Positions 1 to 64,000 of a stretch of 64,000 nt of DNA are shown one piece after another. The notes under the pieces are model-generated. The model ran no database searches, was not told the origin of the DNA, and worked only from the letters and a program-made list of their open reading frames with translations. Position numbers and translations under genes: made by a program. This DNA is from Roseovarius sp. ZX-A-9 (GTDB lineage Bacteria; Pseudomonadota; Alphaproteobacteria; Rhodobacterales; Rhodobacteraceae), in contig NZ_JAPWHW010000006.1 of assembly GCF_028369135.1 (NCBI RefSeq), positions 1 to 64,000 on the forward strand, read 5' to 3'. Every line of letters begins with the position of its first letter. Within the stretch, counting starts at the first letter, position 1.

Positions 1-200
1 TTGGGCTCGGGGCCGTCATCGGATGCAGCGCGGCATCAGTCACGCTCGGGCAGTTCAGCGGCGGTATAGACGGCCCAAACCTGCCGTTCATAGGAAATGT
101 GTCTAATGCCAGCTCCGCAGCCCTTGGTGGACATTCGCGCGGTGCGGAAAGCGGCTTTCGCCCAAAACCCGATTTGCGCATCAAAGCCGTAGCAAATCGA
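1..200. other. Left-edge stretch, no gene assigned
   Basis: This lies downstream of the DeoR regulator gene. One plus-strand frame stays open from the window edge to about base 308, but it runs antisense into the regulator's 3' end, has no recognisable motif and begins outside the window. I see no terminator, tRNA or convincing coding sequence here. Confidence 0.4.
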
Positions 201-974
201 TCATGCGGTGTTTCCGTTCAGCGTTGGGGCCAGCAACAGGTGACAGTGGTCAATTTGCTCGGAGATCTCCGTCGGTGCGCCATCGGTGACCAGAACATCG
301 ATTTCTGACCAGTCACAAACATGGATCAGACCGGATTTGCTGAATTTTCCGGAATCCATCATCAGGATCGTCTCATCCGCGCGTGCGATCATGGCGCGTT
401 TGAACTCGACCTCGAACAGGTCGAAATCCTGACAGCCACCGGACGCCCCCGCCACGACGGACATGAGAAAATAGCTCGGTGAGAAACTTGAGAGATAGCT
501 GATCGTGCCTGCGCCGGTCAGGGTCCGGTCGGCTTTGCGCAGCTCTCCTCCCGGCAAGATGATGCGATGCGGGCTGGCGCCGGAATTCAGGATTTGCGCG
601 ATTTCCAGCGAAATGGTCAGGATCGTCATCGGTTCGCGCCGGGCCAACTCCCTTGCGAGGAAGCAGGCGGTTGTCGAATTATCCAACAGCAACGTCGCCC
701 CTTCCCGGATGTGGCGGGCGGTGCGCGCCGCGATGGCGGCCTTGGCGGCGGAACTTTCCGACAAGCGCCGGTCAAAGGGCGCCTCGGCGCGCGGCATGGG
801 CAGGCGGACACCGCCGTGAAATTTCTCCACCAGCCCGTCTCGCGACAGGGCCTTCAGATCGCGCCGGATGGTCTCGTCCGAAACTTCGAATTCTTCCGCC
901 AAGAAAGAGATCGTCGCCTTTCCCTGCGCCGTGAGCCGCGCAAGAATCTGCTCCTTTCTGCGAGTGCGTGCCAT
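201..974 (-). CDS. DeoR/GlpR-family transcriptional regulator
   Basis: A 257-residue repressor of the usual DeoR length. Residues 1-57 form a winged helix-turn-helix, with the family recognition-helix pattern VSDETIRRDL near residue 31, followed by the DeoRC sugar-phosphate sensor domain (LLLDNSTTACFLA, LPGGELR, DSGKFSKSGL). It is the last gene of the Ugp-like operon, 23 bases behind the ATPase gene. Family members bind phosphorylated sugars or glycerol 3-phosphate, so local control of this importer by its imported phosphate compound is a reasonable inference. The exact ligand cannot be read from the sequence. Confidence 0.9.
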   Translation of the reverse strand: MARTRRKEQILARLTAQGKATISFLAEEFEVSDETIRRDLKALSRDGLVEKFHGGVRLPMPRAEAPFDRRLSESSAAKAAIAARTARHIREGATLLLDNSTTACFLARELARREPMTILTISLEIAQILNSGASPHRIILPGGELRKADRTLTGAGTISYLSSFSPSYFLMSVVAGASGGCQDFDLFEVEFKRAMIARADETILMMDSGKFSKSGLIHVCDWSEIDVLVTDGAPTEISEQIDHCHLLLAPTLNGNTA

Positions 975-997
975 GTCTTCTCCTTGTCCGGTCCGGG

Positions 998-2059
998 TCA
1001 GGCCCGCTTCACGATAGCCTGACCGCTGCCGGTATCGAAGAGCCGCAGTCGATCAAGGTCGAAATTCAGCCCGACCTCGTCCCCGGCAGAGGGGGCGCCC
1101 AAAACAGGGCTTTTGACAACCATCCGATCCGCGCCAAGGGCGACCTCGACCAAGGCTTCGGCGCCGATCAGTTCGGTGCGCTCGACCCGTGCGCGGGCCA
1201 TGCCATCGCTCGCAAGGGTTACCTCTTCGGGGCGCAGGCCGATCAGCACATCCGGCGGGAGGTTGGGGCCCAGAGCCAATTCACCCATGAAGCTGGCATG
1301 TCCAACCTTGCCGTTCGCGGCCTTGCACGGGATCAGCGCCATTTCCGGGCTGCCGATGAAGGTGGCGACAAAGGTATTGGCGGGCTTCATGTAGATGTCC
1401 ATCGGGGCGCCGACCTGTTGCAGTTTTCCGTTTGACATCATCGCCACGCGGGTGCCCAGCGTCATTGCCTCGATTTGGTCATGGGTCACGTAGATCACCG
1501 TCAGCCCCAGTTCCTGATGAAGCCGCTTCAACTCGGCGCGCATCCGGTTGCGCAGCTTTGCATCCAGGTTTGACAGCGGTTCGTCGAACAGAAAGACCTT
1601 GGGTTGACGCACCAATGCACGCCCGATGGCGACGCGCTGGCGCTCACCGCCCGACAATTCCTTTGGCCGGCGATCCAGCAGGTCGCCAATGCGCAGGATC
1701 TCGGCCGCATCGCGAATGCGGGTGTCGATCTCGGCCTTTGATAACCGGGTGGTCTTCATTAGGCCGAACGCCATGTTCCGATAGGCGGTCATATGCGGGT
1801 AGAGGGCATAGCTTTGGAACACCATCGCGATGTCGCGCTTTTGGGGTTGGGCGTCGGTGATATCTTGCCCGTCGATCAGAAGCTGGCCGCCGGTGATCTC
1901 CTCCAGCCCCGCGATCATGCGCAGCGTGGTGGATTTGCCGCAGCCCGAGGGGCCGACCATGACCATGAATTCGCGGTCCTCGATGGTCAGGTTGATGTCA
2001 TGCACGGTTTTGCGCTCGCCATAGGATTTGCAAATATTTTTCAGTTGAACGGTCGCCAT
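998..2059 (-). CDS. ugpC: ABC transporter ATP-binding protein, UgpC/MalK-type
   Basis: A 353-residue ATPase of the CUT1 importer class. It has a Walker A motif GPSGCGKST (about residue 36), signature LSGGERQR (about 134), Walker B VFLFDEP (about 155) and H-loop THD, then a C-terminal TOBE/OB region typical of MalK and UgpC. It powers uptake through the two permeases just upstream, with 22 bases between the genes. UgpC-like ATPases serve sugar, polyol and glycerol-phosphate importers interchangeably, so the symbol is a family-level assignment; the substrate is inferred from the binding protein. Confidence 0.85.
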   Translation of the reverse strand: MATVQLKNICKSYGERKTVHDINLTIEDREFMVMVGPSGCGKSTTLRMIAGLEEITGGQLLIDGQDITDAQPQKRDIAMVFQSYALYPHMTAYRNMAFGLMKTTRLSKAEIDTRIRDAAEILRIGDLLDRRPKELSGGERQRVAIGRALVRQPKVFLFDEPLSNLDAKLRNRMRAELKRLHQELGLTVIYVTHDQIEAMTLGTRVAMMSNGKLQQVGAPMDIYMKPANTFVATFIGSPEMALIPCKAANGKVGHASFMGELALGPNLPPDVLIGLRPEEVTLASDGMARARVERTELIGAEALVEVALGADRMVVKSPVLGAPSAGDEVGLNFDLDRLRLFDTGSGQAIVKRA

Positions 2060-2081
2060 TTTGGGTCTCCGGTATCGGGCA

Positions 2082-2954
2082 TCACTTGACGCCGGTATGC
2101 ATGAAGCTGTCGATAAAGCGGCGCTGGAAGATCACGAAGAGCAGCAGCAGCGGCGAAACGACGATGGTTGTGCCCGCCATCAAACGCGGCCAGTCGGCCC
2201 CGCTGTCGGCCTTGGCCAAAAGCCCCAGTCCGATGGGGAGGGTGCGGATGCTTTCGGAATTCGTCACCAGAAGCGGCCACATGTAATCGTTCCAGTGGGT
2301 CACGACCGAGATGATGCCAAAGGCGATCAGCGTCGGTTTCACCAGCGGAAGGAAAACGTGCCACAGGATTTCCAGATGGTTGCAGCCATCCAGCCGGGCG
2401 GCGTCCGAAAGCTCGGACGGCACTTGGCGAAAGCTCTGTCTCAGCATGAAGGTGCCATAGCCCGAGGCGATGAAGGGCACGATCATGGCCGGGATCGTGT
2501 TCACCAGCCCCATCTCCCGCAGGGTGACGAAGTTGGTCAGAAAGATCGCATAGATTGGGAACATCACCTGCAGCAGGAACAGCGTGAACAGCAGGTTTTT
2601 CCCCGGAAACGTCAGCCGTGCAAAGGCATAGGCGGCCAAGGTGATCGTGATCATCTGGCCGGTCAGGATCGAACCCGTGACGATCACGGAGTTGATCAGA
2701 TAGGTTCCGAACGGCGCAACCGACAGTGTGCTGGGATAGTTCGAGAAATTCAGGCTTTGCGGCCAGAACCCTGCCTCCTGATCGAATACCTCGACATTGG
2801 TCTTGAGCGAGGTCACGAGAATCCAGACCAAGGGGCTGAGCCAGAGCAGCGCCAGCGGTGCCATGATCAGATGCAGCCAATTCGCCTGCAGATGCCGCTG
2901 CCAGTGGCCGCGTCTGCGCGGTGTTGAAAGCTTTGCTTGGGTCACGTCGCTCAT
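2082..2954 (-). CDS. ugpE: ABC transporter permease, UgpE/MalG-type
   Basis: A 290-residue inner-membrane permease with about six hydrophobic helices and the binding-protein-dependent EAA loop, seen as SELSDAARLDGCNHLEILW (about residues 183-201), which contacts the ATPase. The length and N-terminal layout (a helix, a periplasmic stretch, then the BPD domain) fit the MalG/UgpE branch of CUT1 importers. Its start overlaps the stop of the upstream permease by one base, so the two halves of the channel are translationally coupled. Confidence 0.88.
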   Translation of the reverse strand: MSDVTQAKLSTPRRRGHWQRHLQANWLHLIMAPLALLWLSPLVWILVTSLKTNVEVFDQEAGFWPQSLNFSNYPSTLSVAPFGTYLINSVIVTGSILTGQMITITLAAYAFARLTFPGKNLLFTLFLLQVMFPIYAIFLTNFVTLREMGLVNTIPAMIVPFIASGYGTFMLRQSFRQVPSELSDAARLDGCNHLEILWHVFLPLVKPTLIAFGIISVVTHWNDYMWPLLVTNSESIRTLPIGLGLLAKADSGADWPRLMAGTTIVVSPLLLLFVIFQRRFIDSFMHTGVK

Positions 2955-3856
2955 CAGCGTTCTCCGAGATAGTGAACCTTGCGGCCCAACGTCACCGCGA
3001 CGAGGCCGATCAGGCTCAGAACAAAGACCAGCAGCGCATTGGCCAGCGCCGAAGCATAGCCGATGTCCTGATACTGAAAGCCGTTCTGGTAAATATAATA
3101 GGTCAGCACGTTCGTGCTGTCGGCAGGGCCGCCCTGCGTCATCACATAGACGTAGTCAAAGATCTGGTAGCTGTGCAGCGTGCCGATGATGATGACAAAA
3201 TAGAGCGTGGGCGAGATCAGCGGGATGGTGATGTGCAGCAACCGATGCCAGCCGCTGACGCCATCAAGGCGCGCCGCCTCGTACAGATCCGAAGGTACCA
3301 GTTTCAGCGCCGCCAGCAGGATCAGCATGAAATAGCCCGAGTATTTCCAGATGCTCATGATCACGATGGCGGGTAGGGCCCATTTGCTGTCGTAAAGCCA
3401 ATCCAGCCGCGGCAGACCCAAGCTTGTCAGCGCCTCATTGATCGGCCCGTAGCCCGGGGCATAGAGGAACACCCAGAGCATGCCCGCAGCAACCGAGGGG
3501 ATCATGACCGGGTAGAAAAATGCCGAGCGATAGATCGCCATGCCGCGCAGCTTGCTGTCCAGTGCGAGGGCCAGCAACAAGGCGGCGGCAATCGAAAGCG
3601 GGATCGTCGTCAACGTATAGAAGGCGGTATTGCCGAGCACCTTCCAGAACAGCCGATCATCAAGCAGCCGCAGGTAGTTTTCGGCCCCGAGCCAATAGAT
3701 GTCGGGATCGCCCAGAAGTACATCATGCAGGCTGAACCAGATCGAGCGAAGGATCGGCCAATAGGTGAAGGCGGCAAGAAAGACGAGCGATGGAAGCAGC
3801 AGCGCATAGGCCAGCAGCATTTCGTTTCGGCGTGCGCGGACGAAAGCATGGGACAT
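2954..3856 (-). CDS. ugpA: ABC transporter permease, UgpA/MalF-type
   Basis: A 300-residue permease with six predicted membrane helices and the EAA loop DLYEAARLDGVSGWHRL near residues 205-222. The N-terminal helix (LAYALLLPSLVFLAAFTYWP) and overall size match the UgpA branch. It is the partner of the UgpE-like permease and follows the binding-protein gene by 67 bases that contain a strong hairpin, so it is probably expressed at a lower level than the binding protein. Confidence 0.88.
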   Translation of the reverse strand: MSHAFVRARRNEMLLAYALLLPSLVFLAAFTYWPILRSIWFSLHDVLLGDPDIYWLGAENYLRLLDDRLFWKVLGNTAFYTLTTIPLSIAAALLLALALDSKLRGMAIYRSAFFYPVMIPSVAAGMLWVFLYAPGYGPINEALTSLGLPRLDWLYDSKWALPAIVIMSIWKYSGYFMLILLAALKLVPSDLYEAARLDGVSGWHRLLHITIPLISPTLYFVIIIGTLHSYQIFDYVYVMTQGGPADSTNVLTYYIYQNGFQYQDIGYASALANALLVFVLSLIGLVAVTLGRKVHYLGER

Positions 3857-3882
3857 GAGGGGATCCTCGTGAAAACGGAAAA

Positions 3883-3906
3883 GGACGCGGGCAAAAACCC
3901 GCGTCC
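3883..3906 (-). terminator. Intercistronic hairpin (attenuator) between binding protein and permease genes
   Basis: A perfect 9-bp stem, GGACGCGGG paired with CCCGCGTCC around a 6-base loop, lies 18 bases after the binding-protein stop codon. On the minus-strand transcript it is followed by TTTTCCGTTTTC. Such a structure would stop part of transcription or protect the upstream mRNA, giving excess binding protein over membrane components. Confidence 0.7.
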
Positions 3907-3923
3907 CTCAAGAGATGGTGTGT

Positions 3924-5228
3924 TCAGCCCTTCTGGCGGCGCAGAACGCGGGTGATCTCGCGGTTCACCTCGGCCGTGGCATCGGTGAGCGCGGCTGCGG
4001 GGGCGATTTCGCCTGCCAACGTCCGGTCAATCGCGCTTTTCAGCGAGTCGCGGGCGCGAGAATAAGCCGGAACCTGAAGGAAGGCACCGGAATATTGCGC
4101 CTGTTTCATCGCAACCTCGGCCTGTGGAACCTCGGTGAGATACTGCTGCATCTCGGGCTGTTCCCACGAGGATTTGCGAACGGCGAGATAGCCGGTTGCC
4201 CGGCTCCATGCGGCTTGGTTCTCGGTGTTGGTCATCCAACGCGCAAAGGTCCAGGCGGCCTCTTTCTTGGCATCCGACTGTTTCTTGGCGATCATGATGG
4301 GGCCACCGCCTTGGGACGCGCCCCATTGCTTTTTCTTCGGCATGAAGGCAACGCCGACTTCAAAGGGCGACGATTTGCGCAGGTTGGTCAGCGAGCCGGT
4401 CGAGTGGTACAGCATCGCGGTCGACCCTGCCATGAAGTCATTGGCAGACCCTTGCCAAGTCGAGGCCGGCGCCATGCAGCCCGCATCCACCATGGTTTTC
4501 CAGAAGCTCAGCGCCTCGATCGCTTCGGGGCGATCCCACAGCACCTTGTCCTTTTCCCACGGCACCAGACCGTTTTGGCGGCAATAGCCCTCGAACATCC
4601 AGTCATGCCAGCCGCCGCCGATGGTCAGCCCCCAGCGTTTCAACTCGTCGCCATCCCGGATGGTCAGCGCCTTGGCGGTTTCAACAAGTTCGTCCCAGGT
4701 TTCCGGCGCCTTGGCGATGCCGAGGTCCGAAAAGGCGTCCTTGTTATAGTACAGCACCGGGGTCGAGGGCTGGTAGGACAACCCGTAAAGGCGATCATCA
4801 GAGATGGCGGTGCTCAGGAAGCCACCGATGAAATCATCATAGATGTCGTCGGATTTGGCCTGTTCTGTGATGTCCTCAAGCGCGTCGAGCCCCAGAAAGG
4901 TCTGCAGCGAAGAGTTGATCGGAAGCCATAGGGCAGGCGGTTCGCCGACACCGAGCGAGGTGATCACCTTTTGCTCGGTATTGTCGTAGGAGCCGGCGTA
5001 GATCGCCTCGACTTCGATCCCGTCATGGGTCGCGTTGAAGTCGGCGATCATGCCCGAAACGATGGCGTTGATGTCGCCAGACACCCCGACCGGATACATG
5101 AATTGAAGCTTTACCGTTTCATTGGCGCGTGCCGGGGTCAGAATGCCCGGCATCATGCTCACGAAGGGGGCGGTCAGACCAGAGGCCAACAGCCGCCGCC
5201 GCGTTAGATTGGATTTTGTGGATTTCAT
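3924..5228 (-). CDS. ugpB: ABC transporter substrate-binding protein, UgpB-like, Tat-exported
   Basis: A 434-residue family-1 extracellular solute-binding protein. The N-terminus carries a twin-arginine signal (LTRRRLLASG, residues 8-17), a hydrophobic stretch and an A-R-A-N cleavage region near residue 35, so it should be exported folded to the periplasm. The mature start (KLQFMYPVGVSGDINAIV) resembles UgpB-like proteins of alphaproteobacteria that bind glycerol 3-phosphate or glycerophosphodiesters. It is the first gene of the operon, with GGGAGA ahead of the ATG. Substrate is inferred from similarity and from the divergent phosphodiesterase; other polyols or sugars remain possible. Confidence 0.82.
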   Translation of the reverse strand: MKSTKSNLTRRRLLASGLTAPFVSMMPGILTPARANETVKLQFMYPVGVSGDINAIVSGMIADFNATHDGIEVEAIYAGSYDNTEQKVITSLGVGEPPALWLPINSSLQTFLGLDALEDITEQAKSDDIYDDFIGGFLSTAISDDRLYGLSYQPSTPVLYYNKDAFSDLGIAKAPETWDELVETAKALTIRDGDELKRWGLTIGGGWHDWMFEGYCRQNGLVPWEKDKVLWDRPEAIEALSFWKTMVDAGCMAPASTWQGSANDFMAGSTAMLYHSTGSLTNLRKSSPFEVGVAFMPKKKQWGASQGGGPIMIAKKQSDAKKEAAWTFARWMTNTENQAAWSRATGYLAVRKSSWEQPEMQQYLTEVPQAEVAMKQAQYSGAFLQVPAYSRARDSLKSAIDRTLAGEIAPAAALTDATAEVNREITRVLRRQKG

Positions 5229-5566
5229 ATTCTTGCATCTCCCAAATGTGTAGGTTCGCTATGACGTTCCGTATGTTTGGATCCGCAATCCTGCGGCGGC
5301 GCCCAAACCACATTTTTCCTTCTATTGGCGGGGAATGACAAAATTATGAAGGTTTTTGACCATTTGCGTCGTCGGTGCATCGTCAGCGTACCGTTTGGAA
5401 AACCAAAATTAGTCTTGATACTTCTGTGGTTCTTTGGGCTTTAAAGCCACAAAAATTGGCATGCGAAGTGAGTTTTCAACAAAAAGTTAACAAATCTCGC
5501 GCCGGGTTTGCGCTACTCTGGACCGGACGCGAGGCGACTCCTCGTACATCACCGAGAGGCTCACAG
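5229..5566. promoter_or_regulatory. Divergent control region between importer operon and phosphoesterase
   Basis: This 338-base gap is more AT-rich than its flanks and should hold the promoters of both divergent units. A perfect 12-bp palindrome GGCTTTAAAGCC sits at 5437-5448, with TTTG/CAAA flanks extending it except for one extra base. It is a plausible operator for the DeoR protein encoded at the end of the operon. No small gene or RNA was recognised. Confidence 0.5.
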
Positions 5567-6358
5567 ATGTTGATTGCACAAATCAGTGATTCCCACGTTC
5601 TGTCTGGCGGTCGCAAGCTCGCCGGGCGGTTTGACACTGGCGCGGCCTTCGATCGTCTTGTTGCAAGTCTTGCCCGCCAGCCGGTGCGCCCTGATCTGAT
5701 CCTGTTTTCCGGCGATCTGGGCGAGGATGCGACAGCGCAGGAATATGATCATGTGGGGGAGGGGCTGCGTCGCCTTGGCATTCCCGTACTGGCCGTGCCG
5801 GGCAATCACGACGCGCGCGCCCCGATGTTCGCGTCCTTGCCGGACATGCTGCACAAAACCGAGAGCGGGCATCTGTGCCTTTGCGATACGCGGTTCGATC
5901 TTGCCGTGATCGGTCTTGATACCTTGGTCGAGGGTGCTCCACATGGAGAGCTGTGCGCCGACCGATTGTCATGGCTGGAGGTGGCGCTGCGCCATTGCGA
6001 GGGCCAGGATGTGCTGATCTTCATGCATCACCCGCCCCTGACCACTGGCTTGCAGGACATGGATTCGATGGGCCTGCTTGTGGGACGAGAGAAGTTCGCC
6101 GACCTCGTCGCGCGTCACGGCAGGGTTCAGGGGATCCTCTGCGGGCATATGCACCGGGCCATTCAGGGAGTGTACGGCGGCGCTCCGGTGCGCGTGGCCC
6201 CGTCTGCCTCACATCAGATTGCGTTCGACCTGCGCGCTGACGTGCCGTTCGCCTTCTCCGATGAGCCTGCGCAATACATGATGCACATCGCGCGCCCTGG
6301 AGTGCCCCTTGTCAGCCATGTCGTCTCGGTCGAAGCATTGAGGCAGGACATGGATTGA
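5567..6358 (+). CDS. Metallophosphoesterase (CpdA/GpdQ-like phosphodiesterase)
   Basis: A 263-residue calcineurin-like dinuclear metal phosphoesterase. All five metal-binding blocks are present: QISDSH (residues 4-9), FSGDLGED (about 46), PGNHDAR (about 78), FMHHPP (about 155) and CGHMH (about 190). This order and length fit class III cyclic nucleotide phosphodiesterases and the glycerophosphodiesterase GpdQ. The ATG at 5567 is chosen because the family domain starts at residue 2; a longer reading frame upstream has no domain content. Divergent placement next to a Ugp-like importer favours hydrolysis of an imported phosphodiester, but a cAMP phosphodiesterase role cannot be excluded. Confidence 0.85.
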   Translation: MLIAQISDSHVLSGGRKLAGRFDTGAAFDRLVASLARQPVRPDLILFSGDLGEDATAQEYDHVGEGLRRLGIPVLAVPGNHDARAPMFASLPDMLHKTESGHLCLCDTRFDLAVIGLDTLVEGAPHGELCADRLSWLEVALRHCEGQDVLIFMHHPPLTTGLQDMDSMGLLVGREKFADLVARHGRVQGILCGHMHRAIQGVYGGAPVRVAPSASHQIAFDLRADVPFAFSDEPAQYMMHIARPGVPLVSHVVSVEALRQDMD

Positions 6359-6790
6359 AAATGCTGCATTGCAGCAAAAATCAACGCAACAAGCGGCGAC
6401 TGTGGGCCGGTCGCGTCCCTTCTACCATGCTCAACGACCCGAACCTTGCAAAGTCCGCTCCCTACGCATCGCTGACGTTCGTGTTGGCCGCAGCGAATGA
6501 CCGAAAGCCGCCCTTGGTGCTGTTCGTTGCGTTACGGCATGTCGATTGAGCTGTGTCTAGCAGTTGTCAGAACGTGTTTCGATTTCAGGTCAAACAGACC
6601 GAACGAGACCGGCGTCGAAGTGAATTGCCGACCTCCGGAAAACCTGTTTATGATCAACAAATTACACGCTCAACACCAAATCAGCGCAGTCATCAGGTCC
6701 AGAGAATACCAGGCCGTAGAGAACGCCTTGGGCCCTCTTCGCACCGGGGCCAGTGCTCAGCCCCTCCCGCATAACCTTTGAATATAACGG
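6359..6790. other. Gene-poor stretch between phosphoesterase and tRNA-Ser
   Basis: About 430 bases hold only short frames without recognisable domains or good ribosome sites. It is the joint downstream region of the plus-strand phosphoesterase and the minus-strand tRNA. Nothing else is recognised here. Confidence 0.4.
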
Positions 6791-6812
6791 AAAAATCCGG
6801 CCGCAGCCGGAT
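6791..6812 (-). terminator. Rho-independent terminator of tRNA-Ser
   Basis: On the minus strand the stem ATCCGGC / GCCGGAT with a 4-base loop is followed by TTTT. It lies 26 bases past the tRNA 3' end, a standard terminator position. Confidence 0.8.
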
Positions 6813-6838
6813 CGGGAGAACAGTTTCTCAAGGGTAAG

Positions 6839-6928
6839 TGGCGGAGCGACAGGGATTCGAACCCTGGAGACGGTCTCCCGCCTACACACTTTCCAGGCGT
6901 GCGCCTTCGACCACTCGGCCACCGCTCC
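6839..6928 (-). tRNA. tRNA-Ser (anticodon GGA)
   Basis: The minus strand reads GGAGCGGTGGCCGAGTGG at the 5' end, an anticodon loop CTGGAAA giving GGA, a long class-II variable arm, the T-loop GGTTCGAATCC and an encoded CCA end. The acceptor stem pairs throughout with one G-U at the seventh pair. The anticodon decodes UCC and UCU serine codons. A terminator follows at 6791-6812. Confidence 0.97.
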
Positions 6929-7022
6929 GTTGCAGGGCTTCTATCGCCGTTCGGCAACCCGCCGCAAGAGGGATGAGGGAAAATATCGACACATCGCACG
7001 GCGCTGTGGCCACCACACTCTA

Positions 7023-7742
7023 TCAATCGTCGAAATGGACATAGACGCGGCGGTTCTGCCGCCCCTTCTTTTCTATCTTGCCCAGCCGCAGCCGGCCGAT
7101 CTCAGCGGTACGTGCGACATGCGTACCGCCGCAGGGTTGCAGATCGACCTGGTCGCGCCCCTGCCCGATGCGCACCAGGCGTACCTGCCCCGCCCCGGTG
7201 GGCGGGGCCACGGACATCGTCTTGACCAAGCCGGGATTTGCGGCCAGTTCGGCATCCGTGATCCACTCTTCGGCCACGGGCAGATCACTGTCCACCAGCT
7301 GATTGAGAAGTGCCTCCAGCGTCTGCTTGTCCTGCGGTGCCTCGGGCATGTCAAAATCGAGACGACTGCGCACTTCGCCCACTGCCCCGCCGGAGACCGG
7401 CAGCGGGATTACAACGGACAGCAGGTGCAGCGCAGTATGCATACGCATCAACCGGTGCCGCCGCTCCCAGTCGAGAACCTGCCGCACCGATGTACCGACC
7501 GGCGGCAATGGCTGCGGCTCGGCCGGGACCAGTGCGATATTGCCCTGCTCGGCCTTGACACTGGTCGCCACGCTCATTGCGCCGCCCGGCCATGTGAGGC
7601 GTCCGGAGTCACCCGGCTGGCCGCCACCCGTGGGGTAAAAGATCGTCCGGTCAAGCACCAGCCCGCCCTCGGGTGTGTGCCCGATTACGGTCCCTGTCTC
7701 CTCGGTCGCATAGGCATCGCGCAGGTAGAGCGGCTCGGTCAT
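7023..7742 (-). CDS. Alanyl-tRNA editing protein, AlaX type
   Basis: A 239-residue free-standing trans-editing protein homologous to the editing domain of alanyl-tRNA synthetase. The N-terminal part has the FYPTGGGQPGD motif, followed by the SAD metal-binding elements RMHTALHLL (HxxxH) and CGGTHVAR (CxxxH). AlaX proteins hydrolyse serine, and sometimes glycine, wrongly attached to tRNA-Ala. The start codon overlaps the stop of the upstream mechanosensitive channel gene in ATGA, so translation is coupled. It ends the long minus-strand cluster, 94 bases from tRNA-Ser. Confidence 0.88.
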   Translation of the reverse strand: MTEPLYLRDAYATEETGTVIGHTPEGGLVLDRTIFYPTGGGQPGDSGRLTWPGGAMSVATSVKAEQGNIALVPAEPQPLPPVGTSVRQVLDWERRHRLMRMHTALHLLSVVIPLPVSGGAVGEVRSRLDFDMPEAPQDKQTLEALLNQLVDSDLPVAEEWITDAELAANPGLVKTMSVAPPTGAGQVRLVRIGQGRDQVDLQPCGGTHVARTAEIGRLRLGKIEKKGRQNRRVYVHFDD

Positions 7743-10228
7743 CGCCCGTCTCCGTCCCCGTCCCCATCAGGCGTCCCGTCCGGGTCTTCGATCCGCTGGG
7801 ATGGTCCAGCCTTGCCTTTCCTGGGCTTCGCCTTGGTCGGGGCTGGTTTGTCGTCATCCCTGGCCTCTTTGGGAGCGCCACCCATAGCCATCTGGGCCAG
7901 CACCTCGGGATTGCGCAGCCAGATGTCGCGCTGAGCATAGGGGATTTCGATACCTTCCTCTGCAAAGCGTCTGGCAATCTCGTGGTTCATTTCCGATCTG
8001 ACGGTCATCACCCAGTTCACATCGCGCAGGATCGCGCGAATTTCGAAATCCAGAGAATCGGCGCCAAAACTCTTGAACACCACCGCTGGCTCTGGATTGA
8101 TGATAACCATCGGGTTGGCCATGGCAATCTCCTTGAGAATGCCTTCGACCTTTTTCGTGTCGCTGCCGTAAGCCACACCGACGGGCACGATCACCCGGCC
8201 CACAGTGTTGCCGCGCGTGTAGTTGGTGACCGTTCCGCTGACCAGGTCGGCGTTCGGGATGATCAGGTCAGAGCGATCGAATGTCTCGATCCGGGTCGAG
8301 CGCACCGAGATTTCGCGCACAGTGCCGTGCTGGCCGTTGACCTCGATCCAGTCGCCCTGGCTGATCGGGCGTTCGATCAAGAGGATGATGCCGGATACGA
8401 AGTTTGAGACGATGTTCTGAAGCCCGAAACCGATACCGACGGACAGCGCACCGGCAACGATCGCAAGCGAACTGAGGTCGATCCCCGCAGAGGTCACTGC
8501 GACGAGGGCTGCCAGAAAGATACCTATATAGCCGACGCCCGACACGATGGCGTTTCGCCCGCCCGCGTCCAGCTTGGTCTTGGGAAGCAGGGTGTTCTTC
8601 AGTGTCCCCTGCAACAGCCGCGTCAGCACCATCCCCGCGGTAAAGATTGCCGCGAGCGTCAGGAAGATCGTCGGCGAAATGGTCATTTCGCCCAAGGTGA
8701 TGCCCTTGGTGAACTGGGTCCATAACTCGGACAGGTCCGCCACCCGCGCACCCCAGATCAGGGCAAAGACTGGCGCTGACAGGATCACGATGGCAAAACT
8801 CATCAGCACCGGCACCAGATCGTCCGCCGCACCCTCTCGGTCACCCGAGATCAGCGTGTAAACCTCCGAGATCACGCGCTGGATCACCAGCAGGGCCGCC
8901 AACACGAGCAGCGACAGAAGCGAGGGCAGCATCAACGACGACGCTGCCTTGAAATATCCGACCGCAGCCAGAGCAGGAGACAGTACCGCGAGCGCGATCA
9001 GCGCATTCGCCAGAAGCCGGGTCAGCCGGTTGCGGTAGGTATTGGTGTGCTCGTTTGTGGCCGCGTTCCGGCTGTGCTTTGACAACAACCGTGCCAGACG
9101 CAGCAGCAACAGCCCTGCAATCACCATCACGGGGAAGAGAACCACGTTGATCGCCGCCTCGGACCAGGCGGTGACCCTGGCGATCTCGACGATGAAATAA
9201 AAGGCCGCGATGATTAGCCCCAACGAAGCGCCATACCAGCGCCCTGCCCTGCGGTCCTCTGCCTCCAGCGCCAGCGGCGGCCGGTGAGTTTCAAGGCGCG
9301 GAAAGCAGCGCAGCGCCAGCCAGCGCGCCAGCAGGAAGATCACGAAAGCCGGCTTCAGCGCGATCAGCACCAGATCTCCACGCAGCCCGACGAGCCCACT
9401 GGAATAGGCCGCCTGACTGATCAGGAGCAGACCGATGAAGGGCACGAAAATCTCGCCCAGAGACATCAGCAACGTGATGATCCAATGCGCTGATGTTGCG
9501 CGCTGTGGCAATGCAAAGCGCACCGCCAGCTCCACCCAGAACCGGCCACGTATCAGCAGGATGCAGCCCAGCAGCGCCAGCACGATGATCGTGGGCAGGT
9601 TGCCCTTCGTCTCCATGCGCTGGATGTCGTTCTGCCACGCGATGATCACTTCCGAGCGTACGGATTCGACCGTGTTGGTGATGGCATCCAGCCCTGCGGG
9701 CCAGTTCTTGGGGTTGAGGGGCGACGGCCCGAGCTGCAACAGCGCATCGGTCTGACGATCACGGATGATCTTGTCGATACCCTTGATCAGTCCATCCGCC
9801 TGGCTGTAGGCCAGTTGCGCGCTCTTGACCGGTGCGTTCAGGCGGTTGAGCCGTTCGGCCAATTCTTTGCGTTGTCGCTCGATATCGGGGCTTTCGCCAC
9901 CCTCTTCGGGAACAGGTCCAAGCGCCTTGATCTGCGCTTCGAGCGTGGAGATGGCGTTGCTGTTGGTGTCCTGCGCGGCTGCGAAGATGTCGCGCCAGTC
10001 TGCCAGTTGGTCACGCAGATCCTCCAGCGCGGGCGTGGACGCGCGCGCCGCTTCGATGGCATCCGTGGCCCGCTGAACGGTGGAGATCCATTTGGCGTAG
10101 TCGGGACCGGCATTTGCCTGCTGGGCATCGGCGGTGCCGGTCGTCACGACATAACCAAGCGTCAGTGGCGCCAGTGCCAGCGCCCATACCACGACAAGTC
10201 GGCGCAACAGCGGCAGCAACGACGTCAT
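7739..10228 (-). CDS. Large MscS-family mechanosensitive channel with DUF3772 N-terminus
   Basis: An 829-residue membrane protein. Residues 1-36 form a signal peptide (LVVVWALALAPLTLG, then A-D-A-Q). Next comes a periplasmic helical DUF3772-type region of about 200 residues, then about ten membrane helices, then the MscS core with GFGLQNIVSNFVSG and ISQGDWIEVNGQHGTV near residues 590-640, and a Lys/Pro-rich cytosolic tail. The start at 10228 is used because ATG overlaps the cysK stop as ATGA; a longer frame adds 41 residues without a signal sequence. The family opens under hypo-osmotic membrane tension; large members can be regulated by their periplasmic domain. Confidence 0.88.
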   Translation of the reverse strand: MTSLLPLLRRLVVVWALALAPLTLGYVVTTGTADAQQANAGPDYAKWISTVQRATDAIEAARASTPALEDLRDQLADWRDIFAAAQDTNSNAISTLEAQIKALGPVPEEGGESPDIERQRKELAERLNRLNAPVKSAQLAYSQADGLIKGIDKIIRDRQTDALLQLGPSPLNPKNWPAGLDAITNTVESVRSEVIIAWQNDIQRMETKGNLPTIIVLALLGCILLIRGRFWVELAVRFALPQRATSAHWIITLLMSLGEIFVPFIGLLLISQAAYSSGLVGLRGDLVLIALKPAFVIFLLARWLALRCFPRLETHRPPLALEAEDRRAGRWYGASLGLIIAAFYFIVEIARVTAWSEAAINVVLFPVMVIAGLLLLRLARLLSKHSRNAATNEHTNTYRNRLTRLLANALIALAVLSPALAAVGYFKAASSLMLPSLLSLLVLAALLVIQRVISEVYTLISGDREGAADDLVPVLMSFAIVILSAPVFALIWGARVADLSELWTQFTKGITLGEMTISPTIFLTLAAIFTAGMVLTRLLQGTLKNTLLPKTKLDAGGRNAIVSGVGYIGIFLAALVAVTSAGIDLSSLAIVAGALSVGIGFGLQNIVSNFVSGIILLIERPISQGDWIEVNGQHGTVREISVRSTRIETFDRSDLIIPNADLVSGTVTNYTRGNTVGRVIVPVGVAYGSDTKKVEGILKEIAMANPMVIINPEPAVVFKSFGADSLDFEIRAILRDVNWVMTVRSEMNHEIARRFAEEGIEIPYAQRDIWLRNPEVLAQMAMGGAPKEARDDDKPAPTKAKPRKGKAGPSQRIEDPDGTPDGDGDGDGR

Positions 10229-11256
10229 CCCTCGAACACTCCGGGGATCGAACGCGGTGCCTGTCCCAGCCATTCGGGCACGGGCAGCCCCTTTTCCTGC
10301 AGAAAGTCGCGGTTGAACAGCTTGGACTGGTAGCGTGTGCCGTAGTCGCACAACACCGTCGCAATAGTATGTCCCGGACCCAGTTCGCGGGCCAGCCGCA
10401 CGGCCCCCGCGATGTTAACACCCGAGGATGCGCCCAGACACAGACCCTCTTCGCGCAACAGATCAAACACGTAGGGCAGCGCCTCGGTATCGGTGATCTG
10501 GTAGGCGTAATCGGGGGTGAAACCTTCGAGGTTCGCGGTGATGCGGACCTGGCCGATCCCTTCGGCGATCGAGCCGCCTTCGCCCTCCAACGCTCCGGTG
10601 GTGTAATAGGAATAGAGCTTCGCCCCCATCGGATCCGCGATGCCGATCTTGACCCCCTTGGGCTGCAGCGCCATGCCGACCCCTGCCAGCGTGCCGCCAG
10701 AGCCCACGGCACAGACGAAACCATCTACCTTGCCATCGGTCTGCTCCCAAATCTCGGGGCCGGTCGTTTCAATATGGGCCTGCCGGTTGGCGACGTTATC
10801 GAACTGGTTGGCCCAGATCGCGCCGTTGGGCTCGGACTTGGCCAGTTTGGCCGCCAGACGCTCGGAATAACGCACGAAGTTGTTCGGGTTCGAATAGGGC
10901 GCGGCAGGCACCTGCACCAGGTCGGCACCGGCCAGCCGCAGCATGTCCTTTTTCTCTTCACTCTGGGTCTCGGGGATGACGATCACTGTCTTGAACCCCA
11001 TCGAGGCACCGACCAGCGCCAGACCGATCCCGGTGTTTCCGGCAGTCCCCTCGACGATGGTCCCTCCCGGTTTCAGATCCCCCCGCGCCACCGCATCACG
11101 TATGATATAGAGCGCCGCACGGTCCTTAACCGATTGGCCCGGATTGAGAAATTCGGCCTTTCCCAGAATGGTGCAGCCGGTTTCCTCGCTGACTTTTCGC
11201 AGGCGGATCATCGGTGTGTTGCCGACAGCCTCTGCCAAATCCCGTGCAATGCGCAT
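10225..11256 (-). CDS. cysK: Cysteine synthase (O-acetylserine sulfhydrylase)
   Basis: A 343-residue PLP enzyme of the beta family that makes cysteine from O-acetylserine and sulfide. Visible are the substrate loop GNTPMIRL (about residue 12), the Schiff-base lysine in NPGQSVKDRA (about 38-47), the phosphate-binding glycine loop near GSGGTLAG and the GTAGNTG asparagine loop. The ATG at 11256 is chosen because the family domain starts directly after it; upstream sequence is Ala/Arg-rich and non-homologous. It lies 53 bases behind trgB, the order described for the tellurite locus of Rhodobacter sphaeroides, where cysteine supply is linked to tellurite tolerance. Confidence 0.92.
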   Translation of the reverse strand: MRIARDLAEAVGNTPMIRLRKVSEETGCTILGKAEFLNPGQSVKDRAALYIIRDAVARGDLKPGGTIVEGTAGNTGIGLALVGASMGFKTVIVIPETQSEEKKDMLRLAGADLVQVPAAPYSNPNNFVRYSERLAAKLAKSEPNGAIWANQFDNVANRQAHIETTGPEIWEQTDGKVDGFVCAVGSGGTLAGVGMALQPKGVKIGIADPMGAKLYSYYTTGALEGEGGSIAEGIGQVRITANLEGFTPDYAYQITDTEALPYVFDLLREEGLCLGASSGVNIAGAVRLARELGPGHTIATVLCDYGTRYQSKLFNRDFLQEKGLPVPEWLGQAPRSIPGVFEG

Positions 11257-11309
11257 GTGCCAATCCCCTGCTTGAGTGGCCTCACGTTTAGGGCCCGCGC
11301 CACCGAAAC

Positions 11310-12437
11310 TCAAGCCGCTGCGCGCAGCCGCTCGCGGTGCAGGGCCAGCCAAGTAAGGGCAACGATCAGTGGTCCGTTATCCGCCTCGCCGGTGGTACAA
11401 AGTTGCATCGCATCGGCAAAAGACAGAACATGGGTCCGGATATCCTCGTGCTCGACGTCCAGCCCGCCACTGCCCTGCCCCAGCTCAGGCAGATCGCAAA
11501 AGCCAAGATAGCAATGGAAATACTCCGTCGACGTGCCGGGCGTTGCGTAAAAGCCGTTGATTCGCTCCAGTCCGGTCAGTTCCAGCTGCGCTTCTTCGCG
11601 GCATTCACGGCGCGCGGCTTCCTCGGGCGTTTCACCAGGGTCAACATGGCCCGCCACGGGCTCCAGCATCCAAGGGCGCGGATCACCGCGTCCGAAGGGC
11701 CCCATGCGAAACTGCTCGACCAGCAGCACCCGGTCGCGCACCGGATCGTAAGGCAGCACGATGGCCGCATCCACCGCGACAAAGACCTCGCGGCGCAACT
11801 CGGCGCTCATCCCCCCCGCGAAGGTGGGGTGGCGCAAGCGGTGCACCTGCGTCAGAAAAAACCCGGCATACACGGTTTCAACCGAAACCTGATCGATGCT
11901 GTCGCGGCTCTGCGCACTGCGCAGTTCTGCCGGGACGCCGCGCGCCGCCGCCAGGCGCGATGCTGCGCGGGCGCGGATCATCGGCACACGGCGCGCCAGT
12001 TCCTCGCCGCTGATTTGCCCGAAATACCCCATCTCCTCGACCGCCGACAAACGGCTGAGCGGGCCGTTTTGCCGTTGCCAGAGCGCAAGATCAAACGGCG
12101 CACCCGCCTGCCACAGACCGGGATCGGGAAAATAGACCAGTGCCGTATGCTCACCCTGCGGCGTTCGCACTTCGACCGGGCGCAGCGTGTAGCCGAACGA
12201 GCCTTCATAGAAATCGAACCGCGCGACCGCCGTTTCGCTCAACCCGGTCAGCAGCACGCCCGGCGCTTCGGCTCCGGGGCAGGCCTCGATGGTGGGAAAA
12301 CTTTGGCCATTGGCCCAATAGACTGCGTGATCGGGCAGCACGGCTTCGGTGATCGTGGCACCTCCAGCCTCGGCGCCCATGACGATGCGCATCAGTTCAG
12401 GGTCACGCAACGTGCCGTAGAAGAAAAGTGATGTCAT
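11310..12437 (-). CDS. trgB: TrgB: gamma-glutamylcyclotransferase-like plus NUDIX hydrolase fusion
   Basis: A 375-residue two-domain protein. Residues 1-110 are an AIG2/GGCT-like domain beginning FFYGTLRDPELM. Residues 190-375 are a NUDIX hydrolase of the ADP-sugar pyrophosphatase type, with the NUDIX box GHVDPGETPEEAARRECREE near residue 270; the terminal box glycine is replaced by Q. TrgB of Rhodobacter sphaeroides is needed with TrgA for high-level tellurite resistance, although the biochemical step is unknown. It follows trgA by 4 bases. The ATG at 12437 matches the domain start. Confidence 0.88.
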   Translation of the reverse strand: MTSLFFYGTLRDPELMRIVMGAEAGGATITEAVLPDHAVYWANGQSFPTIEACPGAEAPGVLLTGLSETAVARFDFYEGSFGYTLRPVEVRTPQGEHTALVYFPDPGLWQAGAPFDLALWQRQNGPLSRLSAVEEMGYFGQISGEELARRVPMIRARAASRLAAARGVPAELRSAQSRDSIDQVSVETVYAGFFLTQVHRLRHPTFAGGMSAELRREVFVAVDAAIVLPYDPVRDRVLLVEQFRMGPFGRGDPRPWMLEPVAGHVDPGETPEEAARRECREEAQLELTGLERINGFYATPGTSTEYFHCYLGFCDLPELGQGSGGLDVEHEDIRTHVLSFADAMQLCTTGEADNGPLIVALTWLALHRERLRAAA

Positions 12438-12441
12438 CAGA

Positions 12442-12900
12442 TCAGGTCCAGCGCCGCACGACGAATTCCGCAATAAGCCCGGTCAGGATGCCGCCCGCCA
12501 CAAGCACAGCGATGAGCGGGCCGTCGAGCAGGTACTGCCCATAATCCACGGCATTGTCGAACATTCCGGTCACACCTTCCACCGGGCCATCGTATTTGCG
12601 GTCCAGCGATTGCGCCAGCATCAGGTTGAAGCTTTGCGTGAACAGCCCCCAGAAAACGAGCGCCGCGGACCCCGTCAGCCCGATACTGATCGAATCGACG
12701 TAGCCGGTGCCGACGCGCCCCCCGACCACCGACCAGCCGCAGAGCAGCCCGAGCACGACATTGACGTAGTTGAACCAGCCAAAGGCGGTGTGCGGCGGCA
12801 TCAGATCGCGGATCATCTCGGATCCGATCCAGCCCAGAAGGCCCAGCGATACGGCAGCGGCAAAGCGCGCGCTGCTGGGCATTTTATCGGTTAACGGCAT
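12442..12900 (-). CDS. trgA: TrgA-family membrane protein (tellurite resistance)
   Basis: A 152-residue inner-membrane protein with about four helices (near 10-28, 44-62, 72-92 and 128-146) and the family segment FGWFNYVNVVLGLLCGW. Such TrgA proteins occur mainly in Rhodobacterales beside TrgB. The gene starts directly where the upstream cfa-like gene stops and ends 4 bases before trgB, so all three probably share a transcript. Molecular function is not established. Confidence 0.88.
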   Translation of the reverse strand: MPLTDKMPSSARFAAAVSLGLLGWIGSEMIRDLMPPHTAFGWFNYVNVVLGLLCGWSVVGGRVGTGYVDSISIGLTGSAALVFWGLFTQSFNLMLAQSLDRKYDGPVEGVTGMFDNAVDYGQYLLDGPLIAVLVAGGILTGLIAEFVVRRWT

Positions 12901-14109
12901 TTATCGAGGCCTTGCGATTGTGATCTGTGTCACGTCACAGTTTCCTCCCTGAAACGCCCCCGCGCAAGAGGTCAGGTAGAAATTCCACATCCGCCGGAAC
13001 CGATCATCGAATCCCAGCGCGGCAATATCATGCCAACGCGCGTTGAACGTATCATGCCAGCGGCGCAGCGTTTGGCTGTAACTGTCGCCGAATTCGGTGG
13101 ACCGGGCCACTGTCAGGCCCGCGCGCTCCACCTCGGCCCGCAGCACGCGAGGGCTGGGCAGCATACCGCCCGGAAAGATGTATTTCTGAATGAAATCCAC
13201 GCCTTTGCGATAAGTCTCCCACCGGCGATCCTGTACGGTGATGATCTGCAGCGTGGCGCAGGCACCGGGGCGCAGCCGTCCGCGCAGCGTTGCAAAGAAA
13301 TCCGGCCAATATTTCTCGCCCACCGCTTCGAACATCTCGATACTGGCAATCCCGTCATAGGTGCCACGTTCATCTCGGTAGTCGCATAATTTCAGATCGA
13401 CCATGTCACTCAGCCCGGCTTGTTCGATGCGGCGCTGCGCGTAGTTCAATTGTTGCTGGCTGATGGTCAGCCCCGTCACTTTCAGGCCCCGCTCCTTGGC
13501 GGCGTATTCGGCAAACCCGCCCCAGCCACAGCCAATTTCCAGCACATGATCGCCCGGCTCGACGCCCATCTGATCCACCATTGATGCGTATTTGGCGATC
13601 TGCGCGCTTTCCATACTCTCCTGTCCCGTCTCGAACAGCGCACTGGAATAGGTCATCGTCGCGTCCAGCCACAGACGGTAGAAGTCATTGCCCAGATCGT
13701 AATGATGGCTGATGTTACGCCGCGCCTGCGCGCGTGAATTGCCCTTCATCCAATGGCGCAGCCGTTCATAGGCGCGGATAAGGCCCATCCCGGGAAAGCC
13801 GTCATAGATGTCATCATTCTCAGCGTGTACCACATCCATCACGCCCTGCAGGTCCGGCGTGCTCCACCAACCGTCCAGATAGGCCTCGCAGAACCCCAGA
13901 TCGCCCTCGCGGATCAGCCGTGCAAACAGATCGTCATTGATCACCTCGATCACACCCACCGGGCCGGGCAGCGGCCCATCCGCACGAAAGATGCGCCCGT
14001 CCGGCATCACGAAATCGATCCGCCCGTTGCGGATGGTCTGCGCGGTTTCGAAAACGCGGGAAAAGTAACGCGGCAGGTTGGTCTCGCCGCTGGTTGTATT
14101 CCGGAGCAT
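12901..14109 (-). CDS. cfa: Cyclopropane-fatty-acyl-phospholipid synthase family methyltransferase
   Basis: A 402-residue SAM-dependent enzyme that modifies unsaturated acyl chains of membrane phospholipids. The SAM-binding motif VLEIGCGWGGFAEYAA is near residue 185, followed by the family block GLTISQQQLNYAQRR and a cyclase-like C-terminal region with EKYWPDFF and YIFPGGMLPS. In Rhodobacter sphaeroides the cfaA gene next to the photolyase gene phrA belongs to the RpoE-ChrR singlet-oxygen regulon and yields furan or related fatty acids; the same neighbour is present here 74 bases upstream. The precise product (cyclopropane, methylated or furan precursor) is inferred only. Confidence 0.9.
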   Translation of the reverse strand: MLRNTTSGETNLPRYFSRVFETAQTIRNGRIDFVMPDGRIFRADGPLPGPVGVIEVINDDLFARLIREGDLGFCEAYLDGWWSTPDLQGVMDVVHAENDDIYDGFPGMGLIRAYERLRHWMKGNSRAQARRNISHHYDLGNDFYRLWLDATMTYSSALFETGQESMESAQIAKYASMVDQMGVEPGDHVLEIGCGWGGFAEYAAKERGLKVTGLTISQQQLNYAQRRIEQAGLSDMVDLKLCDYRDERGTYDGIASIEMFEAVGEKYWPDFFATLRGRLRPGACATLQIITVQDRRWETYRKGVDFIQKYIFPGGMLPSPRVLRAEVERAGLTVARSTEFGDSYSQTLRRWHDTFNARWHDIAALGFDDRFRRMWNFYLTSCAGAFQGGNCDVTQITIARPR

Positions 14110-14183
14110 TCAATTTCTCTGCATTTACTTGCAAAGTAAGCTAGGCCGCCGCGGACCACCGGGCAAGCCATTCCTGCCAGACG

Positions 14184-15605
14184 TCAGAATGATCGCGCCC
14201 CGTAAGCCTCCAGCGCGCGTTTACGCCCGTCGCTCAGATTGATCATCGGCGCGGGATACGCATCATCCGGACGCAAGCCCCAGCGGCGCGGGACCGCGTC
14301 GAAAAAGGACAGCGCCGTTTCGCTCGGTGCCTCGCTGCACTCCGCGATCCAAGCCTGCGGATAATGCCCCTTGGGATCAAATTTTGCCAACTGGGTCTCG
14401 GGGTTGAAAATCCGAAAATAGGGGGCCGCATCGGGGCCGGAGCCCGCAGCCCATTGCCAGCCCATCGCGTTGCTGGCCGGGTCCCAGTCTGTCAGGCAAT
14501 CGGCGAACCATTGTTGCCCGACCCGCCAATGGGTCAACAGATGTTTGGTCAGGTAGGAAGCGACGATCATCCGTCCGCGGTTGTGCATCTTACCGGTCAC
14601 ATACATCTCGCGCATGGCTGCATCGACAAAGGGCACGCCGGTGCGGCCTTGCTTCCAACGGGTCACCGCCTCGGTTCCAGCATCCTCCGACCAGGGGAAA
14701 GCGTCCCAATCCTCGCGCCAATTGCGGGTAGCGATCTGCGGGGTGTGGTAGAGAAGGTGATAGGCGAACTCGCGCCACACCAGCTCCTTGACCCACTGCT
14801 CTGCCCCGCCTGCGCCCTCGTGCAACGCGCGCAGCCCCGCGTGCCAGCATTGCGCCGGGCTGATCTCTCCCAGTGACAGGTTTTCCGACAAGCCAGAGGT
14901 GCCGTCGCGCGCGGGCAGATCGCGATTGATCTTGTAGCGGTCGATGGCTTCGGTGGTGAACCATGCCAGCCGGTCCTGCGCGGCAGCCTCGCCCACCCGC
15001 TGATGCGGCAGACAGACCGCCGCGCCGCGCCGCATCGCCGCCCCCAGAGACCAGTCTGACAGTGCATCACTGCGCGGCCAGTCATCCGGAGCGTTCAGGT
15101 CATCGGGCGTCTTGAGCGGGCTACCAACATCGCGATCCTTTACCGCGCGCCACATCGGGGAATAGACCTTGTAGTAGCCGCCCTGTTTGGTTTCGACCGT
15201 CCACGGCTCGAACAACAAGTGGCCGGGATGGCTCGTCGCTTCGACGCCGTCCCCCGCCAGCGCCGCCTTGATCGCCTTGTCCCGTGCAATCGCCTGCGGG
15301 TCATAGAGCCGCGACCAGTGCACCGCAGTGGCCCCGGTTTCGGCCACCAGCGCGCGCAAGACCTGCAACGCATCGCCGCGCCGCAGGATCAGTCGGCTGC
15401 CATTTCGTTCGTACTGCTTTGCAAGGGCGTCCAATGACAGGCCCAGCCGCCATTTCGCCGCCGCACCCAACCCCTCGACCGCCTCGTCGCAGATGAAGAC
15501 AGGGATCACCGGGGCGCCGCGTTTCAACGCCGCGTTCAGGGCTGGATGGTCGCTCAGCCGCAGATCGCGGCGCAGCCAGAGCAGGGTCGCGGGTGTATCG
15601 GCCAT
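14184..15605 (-). CDS. phrB: Deoxyribodipyrimidine photo-lyase (class I)
   Basis: A 473-residue DNA repair flavoenzyme that reverses UV pyrimidine dimers with blue light. The N-terminal antenna domain starts TLLWLRRDLRLSDHPAL. The C-terminal FAD domain contains WREFAYHLLYH, TGVPFVDAAMREMYVTG, HNRGRMIVASYLTKHLL and the DWDPASNAMGWQW block, including FAD-contacting and Trp-chain residues. The length is standard. Placement with the cfa gene copies the phrA-cfaA pair of Rhodobacter, and an RpoE-like promoter lies directly upstream. Confidence 0.95.
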   Translation of the reverse strand: MADTPATLLWLRRDLRLSDHPALNAALKRGAPVIPVFICDEAVEGLGAAAKWRLGLSLDALAKQYERNGSRLILRRGDALQVLRALVAETGATAVHWSRLYDPQAIARDKAIKAALAGDGVEATSHPGHLLFEPWTVETKQGGYYKVYSPMWRAVKDRDVGSPLKTPDDLNAPDDWPRSDALSDWSLGAAMRRGAAVCLPHQRVGEAAAQDRLAWFTTEAIDRYKINRDLPARDGTSGLSENLSLGEISPAQCWHAGLRALHEGAGGAEQWVKELVWREFAYHLLYHTPQIATRNWREDWDAFPWSEDAGTEAVTRWKQGRTGVPFVDAAMREMYVTGKMHNRGRMIVASYLTKHLLTHWRVGQQWFADCLTDWDPASNAMGWQWAAGSGPDAAPYFRIFNPETQLAKFDPKGHYPQAWIAECSEAPSETALSFFDAVPRRWGLRPDDAYPAPMINLSDGRKRALEAYGARSF

Positions 15606-15631
15606 TGGGCGCCTCGATTGTTACAACACCC

Positions 15632-15657
15632 TACATAGCGCGATACTGCGTGGATCA
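15632..15657 (-). promoter_or_regulatory. Candidate RpoE (singlet-oxygen sigma factor) promoter for phr-cfa
   Basis: On the minus strand TGATCC (15652-15657) is followed after 14 bases by TATGTA (15632-15637), ending 26 bases before the photolyase start codon. The TGATCC element is the -35 signature of RpoE-ChrR promoters in Rhodobacter sphaeroides, where phrA and cfaA are targets. Its first bases overlap the TGA stop of the preceding aminotransferase gene. The spacing and -10 match are judged by eye. Confidence 0.6.
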
Positions 15658-16881
15658 AAGGCAATCGTCCAATGCGTTCAGCAACTGGTCCACCTCGGCC
15701 CGGTTGGTGTAGTGCACGAAACTCAACCGCAGCACGCCCTGATCGGGATCGACACCCATCGCCTGCAAGGCCCGCACGGCATAGAAATCGCCCCCGCCCG
15801 CCATGATACCATGTTGCGCCAGATCGCGCGCGACGCCCTCGCCCGCGCGGTTCAGCGCCAGCGCCACGGTCGGCGCGCGCCCTTCCGCGCTGGTCGGCCC
15901 CAGCAGACGCACCGAGTTGCGATCCTTGGCGTAATCAAGCACCGGCTGCAGCAGCGCGCTCTCGTGGCGGCGCATCAGTTCATGCACGCCTTCGTTCCGC
16001 TCTGTTGGCGTGCCCGTGATGCCATGATGCTCGGCAAGCGCATCGAAATAATCAGCCATGCCTGCAGAGGCGGCGATCTGCGCATGATCCGGCCCCGCCG
16101 GGGTGAAGCGCTTATAAAGGCAATCCTGATTGAAGTAGTGCCCCTGGTTCGGCAGTTGCATTCCCAGATCGCGGCGGATCACCATGATCCCCTGATGCGG
16201 GCCGTAGGTCTTGTAAGCCGAAAACAGATAGATATCCGGCCCCATCAAGCCGACATTGACAAAGCCATGCGGCGCGTAGCTGACCCCGTCGACACAGACA
16301 TAGGCCCCCGCAGCATGCGCCAGTGCAGTGATTTCAACCACTGGATTGACCTCGCCCACCACGTTTGAACAGTGTGGGAAACAGACCAGCCGCACCTTGT
16401 CATCCAGCAGCTCTTCCAGGTCCTCGGGGTTGAGATGCCCGCTTTCGGGGTCGATCTTCCACTCGCGCACTTCAAAGCCTTCATCCGCCAAACGCCGCCA
16501 AGGACCGGTATTTGCCTCGTGGTCCTGATTGGTCACGACGATCGCATCGCCGGGCTGCATCCACTGGGCAAACGCCCGCGCCAGAACATAGGTGTTCTGC
16601 GTGGTGGATGGGCCAAAGCTCAACTCGTCCTCGGCTACCCCCAGCATGGCCGACAGGCGTGCGCGTGCCTCGTCCATTTCCTCACCCGCCAATTGGCTGG
16701 CCTCATAGGGGGCATAAGGCTGCACCTTGCGCTGGCGATAATAGCGTTCCAGCCGCGCAATCACCGGTCCGCAGGTATAGGACCCGCCCGCATTCTCGAA
16801 AAAGGCCTGCCCCTGCAACGACGGCTCGGCAAAGGCCGGGAACTGCGCCCGCACGAAATCCACATCCAATTGCCCGGCCAT
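15655..16881 (-). CDS. Class V aminotransferase-fold PLP enzyme (cysteine-desulfurase-like)
   Basis: A 408-residue fold-type I PLP enzyme. The cofactor-binding His/Asp region (VVTNQDHEANTGPWRR, VCVDGVSYAPHG) and the PLP lysine in FSAYKTYGPHQG (about residue 222) are visible. The C-terminal region where true cysteine desulfurases carry a catalytic cysteine (here GIMAGGGDFYAVRAL) has none, so sulfur transfer as in IscS or SufS is unlikely; a lyase, racemase or epimerase activity is more plausible. The ATG at 16881 follows AAGGGGAC; an in-frame ATG at 16896 is possible. The stop overlaps the promoter element of the photolyase gene 49 bases ahead. Confidence 0.82.
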   Translation of the reverse strand: MAGQLDVDFVRAQFPAFAEPSLQGQAFFENAGGSYTCGPVIARLERYYRQRKVQPYAPYEASQLAGEEMDEARARLSAMLGVAEDELSFGPSTTQNTYVLARAFAQWMQPGDAIVVTNQDHEANTGPWRRLADEGFEVREWKIDPESGHLNPEDLEELLDDKVRLVCFPHCSNVVGEVNPVVEITALAHAAGAYVCVDGVSYAPHGFVNVGLMGPDIYLFSAYKTYGPHQGIMVIRRDLGMQLPNQGHYFNQDCLYKRFTPAGPDHAQIAASAGMADYFDALAEHHGITGTPTERNEGVHELMRRHESALLQPVLDYAKDRNSVRLLGPTSAEGRAPTVALALNRAGEGVARDLAQHGIMAGGGDFYAVRALQAMGVDPDQGVLRLSFVHYTNRAEVDQLLNALDDCL

Positions 16882-17317
16882 GTCTGTCCCCTTCATTCCA
16901 TTTCGGTGCGAGAAAACAGCAAAGCTTTCCGGCACGCAAGCACTGGAGGCCATGCCCGATCTGAATCCCTTCGTTTCAGGTCATATCCTGGTGTCGGCAG
17001 CCCGATTCTGGTGACGCTTTGCGCCGTTGCTCCCGAGATGCCACAGCCCCCGAGGAGGTCATGAACCTGGCCAAAGCGCAGCGGGGGGATTCCTTCAGGC
17101 ACATCGCAAAACCGACAAAATGAGGCCGAAGTGGTCGCAATCCGCAAACCGGGTGCCGTAAAGAAGTCCTCGACGCATCCGGCGGCATGACACACTATCG
17201 GTATGGGAAGGGGCGCCGGGGACAGTGCTGAGAGAAATCCAACACCCAATTGTCCGCAAACATGCGCGCACGATCAATTTCCTTTTCTGACCTAGAAATG
17301 ATCACAGGGACATATTC
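16882..17317. other. Divergent intergenic region, aminotransferase / BCCT
   Basis: About 436 bases separate these divergent genes and must contain both promoters. Only short frames lacking recognisable domains are present. I found no convincing riboswitch, tRNA or inverted-repeat operator. Confidence 0.4.
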
Positions 17318-19141
17318 ATGCCTATCAAACCTCCGTTTACGGATCTGGATATCAATACTCAGGACGATGGATTCTACAAAGACAACAGCCTGCCTATCGC
17401 CCTCATATCCAAGGGTATCATGGTTGCGCTGGTGATCTGGGCTCTCGTCTGGCCGGCCAATGCGAACAGCACGCTGGGCAGTTGGAACAACCAGATCCTG
17501 CAAATCTTCAACAGCTTCTACATCGTCATCGTCGGTTTCTTCGCCTTCTTCCTCTTCGTCGTCGCGATCCTGCCCAGGACCGGCGCGCGGATCATGGGCA
17601 CGCCGGGCGAAAAACCTGAATTCTCGAACTTCTCCTGGTTCTCGATGATGTTCGGCGCAGGTTTGGGCGTGGGGTTGATGGTGTTCGCCACCGCCGAACC
17701 GCTGGGCCTGTGGGGTTCAAACCCTGTGGTCGTCGCCGGAGATGTCGAGGGCAGCACCGCCGAGGCGGTACAATCGGCCTATCGCTACACCTTCCTGCAT
17801 TACGGCTTTCACGCCTGGGCAATCTACGTGGTGACCGGTCTTTGCCTTGCCTATTACGCCTATACGCGTGACATGCCCCTGACGATCCGCACCGCTCTGA
17901 CGCCGCTCTTTGGCAGGCTGATGAACGGGGTTCTGGGCCATGTGGTCGATGTGCTGGGCGTGGTTGCGACGATCCTTGGCGTGTCCGTGACCATCGGGTT
18001 CGGCGTCAGCCAGTTCATCGATGGCCTCTATGCCATCACCGGTATGGAATGGATGATGAACATGACCGGCGATGTCCCTGCCCCCGGCAAGGTCGGGTTG
18101 GTTGCGGGCCTCGTGATGATCATGGGGCTGTCGATCATCTCGGCGGTTTCGGGTGTCGGACGGGGGGTCAAGTACCTGTCGAACCTCAACCTGGTCTTGT
18201 CGCTGATCCTGCTGATGACCTTCGTGATCTACGGCTCGTTTCTCTTCGCGATGTCGACCTTCGGATCGGCCTTGGTCGATTACATCCTGCATTTCACGCA
18301 GTTGAGCTTTGGCCCGTGGCTGCCAATGTCACCGGCAGAATTCGCGGCCGAAATCCCCGCAGCGGCGCAACCGCTCGCGACGGAACTCTACGGCGGTGCG
18401 ACAAACGCATGGGGCAGTTTCGCGGGCTTCCAGTCCGGCCTGACCGGCGCTGCGGCAGAGCTGGACGAAGCGACGCTGGCGGCAGTCTACGAAGTGGGCA
18501 ACCAAGGTCGTCAGTTCGGCTGGCAGTCGGGGTGGACGACGTTCTACTGGGCATGGTGGATCGCATTCTCGCCTTTCGTGGGCCTGTTCCTTGCGCGCAT
18601 TTCCAAGGGGCGCACAGTGCGTGAATTCATCCTGGGCTGCGTGATTGCACCGGCGTTGGTCTGCTTTGCGTGGATGACCATCCTGGGCGGGACAGCCTTC
18701 GATCTGGAGCTTTCCGGCGTGGCCGAGGGTGCCATCACCGGCGCGACGCAGACCAATCAGCTTTTCGCCACACTGGGCCAGATGCTGGATGGTGGGCTGT
18801 TGTCGGCAATCACCATCATGTGTGTGGTGCTGATCATGACCTTCCTCGTGACCTCGGCAGATTCCGGCATCCTGGTGATGAACACGATCATGTCCGGCGG
18901 CGCGCAGGAAACCGGCATCAAGCACCGGATCATCTGGGGTATCATCCTGACGCTGGTGATCGGCACGCTGATCGTTGCCGCAGGTGAGAACAACCCGATG
19001 GATGCGCTCAAGAACGCGATGATCATCGGCGCACTTCCCTTCACAATCGTGATGGGGCTGATGTGTCTCTCGCTGATCAAGGCGCTCTATCGTGATGGCC
19101 AGCGCGAGAAACACGGGCTGCTGACAAACCCGGCCGAATAG
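17318..19141 (+). CDS. BCCT family osmolyte transporter
   Basis: A 607-residue carrier with 12 predicted membrane helices and very short termini. The glycine-rich stretch of helix 3 reads GAGLGVGLMVFATAEPLGLW (near 112-131), and the family's tryptophan-rich helix 8 segment is TTFYWAWWIAFSPFVGLFLARIS (near 407). BCCT carriers move betaine, choline, carnitine, ectoine or, in roseobacters, dimethylsulfoniopropionate. The first motif glycines match neither BetP nor CaiT exactly, so I cannot name the substrate or coupling ion. The gene stands alone and ends in a strong terminator at 19176-19208. Methylated-amine uptake would suit the sarcosine oxidase operon elsewhere in the window. Confidence 0.93.
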   Translation: MPIKPPFTDLDINTQDDGFYKDNSLPIALISKGIMVALVIWALVWPANANSTLGSWNNQILQIFNSFYIVIVGFFAFFLFVVAILPRTGARIMGTPGEKPEFSNFSWFSMMFGAGLGVGLMVFATAEPLGLWGSNPVVVAGDVEGSTAEAVQSAYRYTFLHYGFHAWAIYVVTGLCLAYYAYTRDMPLTIRTALTPLFGRLMNGVLGHVVDVLGVVATILGVSVTIGFGVSQFIDGLYAITGMEWMMNMTGDVPAPGKVGLVAGLVMIMGLSIISAVSGVGRGVKYLSNLNLVLSLILLMTFVIYGSFLFAMSTFGSALVDYILHFTQLSFGPWLPMSPAEFAAEIPAAAQPLATELYGGATNAWGSFAGFQSGLTGAAAELDEATLAAVYEVGNQGRQFGWQSGWTTFYWAWWIAFSPFVGLFLARISKGRTVREFILGCVIAPALVCFAWMTILGGTAFDLELSGVAEGAITGATQTNQLFATLGQMLDGGLLSAITIMCVVLIMTFLVTSADSGILVMNTIMSGGAQETGIKHRIIWGIILTLVIGTLIVAAGENNPMDALKNAMIIGALPFTIVMGLMCLSLIKALYRDGQREKHGLLTNPAE

Positions 19142-19175
19142 CGCCGCAGCACCTATGGGCCCTTGCCCCACCAGA

Positions 19176-19208
19176 ACGGCACCGCCCCCAAGCGGTGCCG
19201 TTTTTCTT
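19176..19208 (+). terminator. Rho-independent terminator of the BCCT gene
   Basis: A perfect 10-bp stem ACGGCACCGC / GCGGTGCCGT with a 6-base loop is followed by a run of T residues from 19201. It lies 35 bases after the BCCT stop codon. Confidence 0.92.
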
Positions 19209-19265
19209 TGCCACAGCCCGCGCAAATAAGGGCGGGCTTGCTGCCCAGACACCCGGTAACAGGCA

Positions 19266-19300
19266 CAAAAAAGCCCCGCCAGAAGTGCTCTGACGGGGCT
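19266..19300 (-). terminator. Rho-independent terminator of degP
   Basis: In minus-strand orientation the 12-bp stem AGCCCCGTCAGA / TCTGGCGGGGCT (one G-U pair) is followed by TTTTTT. It is 22 bases beyond the degP stop and faces the BCCT terminator. Confidence 0.92.
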
Positions 19301-19322
19301 ATGTCGTTCAAGGGTATGGCGC

Positions 19323-20804
19323 TTACTCTGCGTCAGGTGCCTCTTCGAGCGACAGCGCGACAAAGCGCGGCTCGCCGTCACGGCGCACCAACAGCAAGAG
19401 CGATTTGCGCCCGGCCTCGCGGGCCTCTACGATACGATCTTCCAGATCAGAGATGCCGGTCAGCTTCTGCTGCCCCGCTTCGGTGATCAGGTCGCCGGCA
19501 CGCAGGCCTTTTTCATAGGCCTCCGACAGCTCGTCGATGTCGCGCACCACCAGCCCGGCGGCGTTGTCGGCCAGGTTCAGTTGCTCGCGCAGCTCATCGT
19601 CGAGCGGCACCAAGGTCAGACCCAGCACGGTTTTCTCAACCATTCCCTGATCCGCGTCGCCATTCGGCTGAGCAACCGGAACGGCACCCTCAGCCACTTC
19701 GCGGCGGCCCAGCGTCACTTTCAGCGTCTGGGTACCACCATCGCGGAAAACGACGATGCGAACGGTTTTGCCAACTTCCGCATTGCCAACCCGACGCACC
19801 AGTTCGCGTGTGTCCGCAACCTCTTTGCCGTCGAATGACAGGATCACGTCACCGGCAAGCATGCCAGCCTCGGCCGCAGGGCCTTCAGGCACGTCTGTCA
19901 CAAGCGCACCGGAGGCTTTTTCAAGGCCGATCGCCTCTGCCACATCATCAGTCACGTCCTGAATGCGCACACCCAGCCAGCCGCGGCGAGTCTCGCCGAA
20001 TTCCCGCAACTGATCGACCACGCGAGTGACCACGTTCGACGCCATCGAGAAGCCAATTCCGATCGAGCCGCCATTGGGTGACAGGATCGCGGTGTTCACG
20101 CCCACAACCTCGCCATTCATGTTGAACAGCGGCCCGCCCGAGTTGCCCCGGTTGATCGCCGCATCGGTCTGGATGTAGTCATCATAGGTGCCGCTAAGCG
20201 CCCGATTGCGTGCCGATACGATACCCGCGCTGACCGAAAATCCCTGTCCAAGCGGGTTACCCATGGCCATGACCCAGTCGCCCACGCGTGCGGTATCGCT
20301 GTCGCCGAAGGAGACATAGGCCAGCGGCGTTTTGGCCTCTACCTTCAGAAGCGCGATATCGGTCTTGGGATCGGTGCCGATAACCTTGGCTTCCAACTCG
20401 CCGCCTTCGTAGAACTCGATGATGATCTCATCCGCGCTCTCGATCACGTGGTTGTTGGTGACGATATAGCCATCCTCCGAGATGACAAAGCCCGACCCCA
20501 GTGCCGAGGTGCGGCGCGGCCGATCGCCATTGCCGCTACGGTCGCGAAATTCGCGAAAGAAATCCTCGAAGGGCGACCCTTCGGGCACCACCGGCGACGG
20601 TCCGGTGCCTCTTGATACAACCGTGGACGTAGTGATGTTCACGACGGCAGGGCTGAATTTTTCTGCCAGGTCCGCAAAACTGTCGGGCCGGGACTGCGCT
20701 GTGACGGACTGGGCCAGCATCAGTAGCGCTGCCAAGAACGTCAGCGCCAGGACGTGCAATGTCCTGACGTCAAAAAAGGGTCTGGTTTGGCTCGGTACAT
20801 TCAC
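19323..20804 (-). CDS. degP: Do-family periplasmic serine protease DegP/HtrA
   Basis: A 493-residue envelope protease and chaperone. An N-terminal signal (VLALTFLAALLMLAQSVTAQS) directs export. The trypsin-like domain has the catalytic His in NNHVIE, Asp in KTDIALLK and Ser in GNSGGPLF; two PDZ domains follow (LGVRIQDVTDDVAEAIGL and LGLTLVPLDDELREQL). The GTG at 20804 is chosen because AAGGAG lies 8 bases upstream and the signal peptide begins soon after; a longer in-frame extension is arginine-rich and non-homologous. It follows the DUF2065 and hflKC genes, an arrangement common in alphaproteobacteria, joining inner-membrane and periplasmic quality control. Confidence 0.94.
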   Translation of the reverse strand: MNVPSQTRPFFDVRTLHVLALTFLAALLMLAQSVTAQSRPDSFADLAEKFSPAVVNITTSTVVSRGTGPSPVVPEGSPFEDFFREFRDRSGNGDRPRRTSALGSGFVISEDGYIVTNNHVIESADEIIIEFYEGGELEAKVIGTDPKTDIALLKVEAKTPLAYVSFGDSDTARVGDWVMAMGNPLGQGFSVSAGIVSARNRALSGTYDDYIQTDAAINRGNSGGPLFNMNGEVVGVNTAILSPNGGSIGIGFSMASNVVTRVVDQLREFGETRRGWLGVRIQDVTDDVAEAIGLEKASGALVTDVPEGPAAEAGMLAGDVILSFDGKEVADTRELVRRVGNAEVGKTVRIVVFRDGGTQTLKVTLGRREVAEGAVPVAQPNGDADQGMVEKTVLGLTLVPLDDELREQLNLADNAAGLVVRDIDELSEAYEKGLRAGDLITEAGQQKLTGISDLEDRIVEAREAGRKSLLLLVRRDGEPRFVALSLEEAPDAE

Positions 20805-20952
20805 GCCAAAATCTCCTTGAACTGGGGTGTCTCGATCCGCCCTCCCGAGAGCCGGGACGGGCCTCCTCTGGCTGCAATGTAGGCATTCAGCCGCAGATCG
20901 CAAAGCTTGCAACATAGTGTCACGCGACCGTGAGATCAGGTGGCGCGTCACG

Positions 20953-21150
20953 TCACGCGCCCAATGACTTGCCGATCCAGACCAGCATGAGGCCCGTTAC
21001 CAGCGCCAGCAGCCCGAGGGTGCGGCGCGCCTCTGGAGGAATCGCGCGCAGGGCCTCCAGCATCCGCTCGACAAGCTGAGGGGCCAGCGCATAGACCAGC
21101 CCCTCAACAATAAGCACAAGCCCGAGGGCAAGTGCGGCAACACCCAGCAT
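20953..21150 (-). CDS. DUF2065 small membrane protein
   Basis: A 65-residue protein with two membrane helices (residues 3-24 and 44-62) and the DUF2065/YjeT family pattern (LGLVLIVEGLVYALAP, RRTLGLLALVTGLMLVW). Its ATG overlaps the hflC stop by one base. The family sits beside hflKC in many proteobacteria; no biochemical function is established. Confidence 0.88.
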   Translation of the reverse strand: MLGVAALALGLVLIVEGLVYALAPQLVERMLEALRAIPPEARRTLGLLALVTGLMLVWIGKSLGA

Positions 21151-22019
21151 TATTCAGCGGTTATCGAATTGAAGTAATTGAAGAACTCGCTGTCCGGCGA
21201 CATCACGATGGATGTGTTCTCGCCGCGCAATGCAACCCGGTAGGCGTCAAGCGAGCGATAGAATTCAAAGAACTCTTTGTTTTCGCCGAATGCCTTGTTG
21301 AAGATCGCGTTGCTTTTGGCATCTGCTTCACCGCGAGTGATCTCGGCCTTACGCTTGGCGTCAGAGACCAGTTCCACCTGCGTACGATCCGCCTGGGCGC
21401 GCACCCTTTGCGCGGCTTCGTTACCGCGCGCCACTTCGTCGGCGGCTTCCCGCTCACGTTCGGCACGCATCCGCGCGAAGGTCGCATCAAGGTTCTGACT
21501 TGGCAGGTCCGTACGCTTCAACCGTACGTCAACCACTTCGATCCCCAGCGCCTGTGCATCAGCGATCGCCGCGTTACGGATACGCAGCATCAGCGTCGCA
21601 CGGTCCGAACTGAGGATATCGTTCGAACTGACCGAACCGAGGATTTCCCGCGTTTTCGACCGCAGGATCGAATCCAGGCGGTTTTCGGCGAATGGAATGC
21701 CACCATCGCCCACCGCCTGGCGGAAGCGTTTGACATCGGCGATCCGGTAGCGCGCGAATGCATCGACCACCAGACGCCGATCATCCAGCGGCGTGACCTC
21801 CAGCGGATCGATATCGCGGCTCAGGATGCGGTCGTCATAGCGCACCACCTCCTGAATGAGCGGGATCTTGAAGCCAATACCCGGCTCTTCCTTGATCGCG
21901 ATGATCTTGGAAAACTGCAACACGAGAACCTTCTCGCGCTCGTCGACGATAAAGACCGAGCTGAGCGCCGTGATCACGACAACTGCAAGCACCGGCAGGA
22001 AAAAAGCTGATTTCCGCAT
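21150..22019 (-). CDS. hflC: HflC protease modulator (SPFH family)
   Basis: A 289-residue membrane protein with one N-terminal helix (FFLPVLAVVVITALSSVFIV) then a periplasmic SPFH/band-7 domain starting VDEREKVLVLQF and a long helical region rich in Arg, Glu and Ala (about 180-235). HflC pairs with HflK to form the large cage around FtsH that restrains its proteolysis of membrane substrates. Only one base separates it from hflK, so they are coupled. Confidence 0.95.
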   Translation of the reverse strand: MRKSAFFLPVLAVVVITALSSVFIVDEREKVLVLQFSKIIAIKEEPGIGFKIPLIQEVVRYDDRILSRDIDPLEVTPLDDRRLVVDAFARYRIADVKRFRQAVGDGGIPFAENRLDSILRSKTREILGSVSSNDILSSDRATLMLRIRNAAIADAQALGIEVVDVRLKRTDLPSQNLDATFARMRAEREREAADEVARGNEAAQRVRAQADRTQVELVSDAKRKAEITRGEADAKSNAIFNKAFGENKEFFEFYRSLDAYRVALRGENTSIVMSPDSEFFNYFNSITAE

Positions 22020-22020
22020 C

Positions 22021-23175
22021 TTATTGATCTCCCGCGCCGCGGCGCAATTCGTTGAGCGGCAGATAAGGCACGACGCTCTGGCCGCTGCCCTGACGCTCGT
22101 CGAGGATGATTTTGTCCATATCGCCCAGCACCTCTTCCATCGCTTCTAGATAGAGACGCTTGCGCGTGATTTCCGGCGCTTTCTGATACTCTGCCAGAAC
22201 CGCCGAGAAACGGCTGGCTTCACCTTCGGCCTCGTTGACGACGCGCGCGCGGTAGCCTTCGGCTTCCTCCAGCGTTTGCGCCGCTTCACCACGGGCCTGA
22301 GCCAGAACACGGGCGGCGTAGGCATCCGCCTCTTTCTCAAGCCGGTCACGCTGCTGCTCTGCCGCCTGCACTTCGCGGAAAGCGTCAATCACCTGCTGCG
22401 GCGGATCGGCCTTGTCAAAGTTGACGCGGACAACACTCAGGCCACTGTCATAGCTGTCGAGTGTCGACTGGATCAGTTCCTCCAAACGCGACGCGATCAC
22501 ACCACGGTCACGGTTCAGGATCGGTGCCAGTTGCGACTGAGCGATGATTTCACGCATCGCACTTTCGCTGACCGCGCGCATGGTCATGCGCGGATCGCGC
22601 AGGTTGAACAGGTACTTGGCCGGATCATTGATGTTCCAGACCACCTGGAAGTCGATATCGACGATATTTTCGTCCCCGGTCAGCATCAGCCCCGCTTCGG
22701 ACCCGCGCGCCCCGACGCCGATATCCTCGTTGCGTTCACTGGTCACCGCGACCTTTTCATAAGTGATCAACGGCCAGGGAGCGAGATGCGCGCCCGAACC
22801 GGTGGTGCGGTGATACTCGCCCAGGAACAGCTCGACCGCGTTCTCTTCGGGTTTGACCGTGTAGAAACTGGCAAAGAGCCACATGCCCACGGCGATCAGC
22901 AGCCCGATAAAGACCGTGCCGCGCGTCAGACCCGGACCACCCGAACCACCGCCCGTGCCGTTGGCACCGCCGCCACCGCCGCCGCGCCCGCCCATCAGTA
23001 CGCGCAACTGGTCCTGGCCTTTTTTCATCAGTTCGTCGATCTCCGGAATGGGAGGGCCGCCGTTGCCTGCGGGGGGACGTCGGCCACCGCGATCTCCACC
23101 AGTCCCACGTTTACCGTCGCCAGAGCCGTTATCACCGCCACCGCCGCCCCAAGGGCCGCCAGACTGTCCTGCCAT
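22021..23175 (-). CDS. hflK: HflK protease modulator (SPFH family)
   Basis: A 384-residue partner of HflC. A Gly-rich cytosolic N-terminus (residues 1-90, many GGGG runs) precedes the membrane helix GTVFIGLLIAVGMWLFASFY, the SPFH domain (TVKPEENAVELFLGEYH) and the coiled C-terminal region. The ATG at 23175 starts directly at the Gly-rich segment; an upstream in-frame start adds 11 basic residues. The gene follows gor by 95 bases. Confidence 0.95.
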   Translation of the reverse strand: MAGQSGGPWGGGGGDNGSGDGKRGTGGDRGGRRPPAGNGGPPIPEIDELMKKGQDQLRVLMGGRGGGGGGANGTGGGSGGPGLTRGTVFIGLLIAVGMWLFASFYTVKPEENAVELFLGEYHRTTGSGAHLAPWPLITYEKVAVTSERNEDIGVGARGSEAGLMLTGDENIVDIDFQVVWNINDPAKYLFNLRDPRMTMRAVSESAMREIIAQSQLAPILNRDRGVIASRLEELIQSTLDSYDSGLSVVRVNFDKADPPQQVIDAFREVQAAEQQRDRLEKEADAYAARVLAQARGEAAQTLEEAEGYRARVVNEAEGEASRFSAVLAEYQKAPEITRKRLYLEAMEEVLGDMDKIILDERQGSGQSVVPYLPLNELRRGAGDQ

Positions 23176-23270
23176 CTGTTTCGTTTCCTTCTGTCTCTTT
23201 GCCCACATCGCATGCGGGCATCATACCTAAACTGTATAGCCGTCCCCGAAATTCAACCCGCACCTTACGG

Positions 23271-24626
23271 TCAGGCGGTTCGAATGGGGGTTTTCATGGT
23301 GACAATCTCTTCGGACATGGTCGGATGCACCGCACAGGTCCGGTCGAAATCCTCTTTGGTCGCGCCCATCTTGACGGCCACGCCCGCCAGCTGGATCATT
23401 TCGCCCGCGCCCGGTGCCACGATATGACAGCCCAGCACCCGACGGCTCGCCTTGCTCACCACCAGCTTCATCATCACACGGTTCTGCCGCCCGGCAAAGG
23501 CCTGCTGCATCGGCTTGAACGAGGTGCAGTAGATCTCCACCGGCTCTTTGGCGCTCGCCTCTTCCTCGGTCATCCCTACGGTGCCGATCTCGGGTTGAGT
23601 GAAGATCGCGGTCGGGATCAATTCGTGATCGACCGGTGTGGGATTGCCCTTGAACACCGTCTCGACAAAAGCCATGCCTTCGCGGATCGCAACCGGGGTC
23701 AGCGCCACGCGGTCGGTAACGTCGCCGATGGCATAGACCGAAGGCACGGTCGTCTGGGAATACTCGTCCACGACGATCTCACCGTTGCGGCCCAGTTCAA
23801 CGCCGATCTCCTGCAACCCCATGCCATCGGTGTTCGGCTTGCGCCCGGTGGCAAAGAATACCTGCTCGAACACCTTCTCGGTGCCGTTGGTCGCCTTGAT
23901 CCTGTAGCCGCCCTCGGTCGAAGCCATTTCCAGGATGTTGCTGCCGACATGCAGATCAATCCCCGACTGCCGCATTTCCTCTGCCACCAAGCCGCGCGCC
24001 TCGTCGTCAAATCCGCGCAGGATCTGTGCACCCCGGTAATACTGTGTAACCTGCACACCGAGCCCGTTCAGGATACAGGCGAATTCGCAGGCGATGTAAC
24101 CGCCGCCGATGATCAGGATGGATTTGGGCAGCTCGTCGAGGTGAAAGATGTCATCGCTGACAAGGCCGTGCTCGGCCCCCGGCAGATCGGGGCGCACCGG
24201 GCGGCCACCGGTCGCAACCAGGATATGCTTGGCGGTAAAGCTCTCTCCGGTCGAAAGGCTGACGGTATGCGCATCCTTCAGCACCGCGCGGGCGTCGTAC
24301 ATGGTCACGCCATTGCCTGACAGCAATTTGCGGTAAACGCCCTCCAGCCGGTCCAGTTCGGCATTCAGCTTGGTGCTGAAATCCTGCCAGCTGAACCCGC
24401 CCGAATGGACGGTCCAGCCGTAGGCGCGGGCATCTTCCATCGCATCGGGATATTCGCTGGCGAATACCATCAGCTTTTTCGGCACGCAGCCGCGAATCAC
24501 ACAGGTACCGCCGTACCGGTCCTCTTCGGCCAGCGCGACGCGGGCCCCTTCGGCCGCGGCCACACGCGCCGCACGTACCCCGCCGGACCCGCCGCCGATC
24601 ACAAAAAGATCGTAGTCAAAACTCAT
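23271..24626 (-). CDS. gor: Glutathione-disulfide reductase
   Basis: A 451-residue class-I flavoprotein disulfide reductase that regenerates GSH with NADPH. The FAD motif GGGSGGVRAARVAA is at residues 11-24, the redox pair is in GGTCVIRGCVPKK (about 39-51), and the NAD(P)-binding GGGYIACEFA is near 175. The C-terminal dimer domain has the catalytic HPTMSEE motif near residue 440. The gene is 27 bases after rpiA, a pentose-phosphate gene, in the same orientation. Confidence 0.95.
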   Translation of the reverse strand: MSFDYDLFVIGGGSGGVRAARVAAAEGARVALAEEDRYGGTCVIRGCVPKKLMVFASEYPDAMEDARAYGWTVHSGGFSWQDFSTKLNAELDRLEGVYRKLLSGNGVTMYDARAVLKDAHTVSLSTGESFTAKHILVATGGRPVRPDLPGAEHGLVSDDIFHLDELPKSILIIGGGYIACEFACILNGLGVQVTQYYRGAQILRGFDDEARGLVAEEMRQSGIDLHVGSNILEMASTEGGYRIKATNGTEKVFEQVFFATGRKPNTDGMGLQEIGVELGRNGEIVVDEYSQTTVPSVYAIGDVTDRVALTPVAIREGMAFVETVFKGNPTPVDHELIPTAIFTQPEIGTVGMTEEEASAKEPVEIYCTSFKPMQQAFAGRQNRVMMKLVVSKASRRVLGCHIVAPGAGEMIQLAGVAVKMGATKEDFDRTCAVHPTMSEEIVTMKTPIRTA

Positions 24627-24653
24627 GCCTGTCCCCTGTCTGAAACGATTGTC

Positions 24654-25442
24654 TCAGTCCATCATGTCGGTGAAAAGGTTGTCGCTCTCGACGAAATCGA
24701 GGCGATCGCGCTCCACCGTGCCTTCGTTGATGTCGCGTAGTTCGACCCGGCCATCGCCAAAACCGATCACGACGACATCACAGATATCGATGAACAACCC
24801 GTTTTCAACCACACCGGGGATCTGGTTCAGAACCATCGCCAGCTGGCGGGCATTGCCGATCCGGCCCAGATGCAGATCGAGTATGTGATTGCCCTCATCG
24901 GTGATGAACGGCCGCTCGCCATTCATCCTCAGCGTGACATCGCGGCCCATCACATCGACCGAAATCAGCATTTCCTCGATCAGCGCGCGCGAGGTCTGCC
25001 AACCAAACGGAATGACCTCTACGGGTAGCGGAAAGGCCCCCAGCCGCTCCACTTCCTTGGCGGCGTCGGCGATCACGATCATCTGGTCGCTCGCGGTCGC
25101 CACGATCTTTTCCTGCAGGAGCGCGCCGCCCCCGCCCTTGATCAGGTTCAACTCGCCATCGAACTCGTCGGCGCCGTCGATCGTCAGGTCCAGCCACTTG
25201 GCCTCATCCAGGCTGATCACCTCGATGCCCACTTCGCGGGCCAGTTGCGCGGTGCGGGTCGATGTCGGAACACCGCGGATCTTCAATCCGTCCTCGCGCA
25301 CCAGCTCTCCGAGGCAACGTACCATCCAGGCAGCCGTGCTACCGGTCCCCAGACCAACACGCATTCCATCCTCGACAAAATCCACCGCCCGCTTGGCGGC
25401 GACAAATTTTGCCTTGTCTATAGGGGACAATTCTCCGGTCAT
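24654..25442 (-). CDS. rpiA: Ribose-5-phosphate isomerase A
   Basis: A 262-residue RpiA interconverting ribose 5-phosphate and ribulose 5-phosphate. Family motifs are VGLGTGSTAAWMV (about residue 28), DGADEFDGELNLIKGGGGALLQEKI (about 85-110) and a late conserved N-G-L-F-ID segment. The ATG at 25442 is chosen because the family begins there (TGELSPIDKAKFVAAKRAV). It leads the run rpiA-gor-hflK-hflC-DUF2065-degP. Confidence 0.95.
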   Translation of the reverse strand: MTGELSPIDKAKFVAAKRAVDFVEDGMRVGLGTGSTAAWMVRCLGELVREDGLKIRGVPTSTRTAQLAREVGIEVISLDEAKWLDLTIDGADEFDGELNLIKGGGGALLQEKIVATASDQMIVIADAAKEVERLGAFPLPVEVIPFGWQTSRALIEEMLISVDVMGRDVTLRMNGERPFITDEGNHILDLHLGRIGNARQLAMVLNQIPGVVENGLFIDICDVVVIGFGDGRVELRDINEGTVERDRLDFVESDNLFTDMMD

Positions 25443-25610
25443 GGCAGCGACTCCTTCGTGATTTCGTCCGGTATAAGAGAGAAGCCGCAGAGGTGCGAGT
25501 ATGAATTGGTTTTCCGGGTGGTTCGGTTCGAACGCGGCTGCATCGGGCCGCATCGCAAGTTTGCACAAACACCATTCACAAATCCGCTCAAACAGGTCAA
25601 ATCAGAGATC

Positions 25611-26312
25611 ATGACCCAGCCCCTCCGCCTGCATTACGCCCCCGACAACGCCTCGCTGATCATCCGCCTCGCGCTTGAAGAGCTGGGGATGCACCACCAG
25701 ACGGTTCTTGTGGACCGTGCGGCGCGCGCGCAAGACAGCGAAGCCTATCGTAAGATCAACCCCAACGGGCTGATCCCCGCGCTTGAGACGCCCCATGGAG
25801 TCATATTCGAAACTGCCGCGATCCTGCTATGGCTTGACGAGGCCCGCCCCGGCGCGCTGGCGCCGCGCCCCGGCACGGCAGCGCGTGGCGATTTCCTGAA
25901 ATGGCTGATCTTTCTGGCAAACACGGTGCACCCTGCCCTGCGGATGACCTTTTATACCGAAAAGTACATCGATCCGAATCCGGATCAGGAAGCCACGTTG
26001 CGAAGCCGGACGCAGCAGGGGCTTGTCACGAATCTGAACATTCTCGAGGCCCATGCCGACGGCACCGCGCTCGGAGCCGCAACGCCAAGCATGATAGATT
26101 TCTACCTAGCACCAATGCTGCGGTGGATGGCGCTTTATCCTGCGGGCGGAACGGACTGGTTCGACCTGACCCGCTGGCCCGCCCTGGCGGCGCTGACACG
26201 CGCAATCGAGGCCCGCAAGAGCGCCCGCCACGTTGCCGAACTGGAGGGGCTGGGCCCGACCCCCTTTTCCGCCCCGCGTCTGGCCATGCCGCCCGAGGGC
26301 AGCGCAACCTGA
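25611..26312 (+). CDS. Glutathione S-transferase family protein
   Basis: A 233-residue cytosolic GST. The thioredoxin-like N-terminal domain runs LRLHYAPDNASLIIRLALEE with the cis-proline segment NPNGLIPALE and the GSH-contact region FETAAILLWLDE; an all-helical domain follows (about 85-210) with SMIDFYLAPMLRW. The ATG at 25611 matches the family start. It is divergent from rpiA. The substrate is unknown; members act in detoxification or as isomerases. Confidence 0.9.
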   Translation: MTQPLRLHYAPDNASLIIRLALEELGMHHQTVLVDRAARAQDSEAYRKINPNGLIPALETPHGVIFETAAILLWLDEARPGALAPRPGTAARGDFLKWLIFLANTVHPALRMTFYTEKYIDPNPDQEATLRSRTQQGLVTNLNILEAHADGTALGAATPSMIDFYLAPMLRWMALYPAGGTDWFDLTRWPALAALTRAIEARKSARHVAELEGLGPTPFSAPRLAMPPEGSAT

Positions 26313-26354
26313 CGTGGCGGCCAAAGCGTTTCGCTTTGACAATACCGGCATCGG

Positions 26355-26423
26355 ACGGAGTTCGGGTTTGCCATCCGTGCCCCGATGGCCGACAAAGGGT
26401 ATCAGAGACAAACCCGACTCCGG
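26355..26423 (+). repeat. Long inverted repeat / structured leader before the Tat binding protein
   Basis: Arms CGGAGTTCGGGTTTG (26356-26370) and CAAACCCGACTCCG (26409-26422) pair except for one unmatched base. The 38-base interior contains a second small hairpin (CCATC...GATGG). The structure ends about 52 bases before the downstream start codon. It could terminate the GST transcript or regulate the next gene; no poly-T follows, so a plain intrinsic terminator is not clear. Confidence 0.6.
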
Positions 26424-26474
26424 GATGTGGCCGGTGTGCCCGCCCCGCATGTCGCCCAGGCGCGAGGATTTCGC

Positions 26475-28151
26475 ATGAACTGGCTCACCCGCTCTGGTCG
26501 CCCTCTCCCTTCTTCGATTGTGGGGCAGGCAGAACGCGCCCGGGGCGATGATGTCAGCCGCCGCGAATTCCTTGCCCTTGCCAGCAGTTTTGGCGCCAGC
26601 ACCGCCACCGCCTATGCACTGCTCGGGCTGCCCGCACCGGCCAGCGCCGACACCGGCGAGTCAGAGCCGCCTAGCGCCAACGGCACCTCCGTACGCATCC
26701 AGATGGAAGTGCGGCCCCTTGGCGACCCGCGGCTCTTTGACTGGTTCCAGGCCGCGAACGTGACACGCGGCTGGCTGGAATATCTCGTCTCTTACGAAAA
26801 CGATGGCACGTTCCAGCCGCAACTGCTGCACGACTGGGAGATCACCAACGATGCGCGCCACTACACGCTGCGGGTGCGCCCCGGCGTGACATGGAATGAT
26901 GGCACCCCCTTCACCTCTGCCGATGTGGCACGCAACATCGCGCGTTGGTGCGACAAAACCGTGCCCGGCAATTCCATGGCCGGTCGCTTTGCCGCATTGG
27001 TCGACCCTGCCACCGGACAATTGATGGAAGGCACGCTTTCCACGCCGGACGATCTGACCGTGGTGCTTGATCTGCCGCGCGCCGATATCTCGCTGATCGC
27101 AGGAATGGCCGATTACCCGGCGGCCATCGTACCCGAGGGCTTTGATCCGGACCGCATGCTGGAGGTGCCCGTCGGCACTGGCCCCTACCTGCCCGAAAGT
27201 GTCGAGCCGGGCATCGGCGCGGTGCTGGTGCGCAACGATAGCCACAAATGGTGGAACGCCGGAAACGGTGCCTGGATGGAGCGGGTCGAATTCATCGACC
27301 TCGGCACCGACCCGGCCAGTTTTGCCGCCGCGGCCCAAGACGGGCGCATCGACATGACCTATTCCGTCGAAGGCGATTTCATCGAGGTTTTCGGCGGAAT
27401 GGACGGCTGGGTCGAGAACAAGGTCAACACAGCCGCCACCGTTGTCATCCGCCCCAACCAGAAAGCCGAGATCGACGGCCGGCGTCCCTACGCGGACGTG
27501 CGCGTGCGCCGCGCGCTGCAACTGGCGATGGACAACGAGATCCTGCTGGAATTGGGCTATGCCAATCGCGGTATCGAGGCGGAAAATCACCACGTCGCGC
27601 CACTGCACCCGGAATACACGCCCATGCCCCGGCCCGAACATGACCCTGCCGCCGCGCGCGCGCTGATGGCAGAGGCCGGCATGGCCGATTTCGAGCATGA
27701 GCTGATATCGCTTGATGATGACTGGCGGCGCAACACGGCCGATGCCGCGGCCGCCCTGCTGGCGGATGCTGGCATCAAGGTGCGCCGCACCATTGTGCCC
27801 GGCACGGTCTACTGGACCAATTGGGCCAGCTTTCCATTCAGCACGACCGACTGGGGGCACCGCCCGCTCGGGGTGCAGACCTATGCGCTCGCTTATCGTT
27901 CGGGCGAGGCGTGGAATGAGTTCGGCTGGTCCAATCCTGAATTCGACGCCGTACTGGAAGAGGCGCTGGCGACGCTCGACATCGAAAAACGCCGCGCCCT
28001 GATGCATCGCTGTCAGCAACTGGTCCGCGACGACGGCGTAACGGTGCAGCCCTATTGGCGCAGGCTTTTCAACCACACGGTCGAGGGGCTGGAGGGCGGC
28101 GGCCATCACATCGGGTTCGAAATCCGGCCCGCCGCGCTGCGCTGGACCTGA
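26475..28151 (+). CDS. Tat-exported ABC substrate-binding protein, family 5 (peptide/opine type)
   Basis: A 558-residue family-5 solute-binding protein (DppA/OppA fold). A twin-arginine signal DVSRREFLALASSFG (about residues 25-39) and a cleavage region APASADT precede the mature protein. Typical segments are LLHDWEITNDARHYTLRVRPGVTWNDGTPFTSADV and VRRALQLAMDNEILLELGYANRG. The ATG at 26475 has GAGG 8 bases upstream. No permease or ATPase gene is nearby, so it either serves a transporter encoded elsewhere or has another periplasmic role. The substrate class (di-/oligopeptide, opine or nickel) is not resolved. Confidence 0.88.
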   Translation: MNWLTRSGRPLPSSIVGQAERARGDDVSRREFLALASSFGASTATAYALLGLPAPASADTGESEPPSANGTSVRIQMEVRPLGDPRLFDWFQAANVTRGWLEYLVSYENDGTFQPQLLHDWEITNDARHYTLRVRPGVTWNDGTPFTSADVARNIARWCDKTVPGNSMAGRFAALVDPATGQLMEGTLSTPDDLTVVLDLPRADISLIAGMADYPAAIVPEGFDPDRMLEVPVGTGPYLPESVEPGIGAVLVRNDSHKWWNAGNGAWMERVEFIDLGTDPASFAAAAQDGRIDMTYSVEGDFIEVFGGMDGWVENKVNTAATVVIRPNQKAEIDGRRPYADVRVRRALQLAMDNEILLELGYANRGIEAENHHVAPLHPEYTPMPRPEHDPAAARALMAEAGMADFEHELISLDDDWRRNTADAAAALLADAGIKVRRTIVPGTVYWTNWASFPFSTTDWGHRPLGVQTYALAYRSGEAWNEFGWSNPEFDAVLEEALATLDIEKRRALMHRCQQLVRDDGVTVQPYWRRLFNHTVEGLEGGGHHIGFEIRPAALRWT

Positions 28152-28306
28152 GCGCCTACCACGCACGCGGAACGCCCCGATCGCGCCATTGCCCGAACAA
28201 TCCGCGTTGAAATTTCAGCGCGCCTCACAGCCATCCCTGCAAATTTGCACATCAAACAGGAAAATCTGCGATTGCGGCCCCCCGCAACCACTGCTTAGAC
28301 AGCGCC

Positions 28307-29539
28307 ATGACCGATAGAACCGCAATCCCCTCCGCCGCGCCCCGCAGTTCTCTGCCCTTTGCAGAGTTCGTGATCCTTCTGGCCCTCATGGTCTCGATCA
28401 CGGCGATGGCCACCGATATCATGTTGCCCGCGCTTGACCTGATCGGCAGCGAGCTGGGCGTCAGCAACCCCAACGATGCGCAATTGGTGGTCTCGACCCT
28501 CTTTCTCGGCTTTGCCGCCGGTCAGGTACTGGCCGGGCCCCTATCGGACAGTTTCGGGCGCAAGCCGGTGATTTACGGCGGCTATGTCATTTTCATCATC
28601 GGCTCTGCCATGTCGCTTTGGTCGCATAGCTGGGAAATGATGATCGCCGGGCGGGTGTTGCAGGGGCTCGGCGCCGCCGCGCCGCGGATCGTGACGCTGG
28701 CGCTGGTGCGGGATGGCCATGCAGGGCGCGATATGGCGCGGATCATGTCGGTTGTGATGGCGGTATTCATCCTGGTGCCGATGATCGCCCCGGCGGTCGG
28801 CCAGGTGGTGATCAGGTTCAGCGGCTGGCGGGCGACATTCGCGGTGCTCATGGCGATGGCGCTGGTGGCCTGCCTGTGGTTCGCCCTGCGACAGCCAGAG
28901 ACGCTGCCGCGCACCGAACGCCGCGCATTTTCCTTCCGGGTCATCGCCGCGGGGCTGGTCGAGGTCTGCTCGTCGCGCATCGCCGTCGGCTATACATTGG
29001 CCACCGGGTTCATCTTCGGCGCGTTCATGTCCTATCTCAGCACCGCGCAACAGATTTTCCAGCAGGTCTATGACACCGGCCCGTATTTCGCCCTCTACTT
29101 CGGAATCGCGGCGCTGGCGATCGGCGGCGCGTCGCTGGTCAATTCGATGCTGGTGATGCGGCTGGGCATGCGCCTGCTCATCCGCACGGCGATGATCGGT
29201 ATCGTGGTGATATCGGCGCTCTTTGCAGTGCCCGCGCTCATGGCGGGTGGCATCCCGCCCTTCTGGCTGTTCATGGTCTGGCTGCTGGCGGTGTTTTTCT
29301 GCAACGGGATCCTGTTCGGCAACCTCAACGCCATCGCAATGGAGCCGCTTGGCCATATCGCGGGCCTCGGCGCGGCGCTGGTCGGATCGGTCTCGACCTT
29401 CATCGCACTGCCGCTGGCGTGGTACCTGGGGCACCTGTTTGACGGCAACGTGCTGCCGCTGGTGGGAGGTTTCGGCGGGCTGGCCGTGGCCGCACTGGGC
29501 GCAAGCATCTGGGCAGAGCGCGGATCGTCCAAAGGCTAA
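28307..29539 (+). CDS. Bcr/CflA-family multidrug efflux MFS transporter
   Basis: A 410-residue major facilitator with 12 predicted helices. The first cytoplasmic loop carries motif A GPLSDSFGRKPVIYGG (about residue 77), and helix 5 has the drug-proton antiporter motif seen as VPMIAPAVGQ (about 160). The helix-1 segment FVILLALMVSITAMATDIMLPAL is characteristic of Bcr/CflA. It exports hydrophobic drugs or metabolites by proton exchange; the substrate is unknown. It is preceded by 155 bases with no clear regulatory site. Confidence 0.92.
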   Translation: MTDRTAIPSAAPRSSLPFAEFVILLALMVSITAMATDIMLPALDLIGSELGVSNPNDAQLVVSTLFLGFAAGQVLAGPLSDSFGRKPVIYGGYVIFIIGSAMSLWSHSWEMMIAGRVLQGLGAAAPRIVTLALVRDGHAGRDMARIMSVVMAVFILVPMIAPAVGQVVIRFSGWRATFAVLMAMALVACLWFALRQPETLPRTERRAFSFRVIAAGLVEVCSSRIAVGYTLATGFIFGAFMSYLSTAQQIFQQVYDTGPYFALYFGIAALAIGGASLVNSMLVMRLGMRLLIRTAMIGIVVISALFAVPALMAGGIPPFWLFMVWLLAVFFCNGILFGNLNAIAMEPLGHIAGLGAALVGSVSTFIALPLAWYLGHLFDGNVLPLVGGFGGLAVAALGASIWAERGSSKG

Positions 29540-29619
29540 AACTGCGGCCCGACTTTCGCGCTAGGCGGATGCGGCATTGGCCGTTAATCTGAGGTTGTGC
29601 TTTTACCTCGGGATGTCGC

Positions 29620-31401
29620 GTGAGAAATGAAGAACTCCTAACGTGGACGATGCGGGCGGATGTTTTCGCGCTGATCGTCGGGACCTGCGTGTTCGTGGGA
29701 TTGTGCGGCCTCGTCTATTTCGCGACGAATCGCGGCAACAAACCCGACGAAATCACCGTGCTGCCCAGATTGCACAAGCGTCCCGCACTGAACCTCATCG
29801 GCCTCTTCGCGATTCCATTTTCCTTTCTCTGGGCGGCCTTGCTGATCCTGACGATCACATCGCTATTCAACCTCTGGTTCGACCCACCAGAGCCGACCGC
29901 CAAAGATGCGTTGGCCTACCGCGTGCATTTCCTCGCCATTGTCGGCCTGATGACAGCTCTGGCCGGTCTGATCGGCGCGCCGCTGGCCTTGATCCGCGTC
30001 TTTACCACCGAACGCCAGACCACGGCAGCCGAAGAGGGCCTGATCACCGACCGGATCACACGCGCGGTCGAGGGGTTGGGGGCCGAAAAGGTGGTCAAGG
30101 TGGTCAACGAAACGCCCCGCTACAGGATAGACGCGCGCGGTGAATGGCTGCGTGACGACGATGGCAACCCGATTCCTGCCACCCACCCGGACGGCACACC
30201 GATCATCGACCGCAGCAGTATCGAGACCACCGCACCCAACCTCGAAGTGCGCATCGGCGCGATCTATGCGTTGGAGCGGATCGCGCAGGACAGCGACCGC
30301 GACCATGTGCAGATCATGGAAATCCTGTGCGCCTATATCCGGCAGAATGCCCCGGCCTCTGACGCCGTGGAGTGGCCCGAGATCGAGATGCACGAGGATG
30401 AAAGAGACGGCCCGCTGCACGACGATTGGAAAGAGCGCGTCAAAGCGTTCGAGGCAAAGCAGCGGGCGCTAAAGGCCGATCTGACCTGCCGAGACGATAT
30501 CCAGACCGCATTGACGGTGATAGGCCGGCGCAGCGAACATCAACGCGCGCTGGAGGCGCTGGCGGGACATGAAGATAGAAACGCCAAATTCGTGTTCGAC
30601 ACACCCTGCCCCGAACTGCCAGAACCGGATGAGGACGGCAGGTATGATCCTGCCGCTATGAAGTCTTTCCAAGCTGAAATGAAAACATGGAATGCCGCGT
30701 TGCGCGACTATCCCGGCGACCGGCTGGACTTGCGGCGCTGCAATTTGCAAGGCTCGGATATGTCAAAGGCAGACTTTGGCGGTGCACGAATGGACGACTC
30801 TCAAATGCAAGGGGCGTTCCTCAAGAAATCGAAGATGCAAGGGGCGGACCTCAGCTACGCGCAGATGCAGGGGGCGGACCTCAAAGGCGCGAAGATGCAG
30901 GGGGCCGGCCTCTGGGGCGCGAAGATGCAGGGGGCGGACCTCTGGGGCGCGAAGATGCAGGGGGCGAAACTCAGCAGCGCGAGGATGCAGGGGGCGGCCC
31001 TCGGAGGTGCGGAGATGCAGGGGGCAGACCTCAGAATCGCGGAGATGCAGGGAGCGATCTTCTGGGGCGCGAGGATGCAAGGGGCGAAACTCAGGGGCGC
31101 GATGATGCAGGGGGCGAACCTCATGGAGGCTATGTTTGATAGCGGCACATCCTTCGACGATGTTATTCTTCGAGGTGCAGCGCTGAAAGCTGTGGATTGT
31201 GCCAACCTACCATCTCTACTTGCTCATGCAGCCGATTTTTTCGCTGATGCAAGCGTGGAAACCCCTGTCGGTTTTGACCGGCCAGATCATTGGCCGCAGT
31301 TTGTGATAGATTTGCCAGAATTCCGCGAGCACTGGCGCAAGTGGCTGGCCAACCCCAACAGCTACACCCCGCCCTCTCCACCGGACAGCACTCCGGGGTA
31401 A
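29620..31401 (+). CDS. Membrane-anchored pentapeptide-repeat protein
   Basis: A 593-residue protein with two N-terminal membrane helices (about 12-36 and 57-80, plus a possible third near 105-122), a mainly cytosolic mixed region (about 125-365), and a right-handed beta-helix of pentapeptide repeats from about 366 to 505. The repeat follows A(D/N/K)(L/M)xG, alternating units such as ADLWG and AKMQG. A unique tail of about 90 residues follows. The start is a GTG; an ATG ten codons later is an alternative. Pentapeptide proteins mimic DNA shape or act as scaffolds; here the N-terminal helices favour a membrane-bound scaffold. No known named family function is assigned. Confidence 0.85.
30765..31130 (+). 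repeat. 30-bp tandem DNA repeat encoding paired pentapeptides
   Basis: About twelve tandem copies of a 30-bp unit, core GATGCAGGGGGCG-ACCTC, lie in frame within the pentapeptide gene; the middle copies (about 30870-31010) are nearly identical. The high DNA-level identity suggests recent unit duplication and possible copy-number change. It is coding, not a CRISPR. Confidence 0.85.
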
Positions 31402-31480
31402 AACCCCACCCTACACCCGGCGGCAATTGTGGTGCATAACCCAGCGAAGAAGTGATTCATCAAAAGCCGAGGACGACCCC

Positions 31481-32776
31481 ATGCATGACATCCGTGCGAT
31501 CCGCGAAAATCCTGCCGCCTTTGACGCCGCCCTGACCCGGCGGCCCGGGGTGGCGGCGATGTCGGCCCAGATCCTCGCGCTCGACGAGGCGCGCCGCGCA
31601 AAGATCGCCGCAGCCGAAGCAGCACAGGCCGAGCAGAACAAGGCCGCCAAGGAAGTCGGCGCCGCCAAGGCCAGCGGCAATGAGGCCGAATTCGAGCGCC
31701 TGCGCGCGCTGGTGGGCGAGAAGAAGGCCCAGGTGGCCGCGATGCAGACCGAGGCCAAGGCGCTTGATGCGCAACTGACCGACCTGCTGATGGCCATCCC
31801 CAACCTGCCCTATGACGACACACCCGAAGGCGCGGACGAGGCCGACAACGTGGAAATCCACCGCTGGGGCACGCCCCCGACGCTCGATTTTGCACCCAAG
31901 GAGCATTACGAGATCACGGGCGTCCTGCCCGGCATGGATTTCGAGACCGCCGCCAAGCTGAGCGGCGCGCGCTTTGTCGTGCTCAGCGGGGCCGTCGCGC
32001 GCATCCACCGTGCGCTGGCGCAATTCATGCTCGACACCCATATCGACCAGAACGGCCTGACCGAGACATGGACGCCTGTGCTGGTGCGCGACGAAATGAT
32101 GCTTGGCACCGGGCAGTTGCCGAAATTCGGTGAAGACAGCTATCGCACCACCAATGGCTGGTGGCTGGTGCCGACCGCCGAAGTGACGCTGACCAATATT
32201 GTGAACGGCATGACCGTGGACGAAGACTACCTGCCGCGCCGCTATGTCGCCCACACCCAGTGTTTCCGCTCCGAAGCAGGCAGCGCCGGGCGCGACACCG
32301 CCGGTATGCTGCGCCAGCACCAGTTCGAGAAAGTCGAAATGGTCAGCATCACCCATCCCGACCATAGCCGCGCCGAGCTGGACCGCATGACCGGCTGCGC
32401 CACCGGCATCCTGGAGGCGCTGAACCTGCCCTATCGCACCGTTGCGCTGTGCACCGGCGACATGGGGTTCGGCGCGCGGCGTACCCATGATATCGAAGTC
32501 TGGCTGCCGGGGCAGAACACCTACCGCGAGATCAGCTCGGTCTCGGTCTGCGGTGATTTCCAGGCGCGTCGGATGAACGCCCGGTTCAAACCGGCCGAAG
32601 GCGGCAAGCCGCAATTCGTCCACACGCTCAACGGCTCTGGCCTGGCGGTCGGGCGTTGCCTGATCGCAGTGCTGGAAAACGGCCAGCAGGCGGACGGATC
32701 GGTCATCATGCCCGAGGCAATCCGCCCCTATCTGGGCGGCAAGACACGGCTGGGAGCAGACGGCACGCTGAGCTGA
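31481..32776 (+). CDS. serS: Seryl-tRNA synthetase
   Basis: A 431-residue class-II synthetase that charges tRNA-Ser. An N-terminal coiled-coil arm (about 30-105, rich in Ala, Glu and Lys) binds the long variable arm of tRNA-Ser. Motif 2 appears as [26 protein letters not shown] (about 265-290) and motif 3 as [17 protein letters not shown] (about 384-400). The ATG at 31481 begins the family sequence [11 protein letters not shown]. It is a housekeeping gene 79 bases after the pentapeptide gene. Confidence 0.97.
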
Positions 32777-32850
32777 AGCGCGACGCCGGGAACCAAGCCC
32801 GTTGGCGTGCGTTACCTCACGGTACATTCCCATCTGATCGGTGACGCTTC

Positions 32851-33555
32851 ATGCCCCTTCTCGTCCTTCTTGCCACGATCGCCTTTGCCCTGTCGCCATT
32901 TCTGGCGCCGGGCTTTGGCGGTTTCGAGCCGAACCAGTTTCCCATCCCGCAGGTCGATCCGCCGGTGCAACCTGCCGGCTATGCCTTTGCCATCTGGGGG
33001 CTGATCTACGGCTGGCTGATCGTCGGCGCGGGTTACGGGCTATGGCAGCGGCGCGACGACGCGGACTGGGCAGCCATGCGGGTGCCGCTGATTGTGTCGC
33101 TGCTGGTCGGGACCACGTGGCTTCCGGTCGCGCAGGCCAGCGCGACCTGGGCCACGGTGCTGATCTGGATCATGTGGGCCTTTGCGGTCTGGGCGCTGCT
33201 GCGCGCGCCCGGCCATGGACGGTCCGACGCCTGGCTGGGCCGCGCGCCGGTCGCGCTCTATGCCGGATGGCTGACGGCGGCCTCCTGCGTCTCACTGGGG
33301 CTGATGGCGGCAGGGTTTGGCGGCATGGATCAGCAGGTTGCGGCCCTCCTGGCGCTGGTGATCGCGCTGGGGCTGGCAACCCTTGTTGCGCGCCAGAGAC
33401 CCGACGCCCTGGGGTTTCTCGCTGCGGTGATCTGGGCGCTGATCGGGGTCTGCGTACATAATTGGCAGGACGGCGCGATGTCGGTGTTGATCCTTGCCGC
33501 CATCGGCGCCGTCGCGCTGGCGGCGCTGGCTGCCAGAAACATGCAGCGCCGCTGA
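32851..33555 (+). CDS. TspO/MBR-related integral membrane protein
   Basis: A 234-residue, very hydrophobic protein with about seven predicted helices. The segment VQPAGYAFAIWGLIYGWLI (about residues 31-49) resembles the P-x-x-FxxxWxxLY signature of TspO-like tryptophan-rich sensory proteins, and many tryptophans sit at helix ends (for example WLPVAQASATW). It is longer than the typical 5-helix TspO of about 160 residues, like extended relatives in alphaproteobacteria. Function is unknown; classical TspO binds tetrapyrroles or sterols. Confidence 0.65.
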   Translation: MPLLVLLATIAFALSPFLAPGFGGFEPNQFPIPQVDPPVQPAGYAFAIWGLIYGWLIVGAGYGLWQRRDDADWAAMRVPLIVSLLVGTTWLPVAQASATWATVLIWIMWAFAVWALLRAPGHGRSDAWLGRAPVALYAGWLTAASCVSLGLMAAGFGGMDQQVAALLALVIALGLATLVARQRPDALGFLAAVIWALIGVCVHNWQDGAMSVLILAAIGAVALAALAARNMQRR

Positions 33556-33576
33556 GCCGGACGCAGCGCGCCCGGC

Positions 33577-35028
33577 CTATTTCGCGTTCTTGCCCGTATG
33601 CTTGCGCAGTCGGGAAGGCGTCGATTTCTTCTTGGCCTTGTACGGGTTCTTGTCCGACTGGCTGCGCAGATGCAGCCGGATCGGCGTTCCCGGCATGTCG
33701 AAATCCACTCGCAGGCCATTGACCAGATAGCGGGTATAGCTTTCGGGCATCTTGTCGGGGTGCGAACACATCACCACGAATCCTGGCGGCCGCGTCTTGG
33801 CCTGGGTCATATAGCGCAGCTTGATCCGCTTGCCGCCCGGCGCGGGGGGCGGGTGCGCCTCAAGCATGCCGGTAAGCCAGCGGTTGAGTTGTGCCGTGGC
33901 CACGCGCCGGTTCCAGACTTCATGCGCCTTTTCCACCGCAGCACGCAGCCGGTCGAGCCCCTTGCCCGTCTTGGCCGAGACGGTCACCAGCGGTGCGCCG
34001 CGCAACTGTGGCAACAGCCGCTCGAAGCTTTCGCGCAAGTCGCGCAGCTTGGCCTGCTTTTCGGGCTCGATGTCCCATTTGTTGACCGCGACCACCACTG
34101 CGCGGCCCTCGCGTTCGGCCAGATCGGCAAGCCGCAGATCCTGCTGCTCGAACGGGATCGCGGCATCAAGCAGCACGATCACCACCTCGGCGAACTTCAC
34201 CGCGCGCAACCCGTCGCCGACGCTCAGCTTCTCCAGCTTTTCCTGCACGCGGGCCTTCTTGCGCATACCGGCGGTATCAAAGATGCGCATATGAAGCCCG
34301 TCCCACTCGATCTGAAGCGAGATCGCGTCGCGGGTGATCCCCGCCTCGGGGCCGGTCAACAGGCGCTCTTCGCCCAGTATCTGGTTGATCAAAGTGGACT
34401 TCCCCGCATTCGGGCGCCCGACCACGGCCACCTGCAGCGGCTTCTTGGCGGTGGGCACGCGCGGGCCGTCATAGTCATCGTCGTCCAGCGCAACGTCTGT
34501 CTCGGGGGCCTCGGCTTCGGCGCGTTTGGCAAACTCGTCTGACAGTGGCATCAGATGCGCGTAAAGATCGTTCAGCCCTTCGCCATGCTCAGCCGAGAGC
34601 CGGATAGGTTCTCCGAGTCCAAGGCTATAAGCCTCGATGACACCGCCATCTGCGGCGCTGCCTTCCCCCTTGTTTGCCGCAAGGATCACATGCTTGGCCC
34701 GCTTACGCAGGATTTCCGCGAAAATCTCGTCCGTGGGGGTGACGCCCGCGCGCGCGTCGATCATGAAAAGGCAGACATCGGCAACGTCCACGGCCCGTTC
34801 GGTCAGCTTGCGCATACGACCTTGCAGGCTTTCGTCCGTCGCTTCCTCCAGCCCGGCCGTGTCGATCACGGTAAAGCGCAGGTCGCCCAGACGCGCGGCA
34901 CCCTCGCGCAGATCGCGCGTGACGCCCGGCTGATCGTCGACCAGCGCCAGACGCTTGCCCACGAGGCGATTGAAAAGAGTGGATTTGCCCACGTTCGGGC
35001 GTCCCACGATGGCAAGGCTAAACGTCAT
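33577..35028 (-). CDS. der: Ribosome-associated GTPase Der (EngA)
   Basis: A 483-residue essential GTPase in 50S subunit assembly. It has two tandem G domains, with P-loops [10 protein letters not shown] (residue 8) and [10 protein letters not shown] (about 208), switch DTAGLEE and DTAGMRKK, specificity motifs NKGE (NKxx variant in the first) and NKWD (second), and a C-terminal KH-like domain. The tail is Lys-rich. The gene order yfgM-bamB-der is also found in Escherichia coli. Confidence 0.96.
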
Positions 35029-35076
35029 GATGCGGCTCCGCAGCGGATAAGAGGCCCGCTCTACAGCAATCGCGCG

Positions 35077-36414
35077 TTAACGGAAAGCGTGAAGCGTGCC
35101 CTTGGTCGAAACGACATAAAGCGTGTTGTTCGCAACCACCGGCGACGTGGTCGCGCCGCCCGGTATCTCGACCGTGCGATTGAGCGCACCCGAGACCGGA
35201 TCGAAGAAGCGCAGCAGCCCGTCATTGGAGGCCACTACCAGTTGCCCACCGGCCAGAACCGGGCCGTAATGGGCATAGACTTCTGCCTGACGCCGCGGCC
35301 GATCCTTGGTGAAAAACGGCAGCTTGGCGCCCCAGACGCGCGCGCCGGTCTCGCCGTTCAGGCGCACTAGCTCGTTACGGTCCGTCACCAGGAATACATC
35401 GCCGCCCGCAGGCCACACGGGCCCCATCGGGCCTTCGTTCGCCGACCAGATGCGCGCACCGTTGGCCAGTTGCAACGCCGCCATACGGCCTGCGCTGTTG
35501 CCCACGTAAAGGCGATCACCATCAATTACGGGGTCGCCGACCACGTCGGTGATGCTGGATTGGGCCAGCCCACTGCGCCGCCCGGCGATCTGCGCATCCC
35601 AGAGCCGCAGCCCGCCCTTGCGGAATGCGCCCTGCAACTCGCCCGAGCCGAAGGCAAAGACCGCGTATTTGTCCGAGATCGCTGGCGCGGGGCCACCGTG
35701 GATATTGTTCACATCCGGCGTGGCCGACAGCCGCCACTTGATCCGGCCGGTGTCCGTATCGAGCGCCCAGGCCACATCATCGCCCGCCACCAGATAGACC
35801 AAGCCGTCATGGACTGCGGGGTTGCCAGTTGCCGTCTGGCGCAACTCCTGCTCCCACAGCTGCGCGCCCGTTGCAGGGTCAAGCGCCGTGAGGCGACCAA
35901 ACCCGGTAGATACGAAAAGCTTGCCGTCGCCATAAGCGAGACCACCGCCCGACCCGTCCTTGGGCGAATCGTTCTTGGGGACCAGGCTGACGCTCCAGAG
36001 CGGTGCACCATCGGTTGTGTGCGCACTTGCCTGCCCGGTGCTGTCGAGCGCGAATACGCGCCCGCCTGCCACCACCGGATCGGCGGAGATACGGTTGCGC
36101 GCCCCGTCACCGGATCCGATATTGGCGGACCAGATCATTTGCGGCGCGGCCCGCAATGCCGGGTGCTCGGGCCGTCCGGCGGCAGAGCCGGGCGCCTGAG
36201 TCCATTCGCTGTTGACCCGCGCGGGCGGCAGGCTGATCGGCGCAGGCGCGTCGCCTGCGGCCGCATCGGCGATCACCGGGGACTTATCGGCCTCGGGGTC
36301 ACCCACGGCCGCAAAAATATTCTCGCGTTCGCCCTGCAAAATCTTGTCGGGCTCGGAACAGGCCACCAGCAACGCCGACGCCGCCAGTCCCAGGATCAGT
36401 CCGTTACGTATCAC
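35077..36414 (-). CDS. bamB: BamB-like outer membrane assembly lipoprotein
   Basis: A 445-residue beta-propeller protein. A signal peptide with lipobox LLVAC places the lipidated Cys near residue 18, so it is anchored to the outer membrane facing the periplasm. PQQ-like blades carry repeats such as GRVFALDSTGQ, GKLFVSTGFGRLTALDPATG and NTLYVVSTKGTLHAF. BamB supports BamA in inserting outer-membrane beta-barrels. The GTG at 36414 is used because it gives a compact signal peptide; a longer frame from 36525 overlaps the yfgM coding end and lacks one. It lies between yfgM and der. Confidence 0.88.
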   Translation of the reverse strand: MIRNGLILGLAASALLVACSEPDKILQGERENIFAAVGDPEADKSPVIADAAAGDAPAPISLPPARVNSEWTQAPGSAAGRPEHPALRAAPQMIWSANIGSGDGARNRISADPVVAGGRVFALDSTGQASAHTTDGAPLWSVSLVPKNDSPKDGSGGGLAYGDGKLFVSTGFGRLTALDPATGAQLWEQELRQTATGNPAVHDGLVYLVAGDDVAWALDTDTGRIKWRLSATPDVNNIHGGPAPAISDKYAVFAFGSGELQGAFRKGGLRLWDAQIAGRRSGLAQSSITDVVGDPVIDGDRLYVGNSAGRMAALQLANGARIWSANEGPMGPVWPAGGDVFLVTDRNELVRLNGETGARVWGAKLPFFTKDRPRRQAEVYAHYGPVLAGGQLVVASNDGLLRFFDPVSGALNRTVEIPGGATTSPVVANNTLYVVSTKGTLHAFR

Positions 36415-36463
36415 CAGTTCCGTCCCCACTTGTCCCAGTTCATCACCGCTTAACGCCTGCGGC

Positions 36464-37144
36464 CTATTCGGTAGCCGTCGCGCCGTCTTCGGGGCGCACG
36501 TCAAATTCGCCGCCCAGAGCCACAATTACTTGTGCGGCCCGACGACGCAAGCCCGGCGTGGCACCGGCATCGGCCACCACTTGCTGCAACCGCTCGATTG
36601 CAGCATCCGGCGCGCCGGTCTCGATGTCGAGATAGGCCAGTTGTTCTTCCGCCAGCAATCGCACCAGGCCATTGCCCAGCGCCAGACCATCAAGGCGCGA
36701 ACGGCGCGTCTCGACATCCAGCCCGCCGGCCGGGATCATCACCGCCTTGAGCGTCGCAATCTGGCGATAGACCTGTTCGACATCAGACCGATCAGCGATG
36801 GCCAACAGCCGCTGGGCCGCATCCGCGGGATCCAGCCTGATTTCTTCGGAGGCGGCCATCAGATCGACCAACGTCCGGCTGCCCGCATTGGGGGCCGCGA
36901 TGGCATCAAGGGCGGCGACGCGCGCCGCACCCTCTTCGCTGGTCAGCGCCGCAAGGATGCTGTCGCCCAGCGCCTCGGCCTCTGCGCGGGCCTGCGCCTT
37001 TTGCCACTCGTTATAGGCCGCGCCGCCAACCAGCAGCACAATGGCCAGAACGGCGATCCAGCCATAGCGGCGTATCAACCCGAACAGCCGGTCGCGGCGG
37101 ACTTCTTCGGTCACTTCATCGATGAAACTGTCGGTATTGCTCAC
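36464..37144 (-). CDS. YfgM-like TPR protein, single-pass membrane
   Basis: A 226-residue protein with a cytosolic N-terminus (SNTDSFIDEVTEEVRRDRL), one membrane helix (about 29-47, IAVLAIVLLVGGAAY) and a periplasmic helical TPR-like region. Length, topology and place before bamB-der match YfgM, a translocon-associated chaperone in Escherichia coli. The N-terminal FIDEVTEEVRRDR motif is typical of the alphaproteobacterial version. Confidence 0.8.
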   Translation of the reverse strand: MSNTDSFIDEVTEEVRRDRLFGLIRRYGWIAVLAIVLLVGGAAYNEWQKAQARAEAEALGDSILAALTSEEGAARVAALDAIAAPNAGSRTLVDLMAASEEIRLDPADAAQRLLAIADRSDVEQVYRQIATLKAVMIPAGGLDVETRRSRLDGLALGNGLVRLLAEEQLAYLDIETGAPDAAIERLQQVVADAGATPGLRRRAAQVIVALGGEFDVRPEDGATATE

Positions 37145-37317
37145 GAAACCTCGGCGCCCTTATGGGATTGGAATTTCGCCCCTCTTACCCTGTCCTTTTG
37201 CAACTGCCAAGGGCCGCGCGCCCGGGGGCTGCGGCCCTGTCTTGCCCAGGCCGATGTAAAAGTTTATTTTGAACCATGTCGTTTAGCCTGCTTCGGGGTA
37301 GAAAAACATGGCCAAAC

Positions 37318-37330
37318 CGCCAATTTGGCG
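37318..37330 (+). promoter_or_regulatory. Inverted repeat upstream of RND pump genes
   Basis: A perfect 13-base inverted repeat CGCCAA-T-TTGGCG sits 33 bases before the membrane-fusion-protein start codon, a position suited to repression. No regulator gene is adjacent. Confidence 0.45.
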
Positions 37331-37363
37331 TCAGAAACACCGGAAAGGCCAAAAAGGTACAAA

Positions 37364-38623
37364 ATGCGACTTTTCCCGATTATTGCCGCGATCGCGGTAT
37401 CTGCGCTGATCTACGGGTTTGTCTTTGAGCGCGAGCGGCTCCTGGCGGCGCTTGCCCCGGCCCCGGCGCAGGACATTTCGGAAACAGACGACACCGCCGC
37501 AACCGGGGCTGAAGCCGCCACGCCGCAGACCGAAGAGAGCCAGCCGGACGCACCTGTCGGCGTTGTGGCGGTCCGGTCTGTTGCGCGCACCATCGACAGC
37601 GCCGTGATCTTGCGTGGCCGCACCGAAGCGGACCGCCAGGTGGAGGTCCGCGCCGAAACCAATGGCCGCGTCATCTCTGCGCCGCTGCGCAAGGGTAGCT
37701 TCGTCGAGGCAGGCGCGCTCCTGTGCAAACTTGATCCCGGAACCCGCGCCTCCACTTTGGACGAGGCCAAAGCCCGGCGCGACGAGGCGCGCGCCCGCGT
37801 GCCCGAGGCGCAGGCCCGGCTGGCCGAGGCCGAATCGCGCCTGATCGAGGCAGAGATCAACGATAATGCCGCATCCAAGCTGTCGGTGGATGGCTATGCC
37901 TCGGAGACCCGGGTGGCCGCGACCCGCGCCGCCGTGAGCGCGGCCAAGGCCGCCGTGCAATCTGCCAAGGCCGGATTGGAAGCAGCGCGCACCGGTATCC
38001 GCTCGGCCGAGGCCGCCGTGGCCGCCGCCGAGAACGAAATCACCCGGCTTGAAATCCACGCGCCCTTCAAGGGGCTGCTGGAGACTGACACCGCCGAGCT
38101 TGGCAGTCTGCTTCAGCCCGGATCGGTTTGCGCCACAGTCCTGCAACTCGATCCGGTTGTTCTGGTGGGGTTCGTGCCCGAAACCGAAGTGAGCCGCGTC
38201 GCACTGGGGGCCTCTGCCCGGGCACGGCTGGTGTCCGGCGAAGAGGTCAGTGGCAAGGTGACATTCATCTCGCGCGCTTCAGATCCGCAGACACGCACAT
38301 TCCGCGTCGAGATCGAAGTGCCGAACCCGGACCTGTCGATCCGCGACGGACAGACCGCCGAGATCCTGATCTCCTCGGACGGCACCAACGCGCATCTGCT
38401 GCCGCAATCGGCCCTGACGCTGAACGACGAGGGGACGTTGGGGGTGCGCATCGTCACCGCCGAAAACACCGCGGACTTCGTGCCTGTGACCTTGTTACGT
38501 GACACGGTTAACGGCGTCTGGCTGACCGGCTTGCCTGCCGAAGCGGACGTGATCATCATCGGTCAGGAATACATCATCTCGGGCGTTCCAGTGAAACCCA
38601 GCTACCAAGAGATTACCCAGTGA
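37364..38623 (+). CDS. RND efflux periplasmic adaptor (membrane fusion protein)
   Basis: A 419-residue HlyD/AcrA-type adaptor. One N-terminal helix (residues 2-21) anchors it, an acidic linker follows, then the barrel-sandwich half (VEVRAETNGRVISAPLRKGSFVEAG, about 100-124), a long alpha-hairpin rich in Ala/Glu/Arg (about 135-225), the second lipoyl half (LEIHAPFKGLLE) and a beta-barrel domain. The ATG at 37364 is preceded by AAAAAGG. It links the inner-membrane pump to an outer-membrane channel. The stop overlaps the pump gene start (GTGA). Confidence 0.92.
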   Translation: MRLFPIIAAIAVSALIYGFVFERERLLAALAPAPAQDISETDDTAATGAEAATPQTEESQPDAPVGVVAVRSVARTIDSAVILRGRTEADRQVEVRAETNGRVISAPLRKGSFVEAGALLCKLDPGTRASTLDEAKARRDEARARVPEAQARLAEAESRLIEAEINDNAASKLSVDGYASETRVAATRAAVSAAKAAVQSAKAGLEAARTGIRSAEAAVAAAENEITRLEIHAPFKGLLETDTAELGSLLQPGSVCATVLQLDPVVLVGFVPETEVSRVALGASARARLVSGEEVSGKVTFISRASDPQTRTFRVEIEVPNPDLSIRDGQTAEILISSDGTNAHLLPQSALTLNDEGTLGVRIVTAENTADFVPVTLLRDTVNGVWLTGLPAEADVIIIGQEYIISGVPVKPSYQEITQ

Positions 38624-41600
38624 CCGGTTTAGTTGATTGGGCAGCAGCCCGGGCCCGGATGGTCATCGCCTTCGTGGTGCTCTCGTTGCTGGCGGGGGGC
38701 GTGGCCTATGTCAGTCTGCCCAAGGAAGGCGAGCCGGATATCGATATCCCGGCGCTCTTCGTGTCGGTCCCCTTCCCGGGGATTTCCGCCGAGGACAGCG
38801 AGAAACTGCTGGTCAAGGTCATGGAGACCGAGCTGAGCGATCTCGACGGGCTGGACAAGATGACCGGCACGGCGGCCGAAAATTACGCCGGTGTCGCGCT
38901 GGAATTCGAGTTTGGCTGGGACAAGACCAAGACCATGGCCGACGTCCGCGACGCGATGAACGCCGCCGAGGCCAAATTTCCGGCAGGCGCCGAGAAATAC
39001 GTGATCAACGAGATCAATTTCTCGGAATTCCCGATCATTATCGTGAACCTCACCGGCGACGTACCCGAACGCATGATGACCCAGCTTGCCAAGGAGTTGC
39101 AGGATCGTCTGGAGAGTCTCGAGCCCGTGCTGGAGGCCGGCATCGCGGGCAGCCGCGAGGAGATGGTGGAGATCGTCATCGACCCGCTGCGCCTGGAATC
39201 CTACAACGTCACCGCCAGCGAATTGATCAATGTGGTGCGTAACAACAACCAGTTGATCGCGGCGGGCGAAGTCACCACCCAAAGTGGCAGTTTCTCGGTC
39301 AAGATCCCGTCGTCGTTTGACAAGACGCGCGATATCTACCGGCTGCCGATCAAGACTAACGGTGATCGACAAATCCTGCTGGGCGAGTTGGCCACGATCA
39401 ACCTGACCTTCGAGGATCGCACCGGCACCGCGCGGTTCAACGGCGAAACATCCGTCGCGCTGCAGGTGGTCAAGCGCAAGGGTTTCAACGTCATCGACAC
39501 GGCCGATCTGGTGCGTGAAACCGTGGCCAAGGCCCGCGAAAGCTGGCCCGATGAACTGAAGGCGGTGGTCAAGGTCGGCACGTCGAACGACCAGTCGCGC
39601 ATCGTCGGCTCCATGGTAAGTCAGCTTGAGGGATCGGTGCTGACCGCCATTGCGCTGGTGATGATCGTGGTGCTGGCCGCACTGGGCATTCGCCCTGCCC
39701 TGCTGGTCGGATTCGCGATCCCCACATCGTTCCTGTTGTGCTTTGCGATGCTGGCGGTGATGGGCATCACCATCTCGAACATGGTCATGTTCGGGCTGAT
39801 CCTTGCTGTCGGCATGCTGGTCGATGGGGCTATCGTGGTGGTCGAATATGCCGACAAGCGGATCGATGAGGGCGCCGGCCCGATGCACGCCTATGTGGAC
39901 GCGGCCAAGCGGATGTTCTGGCCGGTTACCAGTTCCACCGCGACGACGCTTTGCGCGTTCCTGCCAATGCTGTTCTGGCCGGGGGTTCCGGGGCAGTTCA
40001 TGGGCATGCTGCCGGTGACGTTGATCTTCGTGCTGTCGGCCTCGTTGCTGGTGGCGCTTGTCTATCTGCCGGTTCTCGGGGGTGTCACCGGCCGGGTCGA
40101 GCGCTGGTTCGACCAGCGGGTCGCGCAGATCGCGGGCGGGTTCTGGCTGTGGCATATCCTGCTCTTTCCGATCGCTGCGGCTGCGCTGCTGGGGGCAGGC
40201 ACGCTGATCCCCGTGCTGCTGGAGCAGGTTTCGGCACGGTTCGCCGTGATGAACATGGGGGATATCCTGGGATCGGTCGTGCCGGTACTGGCGTCGGTGT
40301 TTGCGCTGCTCTTCGGCACCGTGGTTCTGGGGGCGGCGGCGCTGGCCAGCGTCACCGCCATCCTGCTGGGGATCATGGCGATATTCCGCCGGGTGCGGAA
40401 CGGCCTGCGCTGGACGGGCCGGAAGCTTCTGCCGAGCCGCAAGCGCCGGGTGCGCTCGGGCTATCGCCGCACCGCGTTTGGCTGGCTGATCCACGCCATC
40501 GCGGGCAATCCGGTGATGCCGCTCGTCGCCTTCTGCGCCATCTTTGTCGTCGTCGGCAGCACGCTGATCTACTATATGGACAACAACAACGGCACCGAGT
40601 TCTTTGTCGAGACCGAGCCGGAGCGCGCCATCGTCTACGTGCGTGGCCGTGGCAACCTGTCGATCGAGCAGAAGGACGATCTGGTGCGCCAGGTCGAACA
40701 GATCGTGCTGGAGCAACCCGGCATTCAGACGGCCTTTGCCTTTGCCGGCAAGAGCGGGCTGGACAGCTACACCGGCGGTGCGACGGCGCCTCTGGATACG
40801 ATCGGGCAGGTCCAGTTCGAAACCATCCCCTGGGAGGATCGCGAGACCGTCTCCGAACCCTGGGCCTGGGGCCTGTGGGAACGCCAGGTCAAGGCGTCAA
40901 AGATGGACGGCGACGTGATCATCCGGCAATTGACCGAAAAGTTGCAGGCGATCCCCGGCATCAAGATTGAAATCCTCGCCGATACCGGCGGCCCTGCCTC
41001 GGCCAAGCCGGTGCATCTGCGCCTGAAAGGCGACAACTGGGAAGAGTTGCAACAGGCCGCAAATACCGTGCGCGACAAGTTCGAGCAGACAACCGGCCTC
41101 ACCCAGATCGAGGACACGCTGCCCCTGCCCGGCATCGACTGGCAGATCGATGTCGACGTGGAAAGGGCCGGCCGCTATGGCGCCGATGTGGCCACGGTGG
41201 GCGCGATGGTGCAGTTGGTCACGCGCGGTGTCTTTCTCGACACGATGCGGGTGCCCAGTTCGGATGAAGAGATCGACATCCGCGTGCGCCTGCCCGCCGA
41301 ATTCCGCGTTCTGTCGACGCTCGACACGTTGCGCGTGCGGACCGATCAAGGGCTAGTGCCGCTGAGTAGTTTCATCACCCGTAAACCGGTGCAGAAACTG
41401 GCCCAGATCGACCGGATCGATCAGACCCGCTTTTTCGACGTCAAGGCGGGGGTCGAAACCGGCCTGTTCAAGACCACGACCGACGAGAGCGGCAACGAGA
41501 AATCCATCCCCATCACTGCCAATGAACGGATCGAGATGCTTAGCGCGTGGCTGGCGAACGGTGCCTTGCCAGCCAGCGTCGAATACGAATGGACCGGCGA

Positions 41601-42546
41601 TCAGGAGGATCAGGAGGAATCCGGTGCCTTCCTGCAAAAGGCCTTCATCGGCGCACTGGGCCTGATGTTCATCATCCTGCTGGCACAGTTCAACAGCGTC
41701 TACAACGCCGTGCTGGTGTTGCTGGCGGTGGTTCTCAGCACGACCGGCGTACTCATCGGGATGCTGGTCATGGGGCAGACCTTTTCGATCATCATGACCG
41801 GAACCGGCATCGTGGCGCTGGCGGGGATCGTGGTGAACAACAATATCGTGCTGATCGACACCTATCAGGAATTCAGCCGCTACATGCCCCGGATCGAGGC
41901 GATCACCCGCACCGCAGAGGCACGGATCAGGCCGGTTCTGCTGACCACCATCACCACGATCGCGGGCCTTGCGCCGATGATGTTCGGCCTCAGCCTCGAT
42001 TTCATCAACGGCGGTTACAGCTTTGACAGCCCGACCGCGCTCTGGTGGAAACAGTTGGCGACAGCGGTGGTGTTCGGCCTCAGCATCGCGACAGTGCTGA
42101 CGCTGGTTTTCACGCCTTCGATGCTTGCGCTGCGGGTCTGGGCGGGCACCTATGTCCTGTGGATCTCGCGGGCGATGGCGGCGCTGTCGATGGGACGCTC
42201 CAGCCGTGCGGCGCGCGACTGGGCTCTGACGCGCGCCGCACGCCGGGTCCGCGCGCCCGAAATCATCTGGGAGGGAGCCAGTCTGGCGCTGCCTGCTGGC
42301 CCGGGCCTGAGCGGCGGAACGGTCGCGCCCGAGGCCGCCGTGACCCCCGGCAGCCGCATGGACGTACCCGAGACCGCCATACAAGCCATTGCCGAGAACG
42401 CCCCCATCTGGGGCGACGAGTGGGGTGACGAGCCAAACTTCCCGGACACGTTCGATATGTTCGAATACGACCCGCAGGGCCCGGATGATGAGTCGCAGGC
42501 CGACGACATCCAGCCAGACGGCAAACCGCTGCGCGCTGCCGAGTGA
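38620..42546 (+). CDS. RND efflux pump permease, extended form
   Basis: A 1308-residue HAE1-like proton-driven pump, about 260 residues longer than AcrB. Twelve canonical helices, two large periplasmic loops and the helix-4 block GLILAVGMLVDGAIVVVEY are recognisable. An extra block at about 490-625 between helices 6 and 7 adds two or three hydrophobic segments (FWLWHILLFPIAAAALLGAG; VPVLASVFALLFGTVVLGAA) and a basic stretch. The C-terminus has a 115-residue cytosolic tail, acidic at the end (WGDEWGDEPNFPD). The GTG start overlaps the adaptor stop. Substrate is unknown. Confidence 0.92.
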   Translation: MTGLVDWAAARARMVIAFVVLSLLAGGVAYVSLPKEGEPDIDIPALFVSVPFPGISAEDSEKLLVKVMETELSDLDGLDKMTGTAAENYAGVALEFEFGWDKTKTMADVRDAMNAAEAKFPAGAEKYVINEINFSEFPIIIVNLTGDVPERMMTQLAKELQDRLESLEPVLEAGIAGSREEMVEIVIDPLRLESYNVTASELINVVRNNNQLIAAGEVTTQSGSFSVKIPSSFDKTRDIYRLPIKTNGDRQILLGELATINLTFEDRTGTARFNGETSVALQVVKRKGFNVIDTADLVRETVAKARESWPDELKAVVKVGTSNDQSRIVGSMVSQLEGSVLTAIALVMIVVLAALGIRPALLVGFAIPTSFLLCFAMLAVMGITISNMVMFGLILAVGMLVDGAIVVVEYADKRIDEGAGPMHAYVDAAKRMFWPVTSSTATTLCAFLPMLFWPGVPGQFMGMLPVTLIFVLSASLLVALVYLPVLGGVTGRVERWFDQRVAQIAGGFWLWHILLFPIAAAALLGAGTLIPVLLEQVSARFAVMNMGDILGSVVPVLASVFALLFGTVVLGAAALASVTAILLGIMAIFRRVRNGLRWTGRKLLPSRKRRVRSGYRRTAFGWLIHAIAGNPVMPLVAFCAIFVVVGSTLIYYMDNNNGTEFFVETEPERAIVYVRGRGNLSIEQKDDLVRQVEQIVLEQPGIQTAFAFAGKSGLDSYTGGATAPLDTIGQVQFETIPWEDRETVSEPWAWGLWERQVKASKMDGDVIIRQLTEKLQAIPGIKIEILADTGGPASAKPVHLRLKGDNWEELQQAANTVRDKFEQTTGLTQIEDTLPLPGIDWQIDVDVERAGRYGADVATVGAMVQLVTRGVFLDTMRVPSSDEEIDIRVRLPAEFRVLSTLDTLRVRTDQGLVPLSSFITRKPVQKLAQIDRIDQTRFFDVKAGVETGLFKTTTDESGNEKSIPITANERIEMLSAWLANGALPASVEYEWTGDQEDQEESGAFLQKAFIGALGLMFIILLAQFNSVYNAVLVLLAVVLSTTGVLIGMLVMGQTFSIIMTGTGIVALAGIVVNNNIVLIDTYQEFSRYMPRIEAITRTAEARIRPVLLTTITTIAGLAPMMFGLSLDFINGGYSFDSPTALWWKQLATAVVFGLSIATVLTLVFTPSMLALRVWAGTYVLWISRAMAALSMGRSSRAARDWALTRAARRVRAPEIIWEGASLALPAGPGLSGGTVAPEAAVTPGSRMDVPETAIQAIAENAPIWGDEWGDEPNFPDTFDMFEYDPQGPDDESQADDIQPDGKPLRAAE

Positions 42547-42582
42547 GTACCAGCAAGACCGGGTAAGCTTACCGGCGATCGT

Positions 42583-42927
42583 TCAGCTCTCGCCGCGCGT
42601 CCGTGCCTCTTCGGATAGATCGGCCCACCAGCTTGCGTAGCTGCTGTTCTTGGGATGCATCCCGCCCTCGTCCGGCGCGCCGTCCTGCCACCAGACCGGG
42701 CCGCGCTCACCAAGCCGTCGCTTGGCCGCATCCACCGCCGCGCGCTGCGCCGCGGCCTCCGAAGCGTCCGGGGTGCCAATCAGCCCGCGCCGCGCTTGCA
42801 TCAATGCCTTGATGGCTGCGCGCCGCTCAGAGTCCGATAGCCGCGGATCAGTACACCGCCAGAGTCGACCGCGCGACACGAAATAGCGCCCGTCCGGCGT
42901 GGTGGGATAATCCTTCTTGCCGCTCAC
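42583..42927 (-). CDS. Small conserved protein, function unknown
   Basis: A 114-residue soluble protein with the pattern PDGRYFVSRGRLWRCTDPRLSD at residues 10-31, a central Ala/Arg-rich helix (about 55-75) and RLGERGPVWWQDGAPDEGG. Homologues with this layout are common in proteobacteria and sometimes carry misleading transporter names; no activity is known to me. Its ATG overlaps the stop of the Atm1-type exporter gene (ATGA), so it is co-translated. Confidence 0.7.
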   Translation of the reverse strand: MSGKKDYPTTPDGRYFVSRGRLWRCTDPRLSDSERRAAIKALMQARRGLIGTPDASEAAAQRAAVDAAKRRLGERGPVWWQDGAPDEGGMHPKNSSYASWWADLSEEARTRGES

Positions 42928-44771
42928 GCTGCCTCTTCCGCCTGCTGGCGAGCCCAGAGCCCCGCATAGCGCCCGCCACTCGCCAACAGAGCGGCATGGG
43001 TGCCTTCCTCGACAATGCGCCCGTCTTCCAGCACGACGATGCGATCCGCATCGGCCACGGTCGACAGGCGGTGTGCGATGATCAGCACGGTACGCCCTCG
43101 CCCCGCCTGTGCCAGCGCGCCCTGAATGTCGCGTTCCGTCTCGGTATCGAGCGCCGAGGTGGCCTCGTCCAGAAGCAGGATCGGCGGGTCTTTCAGCAAG
43201 GTGCGCGCAATGCCGACGCGCTGCTTTTCCCCGCCCGACAGTTTCAGGCCGCGCTCGCCCACCGGCGTGTCATACCCCTGTGGCAGGCTGTCGATGAAAT
43301 CATGGATTTGCGCGGCCTTTGCCGCGGCAATCACATCGGCCTCGCTGGCGTTCGCCCGCCCATAGGCGATGTTGTAGCCAATCGTATCGTTGAAAAGCAC
43401 CGTGTCCTGCGGCACCACGCCGATGGCATCATGCAAGCTGTCCTGCCGGACGCTCCGCAGATCCTGCCCGTCGATGAAAATCGCCCCGTCCTGCACATCG
43501 TAGAACCGGAACAGCAGCCGCCCGATGGTGGATTTGCCCGACCCTGTCGGCCCGACGATGGCTACCGTTTCGCCGGGGGCGGCCGTCAGGCTTACGCCTT
43601 TGAGGATCGCACGATCAGCCTCGTAGCCGAAATGCACATCGCGAAACTCGACCTGCCCGCCCTTGACCTTCAGCCCCGCTGCGTCCGGCGCATCCGTCAC
43701 ATCCGGGGGCTGCTCCAGCAGGCCGAACATCTCGCCCATATCCACCAGGCTCTGGCGGATTTCACGGTACACCGTGCCGAGGAAATTAAGCGGCATGGTG
43801 ATCTGGATCATGTAGGCGTTGACCATCACGAAATCGCCCACCGTCATGGCCCCGCTCTGCACCCCCATGGCCGCCATGACCATCACGATCACCAGCCCCG
43901 CAGTAATCAGCAGCGACTGGCCAAAGTTGAGAAACGCCAGCGAATAGGAGGTTGAGAGCGCCGCACTCTCGTAACCTGCCATCGCCGCATCATAACGCAT
44001 GGCTTCGCGGTCCTCGGCGCCGAAATACTTGACGGTTTCATAGTTCAGCAGGCTGTCGATTGCTTTTTGATTGGCATCGGTATCCTGGTCATTCATCTGC
44101 TTGCGCAGCTTGACGCGCCACTCGGTCACCTTGAACGTGAACGCCACATAAAGCGCGATCACAACCACCACCACTGCCAGATACCAAAAATCAAACAGCG
44201 TCCAAAGAACGATCCCGATCAGCAGCAGTTCGATCACCAGCGGCCCGATGGAAAAGAGCAGAAAGCGCAGCAGGAACTCGACGCCCTTTACACCGCGCTC
44301 GATGATACGGCTCAGCCCGCCGGTCTTGCGGGTGATGTGGTAGCGCATCGACATCGCATGGATATGCCGGAACGTGCGCAGCGCCAGCGCCCGCAAGGCG
44401 CGCTGCGCGACACGGGCAAAGATCACATCGCGCAACTGTTGAAAGCCGACATTCAGCAGCCGTGCGCCGCCATAGGCAACGGTCAGGCCGACCGCGCCGA
44501 AACCAAGCATCCACCCCGCACCTGTCGCGTCCCCCGCCAGCGCATCGACAGCCGCCTTATAGAAAAACGGCGTGCCAACCGCCACCAACTTGGCCAGCAG
44601 CAGCACGATCAGCGCCAGCACCACGCGCTGCTTTACCCAAGGCTGGTCGTCCGGCCACAGGTAGGGCGCGACCCGGCGGATCGTGGTCCAGCCATTGCTG
44701 GGCATCTCGGTCGTGGTCAGGTGGCTACGGCGCATCTGGTACTTTCGAATTTTGCGGACCGGCCTTGGCAT
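42924..44771 (-). CDS. Atm1-type ABC exporter (permease-ATPase fusion)
   Basis: A 615-residue half transporter working as a homodimer. Six helices (about 48-330) precede the nucleotide-binding domain with Walker A VGPTGSGKSTIGRL (about 405), signature LSGGEKQRVGIARTLL (about 510) and Walker B ILLLDEATSALD. The segment NYETVKYFGAEDREAMRYD is typical of Atm1/ABCB7/HMT1, exporters of glutathione-linked sulfur or metal compounds. The start at 44771 is chosen for AGGATAGG upstream, though an ATG 12 codons later would also include the domain. It could link with the glutathione genes in the window, by inference only. Confidence 0.9.
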   Translation of the reverse strand: MPRPVRKIRKYQMRRSHLTTTEMPSNGWTTIRRVAPYLWPDDQPWVKQRVVLALIVLLLAKLVAVGTPFFYKAAVDALAGDATGAGWMLGFGAVGLTVAYGGARLLNVGFQQLRDVIFARVAQRALRALALRTFRHIHAMSMRYHITRKTGGLSRIIERGVKGVEFLLRFLLFSIGPLVIELLLIGIVLWTLFDFWYLAVVVVVIALYVAFTFKVTEWRVKLRKQMNDQDTDANQKAIDSLLNYETVKYFGAEDREAMRYDAAMAGYESAALSTSYSLAFLNFGQSLLITAGLVIVMVMAAMGVQSGAMTVGDFVMVNAYMIQITMPLNFLGTVYREIRQSLVDMGEMFGLLEQPPDVTDAPDAAGLKVKGGQVEFRDVHFGYEADRAILKGVSLTAAPGETVAIVGPTGSGKSTIGRLLFRFYDVQDGAIFIDGQDLRSVRQDSLHDAIGVVPQDTVLFNDTIGYNIAYGRANASEADVIAAAKAAQIHDFIDSLPQGYDTPVGERGLKLSGGEKQRVGIARTLLKDPPILLLDEATSALDTETERDIQGALAQAGRGRTVLIIAHRLSTVADADRIVVLEDGRIVEEGTHAALLASGGRYAGLWARQQAEEAA

Positions 44772-44963
44772 AATGCGCCTATCCTGAATCAGGAAAACCG
44801 CGAAAACGCGCAGCGTCGGTCATTGTTGCGGGCGTCTTGCTTCTGGTTCCTGCGTCGGACCGGATGCAAAGCGACCTAGAGATACGTCGCGTGGGCAGGA
44901 ATATCCAGTGCGCAGGGCGCTGCGCGCCTGCGCACAGCCCGCCGCGACCGGATCAGACTGACG

Positions 44964-46673
44964 CTATTCAGGTACGGTGAATACCTGCCCGGGATAGATC
45001 AGATCCGGGTCACGAATTCGGTCGGCATTGGCCTCGAAAACACGCACATAGAAGATTCCCTGCCCGTAATGTTCGCGCGATATCGCCCAAAGCGTATTGC
45101 CCGGCTGGACCGTCACGGCGCGGATGCGGCTTGCGGATTTTGCCTCTGCCCCGACCTCGGCCACCAGGGCTTCGTCCTCACGCTTGAACGGTGTTTCGAC
45201 CCGGCTGATCACTCGGCCATCATCAGAGACTTCATCGACGCGCAGGGTGTAGACGCCGGTATCGACCGCTGGCAGATCGGTACGCCAACCACCATCAGCG
45301 GCGATCCGCGAGGTCGTGATGGGCGCGTTGTCCAGGTAGATGCGCACATAACCTCGCCCCGTTCCGCGACCGGCCAGTTGCACCTCGCCCGTATCCGAAT
45401 AGGTGATGGCATCGATTGCCACGACCGACATCAGCTCTGGCGCGGCATCTGCTGCGATGGGTGTCTGAAGGACGGTCACGCCGCTCTCGTTGGACAGCAA
45501 CACGGTCTGCTGTTGTCGCGCCGGTTCTGCTGGTTGTGCGTCTGGCTCCGGCGCAGCGGTCTGTTCGACTTGCGGTATCTCTGCCGCCTGCGGTTCAGAT
45601 GCGGGCGTTGTGGCGAGGCTTTCGTCAGATATGTCAGCCGTTCCCGTGGCAGTCGCCACGCCCTCTGCCTCGGCCATTTCGGAGTCCGGGGCTGCGGCTT
45701 CACCTGCGGGTTCGGCCGGGGCTTCCATCGGCGGCGCTGCAGCCTCTTCAGACAGGTCAGGTATCTGCGTTTCGGCAATCTGCGTTTCGGGGACGGTGCC
45801 GCCCTCTTGCGCCACCGGCGCGGAAGGTGCGGCGGATAGTTCCGCATCGCTGGTCGCAGGTTTCAGGGTGGCGGCGGAGTTGGTTTGTGTGCCGTTGTCA
45901 TCCGCTACTGTCGGCGACGGTGACGTGGCGGGTGCAGTTTCAAGCCTGGCGGTGAGTTCCGTGTCCGGCATGTCCGGAGCCACTGCCTGCGTGCTCTGGG
46001 GCGCTGGTTGGGTGTTGCCCGGAACAGTCGGGGCGGCCTCGTCCGCGGGTGCGTCGGCGGTCTGAACGGCGGCAGGCGGCGTGTCTTCGCCCGGTGCTAT
46101 GGCAGCGACGGGCGTGGGCGCGATGATCACCTCGTCGGGCGATACGATCCGGTCGCCGGTCTGCGGCGACGTCATCGCCAGCGACAGGATGCGCGGCTGT
46201 TCGCTACGCTCCAGCGTCACGAATTGCACGAACTGGCCATTGTCGTCGGCGTCGGCATCCGCAAGCGGTGCGCCATCAATGAGAATTTCCGTCAGCCAAC
46301 CGGGCGCACTGCTGCCCGCCACAAGCATCGCACCGCCCGGATCGAGGCGAAAGACGTCGATGCGGGGCGGGTCAGGCAGCACGGCGGGTTGGGGTTCCGG
46401 GTCGGACGCGTCAGCTTCGGCCACATCCGGAGCCGCGGCTTCGGGCACGGGTGGCGTGACTGCTGCGGTGTCGGGCTGTACCGGGTCCGCCCCGGCAGGC
46501 TCTGGCGCCGCAGGATCCTGCACAATGGCGGTGGGCAACGCCACGGCGGGTTCTGGCGGCGGCGCGGGCGCGAACACCCCGGCAGCATAGAGCCCTACCG
46601 CAACAACCCCGGCCACCGCGACACTTGCCGCGCCGATCGCCGCCCCCCCCGACAAACCAGCCAGCTTGGTCAT
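44964..46673 (-). CDS. LysM-domain cell-envelope protein
   Basis: A 569-residue protein. A hydrophobic N-terminal segment (about 8-36, IGAASVAVAGVVAVGLYAAG) anchors or exports it. A low-complexity Ala/Pro/Glu/Thr-rich middle (about 45-95 and 190-390) separates two Ig-like stretches, and the C-terminus is a LysM domain (VQPGNTLWAISREHYGQGIFYVRVFEANADRI, about 520-569) that binds peptidoglycan. The ATG at 46673 follows AAGGAC. Proteins of this architecture are frequent in Rhodobacterales but their role is unassigned. It lies 192 bases upstream of the Atm1-type gene. Confidence 0.88.
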   Translation of the reverse strand: MTKLAGLSGGAAIGAASVAVAGVVAVGLYAAGVFAPAPPPEPAVALPTAIVQDPAAPEPAGADPVQPDTAAVTPPVPEAAAPDVAEADASDPEPQPAVLPDPPRIDVFRLDPGGAMLVAGSSAPGWLTEILIDGAPLADADADDNGQFVQFVTLERSEQPRILSLAMTSPQTGDRIVSPDEVIIAPTPVAAIAPGEDTPPAAVQTADAPADEAAPTVPGNTQPAPQSTQAVAPDMPDTELTARLETAPATSPSPTVADDNGTQTNSAATLKPATSDAELSAAPSAPVAQEGGTVPETQIAETQIPDLSEEAAAPPMEAPAEPAGEAAAPDSEMAEAEGVATATGTADISDESLATTPASEPQAAEIPQVEQTAAPEPDAQPAEPARQQQTVLLSNESGVTVLQTPIAADAAPELMSVVAIDAITYSDTGEVQLAGRGTGRGYVRIYLDNAPITTSRIAADGGWRTDLPAVDTGVYTLRVDEVSDDGRVISRVETPFKREDEALVAEVGAEAKSASRIRAVTVQPGNTLWAISREHYGQGIFYVRVFEANADRIRDPDLIYPGQVFTVPE

Positions 46674-46895
46674 CTTTGTCCTTCCACCACGCCATGCGCG
46701 CCGTGCACCGCGCATTTGGCACGGGTACAGATCAAAAGCCGCACGTCCGGTCTGCTGTTTCGGGACAGGCTGTCGGCGCCTTTCGAATGCTGCACTGCGT
46801 TTTGCATTTTCTCTGCTTTAGATTATGTGCAAGAAGCTTTAGCAACAAGGCAATCACGGGTCAAAGCAACCCTTTTTTGTACAATAGGCTTTTTG
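46674..46895. promoter_or_regulatory. Divergent promoter region, LysM / LOG genes
   Basis: These 222 bases separate two divergent genes, and the half near the LOG gene is AT-rich. Promoters of both must lie here, but I could not pick a confident -35/-10 pair and see no RNA gene. Confidence 0.4.
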
Positions 46896-47447
46896 ATGGC
46901 AGAACACTCGGTCTGTGTCTTTTGCGGCTCACGCGATGGGGCAAATCCGGCATACGGTGCGGCGGCAGACGCCGTGGGCGCAGGTCTGGCGGAGGCGGGA
47001 TGGCGGCTGGTCTATGGTGCCGGCGACGTCGGGCTGATGGGGCGCACCGCCCGCGCGGCACAAGCGGCCGGTGGCGCGACCTTCGGCGTGATCCCCCGGC
47101 ACCTCGTGCGGTGGGAAGTAGGCAAACGTGATCTGACCACCTACGTCGTCACCGAGACCATGCACGAGCGCAAGAAGGTCATGTTCATGAACTCGAACGC
47201 CATCGTGGTGCTGCCCGGCGGTGCCGGATCGCTGGACGAGTTTTTCGAGATTCTCACATGGCGGCAACTGGGGCTGCACGAGATGCCGATCCTGCTCCTA
47301 GATGTGGACGGGTACTGGCAGCCGCTGACCGGGCTGATCGATCATGTCATCGATCAGGGCTTTGCCGAACCGACGCTGCGCGACTTCTACAGAGCGGTGC
47401 CGGATGTGAGCGCGCTCTTCGCGGCCCTGCGAACCGCCCTGTCCTGA
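46896..47447 (+). CDS. LOG-family protein (TIGR00730)
   Basis: A 183-residue Rossmann-like protein of the LOG/lysine-decarboxylase-like family. It begins SVCVFCGSRDGANPAYG and contains the nucleotide-binding and catalytic motifs GAGDVGLMG, ERKKVM and LPGGAGSLDEFFE (about 105-117). LOG enzymes cleave nucleoside 5'-monophosphates such as cytokinin ribotides at the N-glycosidic bond. The ATG at 46896 begins the family sequence. Its last 61 bases overlap the 3' end of the convergent rarD-like gene. Confidence 0.93.
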   Translation: MAEHSVCVFCGSRDGANPAYGAAADAVGAGLAEAGWRLVYGAGDVGLMGRTARAAQAAGGATFGVIPRHLVRWEVGKRDLTTYVVTETMHERKKVMFMNSNAIVVLPGGAGSLDEFFEILTWRQLGLHEMPILLLDVDGYWQPLTGLIDHVIDQGFAEPTLRDFYRAVPDVSALFAALRTALS

Positions 47448-48304
47448 CGCCAGGTCGCGGCGGTGTAGATCGCCAGCGCGACCCAGATCATCGGGAAGGT
47501 GACCATGTGCCAGAGCGTGAACGGCTCCAGGAAAAGAAGTGTTGCAACAATGAATTGCAAGCTCGGGTTAATGTATTGAATGAGGCCCACCGTAGCCATC
47601 GACACCCGTTTTGCCGCCATGCTGAACATGATCAGCGGCCCGCCTGTCAGCACCCCGGAAAACATCAGAAGCGCCACGTCACGCCAGCCGGAGCCAAACA
47701 CGCCGGTGCCACCCGGATGGGTGTACCACAGCACCACCAGCGCGATCGGTGCAAGGATCATGACTTCGGCGGCCACGGACACCACCGGCCCCTGCGCGAT
47801 GCCCTTCTTGATCAGCCCGTAAAACCCGAAAGAGCCGGCAATGATCAGCGATATCCATGGCGCGACCCCCAGCCCGACGGTCAGCGTCACGACGGCCGCC
47901 AGCGCCAGAGCGACGGCAACGGCCTGCGCCGCGCTCATCCTTTCGCGGTAGACGGCGGCTCCCAGAGCCACCGAAACCAGCGGGAAGATGAAGTAGCCCA
48001 GCGATGCCTCGATCGCCATGTCGATCTGGATCGACGTGATGAAAACCAGCCAGTTGGTCGAGATCATTATCGCCGCGAGCCCGGCCAGCATCATCGCGCG
48101 TGGCGACCGGAACACGGCCAGCAACACCCGCAACCGCCCCTGCCACAGCAACACCAGCGTGAAAAAGACACATGACCAGATCGTGCGATGCGCCAGCACC
48201 TCGAGGGGCGGGATATGCGCGAGCAGTTTGTAGTAGATCCCCGAGAGGCCCCAGATCGTGCAGGCCACAATCATTGCAATGACACCGCGTGTTGCTTCGG
48301 TCAT
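47387..48304 (-). CDS. rarD: EamA-family permease, RarD type
   Basis: A 305-residue transporter with ten predicted helices in two EamA halves, starting RGVIAMIVACTIWGLSGIYYKLLAHIPPLEVLAHRTIWS, which is diagnostic for RarD. RarD-like members are presumed metabolite exporters; chloramphenicol is only a historic link. Its start overlaps the marR stop (ATGA), so it is probably controlled by that regulator. The final 61 bases are antisense to the LOG gene. Confidence 0.92.
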   Translation of the reverse strand: MTEATRGVIAMIVACTIWGLSGIYYKLLAHIPPLEVLAHRTIWSCVFFTLVLLWQGRLRVLLAVFRSPRAMMLAGLAAIMISTNWLVFITSIQIDMAIEASLGYFIFPLVSVALGAAVYRERMSAAQAVAVALALAAVVTLTVGLGVAPWISLIIAGSFGFYGLIKKGIAQGPVVSVAAEVMILAPIALVVLWYTHPGGTGVFGSGWRDVALLMFSGVLTGGPLIMFSMAAKRVSMATVGLIQYINPSLQFIVATLLFLEPFTLWHMVTFPMIWVALAIYTAATWRQDRAVRRAAKSALTSGTAL

Positions 48305-48768
48305 GTCGCGTCCTCCAACCGGCGGCGGGCATTGAACTCCACCCTTTCCAGCAACGTGTGCAGCATCGCAGCCTCGGCGGCGGTGAAGCCGTCAAGCAGG
48401 GCATCGTTCACCGTCTCGTGAAACCTGTCGAGACGCGAAAGCGCTCTGCCCTCGTCGGTCAGAAACACCCGCACGACGCGGCGATCCTCGGCCTCCCTTG
48501 CCCGGCGGAGCAATCCCTTTTCCTCCATCCGGTCCACGATCCGCGAGGTCGCGGGCGCGGCATTGCCCGAGTAGGCCGCCAATTGCGACACCAGCAACCC
48601 GTCGCGCTGCCAGAGGGCCGACAGCAGCACCCATTGCGCCAGCGTCAGCGCGTGCGGCTCAAGCAACTTCTGGCACATTGCCAGGCAGGCGCCGGAAGCA
48701 AACGTGAGCTTGCGACCAAGCGAGTTTTCCGGACGCTTGGGAAGATCGGGAAGGGTGGGATTCGCCAT
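48301..48768 (-). CDS. MarR-family transcriptional regulator
   Basis: A 155-residue winged-helix repressor. The recognition region LLVSQLAAYSGNAAPATSRIVDRMEEKGLLRRAREAEDRRVVRVFLTDEGR (about 68-120) is the MarR wHTH with wing; helical ends form the dimer. It is the first gene of a two-gene unit with rarD. An inverted repeat 16 bases upstream of its start is a likely autoregulatory operator. Confidence 0.93.
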   Translation of the reverse strand: MANPTLPDLPKRPENSLGRKLTFASGACLAMCQKLLEPHALTLAQWVLLSALWQRDGLLVSQLAAYSGNAAPATSRIVDRMEEKGLLRRAREAEDRRVVRVFLTDEGRALSRLDRFHETVNDALLDGFTAAEAAMLHTLLERVEFNARRRLEDAT

Positions 48769-48783
48769 GTCTTTGCCTTGGTA

Positions 48784-48802
48784 TTATTTGCCATGTAAAT
48801 AA
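48784..48802 (-). promoter_or_regulatory. Candidate MarR operator
   Basis: TTATTT-7 bases-AAATAA, a perfect 19-bp inverted repeat in an AT-rich stretch, lies directly before the marR start codon. The position and size suit a MarR dimer blocking its own promoter. Confidence 0.55.
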
Positions 48803-48911
48803 ATTATGACACGGCATCGACTCACGCTGTTGATAGAACCATAACTGCGCAGAAATGAAACAGGAAATCCCGCCCGAGGATCTGCATGTTGTTACGCGGC
48901 CCGGTCATGAA

Positions 48912-48943
48912 AGAGCCTGCCCGGATCGCGCCGGGCAGGCTCT
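48912..48943 (-). terminator. Terminator hairpin of superoxide dismutase gene
   Basis: A perfect 13-bp stem AGAGCCTGCCCGG / CCGGGCAGGCTCT with a 6-base loop lies 27 bases past the sod stop. In the minus orientation it is followed by only a short TTT, so it could act as a terminator or an mRNA-stabilising hairpin, and may be used from both sides. Confidence 0.75.
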
Positions 48944-48970
48944 GCAGTGATACCAACGTATCGCGGTCGG

Positions 48971-49570
48971 TTACATCCGGCTGGCGACGTTTTCCCAGTT
49001 CACCAGGTTGTTCAGGAAGTTTTCCAGATAGGCTGGCCGCTTGTTGCGGAAGTCGATGTAGTAGGAATGTTCCCACACGTCGCAGCCCAGAAGAACTGTC
49101 TGATCGAAGCAGACCGGGTTCACACCGTTTTCGGTTTTGGTGACGGCAAGCGATCCGTCCTTCTTCTTGACCAGCCACGCCCAGCCCGAGCCGAACTGAC
49201 CGGCGCCTGCGGCCGAGAACTCTGCCTTGAACTTGTCGACCGAGCCGAAGTTGTCGTTCAGGGCCTTTTCAAGCTCGCCGGGCATCTTGCTTTCACCGGG
49301 GCTCATCATTTCCCAGAACTGGTTGTGGTTCCACAACTGGCTGATGTTGTTGAAGATACCGTTTTGCGCCACGGCATTCGCGTCATAGGTGCCCTTGATG
49401 ATCTCTTCGAGAGACTTGCCCTCCCATTTGGTGCCCTCGATCGCCTTGTTGCCGTTGGTGACATAGGCGTTGTGGTGCAGGTCGTGGTGGTATTCCAGCG
49501 TTTCGGCGGACATGCCGTGCGGTGCCAGAGCATCGTGGGCATAGGGAAGATCGGGAAGTTGAAAGCTCAT
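48971..49570 (-). CDS. sodB: Superoxide dismutase, Fe/Mn family
   Basis: A 199-residue cytosolic SOD converting superoxide to peroxide. The metal ligands appear as H in LEYHHDLHH (about residue 27), H in QLWNHNQFW (about 78), D and H in DVWEHSYY (about 160-164). The motif set and AGAGQFGSGWAWLV fit the iron-type enzymes of alphaproteobacteria, but metal choice cannot be fixed by eye. The ATG at 49570 has AAGGAGG upstream; a longer frame is non-homologous. Confidence 0.95.
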   Translation of the reverse strand: MSFQLPDLPYAHDALAPHGMSAETLEYHHDLHHNAYVTNGNKAIEGTKWEGKSLEEIIKGTYDANAVAQNGIFNNISQLWNHNQFWEMMSPGESKMPGELEKALNDNFGSVDKFKAEFSAAGAGQFGSGWAWLVKKKDGSLAVTKTENGVNPVCFDQTVLLGCDVWEHSYYIDFRNKRPAYLENFLNNLVNWENVASRM

Positions 49571-49906
49571 GGATTGCCTCCTTTGGTGCGTGCCATATTT
49601 CATAAACAGCGTCTTGCGTTTTTCCTGACTGGGGAAAAATGCGAAACGCCCGTCGTCCTTCGCAGTTACGAACATTTTGCATTCGATCCGTGTACCGGAT
49701 CAAACGCAAAACGCTTTCGTCTACATGGTAGACCTGTGGGCATAACGTCAACCCCGTACCGCAAGTTCCCCACCTCTGGACATCAGAGATGGCCCCCAAA
49801 AAGCGGCGCGCACGAGGCCGATATAGACTTTCGCCCGACAGTCCCCTAGAATCTCAAGAAAAACTATAATCGAGGCAGCGTTTTAAGGGAAGGCCGGGCA
49901 GGCAGA
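49571..49906. promoter_or_regulatory. Divergent region sodB / Asn-synthetase-like gene with two inverted repeats
   Basis: Two inverted repeats stand 17 bases apart in these 336 bases: GATCCG-TGTAC-CGGATC at 49685-49701 and GTCTAC-ATG-GTAGAC at 49719-49733. The second resembles a TetR-type palindrome. They are 115-165 bases upstream of sodB and 170-220 bases upstream of the plus-strand gene, so either could be controlled. Confidence 0.5.
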
Positions 49907-51478
49907 ATGCAGGACATGTCATTTCTATCGTCGCCGGTGGCCCCGGCGTGGGAAACCCGTGCGAGCTGGGCAGAGCAGCTCTGCGCCGATCAGCAGATCG
50001 ACAGCGCGCCGGTTTTGTCACAGCAATTCCTGCTGGCTCCCAGCGGGACCGCCGCCCCTGCCGCCATGCGTGGCGTGGCCCTGGGGAGCTGGATCCTCTA
50101 CCACGGCGCGAACCTGCCGGTCGCCTCGGCCCCGTTCGGCGATGGCAGGATCGCGATACTGGGCCTTGCCGTCGATCCCGATGGCGCGGTGATCACCACC
50201 GCGCGGCTGGAGGCGCTGACCGCGCGCGACATGCCGCCGCTGGAGTTGCTGGATTGGCTGAACGACAGCGCCGGGCGCTATGCCATCATCGCCATCACCG
50301 GGACATATCAGCGGGTCTATCTAGACAGTCTCGGCTCTCTGGGCGCGGTTTACGACCGCGACGCAGGGCGTGTCGGGGCGACCACGAACCTTGTGCTGAC
50401 CCGCGCGCCGCAACCCAATACCGACTATCCTCTGACGAGTGGCGCAGCGACCGGCCCGGATCGCTTTGCCTTTGGCCATACGCCCGATATCGCGGTCAAG
50501 CGCCTGCTACCCAATCATTTTCTTGACCTCAGGCTCTGGGCGCCGGTACGGCACTGGCCCGGTCCGGACGACGTGACCGAACCGTCCCCCGAAGCGGAGG
50601 CCGATGTGGTGCGCGGCATCACCCGGCGGCTGGAACAGGTGATCGCCAGCCTTGCGAACCACCTGCCCGGCAATGTGCATCTGCCGCTATCTGGCGGGCT
50701 GGACAGCCGCCTGTTGCTGAGTTGCGCCAAGCCGGTGCTGGACAAGATCAAGCTGTTTTCGCATGTCGAAAACTCAATGAGCCGCAAGGATCTGCGGCTG
50801 GCGCGGCATCTGGCCAAGCGCGTCGGCGCGCCACTGCGCGAGATCGATCCGATACGCCACGATGCCTTCAAGATAACCAGCGAAAGCCGCCTGGATCATC
50901 TGGGCAAGCTGCACCGCATCATTACCGGCCTTGACGATGCACCGCAGCCGATCCGGCACGAGGTTTTGCTGGCGCATCCGCCCGGCGGCATTTTCCTGCG
51001 CGGCAACGGCATCGATTTCCTCAAGGCCGTGCTGTGGCGGCGCGGCGCCCGCGAATACGAACAGAGCCTGCCCCACGACACCCGCACCGGTATCCGCATG
51101 ATGATGCTCTCGGACAAGAGCATCGTCGACAATCCGGCAATCCAGCAGATGTACGAAGACTGGTATGCCACCCTGCCCGGCTCGGCTCGCGAGCGGGCCT
51201 ATGACCTGATGTTCGCCGAACAGTTCCTGTCGCACGGCTTTGGCAACCTGCTCTACAGCTTCATCAACAATTTCTATGTCTGCCCGTTCAACGACCGGCG
51301 GCTGCTGGGCGCAGCCACGGCGCTATCGCCGAGCAAACGCAGACAGTTGCATTACAATCTGGCAATTACCGAATGGCGCGCGCCGGAACTGTCCAGCCTG
51401 CATTTCGCACGCCGTGCGGTGAACGCTCACATCAAGACCATCCGGGCGAGCGGGACCGATATCATTTCTCTGGCATAA
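49907..51478 (+). CDS. Asparagine-synthetase-like protein with degenerate glutaminase domain
   Basis: A 523-residue protein. The C-terminal half is an ATP-pyrophosphatase domain of the asparagine synthetase superfamily: PP-loop LPLSGGLDSRLLLS (about 259-272) and the late block CPFNDRRLLGAATALSP. The N-terminal half keeps elements of the Ntn glutaminase fold (GRYAIIAI, YLDSLGSLGAVYD) but lacks the N-terminal catalytic cysteine (it starts MQDMSF), so it should not release ammonia from glutamine. The same state is seen in beta-lactam synthetase and lasso-peptide cyclase. It probably adenylates a carboxylate for amide formation. No precursor peptide or biosynthetic partner is visible next to it. 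Confidence 0.75.
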   Translation: MQDMSFLSSPVAPAWETRASWAEQLCADQQIDSAPVLSQQFLLAPSGTAAPAAMRGVALGSWILYHGANLPVASAPFGDGRIAILGLAVDPDGAVITTARLEALTARDMPPLELLDWLNDSAGRYAIIAITGTYQRVYLDSLGSLGAVYDRDAGRVGATTNLVLTRAPQPNTDYPLTSGAATGPDRFAFGHTPDIAVKRLLPNHFLDLRLWAPVRHWPGPDDVTEPSPEAEADVVRGITRRLEQVIASLANHLPGNVHLPLSGGLDSRLLLSCAKPVLDKIKLFSHVENSMSRKDLRLARHLAKRVGAPLREIDPIRHDAFKITSESRLDHLGKLHRIITGLDDAPQPIRHEVLLAHPPGGIFLRGNGIDFLKAVLWRRGAREYEQSLPHDTRTGIRMMMLSDKSIVDNPAIQQMYEDWYATLPGSARERAYDLMFAEQFLSHGFGNLLYSFINNFYVCPFNDRRLLGAATALSPSKRRQLHYNLAITEWRAPELSSLHFARRAVNAHIKTIRASGTDIISLA

Positions 51479-51528
51479 GATCGCGCCCGCCCCCCCCTGC
51501 TGAACACTTGGGTTCCTGAACGCGGATC

Positions 51529-51562
51529 ATCGGAAAGACCTTCATGCGAAAGCCTTTCCGAT
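51529..51562. terminator. Hairpin between convergent genes
   Basis: ATCGGAAAG and CTTTCCGAT form a 9-bp stem around a 16-base loop between the Asn-synthetase-like stop and the soxG stop. T runs are poor on either side, so its efficiency as a bidirectional terminator is uncertain. Confidence 0.5.
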
Positions 51563-51569
51563 TGGTTCT

Positions 51570-52142
51570 TCAGGCGAGATAGCCCACCGCGCTGCCCGGG
51601 GCGGCGGCGCCCTTGAGCAGGTCGAACACATACTGCGCGACCGAGCGGAAGCAGACGATACGCACGCTGTTTTCATCCGGCATCCAGAACGCAGCCGGAA
51701 CCTGTGCCATACGGGTGCGCCGGAAATCGCCGGCGCCAAAGGCGCCCACCGCCATGTCCACCGGACAAAGCTTGGCGATCACTTCGCGCACCACCGGGCC
51801 GCCCGACAGTTCGAACACCGCGCGGGCATCCGAGACGTTGACCGCCATATGGTGCTGCTTTGCCAACGCCTTGCCCAGCGCTTCCAGCCGCGCATCCACT
51901 GCGTCGTAAGGCACAAGGATCAGCAACTCGTCCGGGGACATCCAGGCGATGCCCGAGTCATCCTTCACATTTGCCTTTCGCTGGCCGGGCATGTCCTGCC
52001 CGGTGGCTGCTGCCGCGGCCTTCTTGAGGGCGGTGTTTCCCAGGTCGCCGCGCAGGGTGATCATCCCCTGCAAACCGATTTCGCGGACCTGGGCGATCCC
52101 GTCATAGGATGCGCCTTGCAGCGCGCTTACTGCCTCAGACAT
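51570..52142 (-). CDS. soxG: Sarcosine oxidase gamma subunit
   Basis: A 190-residue subunit of heterotetrameric sarcosine oxidase. It resembles a GcvT/YgfZ-like fold (LRGDLGNTALKKAAAAATG, WMSPDELLILVPYDA, DARAVFELSGGPVVREVIAKLCP). It helps assemble the enzyme complex. It overlaps the soxA stop by 8 bases and is the last gene of the operon. Confidence 0.92.
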   Translation of the reverse strand: MSEAVSALQGASYDGIAQVREIGLQGMITLRGDLGNTALKKAAAAATGQDMPGQRKANVKDDSGIAWMSPDELLILVPYDAVDARLEALGKALAKQHHMAVNVSDARAVFELSGGPVVREVIAKLCPVDMAVGAFGAGDFRRTRMAQVPAAFWMPDENSVRIVCFRSVAQYVFDLLKGAAAPGSAVGYLA

Positions 52143-55100
52143 TTTGCTTCTCCCCGTCCTTGTCGAAGAACACCGGATCGACGATCCTGGCCTGCGTCAC
52201 CGGCCCGCCAATGCGCGGGATATCCAGTACCTCGCCCATGCGGTCCGGCCCGTGCAGGACCAGCGCCATGGCGATCCCGCGATCCAGCGTCGGTGAATGG
52301 TAGGTCGACGTGACCCGCCCCTGCACATTGCGCTGGCCATTGGCGTTCGTGCCCTCGGCGACGATATAGGCCCCATCGGGCAGCGTGCTGCCATCGAGGG
52401 TTTCCAGACCGACCAGTTTCCAGCGGTTCGGATCGGTCATGTGGCTGCGGGCCTGCGCACGCTTGCCAAGGTAATCCTCTTTCTTCTTGGATATTGCCCA
52501 GTTCAGCCCCAAATCCTGCGGGATCACGGTGCCGTCGGTCTCGTCCCCGATCATGATGAAGCCCTTTTCGGCCCGCATGATATGCAACGCCTCGGTCCCG
52601 TAGGGGGTAACGCCATGGGCCGCACCGGTCGCCAGCAGCAGATCCCACAACGCGCGGCCCTGCGAAGCTTTGACCGCGATCTCGTAGCTAAGCTCGCCCG
52701 AGAACGAAATCCGGTAAACCCGTGCCGCCATACCGCCCAGCATGATGTCTGCCCAGCGCATGAAGGGCAGCGCCTCGGCCGAGACATCATCCCCGGTCAA
52801 GGCAGACAGAACCTCGCGCGCCTTCGGTCCGACAAGAGCGATCTGCGCATATTGCTCTGTCACGTTGGCAACGTAGACGTCCCAATCCCACCATTCGGTC
52901 TGCAGCCATTCTTCCATGTGGCCATGGATGCTCTCGGCGCCGCCGGTGGTGGTGTGGCACAGGAACGTCTGATCGTCGATCCGCGCGACAACGCCGTCGT
53001 CTATCAGGAACCCGTTCTCGTTGCACATCAGACCGTAACGGCAGAAGCCCGGTTTCAGGCTCGACATCATGTTGGTGTAGAGCATGTCGAGAAACTTGCC
53101 CGCGTCCGGCCCCTTGACCAGAAGCTTGCCCAGTGTGGAGGCATCCAGCAGCCCGAGGCTGTTCCGCGTTGCCAGAACCTCGCGCTTGACCGCATCCTCG
53201 ATGCTCTCGCCGTCCTTCTGGTAGCAGTAAGGGCGACGCCACTGGCCCACCGGCTCCCAATAGGCGCCGTTTTCGGCGTGCCAGTCATACATCGCCGTCC
53301 GGCGCAGCGGCTGGAAGCGCTCGTCGCGCGCCTCGCCCGCGATTGAGGCCATTGAAATCGGCGTGTAGGGTGGTCGGAACGTGGTGGTGCCCGTCTGCGG
53401 GATCGGCTGGCCCAGCGCGTCCGACAGGATCGCCAGCCCGTTGATGTTGCTCAGCTTGCCCTGATCGGTCGCCATGCCCAACGTGGTGTAGCGCTTGGCG
53501 TGTTCGACGCTCTCGAAGCCCTCGCGGGCTGCCAGCTGCACATCCGACACCTTGACGTCATTCTGGTAATCCAGCCAGGCTTTCATCCGCTTCTTGATGC
53601 CAGCACCGTGCGGCATCATCCACACCGGTGCCATCGGTGCCTCTTCAACGGTTTCCGCCTCCGGCGGCGCGCCTTTCTTCGGCGTGTGGCCAGTGGCCGA
53701 GGCTGCCGCCTGCCCTGCCGCGTCCGCGTCGCGCAGCACATCGTCCAGCACCAGTGCGCCGTTAGCGCTGCCAGCCGCAATAACAAAGGCTTCGCCCGAA
53801 GCACCGGTCGGTGCCTTATCCACATCGGGGCGGAAATAGGCGTGATCGGTATCCCAGATCAGTTTGCCGCCGCAATGCGACCACAGGTGCACGACCGGCG
53901 ACCAGCCGCCCGACATAGCCACCGCGTCGCAGGCGATTTCTTCCAGCACGGCGCCTTCGCCAGCCTGGCTGCAGATCTCCACGCCAGTCACGCGTTTGCC
54001 GCCCTTGACCGAGGAGATCCCGTGCCCCATCAGCACCCGGATGCCCAGAGCCTTGGCCTCAGCCATCAGGGCGCTGTCAGTTGGCAACACCCGCGCATCA
54101 AGGATCACAGGCACGTCGAGCCCCTGCTTTTTCAGGCAGATCGCGGTGCGGTAAGCATCGTCGTTATTTGTCACGACAACCGTCCGATCGCCCAGCGAAA
54201 CCCCGTAATTGACCGCATAGTCCCGCACGGCAGAGGCCAGCATGACGCCGGGAATGTCGTTGCCCGCAAAGCTGAGCGGGCGCTCGATGGCACCGGTGGC
54301 GGTGACAATCTGCCGGGCGCGGATGCGCCACAGGCGGTGGCGCGGGCCTGCCGCCTCGGGCTGATGATCGCCAACACGCTCGTAGCCCAGTGCGTAACCA
54401 TGATCGTAGACGCCCGCCCCCATCATGCGATTGCGCAGGGTCACTTTGGGCATGTTTTCAAGCGCCGCAACGGTTTCGTCCACGAACTTGTCCACAGGCT
54501 GCCCGTCAACAGTGCCGCCATCGACCGGGGCCCGTCCGCCCCAATGCGGGGTCTGCTCGATCAACAGCACCTTGGCACCGGCCTCGCCCGCCGCCCTAGC
54601 GGCCTGCAGACCAGCCACACCGCCGCCGACCACCAGCACATCAACGAAGGCGTAGAAATGCTCGTAAGTGTCGGTGTCGCGGTCCTTGGGCGCGCGGCCC
54701 AAACCTGCGGAACGGCGGATGAACGGCTCGTAGACATGTTTCCAGAAAGGGCGCGGGTGGATGAACATCTTGTAATAGAAGCCCGCAGGCAGGAAGCGGC
54801 TCAGTTTGGAGTTGATCGCGCCGATGTCGAATTCGAGCGACGGCCAGTGGTTCTGGCTGGTGCAGGTCAGTCCATTGAAAAGCTCGGTCGTGGTGACGCG
54901 CTGGTTGGGCTCGAAGCTGTTGCCCTCGCCCATGCCGACGAGGCCATTGGGCTCTTCGGCGCCAGAGGCCACGACGCCGCGCGGGCGGTGATATTTGAAC
55001 GAGCGGCCGATCATCATGTGATCGTTTGCCAGCAATGCCGAGGCGATGGTGTCCCCCTCGACGCCACGCAGGCGCATGCCGTTGAAGGTGAATTCCAGGC

Positions 55101-55149
55101 TGCGCGATTTGTTCAGGAAACGGCCGCCCTGTGCCAGACGTGTGCTCAT
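52135..55149 (-). CDS. soxA: Sarcosine oxidase alpha subunit
   Basis: A 1004-residue subunit. The N-terminal domain (LEFTFNGMRLRGVEGDTIASALLAND) resembles a 2Fe-2S ferredoxin fold without the cluster. A pyridine-nucleotide disulfide oxidoreductase domain with VGGGVAGLQAARAAGEAG (about 172-190) binds NAD. The C-terminal aminomethyltransferase-like domain (about 620-1004, QWRRPYCYQKDGES) binds tetrahydrofolate, to which the methyl carbon is transferred as 5,10-methylene-THF. The enzyme oxidises sarcosine to glycine. It begins 61 bases after soxD. Confidence 0.96.
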   Translation of the reverse strand: MSTRLAQGGRFLNKSRSLEFTFNGMRLRGVEGDTIASALLANDHMMIGRSFKYHRPRGVVASGAEEPNGLVGMGEGNSFEPNQRVTTTELFNGLTCTSQNHWPSLEFDIGAINSKLSRFLPAGFYYKMFIHPRPFWKHVYEPFIRRSAGLGRAPKDRDTDTYEHFYAFVDVLVVGGGVAGLQAARAAGEAGAKVLLIEQTPHWGGRAPVDGGTVDGQPVDKFVDETVAALENMPKVTLRNRMMGAGVYDHGYALGYERVGDHQPEAAGPRHRLWRIRARQIVTATGAIERPLSFAGNDIPGVMLASAVRDYAVNYGVSLGDRTVVVTNNDDAYRTAICLKKQGLDVPVILDARVLPTDSALMAEAKALGIRVLMGHGISSVKGGKRVTGVEICSQAGEGAVLEEIACDAVAMSGGWSPVVHLWSHCGGKLIWDTDHAYFRPDVDKAPTGASGEAFVIAAGSANGALVLDDVLRDADAAGQAAASATGHTPKKGAPPEAETVEEAPMAPVWMMPHGAGIKKRMKAWLDYQNDVKVSDVQLAAREGFESVEHAKRYTTLGMATDQGKLSNINGLAILSDALGQPIPQTGTTTFRPPYTPISMASIAGEARDERFQPLRRTAMYDWHAENGAYWEPVGQWRRPYCYQKDGESIEDAVKREVLATRNSLGLLDASTLGKLLVKGPDAGKFLDMLYTNMMSSLKPGFCRYGLMCNENGFLIDDGVVARIDDQTFLCHTTTGGAESIHGHMEEWLQTEWWDWDVYVANVTEQYAQIALVGPKAREVLSALTGDDVSAEALPFMRWADIMLGGMAARVYRISFSGELSYEIAVKASQGRALWDLLLATGAAHGVTPYGTEALHIMRAEKGFIMIGDETDGTVIPQDLGLNWAISKKKEDYLGKRAQARSHMTDPNRWKLVGLETLDGSTLPDGAYIVAEGTNANGQRNVQGRVTSTYHSPTLDRGIAMALVLHGPDRMGEVLDIPRIGGPVTQARIVDPVFFDKDGEKQNV

Positions 55150-55210
55150 TTGGAAACCCTCGTGCCTGTGGCTGCGGGAGCGATTGAGGTATTTTTGGAA
55201 AGATGAAAGA
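55150..55210 (-). other. soxD-soxA spacer with a recurrent-looking motif
   Basis: This 61-base gap contains GAGGTATTTTTGGAAAGATG at about 55176-55195 on the plus strand (reverse complement ends CAAAAATACCTC). I recall similar text near gene ends in many Rhodobacterales genomes. No hairpin is obvious. Confidence 0.35.
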
Positions 55211-55540
55211 TCATGAGAATTCCCTCCACGACCAGCCGGGGCGCTTGGCGGTGATCGCGTCCTTGATTTCCTGCGGCGGCTCGAAGGTCTGGGCCGGGTA
55301 GGTGCCGTAGACTTCCAGCGTCATGGTATCGCGGGCCGCATGGAACCACTTGCCGCAGCCATTGTTGTGGCGCCAGCGCTCGAAATGGACGCCCTTGGGG
55401 TTCACCTTGGAGAAGAGGTAATCGCGAAACTCGGAGTCGGATGAGCCGGGGCCGAAGCGTTTCACATGCGCCTCACCGCCGCCGTGAAATTCGGTTTCCT
55501 CGCCGGTCACGCCGCAATAGGGACAGGTCAGGATCAGCAT
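55211..55540 (-). CDS. soxD: Sarcosine oxidase delta subunit
   Basis: A 109-residue zinc-binding subunit. The Cys/His ligands are visible in LTCPYCGVTGEETEFHGGG (CxxC near residues 6-9) and GCGKWFHAARD. The ATG at 55540 is the family start (MLILTCPYCG); an ATG 9 bases upstream also exists. It stabilises the alpha subunit. In the operon it sits between the small membrane ORF and soxA. Confidence 0.93.
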   Translation of the reverse strand: MLILTCPYCGVTGEETEFHGGGEAHVKRFGPGSSDSEFRDYLFSKVNPKGVHFERWRHNNGCGKWFHAARDTMTLEVYGTYPAQTFEPPQEIKDAITAKRPGWSWREFS

Positions 55541-55648
55541 GGGGCACATTCCTTTCGAGAAGGGGCAGAAATAGCGGAACGCCACGCAAATAGGGCGGAT
55601 GCCAAGCGGCACCGCCCTTTTTGCAGTATTACGGACAGACGTGCGACG

Positions 55649-55846
55649 TCAGTTGCCGGTGACGGCATCTTCCACGGCTTCGGCAGCAGGTGCCGCACCT
55701 TCGATGGAAATAGTGACGTCATCGCTGCTGGTGCCGCCGTCATAAAGCAGCCAGCCAATGACGCCGACCGCGACGACAAGGCCGCCGACAATGAAGGCGA
55801 GGAAGCCGTTGCTCTGGCGCTGGCCGGATTGGACTTGATCGGACAT
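55649..55846 (-). CDS. Small single-pass membrane protein in the sarcosine oxidase operon
   Basis: A 65-residue protein with ATG at 55846 after AGGAGA. It has a short polar N-terminus (SDQVQSGQRQSNG), one membrane helix (about 16-38, LAFIVGGLVVAVGVIGWLLYDGG) and an acidic C-terminus. It lies between soxB and soxD, 64 bases after soxB and 108 before soxD. The good ribosome site and clear helix support it as real. It has no recognised domain. Confidence 0.72.
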   Translation of the reverse strand: MSDQVQSGQRQSNGFLAFIVGGLVVAVGVIGWLLYDGGTSSDDVTISIEGAAPAAEAVEDAVTGN

Positions 55847-55910
55847 GATGCGTCTCCTGATTGGGTACGTTTCACGGTCCCAACGCAGGTTTTTGCGGAA
55901 AGGTTCCTCA

Positions 55911-57155
55911 TCAGTGCGCCACCCCCGCCGCAACGCTTTCGTCGATGAAGCGGCCCTCGGCGAAACGGTCGAGCGAGAACGCCTCGGTCAGGGGCGAGTG
56001 TCCCTTGGCCATCAGTTCGGCAAAGCCCCACCCCGAGCCAGGGATCGCCTTGAACCCGCCGGTGCCCCAGCCGCAGTTCATGAACATGCCGTCCACTGGC
56101 GTCTTGGACAAGATCGGCGAACGGTCACCGGTCATATCCACGATGCCGCCCCATTGGCGCAGCATCTTGAGCCGCGCGATCATCGGGAAAGTTTCGACCA
56201 GTGCGCGGACGGTTTCCTCGATATGGTGGAACGCGCCGCGCTGTGTGTAGTTGTTGTACCCGTCCGCACCGCCGCCGATGACCATCTCACCCTTGTCGGA
56301 CTGGCTCATGTAGCCGTGCACCGTGTTGGCCATCACCACCACGTCCATGCATGGCTTGATCGGCTCGGACACCAGCGCCTGAAGCGCCACGGATTCGATC
56401 GGCAGACGGAAGCCCGCCATTTCGGCCAGATGGCCCGAATGGCCCGCCACGACTACGCCCAGTTTGTCACAGGCGATATCGCCCCGGTTGGTGGTGACGC
56501 CAGTGACTTTGCCGCCCGATTGGCGGATGCCGGTCACTTCGCATTTCTGAATGACGTGCATACCCATGGCCGAGCAGGCCCGCGCATAGCCCCAGGCGAC
56601 CGCATCGTGACGCGCGGTCCCGGCCCGCGCCTGCCAAAGCGCGCCCAGAACCGGATAGCGCGGCCCGTCGAGATTGATGATCGGCACCAGTTCCTTGACC
56701 CGCTGGGGGGTGATGAATTCGGTCGTCACACCTTGCAGCGCGTTGGCATGGGCGGTGCGCTCGTAGCCGCGCACCTCGTGCTGGGTCTGGGCCAGCATCA
56801 TCACGCCGCGAGGGCTGAACATCACGTTGTAGTTCAGATCCTGGCTCATCGTCTCGTAAAGGCTGCGGGCCTTTTCGTAGATCGCCGCCGAGGGATCCTG
56901 AAGATAGTTCGAGCGGATGATCGTGGTGTTGCGGCCAGTGTTACCGCCACCCAGCCAGCCCTTTTCGAGGATCGCCACATTGGTGATGCCGAAGTTCTTG
57001 CCCAGGTAGTAGGCCGTGGCCAGACCATGCCCGCCGGCACCGACGATGATAACGTCATATTTGGCGCGCGGTTCCGGCGAGGCCCAGGCGCGCTCCCATC
57101 CGGTGTGGTGGCGCAGAGCCTCTCGGGCGACGGCAAAGGCTGAATATTTTTTCAT
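55911..57155 (-). CDS. soxB: Sarcosine oxidase beta subunit
   Basis: A 414-residue FAD/FMN flavoprotein of the DAO family. The FAD motif VIIVGAGGHGLATAYYLGKNFG is at residues 35-56. The segment GTARHDAVAWGYARA (about 179-193) contains the histidine equivalent to that linking FMN covalently in Corynebacterium sarcosine oxidase. The C-terminal motif WGTGGFKAIPGSGW contacts flavin. The ATG at 57155 gives the family length; the open frame continues upstream but is antisense to ccmI. This is the first gene of the operon. Confidence 0.96.
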   Translation of the reverse strand: MKKYSAFAVAREALRHHTGWERAWASPEPRAKYDVIIVGAGGHGLATAYYLGKNFGITNVAILEKGWLGGGNTGRNTTIIRSNYLQDPSAAIYEKARSLYETMSQDLNYNVMFSPRGVMMLAQTQHEVRGYERTAHANALQGVTTEFITPQRVKELVPIINLDGPRYPVLGALWQARAGTARHDAVAWGYARACSAMGMHVIQKCEVTGIRQSGGKVTGVTTNRGDIACDKLGVVVAGHSGHLAEMAGFRLPIESVALQALVSEPIKPCMDVVVMANTVHGYMSQSDKGEMVIGGGADGYNNYTQRGAFHHIEETVRALVETFPMIARLKMLRQWGGIVDMTGDRSPILSKTPVDGMFMNCGWGTGGFKAIPGSGWGFAELMAKGHSPLTEAFSLDRFAEGRFIDESVAAGVAH

Positions 57156-57204
57156 GCGGGGCCTCGATGACAGGGGATTCGGCACAGCCGGTTTCACAGA
57201 CCGG

Positions 57205-57280
57205 TATGCGACATGCCCGGCCAGAAATGGATACATAATGCGGCGTCCGGCGCGAAATATGCGACATCGAGATGTCACAT
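57205..57280 (-). promoter_or_regulatory. Candidate operator array upstream of soxB
   Basis: TATGCGACAT occurs twice as direct repeats at 57205-57214 and 57258-57267, 53 bases apart (about five helical turns). The second copy is part of an inverted repeat GACATC-GA-GATGTC (57263-57276) whose flanks also match (ATG/CAT). It lies 50-125 bases upstream of soxB and close to the divergent ccmI start, so it could control either. Confidence 0.6.
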
Positions 57281-57356
57281 GGGGGCAGCAGCGACACCGT
57301 GCCCCTTTTTTCCTGTCCAGCGCGGCGCTATGTGGGGGCAAGAGCAGGGAGCAATG

Positions 57357-58583
57357 ATGATTTTCTGGACCCTCACAGGCGCGCTGGCGCTGGCTGTCAG
57401 TGCCGCCATTGGCGCCGCGCTGATGCGCGGGCGCGTGGGCGACGCGCCGCCCGCAGCCTATGACATCGGCGTTTACCGCGATCAGTTGCGCGAAGTGGAG
57501 CGCGATCAGGCACGCGGAGTGCTGACCGAGGCCGAGGCCGGGCGCGTGCGCACCGAAGTTTCGCGCCGCATCCTTGCCGCCGATGCCCAGTTGCAGCGCG
57601 GCGGCGAGACGGGCGGGCAGCCGCCGGTTGCGGGCCGGATCGTGTTTGCGCTGGCGACGCTGGCATTGGTCGGCGGGTCGCTCGCGCTCTACAGCCGGAT
57701 CGGGGCACCCGGCTATCCCGACCTGCCACGCGAGGCGCGGCTTGCGGCGTCGGACGAGGCGCGCTCCGCACGCCTGAGCCAGGCCGAGGCAGAAGCCCGC
57801 GCCCTGCCCGCCCCGGCACAACCCGAACCCGCCCCGGAATTTGCCGAACTGATGGACAAACTGCGCGCCGCGATGCAGGAAAACCCCGACGATCCGCGCG
57901 GGTTGCAACTGCTGGCACGCAACGAGGCCATGTTGGGCAACACAAGCGCCGCCATCGCCGCCCAGAGCCGCCTGATCGAGGTCAGCGGTCCTGCCGCGCG
58001 CGCGGATGACTACGCCTTTCTTGCCGATCTGATGGTGACGGCGGCGAATGGCTATGTCTCGGCCGAGGCCGAAACCACCCTGCGCACGGCGCTGGAGCGC
58101 GATCCGGGCAATCAGACCGCGCGGTACTACCTTGGCCTTTACCTTGCTCAGGTGGACAGGCCCGATGCCGCATTCCGCCTCTGGGACGGGTTGCTGAAGG
58201 ATAGCCCGGCAGACGCGCCCTGGGTGCCGCTCATTCGCGATGCCCTGCCCGAACTGGCGTCCATGGCGGGGGTGAAATACCAATTGCCGCCGCCAGGCGA
58301 TACAGCCGGCCCCAGTGCCGCCGATGTCAAAGCGGCGGGCGCGATGAGTGCCGCGGACCGGATGGAGATGATCCGCGGCATGGTCGCGGGGCTGTCGGAC
58401 CGGCTGGCCAACGAGGGCGGCACGGCCGAAGAATGGGCACAACTGATTTCCGCATACGGCGTTCTTGGAGAGACAGAGCGCGCCAAGGCCATCTGGGGCG
58501 AGGCGCAGGAAGTCTTTGCCACCCGTCCCGAGGACCTTGAAACGGTGCGGGCGGGCGCGATCCGCGCCGGGGTGGCGCAATGA
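57357..58583 (+). CDS. ccmI: c-type cytochrome biogenesis protein CcmI
   Basis: A 408-residue inner-membrane apocytochrome chaperone. Two membrane helices (about 1-22 and 91-111) flank a cytosolic loop with the Glu/Arg-rich leucine-zipper-like VYRDQLREVERDQARGVLTEAEA. A periplasmic TPR-like region follows (FAELMDKLRAAMQENPDDPRG, and further repeats) that captures apocytochrome c C-termini. Two adjacent ATGs (57354, 57357) exist; the second has better spacing to GGGAG. The stop overlaps ruvX (ATGA). Confidence 0.92.
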   Translation: MIFWTLTGALALAVSAAIGAALMRGRVGDAPPAAYDIGVYRDQLREVERDQARGVLTEAEAGRVRTEVSRRILAADAQLQRGGETGGQPPVAGRIVFALATLALVGGSLALYSRIGAPGYPDLPREARLAASDEARSARLSQAEAEARALPAPAQPEPAPEFAELMDKLRAAMQENPDDPRGLQLLARNEAMLGNTSAAIAAQSRLIEVSGPAARADDYAFLADLMVTAANGYVSAEAETTLRTALERDPGNQTARYYLGLYLAQVDRPDAAFRLWDGLLKDSPADAPWVPLIRDALPELASMAGVKYQLPPPGDTAGPSAADVKAAGAMSAADRMEMIRGMVAGLSDRLANEGGTAEEWAQLISAYGVLGETERAKAIWGEAQEVFATRPEDLETVRAGAIRAGVAQ

Positions 58584-59056
58584 TCTTCGAGGATATCGAG
58601 GGCTTCGTGCAGGTACTGCCTCCGATGCGCGCGCTGATCGGCCTTGATCTGGGGGACAAGACTATCGGCGTGGCCATCTCGGACCGCTCACTGTCGGTCG
58701 CAAGCCCATTCGAGACGATCCGCCGCCGCAAATTCGGCCTTGATGCCGCGCGCCTGCTGGAGATCGCCACAGGCCGTGAGGTCGGCGGTATCATCCTTGG
58801 TCTGCCGCGCAACATGGACGGCTCGGAAGGTCCGCGTTGCCAATCCACCCGCGCTTTCGCCCGTAATCTGACGCGGCTTACCGACCTGCCCATCGGCTAC
58901 TGGGACGAGAGATTATCCACGGTTGCTGCCGAAAAAGCGCTGTTGGAGGCGGATGCGTCACGTAAACGTCGCGCAGAGGTGATCGACAACATAGCCGCTT
59001 CCTATATCCTTCAAGGTGTGTTGGACCGTTTGCATCATATGAAGGACGCGCTGTGA
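58580..59056 (+). CDS. ruvX: Putative pre-16S rRNA nuclease / Holliday junction resolvase RuvX (YqgF)
   Basis: A 158-residue RNase-H-fold nuclease. Catalytic acidic positions appear in LIGLDLGDKTIGVAISD (Asp near residue 23), in the Glu region YWDERLST and in VIDNIAASYILQ. YqgF family enzymes process the 5' end of 16S rRNA or act on DNA junctions. Coupled to ccmI upstream and DUF1289 downstream by 4-base overlaps. Confidence 0.93.
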   Translation: MIFEDIEGFVQVLPPMRALIGLDLGDKTIGVAISDRSLSVASPFETIRRRKFGLDAARLLEIATGREVGGIILGLPRNMDGSEGPRCQSTRAFARNLTRLTDLPIGYWDERLSTVAAEKALLEADASRKRRAEVIDNIAASYILQGVLDRLHHMKDAL

Positions 59057-59319
59057 GAGACGAGACAAACGACAAATCCGACGGTGCGAATATCTGGAGC
59101 CGCAACGAAGTCGAGAGCCCTTGCATCCGCATCTGCGTGGTGCATCCCGAGGCGCGGATTTGTACCGGCTGCAACCGGAGCATCGACGAGATCAGCCGCT
59201 GGTCGAAGATGACCGATGAAGAGCGCGCCCGGATCACCGCGGAATTGCCGGGGCGCACGGCGCTGTTGCGCAAACGTCGCGGCGGGCGTGCGGCGCGTAT
59301 GGCGGGGCGCGAGGGATAA
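59053..59319 (+). CDS. DUF1289-family cysteine-rich protein
   Basis: An 88-residue protein with the DUF1289 signature SPCIRICVVHPEARICTGCNRSIDEIS (four cysteines, about 24-42), suggesting a small metal site, and a basic C-terminus. The GTG start overlaps the ruvX stop. Family function is unknown. Confidence 0.9.
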   Translation: MRDETNDKSDGANIWSRNEVESPCIRICVVHPEARICTGCNRSIDEISRWSKMTDEERARITAELPGRTALLRKRRGGRAARMAGREG

Positions 59320-59359
59320 CCTCGCGCATGACGCGCTGAACCAAGACGGCCCGCGCCGC

Positions 59360-60148
59360 TTATGGAAGCGTCAGCCACCCATCATCCGACCCCGACAGTT
59401 CCGGCCTGAAATAGGCGATCATCCGGCCTTCCTCGGGCGCCTCGGCCCCCGCGCCCCAAGGCGCGACACCATGCAACGCCAAACGGTGCACGAGCGTCGC
59501 CTCGCCCGGTCTCGCAGGCAGTTCGACCCTGCGGCAGATCTCAAAGACCTGCGCGCGGGTATAGGTGTAGATTTCGGTCAGATCGACCTCGCCCCAACGC
59601 TCTGGCGGTGTGTGGCGCAAAGCGCGGGCAAACGCGCCGCGCATGATCTCGTGGCTGCCTTCCCAGACCACCAGCGGGCTGGCCTCGGCACTGGTCTGCG
59701 TCAACGGTAGTCCGAGGATATAGGCGTGCCGCTCTTTCAGCATCCGTCGTCGCTCTGGCCCGATCGCCAGTAACCCGTCCACATGCGCCGCATCGCGCCG
59801 GAACCTGTAGCGCGCCGCGCCTTCGCCCTCGCCCTCTCGCGGTTTGGGGTAGCCGGGATATGTGACCGAAACCTGGCCAAGGTGCAGGGGCAGCCTGCCG
59901 TAGAGATCAACCGCTTGCTCATAGCCCGGCCCAACCAGCGGCCCCGACCCGTCAAGCGATCCATCCGCTGCGTTTGGCAGCGCATCGACACCCACGAACC
60001 ACGTACCGGCGCATTGCAGCCATTCCGCGCGGAGGACCGGATCGGCAACCGCCACCAGTGCGGCCTCGCGCGCTGCGGCGGCCCAATCGGCAACCTCGGG
60101 AGTGCAGGCAAAACGCGCCCAGCCCCGGCGCAGAAACCCCTCTACCAT
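59360..60148 (-). CDS. PhyH-like Fe(II)/2-oxoglutarate dioxygenase candidate
   Basis: A 262-residue protein. A possible HxD metal pair (HVDGLL, about 137-139) and a later His in TLVHRLALHGVAPWG (about 220), plus WEGSHEIMRGAF in between, follow the phytanoyl-CoA dioxygenase-like cupin pattern HxD...H. If correct it hydroxylates a small substrate. It overlaps the 3' end of the tauE-like gene by 7 bases; the ATG at 60148 is chosen for this coupling, since a longer frame simply runs antiparallel in the neighbour's coding region. The assignment rests on motifs only. Confidence 0.65.
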   Translation of the reverse strand: MVEGFLRRGWARFACTPEVADWAAAAREAALVAVADPVLRAEWLQCAGTWFVGVDALPNAADGSLDGSGPLVGPGYEQAVDLYGRLPLHLGQVSVTYPGYPKPREGEGEGAARYRFRRDAAHVDGLLAIGPERRRMLKERHAYILGLPLTQTSAEASPLVVWEGSHEIMRGAFARALRHTPPERWGEVDLTEIYTYTRAQVFEICRRVELPARPGEATLVHRLALHGVAPWGAGAEAPEEGRMIAYFRPELSGSDDGWLTLP

Positions 60149-60966
60149 CCCGCAGCCTTGCGCAGCATGTTCAGCGCCACCAGCGTCAAGAACACTCCAA
60201 AGGCCCGCTTCAGCGGCTTGGGGTCCATCGCATGCGCCAACTTTACCCCCCAGGGGGCAGTGATCAGAGTCATCGCAATCACGATGGCAAAGGCCACAAG
60301 GTTGACCGCGCCCACGGTCAGGGGGGGCCGATGCGCCGGGGCGATCTCGAAGAACAGGAACCCCGCCACCGACGGCACCGCAATGGTCACGCCAAAGCCC
60401 GCCGCCGTTGCCACCGCGCGGTGAATGGGCACCGCATGAAGCGCCATCAGCGGCACCCCGAAGCTGCCTCCGCCGATCCCCATCAAAACCGACAGGAACC
60501 CGACAGCCGGCGACAGGACAGCGCGCCGCAGCCCGACGGGCATCGCATCTGCCAGCTGCCATTCCGACCTGCCGAATGCCATGTAAAGCCCTACGATCAA
60601 TGCCAGAATGCCAAAGATCGCCTGCAAAGTGCCGGACCGCAACCCCGCCGCAACCGCGACCCCTAGGATCGCACCGATCGCGATCCCCGGCGCCCAGCTT
60701 CGCAGGATACCCCAATCCACGGCCCCCTTCGCATGATGGCCGAGGACCGAGCGGACCGACGTCACGATGATCGTCGCCAAAGAGGTCGCCAGACACATTT
60801 GCATCAATTGTGGCCCATCATAACCAAGCACCTGGAATGCATAGAAAAACGACGGCACAAGGATGATGCCGCCACCCACCCCCAAAAGGCCCGCCAGCAC
60901 GCCCGCAAAGGCCCCGATGGCCAGCAGCATCGCGCCCATGCTCAGCAGCAATGTCATGTCCGTCAT
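60142..60966 (-). CDS. Sulfite exporter TauE/SafE family permease
   Basis: A 274-residue membrane protein with about eight helices and two family repeats (GVLAGLLGVGGGIILVPSFFYAF at residues 23-45 and SVLMGIGGGSFGVPLMALH about 160-178). Such proteins export sulfite or organosulfonates, or import small acids; the substrate is unknown here. It follows dusA by 176 bases. Confidence 0.92.
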   Translation of the reverse strand: MTDMTLLLSMGAMLLAIGAFAGVLAGLLGVGGGIILVPSFFYAFQVLGYDGPQLMQMCLATSLATIIVTSVRSVLGHHAKGAVDWGILRSWAPGIAIGAILGVAVAAGLRSGTLQAIFGILALIVGLYMAFGRSEWQLADAMPVGLRRAVLSPAVGFLSVLMGIGGGSFGVPLMALHAVPIHRAVATAAGFGVTIAVPSVAGFLFFEIAPAHRPPLTVGAVNLVAFAIVIAMTLITAPWGVKLAHAMDPKPLKRAFGVFLTLVALNMLRKAAGW

Positions 60967-61142
60967 ATTCTGCAGTCCTCCGGCCGTTGGCGCGTTAGAG
61001 CAAGTCGCGTCAATTCGACTTCACCCGTCACCGCGAGCGCATTTGCCTTGCAAAGGCTTGCGCACGGCCACGGGCGAATTCTCGAACCTTGCGAGACGCA
61101 CCACGCTATAGACCGGGAATCGCGCCACCGGGCAACGGGTAA

Positions 61143-62165
61143 TTATGCCGCGCAGCGTTCCGTCACGTGCAGCAGGGCCGCCTCGACCAGTTCCGGCCCT
61201 GCGCCGGGTTTTGATGCGCCCTCGGATATGGCGCGCCGCCAGCCGCGCGCGCCGGGCCGGCCAGCGAACAGGCCCAGCATGTGCCGCGTGACCTGATGCA
61301 ACCGCCCGCCAGCCGCCAGATGCGCCTCGATATAGGGCAGCATGGCCTGCACCGCACCCTCGGGGGTGGTATCGGGTGCCGTCCCGCCGAAAATCCGCCG
61401 GTCCGCGGCGCACAGCATATCGGCAGGCTGATGATAGGCGGCCCGCCCGATCATGACCCCGTCCAGCCCCGCCTCCAGAAACGCCTCGGCCTGATCAAGG
61501 CTGTCGACCCCGCCGTTGACGGACAGATGCAGCGCCGGAAAAAGCTGCTTCATCTGCATCACCAATGGATAGTTCAGCGGTGGGATATCGCGGTTTTCCT
61601 TGGGGCTCAGCCCATCGAGCCACGCCATGCGCGCATGGATCGCAAAGCGCTCCACGCCCACGGCCCCGACCTGTGCAATGAACTCCGGCAAGACCTCTTC
61701 GGGCACCTGATCATCAACACCGATCCGGCACTTGACGGTCACTTCCACATCCACCGCGTCGATCATCGCAGCACAGCATTCAGCCACCAGCGCGGGCGAT
61801 TTCATCAGCACGGCGCCGAATGTGCCGGACTGGACCCGGTCCGAGGGGCACCCGACATTCAGATTGATCTCGGCGTAGCCGGCCGTCTGCCCCAACCGCG
61901 CGGCCGCTGCCAACTCCTCTGGGTCGGAACCACCCAGCTGCAACGCAACAGGATGCTCGCGCGCAGAATGGTCCAGCAAATGCAGCGCCCCGCCCCGCAC
62001 CAGAGCCGGCGCCGTGACCATTTCCGTATAAAGCAGCGTCTCGCTGCTCAGCAGCCGGTGCAGCACGCGGCAGTGCCGGTCGGTCCAATCCATCATGGGT
62101 GCGACGGAGAGACGAGAAGCCCGCCGGACGCCCGAAATCCCTTGTTTTGCTGGATCTACGCTCAT
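61143..62165 (-). CDS. dusA: tRNA-dihydrouridine synthase A
   Basis: A 340-residue FMN enzyme that reduces uridines 20/20a of tRNA with NADPH. The TIM barrel starts LSVAPMMDWTDRHCRVLHRLL; the catalytic cysteine is in NLNVGCPSDRVQSG (about 102), and FAIHARMAWLDGLSPKENRDIPPL and NGGVDSLDQAE (flavin phosphate region) follow. The ATG at 62165 has GTCAGGTG upstream. The 5' end of dusA is a known integration site of phages and islands, which matters for the odd sequence just beyond. Confidence 0.94.
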   Translation of the reverse strand: MSVDPAKQGISGVRRASRLSVAPMMDWTDRHCRVLHRLLSSETLLYTEMVTAPALVRGGALHLLDHSAREHPVALQLGGSDPEELAAAARLGQTAGYAEINLNVGCPSDRVQSGTFGAVLMKSPALVAECCAAMIDAVDVEVTVKCRIGVDDQVPEEVLPEFIAQVGAVGVERFAIHARMAWLDGLSPKENRDIPPLNYPLVMQMKQLFPALHLSVNGGVDSLDQAEAFLEAGLDGVMIGRAAYHQPADMLCAADRRIFGGTAPDTTPEGAVQAMLPYIEAHLAAGGRLHQVTRHMLGLFAGRPGARGWRRAISEGASKPGAGPELVEAALLHVTERCAA

Positions 62166-62479
62166 GGTCACCTGACCCACTTCCCTCTATTTCGGGGCCT
62201 TTTGACCCCGTTTTTGGGGGTGGTGCAACAAAATGTTGCACCGGGCCCGAATTGTTGCACCGCTCTCCAACTCCTCCGGAGCCTCGCCGCCTCAATGCGA
62301 AGGCGAGGTCTCCGCCGGAAGCGCCGGTGAGAGATATCGAACCCTGGACAAAGTTCCAACCGGCGCCCGCCGCCCGGTTCGATCTCCCGAACATCGGCAA
62401 CAATTTTCCGGAAGGAGGCCCGAATGGGTACCAGCCCTCCTCACGGAATTCTGTTCTTGTCGGAAGCGGGGAATCTGAG
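62166..62479. other. dusA upstream region with palindromes
   Basis: Two structures stand out: CGGGG...CCCCG then TTTTT (62193-62215) reads as a plus-strand terminator though no plus-strand gene precedes it, and GGTGCAACA-AAA-TGTTGCACC (62222-62242) is a perfect 9-bp inverted repeat, with another TTGTTGCACCG half at about 62252. The rest has no gene. It may hold the dusA promoter or an island junction. Confidence 0.5.
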
Positions 62480-62653
62480 TTTTCACACAGCCTCGGCCCA
62501 TTGCTGCCGTTCGTCAGCTATACCTATACAAACAAGGGCAATCCTTTGACGGTCTCATTGCCTGACGACGTAGGCGATTATGAAGCCCGATATTTTTCAG
62601 GCCAAGATGGCGTTGTCCTGGGTGCAGGCTCGCTGACGGTCACAGCAGACTGA
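62480..62653 (+). pseudogene. C-terminal remnant of a VWA/Ig-like domain protein
   Basis: The frame ends with PFVSYTYTNKGNPLTVSLPD and YEARYFSGQDGVVLGAGSLTVTAD. This resembles the C-terminal Ig-like repeat (YxxRYxxGQ...LTVT) of VWA-domain proteins in Rhodobacterales. The upstream sequence in the same frame loses any domain character and no start or ribosome site fits, so it looks like a decayed 3' fragment. Similarity is from memory of the family pattern. Confidence 0.5.
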
Positions 62654-62689
62654 CCACGGTGATGGGACTCGTGTGGCAGAAGCTTGGGG

Positions 62690-63181
62690 TTAGCTATCGG
62701 CTTGACGTGCGAGAACAGTCGCACGTGCCCGTTTGACCGCAAACCAACCGCCAACAAGACCGGTAAAGATCAGGCCCGCCGAACAAAACAGTGAGAGCCA
62801 GAAGTAACGTGTAAGATAGCCCAAATCGACCGCGCTTTGCTTGGGGTCGTCTGGCAGATACCAAACGTCAATCGGGCCGCCCTCGCTCAGAGTGTCGAAA
62901 AGCTGTTCTCTGACACGTTGATTCCCACGGTTATACGGATCGGCTTCGGTGGCGAAGATGTAGGCGACATCGTAGGTATTTGGCTTGTTCGTTATGGTCT
63001 CGTGCAAATTGGTGACTTCACCGACCACCTTGATGCCGCTGTCCGAGAATGCGGCCGCTGTCCGATAGTCGGACATCTTGAGCATCCCAAGCCCGATGCC
63101 CGCAATGATAAGCAATGGGTAGACCCATATTTGTTGACGCCACATCACGCCGGTCACTGTCTGTTTCTGTCCGTCCATCAT
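62690..63181 (-). CDS. DUF3592 domain membrane protein
   Basis: A 163-residue protein with two membrane helices (about 15-35 and 125-150) flanking an extracytoplasmic beta-rich domain (TAAAFSDSGIKVVGEVTN, VWYLPDDPKQSAVD), the DUF3592 layout. Function is unknown. Base composition is visibly less GC-rich than the core genes to the left. It follows the upstream secreted-protein gene by 18 bases, so both probably share a transcript. Confidence 0.8.
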   Translation of the reverse strand: MMDGQKQTVTGVMWRQQIWVYPLLIIAGIGLGMLKMSDYRTAAAFSDSGIKVVGEVTNLHETITNKPNTYDVAYIFATEADPYNRGNQRVREQLFDTLSEGGPIDVWYLPDDPKQSAVDLGYLTRYFWLSLFCSAGLIFTGLVGGWFAVKRARATVLARQADS

Positions 63182-63199
63182 AATGTCCTTTGCACCATG

Positions 63200-63781
63200 T
63201 CAGCGCGTCAGGGTCACAGCGCGCCAACTCTTCACCGGCATCCCCTTCACGATGGCTGACGTATGAAAAATCCCATACATTTGATCAGGGCCGACGACCA
63301 TCAAGCGCAGGGTCATATCCATCGTAGTGCCATCAATTGTGGCCTGTGTCCGACCGATCAGGCGGGCAAGGTTTTCAACGCCACATCCCATCAACGTCTC
63401 AACGTCAGATGACGACAGCATCGGAGCAGGAACGCCGTCTTTGCTCGCGTGAGCCTCAAAGCTCCAGGGAGGCTCGTCTGCCCAGTTAAACACAACGGGC
63501 TGCTGTGCCTCCGGGTGCGTGCCCACAAGCCCGCCATTTGGCGACATCTCGATTTGCATCGTTTCAACGTCACCACTTGCAGGAAAAGGCATCGTCATTG
63601 GGCCTGAAATCACATAGCCCGCATGATGCGTAATCTGCCAAGGGCCGACATACATGAGGCTGATCTTGTCCCAGGCTTTGGGTGAACCGTAGTTGCAGGC
63701 GACATTCGGCTCCGCCTGCGCAGCGGATGACGCCAACAAAGCGGATGCGATGCAGCAGATCAATGAAAAAGCCTTGGTCAT
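63200..63781 (-). CDS. Hypothetical secreted protein
   Basis: A 193-residue protein with a clear signal peptide (MTKAFSLICCIASALLASSAAQA, cleavage after AQA near residue 23). Two mature cysteines (NVACNYG and LMGCGVE) might form a disulfide. No known domain is recognised. The ATG at 63781 is chosen for the signal peptide; an upstream in-frame start adds a polar extension. It is upstream of the DUF3592 gene. Confidence 0.72.
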   Translation of the reverse strand: MTKAFSLICCIASALLASSAAQAEPNVACNYGSPKAWDKISLMYVGPWQITHHAGYVISGPMTMPFPASGDVETMQIEMSPNGGLVGTHPEAQQPVVFNWADEPPWSFEAHASKDGVPAPMLSSSDVETLMGCGVENLARLIGRTQATIDGTTMDMTLRLMVVGPDQMYGIFHTSAIVKGMPVKSWRAVTLTR

Positions 63782-63845
63782 TGTCTCACTCGCTTGTCGT
63801 TGGCGGGTTGCGTTCGCGTTTTTGACGCCATGAGGATGCGCCGCT

Positions 63846-64000
63846 TCATTGGTCCTGCAACAAGGCCTCGGGCAAGGTTGCACTAAACCTCCCGTCGATC
63901 TGCATCGTCTGCGACGGGTCGACCTGCCCGCTCACCAAATTATCGCTGTAATAGGCCGTGGAGGCAAAACTCCCTTCCAGGAAAAGGCCACCGTCGACCT
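63846..64000 (-). CDS. Partial CDS, C-terminal end, runs off the window
   Basis: The minus strand is open from the window edge to a TGA at 63846 and encodes at least 50 residues ending LPEALLQDQ, with FASTAYYSDNLVSGQVDPS upstream. The mix of Gly, Ser and alternating hydrophobic residues suggests a secreted or beta-rich protein. It is 64 bases upstream of the secreted-protein gene. The family is not recognised; the start lies outside the window. Confidence 0.5.
   Translation of the reverse strand, partial: VDGGLFLEGSFASTAYYSDNLVSGQVDPSQTMQIDGRFSATLPEALLQDQ

Follow-up and report, generated by a model that had tools for sequence, protein, structure and literature searches.

In asparagine synthetase B (AsnB) the lysines K430 and K450 have a catalytic role, as have Lys423 and Lys443 in beta-lactam synthetase (BLS), and a Tyr-Glu catalytic dyad is found in the beta-lactam and carbapenam synthetases. 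BLS and the carbapenam synthetase CarA have no glutaminase Cys, a residue that is present in the uronamide synthases WbpS and WbqG. According to the excerpted text of PMC7468200, the WbpS uronamide occurs in a P. gingivalis linking sugar that also bears an N-linked seryl group. Disruption of asnH was found among phage-resistant mutants of L. casei; the L. lactis AsnH homolog amidates D-Asp of peptidoglycan, and the exact site in L. casei was left open in the available part of that source (PMC3885529). The AS-like nitrile synthetase PesC is described, in the extract of PMC13060819, as acting on a peptide C-terminus with glutamine or ammonia, the AS-like enzyme adenylating the peptide carboxylate on the way to a nitrile.

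Here we describe a gene, designated Q, in a window of 64,000 nucleotides (the whole stretch of DNA analysed) from Roseovarius sp. ZX-A-9. No publication treating the Q family was recognised among the papers listed by the literature searches. Q and its parts are as follows.

49907-51478, forward strand: Q, predicted Asn-synthetase-fold protein of 523 aa (ORF, AlphaFold2 model, fold matches, dN/dS)
49907-50020, forward strand: N-terminal extension, residues 1-38, preceding the position that corresponds to the catalytic Cys of AsnB (structural alignment, AsnB residue 1 aligned with model residue 39)
50021-50566, forward strand: N-terminal domain, about residues 39-220 (approximate bounds), predicted glutaminase-like fold without the nucleophile Cys (structure, hhalign, column count)
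50690-50710, forward strand: ATP-pyrophosphatase loop S-G-G-L-D-S-R, residues 262-268 ([ST][GA]GxD[ST]R in 59/65 rows)
50996-51016, forward strand: L-R-G-N-G-I-D, residues 364-370, aligning with AsnB LSGxGxDE (hhalign, column counts)
51284-51298, forward strand: P-F-N-D-R, residues 460-464, aligning with AsnB/BLS P-F/Y-x-D (profile search, alignment)
51338-51340, forward strand: R478 (column with Arg in 62/65 and Lys in 3/65 rows)
51419-51421, forward strand: V505, near BLS Lys443 and AsnB K450 (Met counted; approximate, from end points of structurally aligned ranges)

Gene Q and its predicted fold

Q is one intact ORF, as an earlier note on this DNA had reported, and the motif SGGLDSR named there was likewise found. 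Orthologs of 87% and 85% identity were found, and dN/dS (NG86) was 0.13 and 0.10 against two orthologs and 0.10-0.17 for each domain alone. The identity of the orthologs and the low dN/dS values argue against a chance ORF; Q is a real single gene under purifying selection, which acts on both domains.

For the family alignment, 73 strong hits were reduced to 70 rows (more than 440 aa, no stops) and then to 63 rows at less than 80% identity, to which L037 and L038 were re-added to give 65 rows. Among those left out were L058 and L193 (broken frames), L063 (no strong hit), the near-duplicates L047, L048, L039, L054 and L191 (more than 80% identity) and a copy from G057 (L020), whose contig measures 3.4 kb. 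An AlphaFold2 model built from the 65-row alignment had a pLDDT of 94.3 and a pTM of 0.93, with residues 1-15 below pLDDT 50. Its top structural match was CarA (Z 20.3, 397 residues, rmsd 4.3), followed by TsnB9 (Z 19.6), BLS (19.4) and E. coli AsnB (19.2), with aligned spans of 369-411 residues for these four; human ASNS reached Z 15.9 and the next families at most 7.8. Since CarA, TsnB9 and BLS were tied (less than 1 Z unit apart) and AsnB lay only 1.1 under CarA, the nearest function cannot be read from the structural matches.

Against PDB sequences the family profile matched CarA (6.6e-6) and BLS (8.8e-5), and phmmer with the single protein gave no match up to E 1. Alignment of the family with 11 AsnB sequences by hhalign had a probability of 97.8% (E 8e-13) and extended from about residue 114 to 375. 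The likeness to Asn synthetase without glutaminase, and to BLS, that had been proposed from the sequence is supported by these fold and profile matches. Clustering with standard AsnB had been named as a test of that proposal; Q lay under both AsnB cut-offs, with 19.7 bits for Pfam PF00733 (cut-off 21) and 18.3 bits for the NCBIfam model TIGR01536 (cut-off 267.1). Even at E 0.01, PF00733 was matched by 18 and TIGR01536 by 25 of the 65 rows. The PADLOC anti-phage defence models gave no match to the window's Q at E 0.1; among its relatives, QueC was weakly matched by two rows and LmuC by one. The predicted two domains and the ATP-pyrophosphatase loop place Q in the Asn-synthetase fold superfamily, and the sequence scores indicate that its family is divergent and nearly unannotated.

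Active-site residues

At the column of the AsnB nucleophile (model residue 39, aligned with AsnB residue 1) Cys was found in none of the 65 rows. The catalytic N-terminal Cys is thus absent, as claimed before, and Q is not expected to hydrolyse glutamine in the usual way. The full ATP loop was present in 59/65 rows and altered in six (L059, L060, L061, L062, L110 and L113). R268 and G264 were each conserved in 64/65 rows, S267 in 60/65 and D266 in 59/65, and residue 370, the acidic position of the second motif, was D or E in 60/65. Loss of ATP-binding residues in orthologues had been put forward as a sign against a ligase of this kind: the close orthologs keep the loop, and it is altered in six of the 65 rows of the wider family. 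The altered loops include TAGHETR, TAGNETR and SGDVTSH; Wzy-type genes lie within 5 kb of L060 and L110.

K430 and K450 (E. coli numbering, Met counted) were invariant in the 11 AsnB sequences. Across columns 484-511 of the Q family, Lys occurred in at most 11/65 rows at any column. Column 505, which holds Val in the window's Q, had Lys in 7/65 rows, and the place of BLS Lys443, at about 505/506 of Q by structural range ends, was not conserved. Lys or Arg was found at column 507 in 30/65 and at column 509 in 27/65 rows, the window's Q having neither, so that other family members may carry a partial lysine substitute there. The AsnB-type lysine thus appears to be without a conserved counterpart in the family, a feature that the earlier note had not mentioned. 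This result is less secure than that on the Cys, because the C-terminal part of the family aligns weakly with AsnB by sequence (12-20% probability when taken by itself) and the structural correspondence of the lysine places was read from range end points only.

Distribution and insertion site

Scans with the Q protein or the family profile were run at E 0.001 on overlapping genus, family and order samples and on a phylum sample. Matches were obtained in 27/84 genomes of the genus sample, in 28/248 of the family sample (18 below 1e-40, the own genome included) and in 47/292 of the order sample (33 below 1e-40). The phylum sample gave 37/398, with one partial relative at 5e-35 outside the window's family; its other matches outside the family were at 2.6e-9 or worse, mostly to the ATP loop. 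The best-scoring candidates per genome were scored (six in the family, five in the order and three in the phylum sample, and seven in an order-sample search for a PLP gene described below), so weak relatives may be missed in these wide scans. In a scan of named genomes the two close relatives were an uncultured Roseovarius and the culturable Pseudohalocynthiibacter aestuariivivens, both Rhodobacterales; strain RR4-35 of the latter has an ortholog at 85% identity. A plasmid scan yielded five weak records. In the samples scanned, the family is almost confined to Rhodobacterales.

The own genome also encodes a second, very distant Asn-synthase-like protein of 521 aa with the loop SGGRDSR (L096/L114, G000:C44:223490; 16.6 bits for PF00733), and a further Asn-synthase-like protein with SGGYDSR was seen in L003 (C23). 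The DSR loop, as these sequences suggest, may be a marker of a wider class. On G041:C5 one match occurred three times, at about 13.5, 68.7 and 123.9 kb, with a spacing of 55.2 kb and identical scores; this is probably an assembly artefact.

The neighbourhood of Q in the window comprises the following genes, all named by eye.

42924-44771: ABC-transporter-like ORF (window ORF list)
47387-48304: EamA/RarD-like permease ORF, part of the conserved sodB neighbourhood
48971-49570, reverse strand: sodB-like superoxide dismutase, left flank of Q (ORF list, locus comparison)
51570-52142, reverse strand: soxG-like gene (sarcosine oxidase gamma subunit), flanking Q on the right and convergent with it (ORF list, locus comparison)

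A sodB gene was found in 82/84 genomes of the genus sample. Among the best 30 of these 82 loci, Q lay between sodB and soxG in five, the two genes were adjacent without Q in 22, and three had neither arrangement (one at a contig end). Since 22 of the best 30 loci show the junction without Q, insertion of Q into a conserved sodB-soxG junction is the most likely history, repeated loss being the alternative. Four genomes (L229, L241, L244 and L248) carry 0.7-1.2 kb of other sequence at this junction and no Q, and the junction may be a favoured insertion site.

The earlier note had stated that neither a precursor peptide nor a transporter is visible nearby, and had suggested a search for short ORFs in related loci. 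In 49300-52300, the 11 small ORFs that are not part of the three genes were compared with four orthologous loci, and no conserved precursor-like candidate was found, in agreement with the first statement. A small ORF at 49666-49773 (reverse strand) had a 53-54% match in L037-L039, inside the sodB leader; small ORFs from 52109 onward lie within soxA/soxG coding sequence, and all other matches were at E of about 0.1 or worse. The second statement is not exact, as the permease and the ABC-transporter-like ORF listed above show. An Rfam scan of the window gave nothing near Q; its sole match was a tRNA at 6842-6928 (reverse strand).

Genomic context of relatives

Gene calls at the relatives' loci were made with a simple caller, and gaps are approximate. 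Of 63 non-redundant loci, 32 were solitary, the window's Q included, and 31 had a co-directional neighbour within 100 bp. A PF13704-type glycosyltransferase lay within 5 kb of Q in 14/63 loci (1.3 expected) and a GT-A protein, A4, in 15/63 (0.18 expected). When a clpB-linked operon type common to seven rows was counted once, 8 and 9 contexts remained (1.2 and 0.16 expected). These ratios are rough, because the partner families were selected for their recurrence, their profiles were made from members of these same loci, and the background density was taken from a single genus, whose genomes were assumed to measure 3.8 Mb. The A4 model (pLDDT 85) had glycogenin and other GT-A glycosyltransferases as top matches. 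Proteins which we take, from a motif, to be sulfotransferase-like occurred near Q in 8/63 loci, and a second such type in 3/63; two sulfotransferase-like proteins compared with the sequences of solved structures gave no match. A UDP-glucose dehydrogenase type, a Wzy type and a PLP enzyme were each found in 3/63 loci, and at least one of the eight partner families in 22/63. The Q family is locally associated with surface-glycan modules, far above background.

Other co-directional neighbours of Q were a D-Ala-D-Ala ligase (L109), a TupA-type ATP-grasp (L188), a RimK/cyanophycin-synthetase-like ATP-grasp (L182) and the UDP-glucose dehydrogenase type (L181). The latter type also adjoins Q on the other strand in L179 and lies within 2 kb in L113, and an Ala-racemase-type gene adjoins Q on the other strand in L180. 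Among the neighbours read by eye, neither a maturation peptidase nor a peptide gene recurred.

Several further settings were observed, with genes named by eye. In the syntenic L041 and L042, Q has a D-Ala carboxypeptidase-like gene as its divergent neighbour. In L102 (G109:C49), Q at 8541-10112 stands among ribosomal protein genes and on their operon's strand, flanked by rpsQ-/rpmC-like genes on one side and rplV-/rpsS-like genes on the other, apparently inside an S10-type operon. One relative lies downstream of rpoB-/rpoC-like genes (L056, G065:C8), and others are single genes near housekeeping operons, with neighbours that resemble greA, malate dehydrogenase and cytochrome oxidase genes. In L108, L189 and L190 a MobA-like nucleotidyltransferase adjoins Q and is followed by a sarcosine/dimethylglycine-dehydrogenase-like gene.

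In a quick tree of the family, the window's Q fell into a clade of 11 rows (SH-aLRT 100), made up of four rows at the sodB site, the solitary L041 and L042, four rows in glycan modules (L169, L043, L107 and L184) and L099. A gene resembling PLP Ser/Thr dehydratases directly adjoins Q in L099, L043 and L184, that is, in three of the four rows of the sister branch to the window's lineage (branch support 91). In the rows shown, this PLP enzyme scored under every NCBIfam cut-off. Its subgroup (E 1e-60) was found in 1/84 genus-sample and 1/292 order-sample genomes, beside Q in both, and a search for the gene in the window's genome did not find it. The glycan label, assigned partly by judgement, changed 12 times on the tree, with at least 10 changes on starred branches; none of 500 shuffles had so few changes (mean 19.1). 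Glycan context is clustered on the tree yet switched many times between solitary genes and glycan modules, so the solitary state of the window's Q need not mean a different function.

The clpB-linked operon in the own genome

The own genome has a clpB-linked glycan operon on another contig (G000:C11), without Q. It comprises clpB, a PF13704 protein whose front part is alpha/beta-hydrolase-like, a sulfotransferase-like protein and two GT-A proteins. Seven genus-sample genomes (G003, G007, G012, G016, G030, G047 and G066) have Q at the end of this module and on its strand. G016 has two copies of Q, of which the first lies within the module; in G020, Q is on the other strand and the stretch seen does not include clpB. 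The Q frame of G032 is broken. Judging from these relatives, our guess is that the C11 operon makes the acceptor for the window's Q.

By raw genome counts, uncorrected for completeness, A4 was present in 26/27 genus-sample genomes with Q and in 43/57 without (p 0.03). This co-occurrence was set aside, as removal of the ten genomes with A4 near Q left 16/17 against 43/57 (p 0.17), and no genome-level association of Q with the glycan operon is therefore seen beyond linkage. Copy number of PF13704 did not differ between genomes with and without Q (means 6.5 and 6.8, p 0.40).

Proposed function

Our preferred reading, held tentatively and with somewhat less than even confidence, is that Q is an ATP-dependent amide ligase which decorates a surface glycan, perhaps by adding an amino acid, the likeliest acceptor being the product of the C11 clpB-linked operon. 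Q would bind ATP-Mg and activate a carboxylate as acyl-AMP, which an amine from solution or from its own substrate, not from glutamine, would attack; the conserved R268, R365, R464 and R478 may stand in for the missing lysine. The substrate would be a surface glycan or its precursor, and the product most likely an amino acid joined to a sugar through an amide. The PLP enzyme of three loci and the D-Ala-D-Ala ligase, ATP-grasp and Ala-racemase-type neighbours suggest the amino acid as one partner, and the glycan genes near relatives suggest the sugar as the other. Confidence is held down by the half of the loci that have no co-directional partner, by the negative search for the PLP gene in the own genome, by the lack of a genome-level association beyond linkage, and by the lysine loss. 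For the last of these reasons the amide-forming chemistry claimed in the earlier note is plausible but not assured.

A uronamide-forming enzyme that works on free ammonia, amidating a uronic-acid residue as WbpS and WbqG do and having no glutaminase of its own, is an unlikely alternative with some points in its favour. The excerpted PMC7468200 describes WbpS, of the Asn-synthase family, as making a uronamide in a surface sugar, and UDP-glucose dehydrogenase-type genes accompany Q in L179, L181 and L113. However, these are just 3/63 loci, the N-terminal Cys is missing, and the amino-acid-enzyme neighbours would suit an amino acid better than ammonia. We consider it equally unlikely that Q has kept the fold and lost ligase chemistry, serving as an ATP- or nucleotide-binding scaffold or regulator. 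The lost AsnB lysine positions and the six altered ATP loops would fit such a role, but the full loop in the other 59 rows, the acidic residue 370 and the purifying selection on both domains speak against it.

The small-molecule or macrocycle pathway suggested by the earlier note is considerably less probable. CarA and BLS are among the closest folds, and one of the 65 rows weakly matches an NCBIfam macrolactam cyclase (E 0.00068). Against this stand the lack of a conserved precursor-like ORF around Q and of a recurrent maturation peptidase or peptide gene among the neighbours of its relatives read by eye, the D-Ala carboxypeptidase-like gene of L041 and L042 being the one case, and recurring neighbours that are glycan genes; the relatives are either solitary or in surface-glycan modules. 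A lasso or macrocycle role is thus without support, and Q most likely helps to decorate the cell surface rather than to make a ring-shaped peptide. Other PP-loop chemistry, such as LarE-like sulfur transfer or nucleotide transfer, is very improbable: LarE is among the weak matches of 14/65 rows and of Q itself, but in Q the match is restricted to the ATP-loop region (residues 255-314), and the folds that match over the whole length belong to the AsnB/BLS type.

The glycan-ligase reading can be extended to a broader proposal, which we regard as rather doubtful. Q would be the founding member of an uncharacterised, nearly Rhodobacterales-specific family of Asn-synthetase-fold ligases in which arginines replace the catalytic lysine; its members would couple amino acids to surface glycans and, as lone genes, would move between glycan operons and neutral sites next to housekeeping genes, each time altering the cell surface, for example a phage receptor. 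If the glycan-ligase reading is true, a fold chiefly associated with asparagine, lactams and peptide amides would gain a glycan-decorating branch, and selection on the ATP site could persist after loss of the AsnB/BLS lysine. Scattered, nearly unannotated proteins would become one testable system, made up of a single gene, a single candidate partner operon and a surface polymer of measurable composition.

Comparison with known systems

CarA and BLS resemble the Q model in a two-domain fold over nearly the whole length and in the ATP loop, and have in common with Q a glutaminase-like domain without Cys, followed by a synthetase domain. The differences lie in the end of the loop, which is DSR in Q and DSS in CarA/BLS, in the places of BLS Lys423 and Lys443, which are not conserved in the Q family, and in an identity of 16-17% among the matches listed; no beta-lactam genes were recognised by eye near Q. 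With E. coli AsnB, Q shares the predicted fold, the ATP loop and the LSGxGxD and PFxD motifs; unlike AsnB, Q has no N-terminal Cys and no counterpart of K430/K450, and it falls under both curated cut-offs. The adjoining precursor gene that is typical of a lasso peptide cyclase (C protein) was not found at Q in 49300-52300.

WbpS and WbqG are AsnB-type amidotransferases, whereas Q is without the glutaminase Cys and often stands alone. The sugar-nucleotide/O-antigen cluster that goes with WbpS-type enzymes is found around part of the relatives, the window's Q being solitary. As presented in the extract of PMC7468200, WbpS and WbqG are members of the Asn-synthase family that act in surface-glycan decoration. 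The cell-wall amidating enzymes AsnH/LtsA are likewise Asn-synthetase relatives acting on a surface polymer, and AsnH, unlike what is expected of Q, has glutamine amidotransferase activity, as given in the available part of PMC3885529. The hydroxyamidotransferase TsnB9 combines the Asn-synthetase fold with new amide-type chemistry in a natural-product pathway, and the same is described for PesC in the excerpt of PMC13060819.
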